Shown here: piece after piece, positions 1-27,067 of the stretch
How positions within the stretch are numbered: the first letter of the stretch is position 1
Layout: the number at the start of each line of letters is the position of its first letter
Source of the DNA: a virus
DNA length: 27,067 nt
Virus record (IMG/VR): IMGVR_UViG_3300046507_000537
Location: 1-27,067 of that record
Strand: one strand, 5' to 3'
Notes under the pieces: generated by a model
Databases searched by the model: none
What the model saw: the letters and a program-made list of their open reading frames with translations, nothing else
What the model was told of the DNA's origin: nothing
Position numbers and translations under genes: made by a program

Positions 1-1449
1 ATCGAGGTTGTCCAATACGGTCGGATCGACGGCGGAAATCTGGCCGGCGAACGAATAGACGCGCTCGATTGCGCCGATGGAAACGGCCTGCTGCGCCTGG
101 GCCAGCATGGAGGTGTACTCAACATTGAGCTTCATTCCGTGCAGTTCGGGCGGCGGCGGCGGCAACATTCGGTTGCGGTTCATGATCGCATAAGCGCGGT
201 CAATCGTCGGCTCTAGCTGGCCGTTATAGACGTTCTCAAGAACAGGGCCGAGTTGCAAAAGCTTCTCTTCCTTGCGCTCGCTGATTTCCATGTCATTACG
301 CGGCTGTATGCCTTCCATCTGCGAGATAGCAAAGAACAAGTCAGCGTACATCGTTGTTTTGACGCGCTGTTGTACTTCGCTAATATCCTCGCGTAGCTCG
401 CCAAGGTCAAAGTTGACCTCGATAGCAGGGCGATAACCCTTGCCGGTCGGATCATCTACATAGGTGATTGACCCAGGCAGCAGCGACGCGGGGTTGTTCT
501 TCATCGACATAGGCCCGGTCATTGGCGGCCGAACCTTCTTGTCTATGCCTTCCAGCTTCCGCATTTGCTCCGTCTGGAGCATCTTCACGTCCCCGAGGGC
601 GATCATTGCCGGCGACAGGGAATAGTGATCGTCCGCGCTGATTTCCCACGGCGGGGCGATGATTGGGTTTTCGGGGAAGCCGCTCTCTTCCAGGAGGACA
701 TTGCCGGCACGCTCATCAAGCCAGTAATTGGACAGGAACGGCATGTTCTTCTTGTCGATCTTGCGCGGATCGCGATTGGCGCGCGGCTCGACGGCGTGCC
801 ACACGTCGAAAAGATCGCTGTACTTGTTCGAATTGTAGAGCGTTTGAAGACGCTCGCCGACGTTCGCCCATCCGAAGCGCTCAATGATGCGCTGCACAGA
901 CCAGCGGAAAGTGCGGTAAACTGTGGTTGCCCTGCCCTTGTGATCGCGGGCAAGCCAGAACTGACCATGAACCAACTGGATCATGCGGATTGTGTGCTGC
1001 TCGTCCTCGACAAGAAGGCCGCACGATTGGCCGTACTGTCCCAGGTCACCATATCCGAGGTGGAAGGCCGTATAGACATTCGACTGGCGAAACAGCTTTC
1101 GCATGCGCGCCTCGACATCGGCCAGATAGACCTTGACCGGGCCGAACTTCTTGAGCCCGTCGTCAGCCGGCGCGAGCTTGAACCAAGGGCGAGCAGGCGA
1201 CGTTAGGCCCGAGTGCATCCCGTTCTTGAGCGTCGATAGCGAGAATGTGCCCGTGCTATCCAGGATTTTGACGCGGCTTGACGGGCGCTCATTGCGCGCA
1301 GTTAGGCGAAGGCGTGACGGCTCGATATAGTCAGCCAGCCCGCGCCATTCGCTTTCCCACGGATTGCGCACCGCGCGGAGTTCTTCCACGCGGCGGCGAT
1401 GATAGGAGATTTGGCTCTCCTGGAGTTGGTTCATTATGAGTTGAACCAT
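1..1449 (-). CDS. Portal / head-to-tail connector protein (3' end cut by window)
   Basis: The reading frame is open from the ATG at 1449 to base 1, giving 483 residues without a stop; the C-terminus is missing. The protein resembles the T7-type head-to-tail connecting proteins of podoviruses. It starts with a basic helix (RRRVEELRAVRNPWESEWR), then LADYIEPSR, DSTGTFSLSTLKNGMHSGLTSPARPWF and an aromatic-rich core. These proteins form the dodecameric ring at the capsid vertex through which DNA enters and leaves. The start follows the stop of the upstream 106-residue gene after one base (TGA-C-ATG), which suggests translational coupling; I see no strong Shine-Dalgarno. A second in-frame ATG lies at 1434. 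It sits downstream of terL on the same strand, as expected. Family assignment is from recognisable sequence, not a search. Confidence 0.88.
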   Translation of the reverse strand, partial: MVQLIMNQLQESQISYHRRRVEELRAVRNPWESEWRGLADYIEPSRLRLTARNERPSSRVKILDSTGTFSLSTLKNGMHSGLTSPARPWFKLAPADDGLKKFGPVKVYLADVEARMRKLFRQSNVYTAFHLGYGDLGQYGQSCGLLVEDEQHTIRMIQLVHGQFWLARDHKGRATTVYRTFRWSVQRIIERFGWANVGERLQTLYNSNKYSDLFDVWHAVEPRANRDPRKIDKKNMPFLSNYWLDERAGNVLLEESGFPENPIIAPPWEISADDHYSLSPAMIALGDVKMLQTEQMRKLEGIDKKVRPPMTGPMSMKNNPASLLPGSITYVDDPTGKGYRPAIEVNFDLGELREDISEVQQRVKTTMYADLFFAISQMEGIQPRNDMEISERKEEKLLQLGPVLENVYNGQLEPTIDRAYAIMNRNRMLPPPPPELHGMKLNVEYTSMLAQAQQAVSIGAIERVYSFAGQISAVDPTVLDNLD

Positions 1450-1450
1450 G

Positions 1451-1771
1451 TCAGTTACCCAGGAGCGTTTTCTTAGGCGCGGCAGCGTCGCCGGCAGCGC
1501 CAGTAAGAACCGTGCCGCCCGAGGTTGATCCGGTCAGAGCAGGCGCGGCAGTCTTTGCGCCCGACGTTACGCCCGTTGGCGTGGTCAGAATGGTGTTGCT
1601 GCCAGACCTGATTTGGTCCTGCGTTCGCCTGTCCTGGGCGTCTTCGGCCGTCGAATAGTCGGGCGTCTGCGCCTGGGCAGGCTCGGGCGTGTTGACAGCC
1701 TGATTTACTGCCTGCTGGCTCGGGTTGTCGTTGTGAGGCATAAGAAAGCCCATGGGCGCATATCCAATCAA
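1451..1771 (-). CDS. Small linker-like protein between terminase and portal
   Basis: A 106-residue hypothetical protein rich in Ala, Thr, Gly and Gln, predicted to be largely disordered. The N-terminus has repeated Gln/Asn/Pro/Ala stretches, the middle is TILTTPTGVTSG, and it ends in KKTLLGN. Similar short proteins with a C-terminal KTLLG-type tail often sit between terL and portal in podophages; their role is unknown, possibly a head-assembly or connector-associated factor. The longest frame begins with TTG at 1771, overlapping the terL stop. In-frame ATGs at 1753 and 1741 are alternatives, and none has a good Shine-Dalgarno. It ends one base before the portal start, so it is clearly part of the late operon. 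Function is not assignable from sequence. Confidence 0.7.
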   Translation of the reverse strand: MIGYAPMGFLMPHNDNPSQQAVNQAVNTPEPAQAQTPDYSTAEDAQDRRTQDQIRSGSNTILTTPTGVTSGAKTAAPALTGSTSGGTVLTGAAGDAAAPKKTLLGN

Positions 1772-3246
1772 TTGCTTGCGTAAGGGTCGTAATCGACCTG
1801 TACGGCGTGATGGTTGTCGTGGCCGATTGGCGTCATGCGCTTGGCGACCGGCTCGGCGAACGTCAAAGCGAGCGCGTCCGCATCGTTCGGCGACGGGATG
1901 CCGCGAGCCTTCATGTCTTCCTTGCTTTCCAGCTGGATTTTGCCGTCAAGCTTCGGGACTGTTTCGGGATTGGTTAAGTCCGAATAAAGCGTCTCGTTCT
2001 TCGGATCGATTGCGCCGCCCTGCTTAAGCCAAAGCTTCATCATGCCCCACATCTCGGCGCGCTTGTTCACATAGCCTGGATTGATCGCCTTGCCGCTGAA
2101 CCAGATCAGCCGCCAATTGCGGCCCATGACTTGGCCGGCCGAATAGATGCCGGTTCCGTAGCCCGCATCGATAAACACGGCGTCGGCTTGGTGTTCGACT
2201 TCCAGGCGCGCAATGAGGCTTGCAACGTGAACGTCATTGTCGTTCTTCGGGATCGTCAATAGGCGCTGTGAATAGAGCCCTTGGCGCTTGTAAACCACTA
2301 GGCTATCGTCACCCGTCCAAGCTGGATCAACGCCAAGGATAACGGGAGCGAAACTGTACTGCTCTTTGCGGAGGTGAACTTTCTGTGCGGCGTCTACGTC
2401 GTCGGCGCTGATAAACTGCATTGCTGATTGGCTCGGGAATTGGCCGCGCACGCGAACCTTGACGATATCGCTATCCTCGCCGTTGTCGTCCACTAGCTGT
2501 TGAAGGAACTTCTTGTTCGTGCCTGGGACCGTGCGGCTATCGATTTGCCGGCCTACCCAACGATGGCGGAATTTGCGGAAGCACTCGCGGAAACGACCAG
2601 TGTTCCGCGTCGGGTTGCCGAAGGCTATCCAAATGATGATGGTGTTTTCGTCGGTAAGCGCGCCTTCCGCGACTTCCCAAACCTTATCGTGTATCTTCGA
2701 AGCTTCATCGAACAAGAGAACGATGATTTTCCCCTCGTTATGAAGGCCGGCGAAAGCTTCGGTATTGTGTTCGCTCCAGGGAATGAAATCCTGTCGCCAA
2801 GATTCGGTGCGGCTCGGGTCTTTCGACTTGATGGACATCGTTTGAACGTCGAACCAATGCGACGTTATCGACGTGCGAAACCATTTGCCTATCTCGGGCG
2901 CTGTCTTGGTGCGCAACTGGCCTTCCGTGTTGGCCGTCGTCACGATCTTGCAATCAGCGAAACAGGACATCGCCCAATTGCTAATCATGCCCATCTTGGC
3001 AGACTTGCCGATCCCGTGGCCGGAAGACACGGAAATGCGGAGCGGCTGAAAGCGTGTTTCAGGGTCCGCAAGATGCGCCTCAATAATGCTGTCAATATCG
3101 TCCTGCCATGGGCGCGGGCCGGTGTGCTTCGCAAGCTCGCCTTGGCCCCAATCCCAGGCAGCGCGCGCCCATCGTGACGGCTTGTATCGATAGCGAGCCG
3201 CCATCGCTATGATTTCGTCGTTCGGATCGCTGGCGGGCTTAGCCAT
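1768..3246 (-). CDS. terL: Terminase large subunit
   Basis: ATPase-nuclease that packages DNA into the prohead. The Walker A motif GHGIGKS lies near residue 77 and Walker B with the catalytic glutamate (VLLFDEAS) near residue 177. The C-terminal RNase H-like nuclease shows spaced acidic residues: GVDPAW (~302), FIDAGYG (~358) and DADAL (~455). The full ATPase plus nuclease length of about 492 residues is normal. I place the start at the ATG at 3246, preceded by GGTGA at suitable distance. An in-frame ATG at 3267 would add seven residues but has no visible Shine-Dalgarno. It follows terS and a small ORF and overlaps the next gene, as in a head-assembly operon. The sequence does not settle whether packaging is cos or headful. 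Confidence 0.95.
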   Translation of the reverse strand: MAKPASDPNDEIIAMAARYRYKPSRWARAAWDWGQGELAKHTGPRPWQDDIDSIIEAHLADPETRFQPLRISVSSGHGIGKSAKMGMISNWAMSCFADCKIVTTANTEGQLRTKTAPEIGKWFRTSITSHWFDVQTMSIKSKDPSRTESWRQDFIPWSEHNTEAFAGLHNEGKIIVLLFDEASKIHDKVWEVAEGALTDENTIIIWIAFGNPTRNTGRFRECFRKFRHRWVGRQIDSRTVPGTNKKFLQQLVDDNGEDSDIVKVRVRGQFPSQSAMQFISADDVDAAQKVHLRKEQYSFAPVILGVDPAWTGDDSLVVYKRQGLYSQRLLTIPKNDNDVHVASLIARLEVEHQADAVFIDAGYGTGIYSAGQVMGRNWRLIWFSGKAINPGYVNKRAEMWGMMKLWLKQGGAIDPKNETLYSDLTNPETVPKLDGKIQLESKEDMKARGIPSPNDADALALTFAEPVAKRMTPIGHDNHHAVQVDYDPYASN

Positions 3247-3341
3247 TGGCGTCACCAATGCACGCATAGGAGCAGTCGAGGGATTTGGCCCCTCTGGACT
3301 GCCTATGTGCCTTATGTTGCTGGCTTTTGTGGTCGAGAGCT

Positions 3342-3584
3342 TTAGCCATGGCCGCCGCCGTCGTTGGCCGTTATCAGCATCGAGCGCAGCACTTCCACCA
3401 TTGCCAGCAGATCAGCGCGCCGCCTTGGCGTGATAGGATCAAGCTCGCCATAGAACGCCGGCCCGTCGCCATCATCCTCGCCAAGAGCGTTGACGATATC
3501 GCGCAGTAGATCGGTTCCCCGGCAAAGCAGAAGGCGACGGCCTCGCACATTCCGAATGAGGCGGCGCTGCTCATCTAGCGTCAT
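3342..3584 (-). CDS. Hypothetical protein between terS and terL
   Basis: An 80-residue soluble protein, basic at the N-terminus (EQRRLIRNVRGRRLLLCRG) and acidic in the middle, with a predicted C-terminal helix (RRADLLAMVEVLRSML). The ATG overlaps the terS stop by four bases (ATGA at 3581-3584), a common sign of translational coupling. I do not recognise a family. Position suggests a packaging-accessory or neutral passenger gene. A competing 66-residue frame at 3374-3574 lacks this coupling and looks like a shadow. Between this gene and terL lies about 95 bp with only a weak 36-codon frame. Confidence 0.6.
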   Translation of the reverse strand: MTLDEQRRLIRNVRGRRLLLCRGTDLLRDIVNALGEDDGDGPAFYGELDPITPRRRADLLAMVEVLRSMLITANDGGGHG

Positions 3585-4171
3585 TCCTCGCCCTCGCTTT
3601 CGGCCGTGGCGCGACGGTGAGCGCGTTCGAGGCGTGCGGCGAGAGTATCCAGGCCCTTGACTTCAATCGTGTCCTGGAAGGCATTGACGGCAATGTGCTT
3701 GCCGATCATTTCGAGGCGCTTGACGCGATCCGACAGACGGACCTTGCGCACGAAACCAACGCGCTCTTTGCCGTTCTCGCCGTCCGCGAAAATCTCCTCA
3801 ACATCGATCCCGGCGACGAGACCTTGACGCCAGATCAAAGGCCATTCGTCTACAGGCAGCAAAGAGCCGTCATCAGCGTACAAATCTGCAAGATCAGCGT
3901 CGGCTTCATTAGCAAGCCGTTTTAGTACCCAATCCGCGTTGATTTCTGTGCGTTCTGCGCGTGCTTCCATCGCGGTTGCAATCGCTGTTTTAATCTTATG
4001 ATCGTTCAGCAATCGCGAGCCGGTTACGTGCGCAGATGCAGCGCTATAGCCGCAACGAATAGCCGCGTTGGTAGCGTTCAAATCAACGAGATATTCACGC
4101 ACAAAAATGCGCTGTTTACGGTTGAGATTGTCGTCCTCAATAACAGCGTCGTTAGCGTCTTCATTAGCCAT
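3581..4171 (-). CDS. terS: Terminase small subunit (Terminase_2 type)
   Basis: A 196-residue DNA-recognition subunit of the packaging terminase. Residues about 16-75 match the helix-turn-helix region of the Terminase_2 family: LNRKQRIFVREYLVDLNATN, then AAIRCGYSAASAHVTGSRLL, then a helical stretch ending in AMEARAERTEI. The remainder is charged and helical, consistent with oligomerisation and contact with TerL, and ends in an acidic tail (ESEGEE). The ATG at 4171 has an AGAGG Shine-Dalgarno about 10 bases upstream. It is the first gene of the leftward late operon. It lies directly beside the large palindrome at 4301-4462, the place where a packaging site would be expected in many phages; that link is inference. 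Confidence 0.93.
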   Translation of the reverse strand: MANEDANDAVIEDDNLNRKQRIFVREYLVDLNATNAAIRCGYSAASAHVTGSRLLNDHKIKTAIATAMEARAERTEINADWVLKRLANEADADLADLYADDGSLLPVDEWPLIWRQGLVAGIDVEEIFADGENGKERVGFVRKVRLSDRVKRLEMIGKHIAVNAFQDTIEVKGLDTLAARLERAHRRATAESEGEE

Positions 4172-4247
4172 GTCGTTAGCCTCTTGTTATCGAGGCGACG
4201 AATACCGGCAGACAGTTGTTGTGCTGATGTTGCGACCCTGTTGCTAG

Positions 4248-4504
4248 CTAAGTGCTTGAAAGTGTTGGGCTAGTGTGCCCTAGTGTAAGCCAAACCATAG
4301 CTAAGTCATTGAAAGTGTTAGGTATGAGGGGTGCAGGGCATAAACCTTTTACATAGGAAGAGGCCAGTGTGAACAATGGAGCTTGATTGTTCACTCGATT
4401 TCTCGCGTGTAGGAAGGTTTTTGACCCCTAACCCCTCATACCTAACACTAACAATGACTTAGACCCGATTTCACAACCACTAACCATACACTAAGGGTAC
4501 ACTG
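4248..4504. repeat. Large palindromic/direct-repeat array upstream of terS
   Basis: Arms at 4301-4332 and 4431-4462 are 32-bp inverted repeats with 30 matches; the only difference is a central AA versus TT. Inside, on exactly the same axis (4381.5), lies a 9-bp perfect inverted repeat GTGAACAAT/ATTGTTCAC (4369-4377/4386-4394) around AGCT. A third copy of the arm, in direct orientation, is at 4248-4269 (19 of 22 matching 4301-4322), spaced 53 bp from the second, about five helical turns. An outer pair related by inversion is at 4271-4287 and 4487-4503. Candidate roles are packaging (cos/pac) recognition by TerS, a replication origin, or a late-gene activator site. Confidence 0.85.
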
Positions 4505-4542
4505 CTAATATAGGGATTTTGCAACTAACGCACGATCCACAA

Positions 4543-4571
4543 CAATTCTAACTAAATTTATGCATTATGAA
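4543..4571 (+). promoter_or_regulatory. Putative early promoter with TTTAYGCA operator core
   Basis: AACTAAATTTATGC at 4550-4563 matches the operator-like core at 19942-19955 in 13 of 14 bases and shares TAAATTTATGC with the 6437 site. A TATGAA -10-like hexamer follows at 4566-4571; the -35 region is poor. The downstream leader carries TTGCGACGTGGTGC (4581-4594), nearly the same as a stretch near 18953 beside the repressor. It probably drives the first early cassette. Confidence 0.5.
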
Positions 4572-4639
4572 TGTTGCGCATTGCGACGTGGTGCGAACAA
4601 TGCGAGAAAGGCAACGCAAGCAACAATGGAGCCCCACTC

Positions 4640-5641
4640 TTGTCTATTTTCTCATCATCCAAGCCCCGCACAATCAAGCAGCTACGCGCCGCCCTGGAAG
4701 CGGAGACAGCCCGCACTATGGCGTTGTCGGTCGCGCTGGAGACCGAGCGCAAAACCATCAAAATCAAGCAAGGCGCAATCGACGCATACCGCGCCGAAAT
4801 TACGACGTTGAACAGGCAGTTACGCGACAGCGTGAAAGAGAACGACATTCGCCGAAACAATGAGACCAAATTGGCGAAGGATTGGCACGACAGCAAAGCC
4901 GTTATTTCGCGGCTGGAAATAGCGTGCGACAGGCGGGATAAAACCATCGCCGAAAAGTCTCAGGAAATCGCCGATTTGAATAAGAACAGAGACGCGCTTT
5001 TCGTCATCATCGGCAAGCGTGAAAAAGAGTGCGACAAACTAGCCGCTGAATTGGCCGACAAGATCGCCGAGAACGGCAAGCTTCATGACAAGATTGCCGG
5101 CCTGGAGGCAGCAAACGCCAGACAGTACGAAATGCTGAACGACGTTTGTCCTCGCCTGGAGGCCGCAGAGGCGCAGCGTCATAACGCCCGCGTCGAGCTT
5201 TCCACGGTATGGGAAAAGCTCTGTACCCTGATCGCCGAGCGGGACGGAGCTAAGGCACATGCCGGGAAGATCGGCGACCGGCTTGGCGAGGCCAGGAAGC
5301 GCGCCCAGGCGGCCGAGGATCGCGTCTTGAAGCTGGAAGAAATGCTTGCAGCCGAGCAGCGCAGCCATGAGCAGGCAGGCGCAAGCGGTGACGCATGGCG
5401 CGAGGAAGCCGAGGCAAGACAGCGCCGCGTTCTGGAGCTTACCCACGAGCTTATCTTGCTCCGTCGCACAGGCGCGAAGACCGCGCAGGCAATCGTTGCC
5501 AGCCGCGCCGCCGATGAAGCCAAGCTCTTCGCGGCAGTGTCCGCCCCGCTGCCTAGCGTCATCAGCATGCACAACGCTGAAATCATCAAGCAGGTTGCCG
5601 AGGCGTTCGCTGTGCCGTCTCTCGTGACGCCTGGAGAGTGA
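4640..5641 (+). CDS. Early coiled-coil protein, function unknown
   Basis: A 333-residue protein that is almost entirely charged heptad-like helix (for example LEAETARTMALSVALETERK and AQAAEDRVLKLEEMLAAEQR), so an extended coiled coil is likely; no enzymatic motif or membrane segment is visible. The C-terminus after about residue 290 is less helical. I choose the TTG at 4640, giving MSIFSSSKPRTIKQLR, because GGAG lies eight bases before it. The ATG at 4571 in the same frame overlaps the proposed -10 and would put the leader motif inside the gene. It is the first gene of the rightward early cassette and is followed after three bases by the next ORF. SMC-like or scaffold proteins look similar at low resolution, but there is no ATPase head, so no function is claimed. 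Confidence 0.72.
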   Translation: MSIFSSSKPRTIKQLRAALEAETARTMALSVALETERKTIKIKQGAIDAYRAEITTLNRQLRDSVKENDIRRNNETKLAKDWHDSKAVISRLEIACDRRDKTIAEKSQEIADLNKNRDALFVIIGKREKECDKLAAELADKIAENGKLHDKIAGLEAANARQYEMLNDVCPRLEAAEAQRHNARVELSTVWEKLCTLIAERDGAKAHAGKIGDRLGEARKRAQAAEDRVLKLEEMLAAEQRSHEQAGASGDAWREEAEARQRRVLELTHELILLRRTGAKTAQAIVASRAADEAKLFAAVSAPLPSVISMHNAEIIKQVAEAFAVPSLVTPGE

Positions 5642-5644
5642 GCC

Positions 5645-5977
5645 ATGCAGGCGCAAAACATCTTCTGCAAATTCTCCCACAACGCCAGCGCACAGGGCGC
5701 AGGCAACCGCGTTCGCCTCTACACCGGCCCCGACCAGACTTATCAGTCTGGCCGTGGGTTCGTTGATATCGACGTGTGCGACCGGCACGAGACGATTATC
5801 GGCCTGATATCCATTGGCGAGTGCATTATTCACGTCATCACGGATCGCCACGTCTATGAGCTTGATGCGCATCGCGGACCTATCGAGGTCCGTAAGATCG
5901 CACCAACCCTTGACATGGTATTCCGCCGCGCGAGCGATCCGAACAGGCTCCACAGGATGCCCGAGCGCTTCGCATAG
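5645..5977 (+). CDS. Hypothetical early protein
   Basis: A 110-residue soluble protein of mixed alpha/beta character with hydrophobic strands in the middle (ETIIGLISIGECIIHVITDR). I recognise no family. The ATG has a GGAG Shine-Dalgarno within the end of the preceding gene, and only three bases separate the two, so they are cotranscribed and probably coupled. It contains three Cys (residues 8, 45, 60), too scattered to call a metal site. The next gene follows after 36 bases. Confidence 0.68.
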   Translation: MQAQNIFCKFSHNASAQGAGNRVRLYTGPDQTYQSGRGFVDIDVCDRHETIIGLISIGECIIHVITDRHVYELDAHRGPIEVRKIAPTLDMVFRRASDPNRLHRMPERFA

Positions 5978-6013
5978 CCAGCTTACCAACGGCAAACAGA
6001 AAGGTACTTTGCC

Positions 6014-6391
6014 ATGAAAATGAAACTACTCCTCGCCATCGGTATCGGCTTACTCGCCACCCACGCAAGCGCCATGAGCGTCGCCAGCGTCGCGCATGTG
6101 AGCGTGGCCCACGTCAGCGCCGCCCACGTCAGCGCGCCGCATGTGAGCGTGGAATCTGCCGTCCACGCCGTCACCGCCGAGCATGTGACCGCTCCGGCCG
6201 TCGCCGCACCGATTCCGAGCCCTCGCCCCTTGCCGGGTGTCGCCGCAACCCCGGCAGTGTTGAAGCCTCAGGATTTCAGCCAGCCGGCCGCGCACACGCC
6301 GTTCTACTGGCGTTGGTGGTATCTGTATGGCCCGCATCACGAATGCCGCCAGGACACGCCCCAGGAATTTGATAAGTGCGTCCATAAGTAA
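6014..6391 (+). CDS. Exported His/Val/Ala repeat protein
   Basis: A 125-residue secreted protein of unknown function. It opens with a clear signal peptide: MKMK, a hydrophobic core, and a cleavage site after ATHASA at residue 20. Residues 26-45 are four pentapeptide repeats (VAHVS, VAHVS, AAHVS, APHVS) encoded by a 60-bp tandem array (6089-6148) that alternates synonymous His codons; degenerate copies follow to about residue 60. A Pro/Ala-rich linker leads to an aromatic C-terminal block (FYWRWWYLYGPHHECRQ) with two Cys (112, 122) that could form a disulfide. The start has a weak AAAGGTA-type Shine-Dalgarno. Regular His spacing suggests metal binding or envelope interaction; superinfection exclusion or lysogenic conversion is possible but unproven. 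Confidence 0.72.
   Translation: MKMKLLLAIGIGLLATHASAMSVASVAHVSVAHVSAAHVSAPHVSVESAVHAVTAEHVTAPAVAAPIPSPRPLPGVAATPAVLKPQDFSQPAAHTPFYWRWWYLYGPHHECRQDTPQEFDKCVHK
6089..6148 (+). repeat. Four 15-bp in-gene tandem repeats
   Basis: Four units encode (V/A)(A/P)HVS within the exported protein at 6014. CATGTGAGC and CACGTCAGC alternate as synonymous codings of His-Val-Ser, so the array is diverged at the DNA level but conserved in protein, which hints at selection for the pentapeptide. Confidence 0.75.
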
Positions 6392-6431
6392 ATAAGCTTG
6401 CCCGTAGTGTTGCTGTTTTCGCATTCTGTTG

Positions 6432-6460
6432 TTGACGCATAAATTTATGCACGCTATAGA
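6432..6460 (+). promoter_or_regulatory. Sigma-70-like promoter with palindromic operator
   Basis: TTGACG (6432-6437), a 17-bp spacer and TATAGA (6455-6460) make a near-consensus promoter. The perfect 14-bp palindrome GCATAAATTTATGC (6437-6450) fills the spacer, so a bound repressor would block RNA polymerase. The downstream leader (AATGTGGGAA, GCAACATTCACA) recurs beside the immunity region. It drives the 6497 gene onward. Confidence 0.8.
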
Positions 6461-6496
6461 ATGTGGGAACAGCAACATTCACAACGGGTTTCCGCA

Positions 6497-6748
6497 ATGC
6501 GCTTTACCAAGACTGTCAATATTTGGAACCTCTCCCCGGCCGAGCGCGCAAAGCTCCAGATAGGCCAATGGGTCGAGACAGGTGAAGGCGGCCAACGCGG
6601 TCGCTTCTACGGCGAAGGCTCTTCCACCGTCGTGGCGTTCGTAAGCAACGCCAAAGCCTCACGCGATTATCGCGGCTACATGTCCACCATCCACAATTAC
6701 GGCAAGGTTGTTCGCGCAACCGCCGCCCTCCGCGCCCTCGCAGCTTAA
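6497..6748 (+). CDS. Hypothetical early protein
   Basis: An 83-residue protein with no family I recognise. It begins MRFTKTVNIWNLSPAERAK and has a compact beta-like middle (GQWVETGEGGQRGRFYGEG, then STVVAFVSNA), which suggests a small SH3- or barrel-like fold, though that is only impression. The ATG at 6497 is used because the in-frame ATG at 6461 overlaps the -10 element of the promoter and cannot lie in a complete mRNA leader. It is the first gene after the 6432 promoter and is followed after 10 bases by the next gene, whose Shine-Dalgarno overlaps its stop. Confidence 0.65.
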   Translation: MRFTKTVNIWNLSPAERAKLQIGQWVETGEGGQRGRFYGEGSSTVVAFVSNAKASRDYRGYMSTIHNYGKVVRATAALRALAA

Positions 6749-6758
6749 GGAGCCGACC

Positions 6759-7892
6759 ATGCGCTTTGAACGTTTCGCCACCTTTGCAGACATGCAGGCA
6801 TTTGCCGTAAAGTTCGCCGCCGAGGCGACAAGCGAAGTCATCACCGATTACGGCATCTACACCGACAACGCCGGCCTTTCCTTCCGCCCTTCCGTCATAA
6901 TATCTTGCGACGCCGAAACCGTCGTCATGCGCTGGAATGCTTTTAGCGATCAGGAAGGCATTGACTTTATGAGCAAGAGCGCACGCCGCGAAGCGAACCA
7001 AGCGGCCCAGGGCTTCAACGATCAGGTAAAGGCCGCGCTCAAAGCCGCCCAGGCGCTCAGCCTCACCGCATCCGACGATATCGCATTCTGGACCCTGGAA
7101 GCCTGCAAGCGCCCCGACGTTCCGCTTTACAACAACCTCGACATTCCGGCAGATGTTGCCGAAGACATCGACGCGGCGAATTGGTCAGCCGGCATCGGCT
7201 TGAAGAACACCACAGCACGCCGCGAGCTATTCCGCGAGAAGCGTGCGGAAGCCTACGCCACGATGTGGCCCGACCACGCGGCAGAGCTTGCCGCAGAGCA
7301 GCCGGCCGCCGTCGAGCCGTTCGACGCGGCAAAGGTCAAGATCACCCGCAAGCGTTTCAGCACCACGCAAGGCGAAGTGCTGGTTGAGTACGGCGGGAAG
7401 CGCATCGAGCAGTATGGCGATGATATCCGCCTTGAGGGCAACGCATGGACCGGCCGCAATGATGCATACTGGATGAATGTTGCGAAGCGGGAGGCAATCG
7501 CACGCGGCATGGCAGGAGCGGCGACGCTGGAAGACTTCCAGTCTATCGGCAGAGGCACGCGCGTAATTCAGCACAAAATCGAACTGATCGAGCAGACGCC
7601 GGCCGCGCGGGCTATCGTTGTGAGGAACTGGCCTTATCGAGTTATCGACTTCGCAACGGGCGAGACGATCACGCCAACGACATCGAGCGCCAGGTACTCC
7701 CAGAAGATGGGGAGAGGCTGGCGAGCTCCCAGGAAGCAAACGCGCGTCGTTCACGGCCTCCTGCCTATGATCCTCGGTTGCGCTCGAACCATCTACAAAA
7801 TGGAAAAGATTTGGGGTAACACTCCTCTTACGCACCGTCAGGCAATCGAGCAGGCGCGCGACATGATCCGAGAAGAGATAGGTTTTTCATGA
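6759..7892 (+). CDS. Large early protein, function unknown
   Basis: A 377-residue soluble protein starting MRFERFATFADMQAF, preceded by a strong AAGGAG eight bases from the ATG. The TTG farther upstream (6708) is rejected because it overlaps the previous gene and lacks this site. The N-terminal part contains DQEGIDFMSKSARREANQAA and long helices; the middle has beta-rich VEYGGKRIEQYGDDIRLEG, and the C-terminus is basic (MGRGWRAPRKQTR) and ends in a helix with a REEIGFS tail. I see no nuclease, polymerase or ATPase motif. It overlaps the next gene by ATGA. Being early and conserved in layout, it may act in host takeover, but nothing in the sequence proves a role. Confidence 0.75.
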   Translation: MRFERFATFADMQAFAVKFAAEATSEVITDYGIYTDNAGLSFRPSVIISCDAETVVMRWNAFSDQEGIDFMSKSARREANQAAQGFNDQVKAALKAAQALSLTASDDIAFWTLEACKRPDVPLYNNLDIPADVAEDIDAANWSAGIGLKNTTARRELFREKRAEAYATMWPDHAAELAAEQPAAVEPFDAAKVKITRKRFSTTQGEVLVEYGGKRIEQYGDDIRLEGNAWTGRNDAYWMNVAKREAIARGMAGAATLEDFQSIGRGTRVIQHKIELIEQTPAARAIVVRNWPYRVIDFATGETITPTTSSARYSQKMGRGWRAPRKQTRVVHGLLPMILGCARTIYKMEKIWGNTPLTHRQAIEQARDMIREEIGFS

Positions 7893-8092
7893 AGAAGGCT
7901 TCACCCGAGCAAGTAGACGCCCTGCAACGCATGTACGGCAACACCCACGTAGCAGCGCCGAGGCGAGCGGTAGCAGCGCACAAGGCCGAAATGAAGCGCA
8001 AGCTATTCGGCACCTGGGGCGGCTGGTATTTGATCGCCGTCGCCGCGATCTCCGTTGTCATGCTTGGCTTGAACGCCCTGCATCAGATTTGA
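7889..8092 (+). CDS. Small single-pass membrane protein
   Basis: A 67-residue protein. The first about 40 residues are basic and hydrophilic (EQVDALQRMYGNTHV, RRAVAAHKAEMKRK); residues about 46-65 form one transmembrane helix (WYLIAVAAISVVMLGLNALH). This predicts a cytoplasmic N-terminus anchored by a C-terminal tail. Its ATG overlaps the stop of the preceding gene (ATGA), so the two are coupled. It is the last gene before the terminator at 8116. Function unknown; an inner-membrane effector against host or superinfecting phage is one possibility. Confidence 0.68.
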   Translation: MKKASPEQVDALQRMYGNTHVAAPRRAVAAHKAEMKRKLFGTWGGWYLIAVAAISVVMLGLNALHQI

Positions 8093-8115
8093 ACGGTCTG
8101 CACCTGATTTGAATG

Positions 8116-8138
8116 GACGCCCTCGGGCGTCTTTTTTT
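8116..8138 (+). terminator. Rho-independent terminator of first early cassette
   Basis: GACGCCC (8116-8122) pairs perfectly with GGGCGTC (8125-8131) across a minimal loop and is followed by seven T. It lies 24 bases after the 7889 gene and just before the next promoter. Confidence 0.88.
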
Positions 8139-8172
8139 ATGCATGCTGTGTTGCTTTTTACGCATCGAAACG

Positions 8173-8201
8173 TTGACGCATAAATTTACGCATAGTATGT
8201 A
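8173..8201 (+). promoter_or_regulatory. Promoter of second early cassette, near-copy of the 6432 promoter
   Basis: TTGACG (8173-8178), 17-bp spacer, TATGTA (8196-8201). The spacer holds GCATAAATTTACGC (8178-8191), a one-base variant of the 6437 palindrome. Similarity to the 6432 promoter continues through the leader: both carry a CAGCAACA-...-CAACGG element at the same distance. Confidence 0.78.
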
Positions 8202-8236
8202 TTGTGCGTTCAGCAACACTAGCAACGGAACGCACC

Positions 8237-8359
8237 ATGCAGCCCCGCCCTACCGAAGTAATCCGCCGCAAGCCAGCCAAAATCCCGCGCGGCCGACGCG
8301 TTGACCAGTTCCGCGCCGTCGCCATGCGCGTCAAGCGCCTTTACCGGCAACAGGAGTAA
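8237..8359 (+). CDS. Short basic protein (40 aa)
   Basis: A 40-codon frame, MQPRPTEVIRRKPAKIPRGR followed by VDQFRAVAMRVKRLYRQQE, with about a third Arg/Lys. It is the first frame after the 8173 promoter, at the same leader distance as the 6497 gene after its promoter. Its last codons contain AGGAG, the Shine-Dalgarno of the next gene six bases on. Basic composition suggests nucleic-acid or RNA-polymerase binding, but no family is recognised. It is shorter than usual gene-finding limits. Confidence 0.6.
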   Translation: MQPRPTEVIRRKPAKIPRGRRVDQFRAVAMRVKRLYRQQE

Positions 8360-8364
8360 CCGCC

Positions 8365-8559
8365 ATGGAAATCGCAATCTTTACAAGCTCGCCGAACAGC
8401 CGACGCGTCGTCAAGGGCGGCTTTGACTGCCTGGAGGCGGCCGAACGCTATGCGCTCCAGGAATTCAACATTCTCCATTACGACCGCGACCAGGACACCG
8501 ACAATTGCGCGGATTTCATTACCAAAACCGGCGACATCTACGTGATTGAGCCCGTCTGA
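8365..8559 (+). CDS. Hypothetical small protein
   Basis: A 64-residue acidic protein (MEIAIFTSSPNSRRVVKGGF, then AERYALQEF, DRDQDTDNCADF, ending IYVIEPV). Strand-helix-strand character suggests a compact fold, but I recognise no family. The ATG follows AGGAG by 8 bases. After its stop there are 97 bases holding a nested inverted repeat before the next gene. Confidence 0.65.
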   Translation: MEIAIFTSSPNSRRVVKGGFDCLEAAERYALQEFNILHYDRDQDTDNCADFITKTGDIYVIEPV

Positions 8560-8570
8560 TCGGCCCCGGC

Positions 8571-8626
8571 ATCCGGCGTTCGCGCGTCATCACTGTTGCG
8601 ATTTTGTTGTGATCGCAACGCCGGAT
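8571..8626. promoter_or_regulatory. Nested inverted repeats before the 8657 gene
   Basis: Outer arms ATCCGGCGTT (8571-8580) and AACGCCGGAT (8617-8626) are perfect 10-bp inverted repeats. Inner arms GTTGCGAT (8595-8602) and ATCGCAAC (8612-8619) are perfect 8-bp repeats with a 9-base loop, sharing three bases with the outer arm. There is no T-run. An operator or an mRNA structure controlling the downstream genes is plausible. The 14-mer TTGTTGTGATCGCA (8604-8617) recurs at 19993-20006 before the exonuclease gene. Confidence 0.6.
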
Positions 8627-8656
8627 ATCGGGACTTATCCCAACGGAGATTTTACA

Positions 8657-8779
8657 GTGAAAAACCACCTCGAAAACATTGGCCTTGTTCTTGTCGGCCT
8701 CGTCATGATCGCCGCCCCGATCGCATTCAAAGCGTTCATTTGGGCCGCCGTCGCCAAGCTCGTCTGGCACTTCCTTTGA
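8657..8779 (+). CDS. Very small membrane protein (40 aa)
   Basis: A GTG start at 8657 with GGAG nine bases before it gives a 40-residue peptide, MKNHLENIGLVLVGLVMIAA continuing to PIAFKAFIWAAVAKLVWHFL. Nearly all of it is hydrophobic: one or two transmembrane helices. No family recognised. It overlaps the next small membrane ORF by TTGA, and the pair lies between soluble early genes. Upstream bases in the same frame lie in the inverted-repeat region, so a longer form is unlikely. Confidence 0.55.
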   Translation: MKNHLENIGLVLVGLVMIAAPIAFKAFIWAAVAKLVWHFL

Positions 8780-8946
8780 TCAGTCGCGGCAACCTCGTTC
8801 GCGGCATCCTGACAGGCTTAGCGCTCCAGGTTGCCGCCGCCGCCATGATTGGCGGTTTCTTCCTCGCCCTCAACAACCAGCTTGCCCACGCCGACCGCGT
8901 GAACCAGGAGCGCAACGCCCATGTCAGCCATTACCACCACGTTTGA
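8776..8946 (+). CDS. Small membrane protein (56 aa)
   Basis: A TTG start overlapping the previous stop (TTGA, 8776-8779) gives 56 residues: a short basic N-terminus, one transmembrane helix (ILTGLALQVAAAAMIGGFFL) and a hydrophilic His-rich tail (ERNAHVSHYHHV) that would face the periplasm. I see no Shine-Dalgarno, so translation would rely on coupling. An internal ATG at 8845 is an alternative. Its 3' end overlaps the start of the next gene by 26 bases. Function unknown. Confidence 0.5.
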   Translation: MISRGNLVRGILTGLALQVAAAAMIGGFFLALNNQLAHADRVNQERNAHVSHYHHV

Positions 8947-9250
8947 ATTTGAAGAGCTTTCAATCTCGCTTTTCGGGAAGCCCGAGGCCGCCGCCATGTT
9001 CCACGGCAAAGCCACCCTGGAGAGCGAAGGCGGGGAATACCGCGAGCAGTTCTATGTGTCGGAGATCGAGCTTGACGGCGGAACGCGCCTCAACCCGACC
9101 GGAGCCGGCTATCTCGGTTTCCCGAACGCGTTTGAGTGCGAGCTTTTCAAGCGCATCGCGGCAGTAATCGAAAACGATCTTACCGCCATTGGCAACCACG
9201 CCGCCCGCGAATGGGCGAGCCACCTCGAATACATGAAGGAAGCAGCATGA
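8921..9250 (+). CDS. Hypothetical early protein
   Basis: A 109-residue acidic protein with an N-terminal beta-rich half (TTTFEFEELSISLFGK, YREQFYVSEIELDGG) and a helical C-terminus (CELFKRIAAVIENDL, HLEYMKEAA). The ATG at 8921 follows AGGAG by about ten bases. The stop overlaps the start of the HTH gene (ATGA), so the two are coupled. No family recognised; small acidic early proteins next to an HTH gene are candidates for host- or defence-directed functions. Confidence 0.67.
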   Translation: MSAITTTFEFEELSISLFGKPEAAAMFHGKATLESEGGEYREQFYVSEIELDGGTRLNPTGAGYLGFPNAFECELFKRIAAVIENDLTAIGNHAAREWASHLEYMKEAA

Positions 9251-9459
9251 GCGCCGCCGACCGCACCCAACTTTTGCCGCACGAAATCCAGGTCATTCAG
9301 GAGTTGAGCGCCGGCAAATCCGCCAAGCAGATCGCCGATATCATCAAGGTCAACAAATGGACTGTTGACCGTTACGTTTCGGCCGCCATGGGCGTTGCAG
9401 GCGTCCGCAGTTCTGCCGGCCTTGTCGGCTATGCCTTCCGCGCGGGGTTGATCCGGTGA
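9247..9459 (+). CDS. Small LuxR/GerE-type helix-turn-helix protein
   Basis: A 70-residue protein that is little more than a LuxR-type DNA-binding domain: LLPHEIQVIQELSAGKSAKQ, IADIIKVNKWTVDRYVSAAM, GVAGVRSSAGLVGYAFRAGL follow the family's four-helix pattern, including the GKS-KQIAD turn and the GVRSS-LV-YA-R-GLI end. No receiver or ligand domain is attached. The ATG at 9247 overlaps the preceding stop. It likely binds DNA to regulate the early cassette, perhaps by repressing the 8173 promoter; the target is not known. It overlaps the next gene by GTGA. Confidence 0.82.
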   Translation: MSAADRTQLLPHEIQVIQELSAGKSAKQIADIIKVNKWTVDRYVSAAMGVAGVRSSAGLVGYAFRAGLIR

Positions 9460-9791
9460 ACGATATCCTGAAAACAGCAACCGAAGTAGTCGGGCCGCTC
9501 ATCAACCATAACGTAAGGCCGTATCTCATCAAGAACGTTGCCGCCGCGCTCCAGGCCGAGCGCACCCACTGGACCGACCGCCAGGAGATCGAGCGCGCCA
9601 ACTTCATGGCGGCGGCTGATGACGCTGCCGCAAACGCCTTCGAAATGGGCGAGTTTGCCGAGCGCTTGCGCGTCCTGGAGATCGTCAAGACGTGGCGCGA
9701 CGGCTTCAAGGGCACCGAGTATTTGCGACAGTCAATCAACCTCATGATTGCGCAGATCATCCCCCCGGCAGGACAGGAGCCCGCAGAATGA
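9456..9791 (+). CDS. Hypothetical early protein
   Basis: A 111-residue, mostly helical protein (LKTATEVVGPLINHNVRPYL, AALQAERTHWTDRQEIERAN, EFAERLRVLEIVKTWRDGF). The GTG at 9456 overlaps the HTH stop (GTGA). The next gene overlaps its own stop by ATGA, so this is a run of coupled genes. No membrane segment or enzymatic motif. Function unknown. Confidence 0.66.
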   Translation: MNDILKTATEVVGPLINHNVRPYLIKNVAAALQAERTHWTDRQEIERANFMAAADDAAANAFEMGEFAERLRVLEIVKTWRDGFKGTEYLRQSINLMIAQIIPPAGQEPAE

Positions 9792-9997
9792 AGGCCGCCG
9801 ATTTTGACGCCCTGGTGAAAGCCATTGGCCCGAGCCCCGATTACTCTGCATACAACAAGGCCATTCGCGAGGCGCGCGAAGCCGTCTATAAGGCAGAGCG
9901 GTATTTCGGCGGCCCGGTCAAGATCGCGGCGAGCAAGGCGAGGAGCGGCGGCCCCGGCTCCTATGTCGTGACGCTTACTTTCGCGCCGGCAGACTGA
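9788..9997 (+). CDS. Hypothetical early protein
   Basis: A 69-residue protein, MKAADFDALVKAIGPSPDYS onwards, with a helical first half and a strand-like end (GSYVVTLTFAPAD). The ATG overlaps the preceding stop (ATGA), which fixes the start over a longer upstream option. It is the last gene of the second early cassette, closed by the terminator at 10029. Not recognised. Confidence 0.64.
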   Translation: MKAADFDALVKAIGPSPDYSAYNKAIREAREAVYKAERYFGGPVKIAASKARSGGPGSYVVTLTFAPAD

Positions 9998-10028
9998 ATA
10001 GAAAACGCATCGCAGACAATTGACAAAG

Positions 10029-10057
10029 AGCCCGGCTTAAGCTGGGCTTTTTCTTTT
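10029..10057 (+). terminator. Rho-independent terminator of second early cassette
   Basis: AGCCC (10029-10033) pairs with GGGCT (10044-10048) around GGCTTAAGCT, itself able to pair, followed by a T-rich run (TTTTCTTTT). It lies 32 bases after the 9788 gene. Confidence 0.75.
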
Positions 10058-10075
10058 CCAGGCGGAGGGGATGCA

Positions 10076-10285
10076 ATGAAGCGATATCTTGTTTTCGCGG
10101 GCGACCGTTTCGCCGCTGGAGGGTGGCGGGACTATCTTTGCAGTAGCGAAGACGCGCAACGGGCGATCCGAGAGGCAGAGAAATCACTGATGGGCGACGA
10201 GCTTAAGCGTTGGGCGCATGTGGTTGATACGACGGTAAAAGAAATCGTCTGGATGCGTGGGCTATCAATCGGCTCTGACGACTGA
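10076..10285 (+). CDS. Hypothetical small protein upstream of integrase
   Basis: A 69-residue soluble protein (MKRYLVFAGDRFAAGGWRDY, then AIREAEKSL, AHVVDTTVKEIVWMRG). A GGAGGGG Shine-Dalgarno lies about six bases before the ATG. Strand-helix-strand pattern with an N-terminal VFAGD; no family recognised. It sits between two terminators, with no clear promoter in the short gap before it, so read-through from the early cassette is likely. Confidence 0.66.
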   Translation: MKRYLVFAGDRFAAGGWRDYLCSSEDAQRAIREAEKSLMGDELKRWAHVVDTTVKEIVWMRGLSIGSDD

Positions 10286-10325
10286 TAACATTTTTGATAA
10301 CACGCCCTATCGAGCCCGCCAGAAG

Positions 10326-10346
10326 CCCCGCGTTTGCGGGGTTTTT
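10326..10346 (+). terminator. Rho-independent terminator
   Basis: CCCCGC (10326-10331), loop GTTT, GCGGGG (10336-10341), then five T. It follows the 10076 gene by 40 bases and separates it from the integrase. Confidence 0.87.
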
Positions 10347-10437
10347 CGCATCATTCGGCCCAATCGATCATTGGCGCTACTGCAAAAATTTTGTTGCGCT
10401 GTTTCATGGACTTTCCTTATTTCGGCCGTTGCTTAAG

Positions 10438-10467
10438 TGTTGCGATCTGTTGCGATGTGTTGTTTTA
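10438..10467 (+). repeat. Three head-to-tail 10-bp repeats (TGTTGCGAT type)
   Basis: TGTTGCGATC, TGTTGCGATG and TGTTGTTTTA are directly adjacent, one helical turn each, with another TGTTGCG at 10392-10398. The same heptamer recurs in other non-coding regions (4228, 4572, 8594, 15307, 18863, 19893). This may be an operator or iteron array. Confidence 0.6.
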
Positions 10468-10538
10468 ATAGCGATATTCCGGGTGCGTTTGATGCTGTAT
10501 TGATAACATTGTTATAAACCCGCAGGACGATGTTATAA

Positions 10539-11837
10539 ATGGGCACCATTGTTTCCCGAAAAAGACGCGATAAGACGACGGCATATCTCGCAAAAATTAG
10601 CTTAATGCAAGGCGGCCAAATATACCGCGAGAACAAGACATTCGACAGCAAGCGCGAGGCCGCCGCCTGGATCGGAACCCGAGAGCTTGAGCTTTTGCAG
10701 CCTGGAGCGTTCGCCGAGGCGGCCAAGCAAAACGCCACGCTTGGCGACGCAATCACCAAATACATCGAGACGAGCTTGAAGGAGATCGGGCGCACAAAGG
10801 CCCAGGTTTTGGCCGCGATCAAGCTTCACCCCATTGCCGGGAAAGAGTGCCAGGACATCGGCTCAACTGAGATCGTCGCCTATGCCGATGAGCTATTGAG
10901 CGGTGGCCGCCAGCCGCAGACCGTCGCCAATTACCTTTCGCATCTGCAATCAATCTTCGCCATCGCAAAGCCGGCCTGGAACTATCCGCTTGACGAACGC
11001 GCCTTTACCGACGCGCAGAAGGTTTTGAAGCGCCTCGGGAAGATCGGGCGCAGCAACAAGCGAGACACGCGGCCGACGCTAGACCAGCTTGCGGATATCA
11101 TGCTGCTGTATTCGGAGCGGCAAAATTCATGGGAGGATATGACGCCCATGACCCATATTATAGCGTTCGCCATCTTCTCTACGCGCCGCCAAGAGGAGAT
11201 TTGCCGCATAAGGTGGGATGACCTGGACGAAAAGCGCAAGCGCGTTCTGGTGCGCGATTTGAAGCACCCAGGGCAGAAGAAAGGCAATGATACGTGGTGC
11301 GATTTGCCCGACCCCTGCCTAGACATCATCAAGGCGATGCCGCGCATAGATGACCGGATATTCCCGTTCAATCACCGGACGGTCAGCACGAGCTTTACGA
11401 ACGTCCTAAAATTCCTGGAGATCGACGGTTTGCATTTCCACGACTTGCGGCACGATGGAATTTCCCGCCTGTTCGAAATGGACTATTCAATCCCGAAGGC
11501 CGCCGCCGTCTCGGGACATAGGTCATGGAATAGCTTGAAGCGATATACGCACCTGGACCACTCGGGCGACAAGTACGCGGGATGGCAATGGCTACCAGAG
11601 GTAACGCGAGAGCCTAAGAGCGGCTTCCGCCCGCCAGAGAAGCGGGCGAAAGTTGGCAGATGGGGGAAAGAGGCCCGATCAGCCGGCGACGCTCGCAGCA
11701 ACGTCAGCATAGGCGGCCGAGCGCGCGGCGCTGTTGTGCCTGGACACGACCAGGGCGGCGGCAATCCCGGCAAGGGCGAGCCCGAGGGCAACCCAGGCCC
11801 AAGGGTGGTCAAGCGTCGTAGCGCCGGCCGGAACTGA
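10539..11837 (+). CDS. int: Tyrosine recombinase / phage integrase
   Basis: A 432-residue site-specific recombinase for integration and excision. The N-terminal arm-binding and core-binding parts lead to a complete catalytic domain: the first Arg in STRRQEEICRIRW (~216), Lys in DLKHPGQKKG (~245), the HDLRH box (~301-305), GHRS (~327) and the nucleophilic Tyr in RYTHL (~336). The ATG has a distant AGGA. The catalytic domain ends near residue 365. The last about 53 residues (Gly/Arg/Pro-rich) are read from DNA antisense to the endolysin gene, so the two genes overlap tail to tail by 159 bp; that tail is probably not part of the core fold. Upstream repeats may be its arm sites. It marks the phage as temperate. 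Confidence 0.93.
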   Translation: MGTIVSRKRRDKTTAYLAKISLMQGGQIYRENKTFDSKREAAAWIGTRELELLQPGAFAEAAKQNATLGDAITKYIETSLKEIGRTKAQVLAAIKLHPIAGKECQDIGSTEIVAYADELLSGGRQPQTVANYLSHLQSIFAIAKPAWNYPLDERAFTDAQKVLKRLGKIGRSNKRDTRPTLDQLADIMLLYSERQNSWEDMTPMTHIIAFAIFSTRRQEEICRIRWDDLDEKRKRVLVRDLKHPGQKKGNDTWCDLPDPCLDIIKAMPRIDDRIFPFNHRTVSTSFTNVLKFLEIDGLHFHDLRHDGISRLFEMDYSIPKAAAVSGHRSWNSLKRYTHLDHSGDKYAGWQWLPEVTREPKSGFRPPEKRAKVGRWGKEARSAGDARSNVSIGGRARGAVVPGHDQGGGNPGKGEPEGNPGPRVVKRRSAGRN

Positions 11838-12485
11838 GATAGCGCCGCCTGTCACGATGCCACCGGCCGCGCTCGATTTCGATTTTGCCGCCGCGTCTGC
11901 CTTGGCGCTTTCATCGAGCAGAGCCGCCTTTGCCTCGGCCGGCGTCTTGACCGTGGCAAGGTACATCGCAACGCCCTTTGCCTCGACATTGGCGACGCGG
12001 GCCGACCAGCCGCCCTTGAAGGTATTCCAGATTTTCAGGCCATGCAGGTAGCCCAGGCGCTTTGCGCAGATCGCCTTGATTGTCGCCTGCACGTCGCACG
12101 CCTGGACAGCGGCCAGCGTTTGCGGGCCGAACGCGCCATCAACCTGCCGACCGACTGAGGCTTGCAAATCCTTGATCGCTCGCCACGTGCCAGAGTTTAC
12201 GCCATAATCCCAGGTCGCAAGGTCAAGGCCGGCCGGCAGATCGTCGCCGCGTACCACGTCCCAATACTTCGCTTTGTAGATCGGGCTCACGTCAGCCACG
12301 GTCAGCGAAGCAATATCGAGATTCGGGAAGGCGGCGGCCGATATGCCGTACTTGCTGCCTTTCAGCGTACCTTTGCCGACAGCGCCGCCCGTCCAGTTGC
12401 CAGGATCGCTTTTGATGGTCGAGAGCGTCGAGCCCTCATAAACCAGCGTGATACCGAGGCAGTTTGAGAAATTCGTCTTTGCCAT
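11679..12485 (-). CDS. Endolysin, glycoside hydrolase 108 family, with C-terminal membrane helix
   Basis: A 268-residue muramidase-like endolysin. Residues about 9-85 match the GH108 domain: the catalytic Glu lies in LVYEGSTLS, followed by SDPGNWTGG, KYGISAAAFP and ADVSPIYKAKYWDVV. Then comes a PG_binding_3-like part (WDYGVNSGTWRAIKDLQ, VGRQVDGAFGPQT, LHGLKIWNTFKGGWSARV), an Ala/Lys linker and one transmembrane helix (AWVALGLALAGIAAALVV) near residue 245. The classical EGG signature is EGS here. The ATG at 12485 has AAGG ten bases upstream; an upstream TTG (12518) adds 11 unlikely residues. It is distal to the replication genes and far from the holin-spanin genes, an unusual place for an endolysin. 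Confidence 0.88.
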   Translation of the reverse strand: MAKTNFSNCLGITLVYEGSTLSTIKSDPGNWTGGAVGKGTLKGSKYGISAAAFPNLDIASLTVADVSPIYKAKYWDVVRGDDLPAGLDLATWDYGVNSGTWRAIKDLQASVGRQVDGAFGPQTLAAVQACDVQATIKAICAKRLGYLHGLKIWNTFKGGWSARVANVEAKGVAMYLATVKTPAEAKAALLDESAKADAAAKSKSSAAGGIVTGGAISVPAGATTLDHPWAWVALGLALAGIAAALVVSRHNSAARSAAYADVAASVAG

Positions 12486-12504
12486 GTTTTGTTGCCTTGA
12501 GTGG

Positions 12505-12597
12505 TTAGAACACGGCAACTATCCGGCCCGATGGTTGTCCCCATCGAATAACCCGGCGCGGAGACTCCTTACCGATCAGGCTTGAGAGATCGGTCAT
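12505..12597 (-). CDS. Possible 30-residue leader ORF before endolysin
   Basis: ATG at 12597 with AAGGGG five bases before it, reading MTDLSSLIGKESPRRVIRWG and ending GRIVAVF. It stops 19 bases before the endolysin start. The good Shine-Dalgarno and position support a small gene or leader peptide, but the frame also spans an inverted repeat (12571-12577/12590-12596), so it could be a regulatory leader. The DNA between it and the primase (12598-12732) holds no other gene. Confidence 0.35.
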   Translation of the reverse strand: MTDLSSLIGKESPRRVIRWGQPSGRIVAVF

Positions 12598-12693
12598 AAA
12601 TGCCCCTTATCGTCCTGGAAGACAGGCGCGGCCCCGCATCACCGGGTTAGGCTTCATTCGGCCGCGTAATTTGGGGAAATCAAGATGAGCTAG

Positions 12694-12724
12694 AGGCCGC
12701 GACGGAATGAGCCGTTCGCGGCCT
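12694..12724 (-). terminator. Strong hairpin after primase-helicase gene
   Basis: On the minus strand AGGCCGCG-A-ACGG pairs with CCGT-CGCGGCCT around CTCATT: 12 base pairs with one bulged A. It starts eight bases after the primase stop. There is no T-run, so it may attenuate or stabilise rather than terminate, leaving some read-through into the endolysin. Confidence 0.5.
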
Positions 12725-12732
12725 TCTCATTG

Positions 12733-15288
12733 TCAGAACACGTCTTCCATCTTGATTTGCTCGCCCAGGAGCGCGAGGCCCATAGCCAGCCGGCCGACCG
12801 CATGGCGGCGCACCTGGACGCCAGGAACCGCCGCGAGCTTCTGAACAAAGACCATGATGGACGGCAGGAAGCTTTCCTTATGGCCCTCGCCCACGGCCCA
12901 GGACTTGAAATCCTCATAGAGCTTGCCCGTTCGCGGCCAGCCGCCGTAAGGCGCTTCGTCGGGCTTCTCACAGCGGGTTTCTAGCCATTCGTTGATAGGA
13001 TCAAGCTGCATCCATTCCTTGAGCGCGACCTCAGAAGAGCCAGGAATGGTATAGCCGCCGTTTGCCTTGAGCCGTTGCGCGCCGCCGACCGCGAAGCCCA
13101 GGAGTAAATGAAGCTCCTCAGCCTCAATGCGCTCCAGGATATCGGAAATAACCTCATCATCGGGGATCGTCCGATTAAACTGGACCACGACAAGGCGGCG
13201 TTGCAAGCCGCGATCAATGCCGCCGTTGAACGACGGCAGCTTGTTAGCCGTGAACAGATGGACGGCGCGCGGCTTGAAGGTGAAGGCCGATGAATACAGG
13301 TCGCGGGCTTCAACCGGCTCCCCGGTCACGACGGTCTTAAAGATTTCTCCCGAGATACCGGCCGCCGAGATTTCGTTTGCGACGTTCGCGGCCTTGCCGG
13401 CGAGGTTGATAAGGCGCTTGTCGTCGCTCAGATTGGCGGGCGTAATCGCCGAGACCGCGCCTTTCGGCAGCAGGCATTGCAGCAGGCCGGCGATTGTTGA
13501 CTTACCGTTAGACGCGGTGACGCCGTGGAAGATGAAAGCCTTTGGCTGCTTTAGCCGCGTCGCCAGACCGAACGACGCCGCGCCCATGATCTCGCCTATC
13601 AGGTTTACTTTGTCTTCCGCGTCCGGATCGCCGAGGACTGCACCATAGAGGAGCTTGTGAAGCAAAGAGCCCTCGGGCGGTTTAGTCGGGGTTTCTGTGC
13701 CGAATTTCGCGTCAATCGTGAAGCGAAAACGATCATCCGGATTATGCTCTTTGAGCGTGATAGCCCCGAAGTCAGAGACGAACACGGAACCATTCAGGGT
13801 GTTGACGCCGACCGCCGACCGCTCGAAGAAATCCGGCCGTGTGATCTTTGTCCCCATTTCGGCAATGACGCCGCTAATCATGCGGCTCGACAGCTTGAGC
13901 GGGGTTTTGTCCGCGACCGGCACGCCGTCGAAGCCATGGCAAGCAAGCCTCAAATTGTGGTCCTCTACCTCGTGCCACGCGTCCGGACCATAGGCCCATA
14001 TCTTGCCTTCCGCCTTGACCAGAGCGCCGCCAGCCGCCTTGCTAAGGTAGACCAGGAACGCGCCGGAAAGCTCGACTTCGGAACCGTATTCAACGCCGCC
14101 GAAGTAGCGCGGCATGTTCTCAGCGATGCCGGCAACGCCGGTTGTCAGTTCACGCTTGATTTTCTCGGGCGCTAGATCGTCGTCAGGCTCGGGCACGAGT
14201 TCGGCCGGCATGATTTCCCCGGCAGGTTCGGAAGGCTCGCCAGCGGGCAACGTCGCCGGCTCGGGCTCCGGTCCGGGCTCCGGCTCCGGATCAGCCTCGG
14301 GCGGCGCGTACTCGTAGACGGTCTCTTTCATGAATGCCTTGAGATCGTCCAGGCCCCAGCCATCGGCTATAGCGTCGGCAGCATCCCAGCCCTTCGGGAA
14401 GTCAGCCCCAAACACGTTCATGATTTTGACCGTGCAGCCGAGGGCGTGCAGGATCGCGGCGATTTCAAGCGCCGTAGCGCGCCCAGGTCCGTCAAGATCG
14501 GGCCAGATGATGACCGATTTGCCGGTGAGCGGCGACCAGTCGGTATGCTTGACGCCTTGCGTTCCCCCCGCCCAGGAGACACACGGCCTTTGCATCATGT
14601 CTTGAAGCGCGTCTTTGCACTTCTCGCCCTCAAGAATGATGACCTGTTTCGCCTTGAAGCTATCGAGCGTGTCCAGGCCATAGAGCGGGCGCAGCTTCGG
14701 GAACGGGAACCGCGACCAGCATTCGACGCCATCAGGCAGGCGAACGCGCATGACCATAGGCGTTTCTTTCCCGTCCGTCATATCGTGCCGCAGCACGTAG
14801 CCGAACAGCGAGCCGTCAGCCAGCCGGTAAGGGTGGACAAGCGACGGCTTGAAACCGCCCCATTCCGTCCGCTCGCCCTTGCGCTTCGGATTGTAGAGCC
14901 GAACAGGAGCGCCGACTTTCAGCGGTTCACCATCTGCCGGGATAATCTCGATATCCGCGTAAGGGTCGATATGCTCGATAGCGGGCAGCGGAGTGTTGCG
15001 CGCCTCGCCTTTGCCGTCGCCGTCGATAATGCGGATTGCCTCGGGCATCGAGACGCCGCCCTCAATGCGCATCACAAAACCGATAACGTCGCCATCAGCG
15101 CCGCAGCCTTGGCACTTGAAGCGCTCGCTTATCTTGCCCTGATAGACCTGGAAAGACGGGGACTTTTCATTGTGGAACGGGCAGCAGCCCCAAAACTCGC
15201 GGCCGTTCGGCTTGAGATCGACGCCATATTTACGGGCCATTTCTGTCAATGAGACGGTGCGCTGTATGCGCTCAACGTCGTTGCCCAT
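12733..15288 (-). CDS. Primase-helicase (CHC2 zinc finger, TOPRIM, SF3-like helicase)
   Basis: An 851-residue multidomain replication protein. The N-terminus has a primase zinc finger (CCPFH near 35-39, then FKCQGCG near 57-63). A TOPRIM-like catalytic core follows (ILEGEKCKDAL ~217 and the acidic DLDGPG ~263). A Pro/Glu linker (PEPEPGPEPEP, ~330-340) joins this to a D5-like helicase with Walker A GVTASNGKST near 588-596, the typical A-x-N-GKS form of SF3/D5 NTPases, then FTANKLPSF and an Arg-rich sensor region (DRGLQRRLVVVQFNR). It should synthesise primers and unwind DNA at the phage fork. The ATG at 15288 has AAGGA 11 bases upstream. It lies in one unit with SSB and nuclease genes. Two domains on one chain is common for phages of this type. 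Confidence 0.93.
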   Translation of the reverse strand: MGNDVERIQRTVSLTEMARKYGVDLKPNGREFWGCCPFHNEKSPSFQVYQGKISERFKCQGCGADGDVIGFVMRIEGGVSMPEAIRIIDGDGKGEARNTPLPAIEHIDPYADIEIIPADGEPLKVGAPVRLYNPKRKGERTEWGGFKPSLVHPYRLADGSLFGYVLRHDMTDGKETPMVMRVRLPDGVECWSRFPFPKLRPLYGLDTLDSFKAKQVIILEGEKCKDALQDMMQRPCVSWAGGTQGVKHTDWSPLTGKSVIIWPDLDGPGRATALEIAAILHALGCTVKIMNVFGADFPKGWDAADAIADGWGLDDLKAFMKETVYEYAPPEADPEPEPGPEPEPATLPAGEPSEPAGEIMPAELVPEPDDDLAPEKIKRELTTGVAGIAENMPRYFGGVEYGSEVELSGAFLVYLSKAAGGALVKAEGKIWAYGPDAWHEVEDHNLRLACHGFDGVPVADKTPLKLSSRMISGVIAEMGTKITRPDFFERSAVGVNTLNGSVFVSDFGAITLKEHNPDDRFRFTIDAKFGTETPTKPPEGSLLHKLLYGAVLGDPDAEDKVNLIGEIMGAASFGLATRLKQPKAFIFHGVTASNGKSTIAGLLQCLLPKGAVSAITPANLSDDKRLINLAGKAANVANEISAAGISGEIFKTVVTGEPVEARDLYSSAFTFKPRAVHLFTANKLPSFNGGIDRGLQRRLVVVQFNRTIPDDEVISDILERIEAEELHLLLGFAVGGAQRLKANGGYTIPGSSEVALKEWMQLDPINEWLETRCEKPDEAPYGGWPRTGKLYEDFKSWAVGEGHKESFLPSIMVFVQKLAAVPGVQVRRHAVGRLAMGLALLGEQIKMEDVF

Positions 15289-15332
15289 GCGAATATGTCC
15301 TTACAGTGTTGCGTCGAATGCTTATTTCACAA

Positions 15333-15362
15333 CACGCGCGAGACAGGCAAGCCCCGCGCGTG
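15333..15362. repeat. Inverted repeat between nuclease and primase genes
   Basis: CACGCGCG (15333-15340) and CGCGCGTG (15355-15362) pair perfectly across 14 bases. On the plus strand ATTTTT follows, but no plus-strand gene ends here. On the mRNA side (minus) it sits directly after the VRR-NUC stop and may set the 3' end or stability of the upstream message. Confidence 0.55.
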
Positions 15363-15369
15363 GATTTTT

Positions 15370-15768
15370 CTAATCAAACAGAAGCTTGCGGAGGTCATCG
15401 TCTGTCTTGACGACGCCGGCACGTCCACCGGCATTGCGCACGGCGGTTAGAAAGGCTTTCTGCTCAGTAGTGGCCGATGTATCAACCTTGATCTCTGCCG
15501 CTACATATTGAGCAATGGTTGTCCCGACCATTTCGGGCGTGATTTCCACAGAGACCCAGCCGCCGCAGTCAGACCACCCGGTAAACCCGGTATTGAACGG
15601 GCGGGCGTTGCGAATGACGACATCACCGGGCTTCACTGAAACCTTGCGGACCATCGTCACGCGCTCGACTTTGCCCACCCAGCCCATACCAGTCTGTTGA
15701 CGGAAAAGCCGCGCGCCCCATTCGGAGGCGCGCTGCATAAACGTTCGCATTACGTCGGCTTCATTCAT
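15370..15768 (-). CDS. VRR-NUC domain nuclease
   Basis: A 132-residue nuclease of the VRR-NUC branch of the PD-(D/E)xK superfamily, often acting on branched DNA or as a Holliday-junction resolvase in phages. Recognisable parts: the N-terminal helix with Glu3 (EADVMRTFMQRASEWGARLF), Asp67 in GWSDCGG, the E-x-K core AAEIKV (Glu92, Lys94) and Gln103 in ATTEQKAFL, followed by the closing GGRAGVVKTDDDL segment. Length is normal for a stand-alone domain, with an unusually long insert between the first helix and the Asp. The start overlaps the preceding small membrane ORF by ATGA. Its position between SSB and primase fits a role in resolving replication or recombination intermediates. Confidence 0.87.
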   Translation of the reverse strand: MNEADVMRTFMQRASEWGARLFRQQTGMGWVGKVERVTMVRKVSVKPGDVVIRNARPFNTGFTGWSDCGGWVSVEITPEMVGTTIAQYVAAEIKVDTSATTEQKAFLTAVRNAGGRAGVVKTDDDLRKLLFD

Positions 15769-15884
15769 CCGAAGATCATCCAGAGAATGAATAGGACGCC
15801 GATAATCGTCCAGCCGTCGCCGAGGGCGATAGAAAATTCGCCCTCGCCTTGCGTAAACTTGATGTCAAAAAGGCCATTAAGCAT
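15765..15884 (-). CDS. Small membrane peptide (39 aa)
   Basis: A 39-residue frame, MLNGLFDIKFTQGEGEFSIA then LGDGWTIIGVLFILWMIFG. The C-terminal half is one transmembrane helix. It has one of the best ribosome-binding sites in the window (GGAGG eight bases before the ATG), and its stop overlaps the nuclease start by ATGA. Both facts argue that it is translated. It lies 15 bases after the SSB gene. No family recognised; a membrane peptide inside a replication unit is odd. Confidence 0.7.
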   Translation of the reverse strand: MLNGLFDIKFTQGEGEFSIALGDGWTIIGVLFILWMIFG

Positions 15885-15899
15885 TGGTATATCCTCCAA

Positions 15900-16391
15900 T
15901 TAAAATGGGATATCGTCGTCAAGGTCTCGGCTGAAATTGCCGCGTTGATCCTGCCGGCCCCGGTCCTGTTCGTTGCCGTAGAACCGACGATCATCCTCGC
16001 GGCGCTCTTCGCTGCGACCGTCGCCGCCGCCGTCTTCACGCTTGCCCGAAAGCATGGTCAGCGTGCCGTTGAACGCCTGCAAGACGATCTCCGTCGAATA
16101 GCGATCCTTGCCGTCCTGATCCTGCCACTTGCGAGTTTGAAGAGCGCCTTCGATATAGAGCTTGTCGCCCTTCTTGACGTAGTTCTCTACGACCTTCGCA
16201 AGCCCTTCATTGAAGACAACGACCGTATGCCATTCGGTCTTTTCCTTGCGTTCGCCGGTCTGGCTATCCTTCCAGCTTTCCGAGGTAGCAAGCCGCAGGT
16301 TGGCAATCTTCTTGCCGCCCTGGGTATTCCTGATTTCCGGATCGGCCCCGACGTTGCCGATAAGGATTACTTTGTTGACTGAACCGGCCAT
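15900..16391 (-). CDS. ssb: Single-stranded DNA-binding protein
   Basis: A 163-residue SSB. The OB fold is clear: [73 protein letters not shown] Gly/Asp/Arg-rich disordered tail follows and ends in the acidic tip DLDDDIPF, the partner-binding hook of bacterial SSBs. The ATG at 16391 starts the domain exactly; a longer upstream frame (to 16463) would add 24 residues antisense to nothing useful and overlap the neighbouring gene. It begins two bases after the preceding stop. It coats single strands during replication and supports RecT annealing. Confidence 0.95.
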
Positions 16392-16393
16392 GA

Positions 16394-16552
16394 TTATGCA
16401 GCCCTCTTTGCTTCTTGACGGAGACGGCGCGCAATTTCGCGCTTGCCCTGGTGAGGCATCCACCGGCTATTGCGCACGTAATCGCGCGTCCGGTAGCCGC
16501 CGATGAAGCGGCGGCCAATCGCCGCCAATGCCTTTTCAATCTTGCTTGTCAT
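16394..16552 (-). CDS. Small basic protein upstream of SSB (52 aa)
   Basis: A 52-residue frame, [20 protein letters not shown] then [20 protein letters not shown] and [12 protein letters not shown]. It is highly basic and helical, suiting DNA or RNA binding. AAAGGA lies 11 bases before the ATG; the stop is two bases from the SSB start, and the gene follows the winged-helix gene by six bases. This fit in the operon argues for a real gene below usual length cut-offs. No family recognised. Confidence 0.62.
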
Positions 16553-16558
16553 GGGGTT

Positions 16559-17032
16559 TTATCCTTTCATTTCCATGATGAGCCGATACCCTTGACGGTA
16601 TCCGACGTTTTCAACCCCGAGGCCGGAGCCCCTGAGTTTCGTTCGAAGGTGGCAAAGCGCCACCTTGAAAGCTGCGTACATGCGCGATGGTGTCGGGCCG
16701 CCGTCCGGATCGTCCGCATACATCGCGTCGAAAACCCGCTCAGTGGCGACCGGCATTCCCTTCCCTTTCCAGATCGCGCCGAGGATTTTGGCCTCAAGCG
16801 GGGTTGCCTTCACCGCGTCAACGACGATCTCCAGCGAGGGGACCGTTACGGCCTGCTTGCAGCAGGGGCACAGCAGCGGCTTTGTGATCGCGAGCGGCTG
16901 GCATTTCGTCACAGACGCGCGGCTTGCCAGATCGTCCAGGGCGCTATCCGCATGCCGCGTGCGGCCATCGCTTCCGGCGCTTGGAAGGCGGCGCTTGTCT
17001 GTCTTCGGGAGCGGCTTAAGGGGGCTATTCAT
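16559..17032 (-). CDS. Winged-helix DNA-binding protein with zinc knuckle
   Basis: A 157-residue regulator-like protein. Residues about 54-64 contain a CPCC cluster (LLCPCCKQAVTV), a possible half zinc site. The C-terminal half (from ~75) follows the OmpR/PhoB effector fold: TPLEAKILGAIWKGKGMPVA, TERVFDAMYADD, AFKVALCHLRTKLRG, then VENVGYRQGYRLI, whose final part is the typical wing G-GYRL. There is no receiver domain. The N-terminus is basic and disordered. It overlaps the helicase gene by ATGA. It may regulate the phage unit or bind origin DNA; the target is unknown. Confidence 0.78.
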   Translation of the reverse strand: MNSPLKPLPKTDKRRLPSAGSDGRTRHADSALDDLASRASVTKCQPLAITKPLLCPCCKQAVTVPSLEIVVDAVKATPLEAKILGAIWKGKGMPVATERVFDAMYADDPDGGPTPSRMYAAFKVALCHLRTKLRGSGLGVENVGYRQGYRLIMEMKG

Positions 17033-18387
17033 TCTCTGTGTCCTCTATGTTCACCGCGTTCCCCGGCGCGGGCTTGCCAGTAATTCCAAAACTTTTCCGT
17101 GTGGTCCTGCTCAGCCGCCACGCGGGCGGCTTCCAGGTTGATTTCTTCCAAGGAGACGTTGACCTCCTGGACGATGCGGCCGACTGACGGCCCCTCTTTT
17201 TTCTTGGTGTAGACGTGGCCGCAGCCTGTGCACTTCGGCGCGGGCCGATGGCTGGCGAAGCACTTCGGGCAAGTCACGTTCTCAACTTCGCTTTCGCTCT
17301 TCGCGAGCCCTTCCAGCGTCCATTCGCGGTCATCATCGGGCAGGCCCAGGCGCGAGAACCCGCCGACCATATCCAGAAGAATATGCGGCTCGTCGGTCTC
17401 GTCGCGGCGCAGGCCCCGGCCGTGCTTCTGCAGATGCTTTGCGAGGGATTGCGTCGGGCTATCGTCCAAGACGCACTCAATGGTCACAGGCCGGTCAACT
17501 TGCGCCGACAGGTCGAAGCCCTCGCAGAACAGGGAGCAATTAAAGATCAGGTCTAGCTTGCGGTCTGCGAAGTCCATAAAGGCCGCGCGACGGTCGTTCT
17601 GTTGCGTCGTCGCATCGAGCGCGATTGCATTGATCCCGGCTTCACGGAACATAAAGGCGTGCTGTTCGGCCGAGGCGACCGAAGGGCAGAAACCGATTGT
17701 GCGCTTACCGGGCGCAAGCGCCTTCCAATGGCTGACAGCATTGGCGACCACGGCGCGGCCGGCCATAAGCGCCTCAAGATCATCCTGGACATACTCGCCG
17801 CCGCGTATCCGCAGGCCAGCCAAATTCAACCCGGCAGGGGCGAACGCTCGATACCGTTGCAGCCGGCCAGTCTCGATAAGCCAGTTCAGCGATGGACCCA
17901 TTACCATCACGTCCCAGGCGTCGCCCAGCGGCTTGCCGTCCAGGCGTTGCGGCGATCCGGTAAGACCGATCAGCTTAGCGCCGGATTTCTTGTAAAACTG
18001 TGCGACCGCAAACCATCCGGCCGCCATGCTCAGGTGAGCTTCATCGACCATGATGTAAGAAGCCGGGATTCGCATCATCCGGTTCTTGAGCGTTTGAATG
18101 GAGGCTATGAAGACGCGATGATATTGGTTGTAGTGGTAGCCGTTCGCGATGTAGGAAAACGGTATGCCGAATTTCTCAAACGTCTTCGCGGTCTGCACGA
18201 TCAGGTCAACGCGATGGACGCAGAAAATCACGCGCTTGCCAGCGTCGAATATGCTCTTGATCAGCGCCGCCGCGAGGACGGTTTTACCGAACCCGGTAGG
18301 AGCAAAGACGAGTACAGCCGCCGAGGATCGGAGGGCAACGCGGAGCTTGCCGCGCACGTCTTCTTGATCTTGAAACAGGCTAATCAA
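17029..18387 (-). CDS. SF2 DEAH-box helicase with C-terminal zinc ribbon
   Basis: A 452-residue superfamily 2 helicase. Motifs in order: Walker A APTGFGKT (29-36), Ia-like FCVHRVDLI (55-63), DEAH (115-118), motif III LTGSPQRLD, IV-V region RTIGFCPSVASAEQHA and EGFDLS, and motif VI QKHGRGLRRDE (~318), giving the RecQ/UvsW/RAD25-like arrangement. A C-terminal zinc ribbon follows (CPKC...CTGCGH, ~372-390), then a charged tail. It should remodel forks or recombination intermediates. Overlaps on both sides (ATGA) put it firmly in the replication unit, beside a separate primase-helicase; the two helicases probably do different jobs. Confidence 0.91.
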   Translation of the reverse strand: MISLFQDQEDVRGKLRVALRSSAAVLVFAPTGFGKTVLAAALIKSIFDAGKRVIFCVHRVDLIVQTAKTFEKFGIPFSYIANGYHYNQYHRVFIASIQTLKNRMMRIPASYIMVDEAHLSMAAGWFAVAQFYKKSGAKLIGLTGSPQRLDGKPLGDAWDVMVMGPSLNWLIETGRLQRYRAFAPAGLNLAGLRIRGGEYVQDDLEALMAGRAVVANAVSHWKALAPGKRTIGFCPSVASAEQHAFMFREAGINAIALDATTQQNDRRAAFMDFADRKLDLIFNCSLFCEGFDLSAQVDRPVTIECVLDDSPTQSLAKHLQKHGRGLRRDETDEPHILLDMVGGFSRLGLPDDDREWTLEGLAKSESEVENVTCPKCFASHRPAPKCTGCGHVYTKKKEGPSVGRIVQEVNVSLEEINLEAARVAAEQDHTEKFWNYWQARAGERGEHRGHRE

Positions 18388-18593
18388 CGCTTCATCACCA
18401 GCTTTTCAATCTGCTCCTGGAAAGGAGCGAGACGCGCTAGGCGCATTGACAGGTGGTCGAGGTGGCGGGCGTCCTCAGCCGACAGAACAAGAAGAGCGTC
18501 GGCCGGCTTGTCATCGTGCATCTTCGCACGAAGCAAAATCCGGTCGATCAGCAACGACTGTTCGAGGAACGTGAGGGCGACGAAATCAGACAT
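18384..18593 (-). CDS. Small helical protein between Cro-like gene and helicase
   Basis: A 69-residue acidic-basic helical protein (FVALTFLEQSLLIDRILLRA, then DARHLDHLSMRLARLAPFQE). It overlaps the HTH gene by eight bases and the helicase gene by four. No family recognised. The leucine pattern suggests a dimerising coiled coil. Confidence 0.65.
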   Translation of the reverse strand: MSDFVALTFLEQSLLIDRILLRAKMHDDKPADALLVLSAEDARHLDHLSMRLARLAPFQEQIEKLVMKR

Positions 18594-18804
18594 CGGGCAT
18601 GAGGTCCGACAGTTCGAGCTCTACCCCGAGCCGCTTCGCAGCAGCCAGCAACCGCGCCTGATCGCCGCCATTGATAAGCCCCGTCTCGCTACGGAGAACC
18701 CGCGAAATCTTCGAACGATCGCGGTCAATTTCTTTCGCCAGTTCCGCGCCGTTCAGCCCGAATTTGGCATACACCTTTTGCCAAGGTGTCATCTTGATTG
18801 CCAT
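18586..18804 (-). CDS. Cro-like helix-turn-helix regulator
   Basis: A 72-residue DNA-binding protein: KVYAKFGLNGAELAKEIDRD then RSKISRVLRSETGLINGG fit an XRE/Cro-type helix-turn-helix, with GAELAKEI as the first helix and RSKISRVLR as recognition helix. It is the first gene of the leftward replication unit and is divergent from the CI-like repressor, the classical Cro position. The ATG has a TGAGG Shine-Dalgarno. It should repress the lysogeny promoter or its own; which operators it binds is not shown. Confidence 0.82.
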   Translation of the reverse strand: MAIKMTPWQKVYAKFGLNGAELAKEIDRDRSKISRVLRSETGLINGGDQARLLAAAKRLGVELELSDLMPDV

Positions 18805-19027
18805 GTGGAAACCTCAACTGTGTTGTGCGTCGCGCTCAAATCATGCGCGTCTCACATCAATATGTTGCGTTTCCCACATTGTAAACAACAAGTGCGATGT
18901 TCCACGTTAACTATTTTTACGCATTACCAATGTGTTAACGTCAACCTGCTATTGCAACGTGGTGCTGAAAGTGCAACATTCACACCCGAGTAAAGGAACA
19001 GTAAATATCCACAGAGGAGAAATATAA
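18805..19027. promoter_or_regulatory. Divergent immunity control region
   Basis: This 223-bp stretch has no gene. Perfect 8-bp arms ACGTTAAC (18904-18911) and GTTAACGT (18934-18941) flank AACTATTTTTACGC (18909-18922), a variant of the dispersed operator core. On the minus strand AATGTGGGAAACGCAACAT (18862-18880) matches the leader after the 6432 promoter in 17 of 19 bases, with TTTACA as -10 candidate (18880-18885), a likely promoter for the Cro-side unit. Rightward, TGCTATTG (18948-18954... region) is an extended -10 candidate, and GCAACATTCACA (18973-18984) repeats the 6472 leader. Confidence 0.68.
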
Positions 19028-19639
19028 GTGACACAATTTAACGGTAAGTGGTTTCATGACCAATTGGCGATAAGTGGCAAATCCTTGCGCGGATTGGCTA
19101 AATTCATGGGTGTTGACCCGTCCGCGGCCTCCAGGACGTTCAGCGGCGACCGTCGCATGAAGATAGAAGAGGCAACACAAATAGCCACCTTTTTAAATGT
19201 CCCCGTTGCCGAAGTATTCAAACATGCCGGGGTTGACGCTAGTAAGATAGGCTTACAACTTGAAATCACCGGTTTTATAAATGAGAGCGGCGTAATCGAG
19301 GGGCTGAAAGAAAGTATCCCGATGCCGCAAGCGATTCTGAAAAAGGCGCAGATCATGATAGGCGTCGGCGAGACAAAGGTTGCGGCTATCCAGGTCCGCG
19401 CCACGGCCGGCCCGCTATCGATTTGGGATGACGCCGTTATGCTCTACAGCCTCACCGATGCAGTCGAGCAGGAAGCCGTAGGCGTCCTATCCATATGCAG
19501 GAATAGCAACGGCGACCGCTTCCTAGCGAAGATCGATAGAGCGCGGCGCACTGGCGAAAGCGTCGTGATTTCCCCGGCAGGCAAGAGGGAAGAAATGACG
19601 CTGGTCTCGGCGACGCCTGTTCTCGCGGTCATCACCTGA
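19028..19639 (+). CDS. CI-like repressor with degenerate LexA-like C-terminus
   Basis: A 203-residue protein divergent from the Cro-like gene. The N-terminal helix-turn-helix is clear: SGKSLRGLAKFMGVDPSAAS, RTFSGDRRMKIEEATQIATF, LNVPVAEVF. The C-terminal half aligns by pattern with the LexA/CI (S24) fold: AIQVRATAGPLSIWDDAVML sits where V-G-SM-P-I-GD-V is expected, and RFLAKI where the catalytic Lys is expected. The Ser nucleophile is replaced by Ala-Gly, so RecA-stimulated self-cleavage seems lost. GTG start with GAGGAG eight bases upstream. It likely maintains lysogeny by binding the dispersed operators; induction would then need another route. The role is inferred from position and HTH. 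Confidence 0.85.
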   Translation: MTQFNGKWFHDQLAISGKSLRGLAKFMGVDPSAASRTFSGDRRMKIEEATQIATFLNVPVAEVFKHAGVDASKIGLQLEITGFINESGVIEGLKESIPMPQAILKKAQIMIGVGETKVAAIQVRATAGPLSIWDDAVMLYSLTDAVEQEAVGVLSICRNSNGDRFLAKIDRARRTGESVVISPAGKREEMTLVSATPVLAVIT

Positions 19640-19647
19640 AACGAAGA

Positions 19648-19712
19648 AAGGCCCCACGACGCAACTCGTAGGGCCTTCGATCCTGGGAGGATCAGAGCGC
19701 TTATCGTGCGCT
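19648..19712 (+). terminator. Three tandem hairpins after the repressor gene
   Basis: Hairpin 1: AAGGCCC-C-ACGA with TCGT-A-GGGCCTT (19648-19677). Hairpin 2: GATCC/GGATC (19679-19693). Hairpin 3: AGCGC/GCGCT (19696-19712). The first begins nine bases after the repressor stop. None has a T-run, so this may be a Rho-blocking or 3'-end-stabilising structure rather than a simple terminator. Confidence 0.6.
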
Positions 19713-19798
19713 ATTCGCCGGTTCCCTTCACAGGACAATGGAGTACAAGCAACCGGATCGCCCCCCACCATTACGGACGCCCATCGGGCGAATTGGTT

Positions 19799-19892
19799 CG
19801 AGAGACAGCCGCCCGGCATCAAAAGCCACGAATGCACGCCCCCACGGGGATAGGCTTGTGCCAGCTAGTCCCGACCCTTCGGCCGTCTCTCG
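19799..19892. other. Structured non-coding segment (possible small RNA)
   Basis: The arms 19799-19811 and 19880-19892 pair at 12 of 13 positions. Inside lie AAGCC/GGCTT (19823-19827/19853-19857) around CCCC/GGGG (19840-19849). Together with the hairpins before it, most of 19640-19900 can fold. No convincing gene occupies 19640-20032. Candidates are a phage small RNA, an untranslated leader, or a protein-binding site; neither strand can be preferred from sequence alone. Confidence 0.5.
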
Positions 19893-19936
19893 TGTTGCGT
19901 TTATCCCATCGTTAAATGTGATTTGTCAACGAACAC

Positions 19937-19972
19937 AACAAAACTAAATTTACGCACATTTTATTGTTGACC
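19937..19972 (+). promoter_or_regulatory. Operator-core copy and promoter region before recombination genes
   Basis: AACTAAATTTACGC (19942-19955) is 13 of 14 identical to the 4550 core. It is followed by a TTTATT -10-like element (19960-19965). A second possible promoter starts with TTGACC (19967-19972). The leader carries the TTGTTGTGATCGCA 14-mer (19993-20006), shared with 8604, and GCAACAACGCAACG. Confidence 0.5.
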
Positions 19973-20032
19973 AATGCGAGAACAGCATTTACTTGTTGTG
20001 ATCGCAGCAACAACGCAACGCGAGTTTTCACC

Positions 20033-20953
20033 ATGAACGCACGAGTTACCGTCCCCGACGACGCGCAGGAAATCACCCCGCAGGATATGTCTTTGGCGGG
20101 CATTGAGGGAATTTTCACCGACATTTCAAACGAGGCGTACCACGCCGGCCAGGGCATTTCTAAATCTGGCCTCTGGACGATCTACGAGAAGACGCCCGCC
20201 CATTTCAAGTTTCCGCCCGTCAAGAAGGAAACGACGCAGACCCAGGCAATCAAGGACTTCGGCACGGCGGCGCATTTGGCGATCCTGGAGCCCGACGACT
20301 TCGAAAAGCTCGTGATCCGTGGTCCCGAAGATCGCAAGGGCAACAAGTGGAAAGACCTTATCAACGCGCCTGACAACAAGGGCAAGCTTGTCCTGGTCGA
20401 AACAGCGTATGACGACGTTCTCGCGATCCGTGACGCGGTACACCGCGACAACTTCATAAACCAGCTTTTGACGTGCGGCGACGGCATCAACGAAGCTACT
20501 GGCTACGTCATTGACGAGCAGACCGGAATGCTTCGCCGCGTTCGCCCCGACCGATACCGCCGCGACCTTGGCGTTATCGTTGACATCAAATCGACGGAAT
20601 GCGCCGCCCCGAAGAAGTTCAAGAAATCCGTGGTCAACTACGGATACCACAGCCAAGAGGCGTTCTACACCGACGCTTGGCGCGATCTCGGATGCACGGT
20701 CAACGGCTTTGTGTTCGTCGCCTGGGAAAAGAAAAGCCCATACGCAAAAGTCGTTTGGGAGCTTCCGCCGTCGATTGTCGAGGAAGGCCGCGAGATTATG
20801 CGGAACTCGCTCAACACCTATGCCGATTGCTTCAAGGCCGACCACTGGCCCGCTTATGGCGATGGCGTCCAGGAGCTTACCTTTGACCGCTGGGATTACA
20901 AGAACACCCGGCCGCCCGAAGACGACGAAGACGAAGCGAGCGACGAAGAATGA
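20033..20953 (+). CDS. RecE-like PD-(D/E)xK exonuclease
   Basis: A 306-residue 5'-3' exonuclease of the RecE C-terminal family. Evidence: ISNEAYHAGQGISKSGLW at the N-terminus, KTPAHFKF, the AAHLAILEP helix, then the metal core RPDRYRRDLGVIVDIKST (~170-187) with Asp and D-I-K, and YHSQEAFYTDAW, the Gln/Tyr helix that closes the active site. An acidic tail (EDDEDEASDEE) ends the chain. The ATG at 20033 follows TTTTCACC with no strong Shine-Dalgarno; upstream in-frame residues to 19964 would lie in the promoter. With RecT it resects double-strand ends for single-strand annealing. The next ORF overlaps by ATGA. Confidence 0.9.
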   Translation: MNARVTVPDDAQEITPQDMSLAGIEGIFTDISNEAYHAGQGISKSGLWTIYEKTPAHFKFPPVKKETTQTQAIKDFGTAAHLAILEPDDFEKLVIRGPEDRKGNKWKDLINAPDNKGKLVLVETAYDDVLAIRDAVHRDNFINQLLTCGDGINEATGYVIDEQTGMLRRVRPDRYRRDLGVIVDIKSTECAAPKKFKKSVVNYGYHSQEAFYTDAWRDLGCTVNGFVFVAWEKKSPYAKVVWELPPSIVEEGREIMRNSLNTYADCFKADHWPAYGDGVQELTFDRWDYKNTRPPEDDEDEASDEE

Positions 20954-21186
20954 CGGGGACAGGAACCGACCCCGCCAAGCCGGCGCAAGAGCATACGCGC
21001 CGGCTCCTGAAAGTCTTTTGGGCATCCGCGTACATGCACCGCCGAGCCCCAGGACGAGCCAAAGAAACCCACGTAATCCCGAGTGTCGCCGGGGTTGTCC
21101 ACCACTCAACCGGCCTGTTGCGCGAGCGCGCTATGGCCCTGCTTACCGAGGTAACCGATGGCATACGCACAGACACAACAGCGTGA
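20950..21186 (+). CDS. Hypothetical ORF between exonuclease and RecT
   Basis: A 78-residue basic frame (TRRLLKVFWASAYMHRRAPG, HHSTGLLRERAMALLTEV). It starts in the exonuclease stop (ATGA) and ends 29 bases inside recT, so coupling is possible. Composition is ordinary and I recognise no family. The alternative is that only recT follows the nuclease; the tight start overlap favours translation. Confidence 0.5.
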   Translation: MTGTGTDPAKPAQEHTRRLLKVFWASAYMHRRAPGRAKETHVIPSVAGVVHHSTGLLRERAMALLTEVTDGIRTDTTA

Positions 21187-22102
21187 GCAGCTTCCGGCGC
21201 TGGATATACGCATTCTGAAAGCCGATCTAGCGAAGATGGCGCCCGAGTTTGCGAAGACGCTACCCGCTCACATCACCGTTGATTTTTTTGTTCGCACTTC
21301 GCAGACCGCAATCTCTATGACGCGCGGTATCGAGAAGGTCCGCAACGCCGCGTCGCTCTTGGCGGCTTGCGCTAAGGCAGCGGCAGACGGCCTTATCCTG
21401 GACGGCCGAGAGGCCGCGCTAGTCGTGGACTTCCGTGGCGACGTTCAGTATCGCCCCATGATGCGCGGCCTGCTCAAGCTGGCCCATCAGTCGGGCGAGC
21501 TTAAGAGCATCGTCGTTGAATGCGTCTATGAGGGCGACGAATTCGATTACGTGCCGACCGACGCGACCGCGCCAATCTCGCACGTCGTCAATCTGCGCAA
21601 GGATCGCGGCGAAATCTTCGCGGTCTATGCCCTCGCTACCAAGCATGACGGCGGCCTCGTCTTCGAAGTCATGACGCTTTCGGAAGTCAACAAAATCCGC
21701 GACCGTTCGGACGGCTGGAAGGCGTACAAGGCCGACAAGATCAAAAGCACGCCATGGTCAACCGACTGGACCGAAATGGCGCGTAAGACCGTTTTCCGCC
21801 GCCTGTCCAAGTATCTCCCATCGTCGAGCGACAAGAGCGCCTTTGCCAGCGCCGTGCAGCGGATCGATGAGGATTACACCTTTGACGCCGACGCCGACGC
21901 TACCGGCGAGATTTCCACGCCCAAGCCTGCATCCAAGCAGCGCGGCGGCGCAGCGGCGGCCCTCAAGAACATTACGCCAGTCGCACCGGCCGAGCCGGCG
22001 AACGACGACGAGACGCCACACGACAAGATTACGGGCGAAGTCCTGGACGGGGAAATCCTGGACCGCGAAGACCCTGCAAAGCAGGAAGAGGATGACATTT
22101 AA
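21158..22102 (+). CDS. recT: RecT-family single-strand annealing protein
   Basis: A 314-residue annealase. The RecT core is clear: SLLAACAKAAADGLILDGRE, AALVVDFRGDVQYRPMMRGL, LKLAHQSGELKSIVVECVYE, GDEFDY, then EVMTLSEVNKIRDRS, SPW-type STPWSTDWTEMARKTVFRRL and SKYLPSSS, matching the family order. A disordered acidic tail follows (DADADATGEI, then DREDPAKQEEDDI), a likely contact site for SSB or the exonuclease. The ATG has GAGG seven bases upstream. It loads on the single strands exposed by the neighbouring RecE-like nuclease and anneals homologous DNA. Confidence 0.94.
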   Translation: MAYAQTQQREQLPALDIRILKADLAKMAPEFAKTLPAHITVDFFVRTSQTAISMTRGIEKVRNAASLLAACAKAAADGLILDGREAALVVDFRGDVQYRPMMRGLLKLAHQSGELKSIVVECVYEGDEFDYVPTDATAPISHVVNLRKDRGEIFAVYALATKHDGGLVFEVMTLSEVNKIRDRSDGWKAYKADKIKSTPWSTDWTEMARKTVFRRLSKYLPSSSDKSAFASAVQRIDEDYTFDADADATGEISTPKPASKQRGGAAAALKNITPVAPAEPANDDETPHDKITGEVLDGEILDREDPAKQEEDDI

Positions 22103-22782
22103 TGAACATCGAGCTTGGCAAATTCTACGTGAACAAATCGGGCAGCAAGCGCGGCCCGATCATCGCCAGCGGGAACAAGCATTTCCCGTTCAAGTGCGGT
22201 GCAACGCTCCAAACATTCACCGTCTCGGGCACATTCTACACAGACGCCGATAGCTCTTACGACCTTGCCGGGGAATGGATCGAGCCGGCCGCCGATTTCC
22301 CCGACTTCGCAGGCGGGGACATGCAGACGGTTCGCCTCATGGGGCACGAAACCCCGGTCAAGGTTGACCGCTCGCCCGACGCCGCCGACGCCATGGCCTA
22401 CGCGTTCAGCATCAGAACGCCATTGCCAGAGGTGAAATGGTCATCAATGGAGCCGCTTATCGAAGGGTTTCCGCAGTCAGTCCCAACGTTCAAGGATTTC
22501 GCCGCCCCAGGCTATGAGGAGTTGGCCGGCGTTCTCCAGATGGCCCATGACCACGCTGCGACCGGCAAGGGCAAGGAGCGCCACGCCAACGGCAAGCCGT
22601 TCGATGATCAGCCGATTATGGTTATCCCGGCAATGTTGGGCAGCATCGAAGGCCAGATGTATCAAATCATCAAGAAGGCCCAGGAGGCTAACAGCATGGC
22701 GAAACGCGGCGAAGACGACGCCGCAATTTCAGAGCTTCTAGGCGTCATCAATTACGCCGCCGCAGCAATTCTTTCCCTGTAA
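22102..22782 (+). CDS. Hypothetical protein downstream of recT
   Basis: A 226-residue protein. The N-terminal part is beta-rich (MNIELGKFYVNKSGSKRGPI, TFTVSGTFYTDADSSYD). From about residue 140 it is helical: YEELAGVLQMAHDHA, then GKGKERHANGKPFDDQPIM and KKAQEANSMAKRGEDDAAIS, ending ELLGVINYAAAAILSL. The GKGKERHA-...-F-DQP block plus two helices recurs in phage proteins I have seen but cannot name with certainty; an all-alpha nucleotide-binding fold is a guess. The ATG overlaps the recT stop by one base, so it belongs to the recombination unit. Confidence 0.68.
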   Translation: MNIELGKFYVNKSGSKRGPIIASGNKHFPFKCGATLQTFTVSGTFYTDADSSYDLAGEWIEPAADFPDFAGGDMQTVRLMGHETPVKVDRSPDAADAMAYAFSIRTPLPEVKWSSMEPLIEGFPQSVPTFKDFAAPGYEELAGVLQMAHDHAATGKGKERHANGKPFDDQPIMVIPAMLGSIEGQMYQIIKKAQEANSMAKRGEDDAAISELLGVINYAAAAILSL

Positions 22783-22834
22783 CCATCACTCACTATCAAC
22801 CCACCGCAGCCCAACGCCACGAAAGGAAAATATC

Positions 22835-23275
22835 ATGGCAAATCAGACCGGTATCGCAATCACCATCAAGGCTTTTCTCAACACGGGCACGAGCGCCGAA
22901 GATCAGTACAAGGCGCTTGGCGTCCTCATGGACGCGCAGAAGAGCGGCGACTATACCAAGCTCCTCGGAATGTCTACCGTCGAGGAAGTCAAGGCCGAGC
23001 AGAAGACGCGCCGCGTTGCCGCCCCGGCCCCGGCCGCCAACACCGCACAGCAGACCACGACACAGACCACCGAGACCACCGACGCATCCGGCCTTGCGGC
23101 GGCCCTAGACGCCGTTCCGCCTGTTGGCCCGGTTGATGGCGCAGCACCTACCCCGAGCGAGCCAGCGGGCACCGTAGGCGGCGCACAGATCGAAGGCGAC
23201 GACGAACCGGCAAAGACGGAGGAGGAACCCGTAGAGGTTCCGGCATTTCTCAAGGCCGGCGCAGTTGCTGCATAA
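22835..23275 (+). CDS. Hypothetical low-complexity protein
   Basis: A 146-residue protein. The first about 50 residues are helical (GIAITIKAFLNTGTSAEDQY, then KALGVLMDAQKSGDYTKLLG). The rest is Ala/Pro/Thr/Glu-rich and probably disordered, ending VPAFLKAGAVAA. AAAGGAAA precedes the ATG. It is the last gene of the rightward recombination unit before the bidirectional terminator. Not recognised. Confidence 0.66.
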   Translation: MANQTGIAITIKAFLNTGTSAEDQYKALGVLMDAQKSGDYTKLLGMSTVEEVKAEQKTRRVAAPAPAANTAQQTTTQTTETTDASGLAAALDAVPPVGPVDGAAPTPSEPAGTVGGAQIEGDDEPAKTEEEPVEVPAFLKAGAVAA

Positions 23276-23305
23276 CGCTCTGCACATGCTACACCTGGAA
23301 TGAAG

Positions 23306-23330
23306 AAGGGCGGCCATTGAGCCGCCCTTT
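23306..23330. terminator. Bidirectional terminator between convergent units
   Basis: AAGGGCGGC (23306-23314) and GCCGCCCTT (23321-23329) form a perfect 9-bp stem with loop CATTGA; TTTT follows on the plus side and a CTTCTTC run on the minus side. It separates the recombination unit from the leftward tail/lysis unit. Confidence 0.85.
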
Positions 23331-23332
23331 TG

Positions 23333-24790
23333 CTATCCGATGAATTCGACCCGCGTGTGAAGGTCATATGTCGGCCATACCGTCCCGCCGCCCGTAAAGC
23401 TGAATAGCGTACTGACGACGATAGGAGCGCCCGCGTCAGAATAGGCATTGAATACCCAACTGATTTGCTCGCCCTGGGTATCCGCAACGCTCGCGTCACT
23501 GTTCTGTAGCACGGCATGATTTGCGGAAGCGGCAAGCGTCATTGAGCCAGTGTTGCCCAGCGACTTGATTACCGCGACCATCGAAATCTTGTACATGCCG
23601 GCCTTGGCCGTAGAGGCAACGATAGAGCGCTGCGTTACCGCTCCAGTCTGCGCTAGCAGATCATCCTTTGCGATAATCCCCGTCGATGTCGAGCCGCCAG
23701 CAGCCGTCACAGCAGCAGCAACGAACGCCGTGCTAGCCGCCTTGGTAGTGTTGTCGCCGGCCGCAGGCGTGGGCACCGTGGGCGACGATGTGAACGCCGC
23801 AATGCCTGTGCTTCGGCTGATCGAAATGACAGAGCCAAGGAACAAGCCGTTGTCGTCATATCGATAGAACCGCAGATCGCCGCCGCCGTTTCCGGAACCC
23901 GTATCCGCGATATCGGTTCCGACGTTCCACCGCGTCTTTCCGCCCGTCGTAAGCGTCATGCCCTTGAAGACGGAGCCCGTAGCCTCAAACGTTAGGTTCG
24001 CGCTGACGACCCCGCCAGACTGGCGAACATAGGTGGTTGCCGCGTCGGATATCTTTAGATGCGTGTCAGATTCGGCAATGGTCGCATAGGTAGCCGCCGC
24101 CTCATCTTGCGTTAGGTACGTCTGCGACACCATCGTTTTTGTTGCGAACTGCGACGGGTCGAGATTGCCGCTATCCCAGGGCGTATCACCTGGAGCATCC
24201 GCCACTGCGTTGAAGATCGGCCGGCCGTCGAACGTCGCAACGCCATGCGCCGCGAACGTTAGCACCTCGACGCCGCTTGACGAAATTCGGATACCCTGGG
24301 GCCTTCCGGTTCCTACCTGATCATTCGCGATTACGAAGCCCTGACTAAATGAATCGCCCCCGACAATAAGCGCCGCATCGCCGGCCTTGATAATCTGGTT
24401 TATGTTTTGTGCAGCCGCAGGAAGAGCCGGGAAGAACCGCAGTTGGCCCGTCACCGGATCGGCCGAATTGATGACAGTGAGGGCAGGCAAGAGCGAGTTA
24501 GGGTTATTGTCCCCGTTCTCGATAACCGCGCCCTCGCGAACGGCGAAAATCGTAGGGTCGAAATTCCCGGTATCGTAAGGCGTGTTTCCCGCAAGCGTTG
24601 GGCGGAACTTGAACGCAGCTATGCCCGTAATGGGGTCGATGTAAAGCGGCGCATCAGGGTTGTTTGAGCCTCCCCCGCCCCCGCCGCCGTTGCCTTCCGA
24701 CACCAGATTATTGACGGCGGTTATCAGTTGACGAACGCGGCCGAGAATGGCCGCGCTGTCTTCCGAGGTGTACAGTTGATCGATAGACAT
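23333..24790 (-). CDS. Tail-fibre-like protein
   Basis: A 485-residue structural protein, probably a tail fibre or receptor-binding component. It starts MSIDQLYTSEDSAAILGRVR with a strong GGAGG Shine-Dalgarno, then a helix, a poly-Gly/Ser-Asn hinge and beta-rich repeats: FRPTLAGNTPYDTGNFDP and NAVADAPGDTPWDSGNLDP are two related modules, and GIAAF occurs twice. KTRWNVGTDIADTGSGNGGG and SSPTVPTPAAGDNTTKAAST are typical of fibre shafts. The C-terminal about 110 residues (from ~375) look like a compact beta domain, possibly receptor binding. It is the last gene of the leftward lysis unit. Host receptor unknown. Confidence 0.8.
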   Translation of the reverse strand: MSIDQLYTSEDSAAILGRVRQLITAVNNLVSEGNGGGGGGGSNNPDAPLYIDPITGIAAFKFRPTLAGNTPYDTGNFDPTIFAVREGAVIENGDNNPNSLLPALTVINSADPVTGQLRFFPALPAAAQNINQIIKAGDAALIVGGDSFSQGFVIANDQVGTGRPQGIRISSSGVEVLTFAAHGVATFDGRPIFNAVADAPGDTPWDSGNLDPSQFATKTMVSQTYLTQDEAAATYATIAESDTHLKISDAATTYVRQSGGVVSANLTFEATGSVFKGMTLTTGGKTRWNVGTDIADTGSGNGGGDLRFYRYDDNGLFLGSVISISRSTGIAAFTSSPTVPTPAAGDNTTKAASTAFVAAAVTAAGGSTSTGIIAKDDLLAQTGAVTQRSIVASTAKAGMYKISMVAVIKSLGNTGSMTLAASANHAVLQNSDASVADTQGEQISWVFNAYSDAGAPIVVSTLFSFTGGGTVWPTYDLHTRVEFIG

Positions 24791-24809
24791 AAACCCTCCG
24801 AATGCGATG

Positions 24810-25013
24810 CTATTTCCAGCAGCCCTGCCCCGTCCCAAAGCTGTTGTGAGAGGCCACCTGTTCAGCAAATGGCCTGTCACTCTTCACGATGTACGCCCGC
24901 GTACCAGCCGAGGGCGTCAGCTTCTCCCAGCCGTCACAACCCGCTGCATTCGTCGCGCAGCCCGCCAAGGGCAACGCAAAGGCCAGCGTCATCAAGGCTA
25001 TGCACTTCCGCAT
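24810..25013 (-). CDS. Outer-membrane spanin lipoprotein (Rz1-like)
   Basis: A 67-residue lipoprotein: signal peptide MRKCIALMTLAFALPLAG with lipobox LAGC (Cys19), then a short periplasmic chain ending SHNSFGTGQGCWK. The HN-x3-G...C-W ending is typical of Rz1-like o-spanins. It starts inside the i-spanin gene, 80 bases before that gene's stop, in another frame: the embedded-overlapping Rz/Rz1 arrangement. It joins the i-spanin across the periplasm to fuse membranes at lysis. Confidence 0.82.
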   Translation of the reverse strand: MRKCIALMTLAFALPLAGCATNAAGCDGWEKLTPSAGTRAYIVKSDRPFAEQVASHNSFGTGQGCWK

Positions 25014-25197
25014 CTGTGTCCTTCCTTTCGTGTAGCGCCTGCACCGACGCCTTTAGAGTGTCGATCCGAGACGATGCGGACCCGAACCGATAAGCCTCGA
25101 ACCCGTACACGGCGAGAAACAGCGACACGACGAGCGCCACCCAAAGCCATGCCGGGATATTCTTGATTGCCGCCCACGCGGCGAGGATCGCGCTCAC
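24934..25197 (-). CDS. Inner-membrane spanin (Rz-like)
   Basis: An 87-residue protein starting with GTG at 25197, overlapping the preceding stop (GTGA). One N-terminal transmembrane helix (LWVALVVSLFLAVYGFEAY), then a periplasmic coiled-coil-like part (SSRIDTLKASVQALHERKDT) and a C-terminal LDDAGL region. This is the usual i-spanin layout, and the o-spanin gene starts inside its 3' end. Upstream in-frame residues are read from other genes and are not used. Confidence 0.75.
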   Translation of the reverse strand: MSAILAAWAAIKNIPAWLWVALVVSLFLAVYGFEAYRFGSASSRIDTLKASVQALHERKDTDAEVHSLDDAGLCVALGGLRDECSGL

Positions 25198-25400
25198 TGT
25201 CCGCGCCTCCGAAGAAGTGTCACGGCATAGTGACAACCTTCGGCAACGCAGCCGAGAGCGCCGCCAACGATGATGTTGAGCGCCATGGCAATATCCGGAT
25301 CGCTTGCCAAGCTGTCGCTGATGTCGTGGGTAAGGATGCCGCGCGCCACTAGGGCGGCTGCTCCGTACTTGATGAAAATTCTGATGAGAATGGCAGTCAT
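25194..25400 (-). CDS. Putative holin-type small membrane protein
   Basis: A 68-residue protein with two likely transmembrane segments (AILIRIFIKYGAAALVARGI and IAMALNIIVGGALGCVAEG) and a basic C-terminus (LLRRRGQ). It has a GAGG Shine-Dalgarno and is coupled to the i-spanin gene by GTGA. Position directly before Rz/Rz1 suggests a holin or antiholin. No family match is certain. Confidence 0.62.
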   Translation of the reverse strand: MTAILIRIFIKYGAAALVARGILTHDISDSLASDPDIAMALNIIVGGALGCVAEGCHYAVTLLRRRGQ

Positions 25401-25458
25401 GTTTTCGCCTCACGTTGAACAGAGGCGACAATCCCCGGCAATGGTTGCCAAGCTGAAA

Positions 25459-25707
25459 TCAGAACGAGCCGAGCGCGCCGGAAACTAGAAACTTTACCGC
25501 GACCAGGGCGAAGGGCGTCAGGAAGCAAAGGCCGATAGCTAGAACAATCTTGCCGATTTTGGAAAAGCCGGCCGTCATGGCGGCCTCAATGCGCACGAGT
25601 GCAGCGTTGATATGGGGCTGTTGAGCTTCGAGGGTGACAACACGCTCTTTCAAGTCGCCAATCCTTCCATGAAGCTTTTCAAGCTCGCTTCGCACAATTT
25701 CATCCAT
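25459..25707 (-). CDS. Coiled-coil membrane protein (XhlA/holin-like)
   Basis: An 82-residue protein: an N-terminal coiled coil (MDEIVRSELEKLHGRIGDLK then ERVVTLEAQQ) and a C-terminal hydrophobic hairpin (KIVLAIGLCFLTPFALVAV then FLVSGAL). This matches the pattern of XhlA-type lysis proteins or holin partners. The ATG at 25707 is chosen because the longer frame to 25809 overlaps the previous gene and is not domain-like; the Shine-Dalgarno is weak. Probably part of the lysis system with the 25194 gene. Confidence 0.58.
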   Translation of the reverse strand: MDEIVRSELEKLHGRIGDLKERVVTLEAQQPHINAALVRIEAAMTAGFSKIGKIVLAIGLCFLTPFALVAVKFLVSGALGSF

Positions 25708-25750
25708 GATTTGCCGCCGCCAGTCTGTTAATCCAGCGGCAGCTTTAGGG

Positions 25751-26140
25751 CTAAACAGTTGGCGCGGTGGTATCGCTAAGCGACATTGCATATTGCCAAG
25801 CACCATCAATGTCCGCGTCAGTCTTCCCGAACTTCGCCGAGATCATGGCTAGCCAGGGGTCATCACGGTAGAACTTTTGGGCCGAGGTCCAGTATATTTG
25901 CGCCATCGTCCTATCCGGATCGTTGAGCGTCGCAATCGCCGCGTCTACCATGTCAGGGGTAACGTTCAGCGTCATCATCCCGAGCTTGAAATCGACAGGA
26001 TCGAGCGGCATGAATTGCGGCTTAGCCGGGTTGAGGAACGCCAGCAATTCCGCGTCGTCATCGGCCAGGAATTCAGACGCATAACTTTGCTCACCAGTGA
26101 ACGCACCGACAATCTTTCCGTCTGTTCTCATTACGTACAT
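25751..26140 (-). CDS. Tail-associated hypothetical protein
   Basis: A 129-residue protein directly after the tail-fibre gene. MYVMRTDGKIVGAFTGEQSY, a Pro-rich linker, then helices VTPDMVDAAIATLNDPDRTM, AQIYWTSAQKFYRDDPWLAM, SAKFGKTDADIDGAWQYAM. The helical half (W-S-A-F-RDDPW...DIDG-W-A) resembles small phage proteins that follow tail-fibre genes; a fibre-assembly chaperone is a reasonable guess only. The ATG at 26140 has GGAG seven bases upstream, and the gene starts one base before the upstream stop. Confidence 0.68.
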   Translation of the reverse strand: MYVMRTDGKIVGAFTGEQSYASEFLADDDAELLAFLNPAKPQFMPLDPVDFKLGMMTLNVTPDMVDAAIATLNDPDRTMAQIYWTSAQKFYRDDPWLAMISAKFGKTDADIDGAWQYAMSLSDTTAPTV

Positions 26141-26141
26141 T

Positions 26142-27067
26142 TTACGCTCCAATCCTCGGGATTTGGTAGTCTTCCCATCCCATAGAAGTACCTACAGCAG
26201 TTCCGTTAGCCACAACGAAAGTAGCAGAGAAGTATATCTGCTTTGCCGTGTTAGTCCGCACCTTACCGACAGCGTCACCGCTAACACTATTTGCGGCGGT
26301 TGCACTTGATGCCATTGCACGAATAGACCATGTGCTGGCCGTAGGTGGCAAATTTCCATCAGTCATATACACGTCGGTGCTTGAGTTTACTACTGGCGCT
26401 GCGGTGCAGATGATTGTTGCAAGCAAGTCAACTGATATCCCATTAGGGATTGACGGCCACGTCACCAGCGCCCTAGCGAATGACGCTGCAACTGTCGCCT
26501 CTTGTACAGCGGCAGACAATACGGTTTTGTTGCCCGACATCGTGCAGGCGCGGATTGTCGCGGCGGCGGCCTCTGCAATCATGCAGCCGAGGCGGATGAC
26601 CAAATCATAACCGGACGGGACGACTGGAGCCGTTGCGCTGGTCGATGCAATAGCCGCGAAACTCCGGTCAGATTGCTTGCGGAGCGCCCAAACGTGGTAG
26701 GTTGCGCCGGCAGCAAGCGCGCCGGCATCGAGCTTTCCAGCGCCGACGCCTGATAGAGTGATGGTGTATGTAGCCGCGTTGGCAACGAACTTTCCGTTAC
26801 CCTTGGCAGAGCCAACGGAAATATCAATCTTTGTTGTCGGCGTCGTCGGGTTGTTTGCCAGTATTAGCCGATCCACGAAATCAGGAACGCCGGCAGCGAC
26901 ATTCAGCAGGTCGTTGCCATTCATGTCGATGTCGCCGGCCATTACCCCGCCTGCAAGCGCCTGCGCTATCGGCAGCCATTGCGACACAGAATAATAATAC
27001 ATGCCGACGCGGGTCGTATCGAAATACAAATCACCAGACTGCAACGCGGTCCCGTCATTCCGTTTAG
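26142..27067 (-). CDS. Tail-fibre-like protein (5' end cut by window)
   Basis: The frame is open to the right edge, so the N-terminus is missing; 308 residues are visible. The start of the visible part, KRNDGTALQSGDLYFDTTR followed by GMYYYSVSQWLPI, is a module common in phage tail fibres. GDIDMNGNDLLNVAAGV is a beta-helix-like fibre motif, and the rest is Ala/Thr/Ser-rich beta structure ending DYQIPRIGA. The internal TTG at 27044 should not be taken as the start. It heads the leftward tail-lysis unit in this window and is followed by the 25751 gene. Confidence 0.82.
   Translation of the reverse strand, partial: KRNDGTALQSGDLYFDTTRVGMYYYSVSQWLPIAQALAGGVMAGDIDMNGNDLLNVAAGVPDFVDRLILANNPTTPTTKIDISVGSAKGNGKFVANAATYTITLSGVGAGKLDAGALAAGATYHVWALRKQSDRSFAAIASTSATAPVVPSGYDLVIRLGCMIAEAAAATIRACTMSGNKTVLSAAVQEATVAASFARALVTWPSIPNGISVDLLATIICTAAPVVNSSTDVYMTDGNLPPTASTWSIRAMASSATAANSVSGDAVGKVRTNTAKQIYFSATFVVANGTAVGTSMGWEDYQIPRIGA

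Follow-up and report, generated by a model that had tools for sequence, protein, structure and literature searches.

The window (the whole stretch of virus DNA that was analysed, 27,067 nt, positions 1 to 27,067 of the IMG/VR record IMGVR_UViG_3300046507_000537) contains a non-coding stretch that is bordered on one side by terS (Terminase_2; 3581-4171, minus strand), the neighbouring late gene, and on the other side by a rightward operon, the first gene of which is a divergent, coiled-coil-like ORF (4571-5641, plus strand). The stretch is A+T-richer than the window as a whole (44% G+C compared to 58%), and the most A+T-rich part of the region (4532-4570, 72% A+T) is a possible unwinding or promoter stretch. 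Repeats of the type TTGCGA/TCGCAACAAC adjoin both divergent gene starts (about 4216-4238 and 4560-4600), with a similar stretch upstream of the window primase gene (near 15300-15335), and in the syntenic relative L003 the TTGCGA-type repeats are palindromic (5562-5591, TTGTTGGTATTGCGAATGTCGCAACAAG). These repeats are probably repressor operators.

The large terminase and portal proteins of the window display 74-76% identity to those of L003, and its TerL is approximately 54% identical to the TerL proteins of epsilon15 and phiV10. A RecT-family recombinase (21158-22102, plus strand) and a superfamily 2 helicase (17029-18387, minus strand) represent recombination/replication genes of the phage. 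Near the contig end, the product of the gene at 26142-27044 (minus strand) weakly matched PF21916, the second domain of the BPP-1 tropism determinant Mtd, and a diversity-generating retroelement could lie just outside the window, close to this Mtd-like gene.

Anatomy of the palindromic element

The element as a whole (4245-4510), a proposed replication origin, comprises two inverted arms of iterons and cores together with a third core, a layout that is also found in relatives. The left arm of the palindrome (4301-4332, plus strand) pairs with the right arm (4431-4462, minus strand) at 30 of 32 positions, the mismatches being confined to 4312-4313, and when the arms are extended ungapped, with the right one reaching inward to 4414, the match over 4301-4349/4414-4462 is 80%. 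An inner 9-bp inverted repeat, GTGAACAAT (4369-4377) and ATTGTTCAC (4386-4394), has the same axis as the arms (4381.5), and a direct copy is found 53 bp away (4245-4269 compared to 4298-4322, 88%). The 32-bp arms, the inner repeat on exactly their axis, the third copy and the lack of a coding explanation for a stretch next to terS had all been put forward in the original prediction, and all were found as described. The palindrome is real and far beyond chance, as the 399-bp intergenic region gave an ungapped inverted-repeat score of 26 at best, while 200 dinucleotide shuffles of it reached no more than 12.

The palindrome is assembled from two kinds of sites, an AGTGT iteron and an IHF-type core. 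Both sets of repeats are additions to the original prediction, whose wording of multiple R-type sites around a symmetric centre is a good structural description. The AGTGT motif occurs 8 times in the 266 bp of the element (4245-4510), where 0.15 copies would be expected, compared to 15 times in the remaining 26.8 kb, and the best copies continue with TAGG. Five plus-strand copies on the left and three minus-strand copies on the right of the element form two iteron sets which flank the central region. On the left, outer iterons at 4261, 4272 and 4282 (4261-4286, plus strand) are followed by an inner iteron, AGTGTTAGG (4314-4322, plus strand), and an extra AGTGT in the centre (4366-4370, plus strand). 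On the right, the inner iteron AGTGTTAGG (4441-4449, minus strand) is followed by outer AGTGT copies at 4488-4492 and 4499-4503 (4488-4503, minus strand), which mirror those at 4272 and 4261 to within 1 bp.

The cores are found in the left arm (TTTCAATGACTTA, 4302-4314, minus strand) and in the right arm (TAACAATGACTTA, 4449-4461, plus strand; one mismatch to WWTCAANNNNTTA), and a third core (TTTCAAGCACTTA, 4249-4261, minus strand) lies beyond the left-arm core, 53 bp further towards terS. Within the 27 kb, the strict form WWTCAANNNNTTA is confined to two places, 4302-4314 and 4249-4261, both inside the element. The IHF consensus is WATCAANNNNTTR, which the core (T)TCAATGACTTA resembles, with T instead of A at position 2 in the window, and judging from its letters the core resembles a site to which IHF, a DNA-bending protein of the host, binds.

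Occurrence of the element in other phages

The syntenic phage L003 carries a differently spelled element at the matching place. Its iteron GTGTAGGA is present in 5 copies, all within the element and arranged as inverted pairs 52 bp apart about one axis, and a core (TAAGTCATTG) lies between the iterons, as in the window. L019 retains both core and iterons, while in L020, whose TerS has diverged, the repeats are different ones and a single core-like site is present. When IMG/VR was searched for core pairs with a gap of 125-155 bp, 64 stretches were returned, about 30 of which, as judged by eye, are plainly the same kind of element in otherwise dissimilar phages; the remaining pattern matches (e.g. 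L030, L035 and L050) look like coding DNA and were set aside as coincidences. The clear copies share the core and the inverted layout, with a core spacing of about 150-166 bp and often a third core outside, and their iterons sit on both sides of each core and differ from phage to phage (ATGTGAGA, ATGTTAGA, GTACC/GTAGC, GTTACC/GTTTCC, CCGTACAG, GATATTAGCC and others). Poor conservation of the arms in close relatives had been named in advance as evidence against the original prediction; the relatives gave a divided answer, in which core and layout are kept but the letters of the iterons change.

An unbiased check of the core was obtained from loci fetched by protein homology only, with TerS or an early protein from the G007/G023 group as query. 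Among the 10-mers most widely shared by these regions was AAGTCATTGA, present in 15 of 23 after dereplication, and the 19 of 48 dereplicated loci with a readable core pair gave the consensus WWTCAANNACTTA, in which the first two N are free, in a scan that itself required CAA and allowed at most 2 mismatches. Set against WATCAANNNNTTR, these cores fit in frame and are variable at the first two N, but T frequently replaces the A of WATCAA, and AC fills the last two N almost without exception. The spacing of the core pair was mostly 152-166 bp, and many of these loci carry an additional core in the direction of terS, at +51 or +62-63 bp; the third core of the window, at 53 bp, lies on the same side. 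None of the matches listed in a literature search for the core as a string were about phages. Short core matches also occur in other settings, since TAAGTTATTGATTTTA is present in L085 (1444-1601) beside a tRNA-like 3' end and outside any palindrome.

Most of the elements are located at or near terS. They adjoin this gene in the window and in L003, L019, L020, L057 and L078, the last of which has its element between primase and terS, and lie within about 1-1.3 kb of it in the G007/G023 group. The element of G018 is instead found in the replication region, between a primase and a helicase gene on the same strand and approximately 26 kb from TerL, and that of G008 lies likewise in the replication region, approximately 14 kb from TerL and 4 kb from a DUF5906 primase. 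A+T-rich tracts could be read directly in the element centres of L019 and the G023 group. The GC skew of whole records displayed no consistent extremum at the element, and blastn searches with the L078 and L057 elements against annotated phages yielded nothing useful.

Two further features were seen next to the element in these phages. A hypervariable gene of 180-230 aa is located between element and terS in L046 (840-1523), L056 (2202-2870), L080 (1484-2038), L043 (1148-1744) and others; L043 and L056 share both this gene and a palindrome (CGGGCATATGCCCGA), while L046, with another gene at this place, has TTAGGGACGTCCCTAA, and gene and palindrome are possibly an immunity cassette. In the early operon of the G007/G023/G016/G006 group, an AAA ATPase (AAA_5) and a DUF2201 metallopeptidase/VWA protein form a conserved pair next to the element (e.g. 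L104, 16021-18725).

Iteron class and the C-terminus of the replication helicase

Close relatives can differ in their iterons. L043 has TGTGAGA where L046 and L056 have TGTTAGA, despite near-identical TerS proteins (95-96% identity); where compared, TerL (95-99%), a 306-aa early protein (98%) and the AAA protein (97%) are similarly conserved. To find the protein that follows the iterons, ten longer related genomes were classed by iteron as GTACC (G023, G030, G042 and G036) or GTTCC (G031-G035 and G044), the classes having been judged by eye at a stage when no protein column had yet been looked at. Among 10,809 gap-free columns in 75 orthologue families of the ten phages, only 2 were fixed-different between the classes, and both fall in the last 34 residues of a 940-aa DUF927 helicase (Q versus K at position 907 and R versus W at position 922, G023 numbering). 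No such column was found among the 204 columns of TerS, nor in TerL or any other of the 75 families. Of the 210 possible 4:6 splits of the ten phages, only the GTACC/GTTCC split places two such columns within the final 75 columns of the DUF927 protein, with other splits giving up to five elsewhere in it, and the pattern therefore does not simply follow ancestry. In this phage group, the computation demonstrates that the C-terminus of the replication helicase tracks the iteron class via two residues.

The C-terminus of the DUF927 protein is predicted to be a winged helix (pLDDT about 85), and the two strands of the wing carry residues 907 and 922. The PDB yielded weak fold matches (best E 0.18), the top ones being to the DUF927 helicase Cch and to winged-helix domains that bind DNA. 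The K at the first site is also present in the more distant GTTC phages G037, G038, G039, G041 and G048, but it is not exclusive to them, as G040, with iterons that apparently read GTTAC, has K too, and at the second site the distant GTTC phages lack the W. Two other candidate readers were rejected: the hypervariable gene X beside terS in the G007 group, which is unrelated between phages with the same iteron, and the small zinc-ribbon protein p119, which differs between iteron neighbours but without a class-fixed column.

The covariation comes from a DUF927 phage group, and the window's own group is represented by two primases. Of the window proteins that were scanned, none was identified as a DUF927 protein; DUF5906 and DNA-primase families are found in the window and DUF927 in the G023 group. 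The proposed initiator of the window phage is an 851-aa primase-helicase with a CHC2 zinc finger and a DUF5906 domain (12733-15288, minus strand), the helicase part of which matches the solved DNA primase 7ola (E 1.4e-4). Its gene lies 8.2 kb from the element, which is thus not immediately 3' of it. The window and L003 primases are 52% identical overall, 60-80% in the helicase and 33% in the last 45 residues, though some linker regions are even less conserved. The low identity at the C-terminal end fits a reader that changed together with the iteron, and by analogy with the DUF927 proteins the C-terminus of the window primase would be the part that reads AGTGT. The structure model of this C-terminus (pLDDT 43) was too poor to use.

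Function of the element and comparison with known systems

Taken together, we consider it likely that the element is the iteron replication origin of the phage, built on an IHF-type scaffold and read by the C-terminus of the primase-helicase encoded at 12733-15288. The anatomy, the core, spacing and third core conserved in many phages and the phage-specific iterons are directly observed; that the window element shares the function of those in its relatives, that the window primase reads its iterons, that IHF binds the core and that helicases are loaded bidirectionally are what we infer from them. In the mechanism envisaged, two arrays of short repeats (AGTGT[TAGG] in the window) would face each other across a centre of approximately 100 bp, and the C-terminal domain of the primase-helicase would bind the iterons and load a helicase onto each of the two arms. 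The constant TCAATGACTTA cores between the iterons may be bound by IHF or another bending protein of its kind, and the bending would fold each arm and bring together iterons that are about 52 bp apart. The centre or the A+T-rich flank would then melt and forks would depart in both directions; with 53-60% A+T compared to 42% window-wide, the centre in the window is not strikingly A+T-rich.

The original prediction favoured a packaging or cos site and named an origin or an activator site as alternatives, and it is the origin that gained support, as the iterons track a replication helicase. If the element were a cos or pac site, the iterons would be R-sites for TerS, the cores IHF sites between them and the central 26-bp palindrome the cut site. 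The places beside terS listed above and the repeat-IHF-repeat order, which resembles lambda cosB, speak for such a role, but we find it unlikely: in the ten related phages two helicase residues follow the iteron class while none of the 204 TerS columns does, 95-96% identical TerS proteins accompany different iterons, and the central palindrome was not seen in the relatives inspected. A replication origin also accounts for all positions of the element, which a packaging site does not, because the G018 and G008 elements are far from TerL.

Control of transcription of the divergent early and late operons, with the iterons as activator or repressor sites, appears less probable still. The element does lie between divergent genes, where promoters must be present, and operator-like TTGCGA-type repeats adjoin both gene starts; these repeats are, however, separate from the iterons, the positions of the G018 element (between two same-strand replication genes) and the L078 element (between primase and terS) need no divergent promoter, and the covariation points to the replication helicase. 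An attP, with the core as arm-type sites of a tyrosine integrase, was considered because TAAGTTATTGATTT is also found beside the tRNA-like end in L085, and an integrase gene is present in the window (10539-11837) as well as approximately 0.6 kb from the element in L045. Integrase arm sites were not supported and this role is highly improbable, given that the element is 6 kb from the window integrase, that no tRNA was found within the window and that the iterons of the G007/G023 group covary with the DUF927 helicase.

Returning to the replication origin, it is about an even call whether the elements represent a widespread and undescribed class of phage origins. In such a class, two or three IHF-type TCAANNACTTA cores, set at a fixed helical spacing, would form a constant scaffold of bends, and interchangeable iterons on it would be matched to DUF927 and CHC2-DUF5906 initiators. 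Origins of this class would usually be found at the early/late boundary beside terS, where they might in addition couple the firing of the origin to late expression or to packaging. For most temperate and environmental phages no origin has been mapped, and the constant core provides a searchable signature, which located similar elements in many metagenomic phages. The two-residue covariation, in turn, offers a first step towards a code that links replication helicases to the origins they select.

With respect to known systems, the element is similar to lambda cosB (R3-IHF-R2-R1) in its repeat-IHF-repeat order and in its place next to terS. The likeness extends to SPP1 pac (PMC6316719). Unlike both, the element has a two-sided symmetry, its iterons do not track TerS, and the elements of G018 and G008 are far from the terminase.

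The alpha protein of P4, with its ori and crr, offers a parallel by protein architecture, as the same broad type of primase-helicase reads iterons. P4 alpha does so at, among others, a site away from its own gene. Alpha and its cognate site are named in PMC6092414.

In the SaPI and PICI systems, the initiator is either Rep, a DUF927 protein as in SaPIbov1, or Pri-Rep, which is of the D5/Primase_Cterm type as in SaPI5 (PMC7581432, PMC6092414), with DUF927 being a domain of the SaPIbov1 Rep helicase and SaPI Rep recognizing a multi-iteron origin with its C-terminal domain (PMC7581432). The similarities comprise two sets of short, element-specific iterons around a centre and a self-loading helicase initiator of these types (PMC7581432, PMC6092414), to which recognition by the C-terminal domain, supported by the covariation in the G023 relatives, may be added for the window. 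SaPI/PICI origins lie immediately 3' of rep, whereas the window element is 8 kb from the primase gene and beside terS, and for this reason it is not classed as a PICI origin. It further differs in belonging to a phage with its own structural genes, and in having strictly inverted arms with an interleaved, constant IHF-type core, including the third copy; such an interleaved core is not mentioned in the published SaPI/PICI passages (PMC7581432, PMC6092414). By analogy, the element would thus work like the SaPI/PICI and P4 origins, while its place, its inverted layout and its interleaved core appear to be new.
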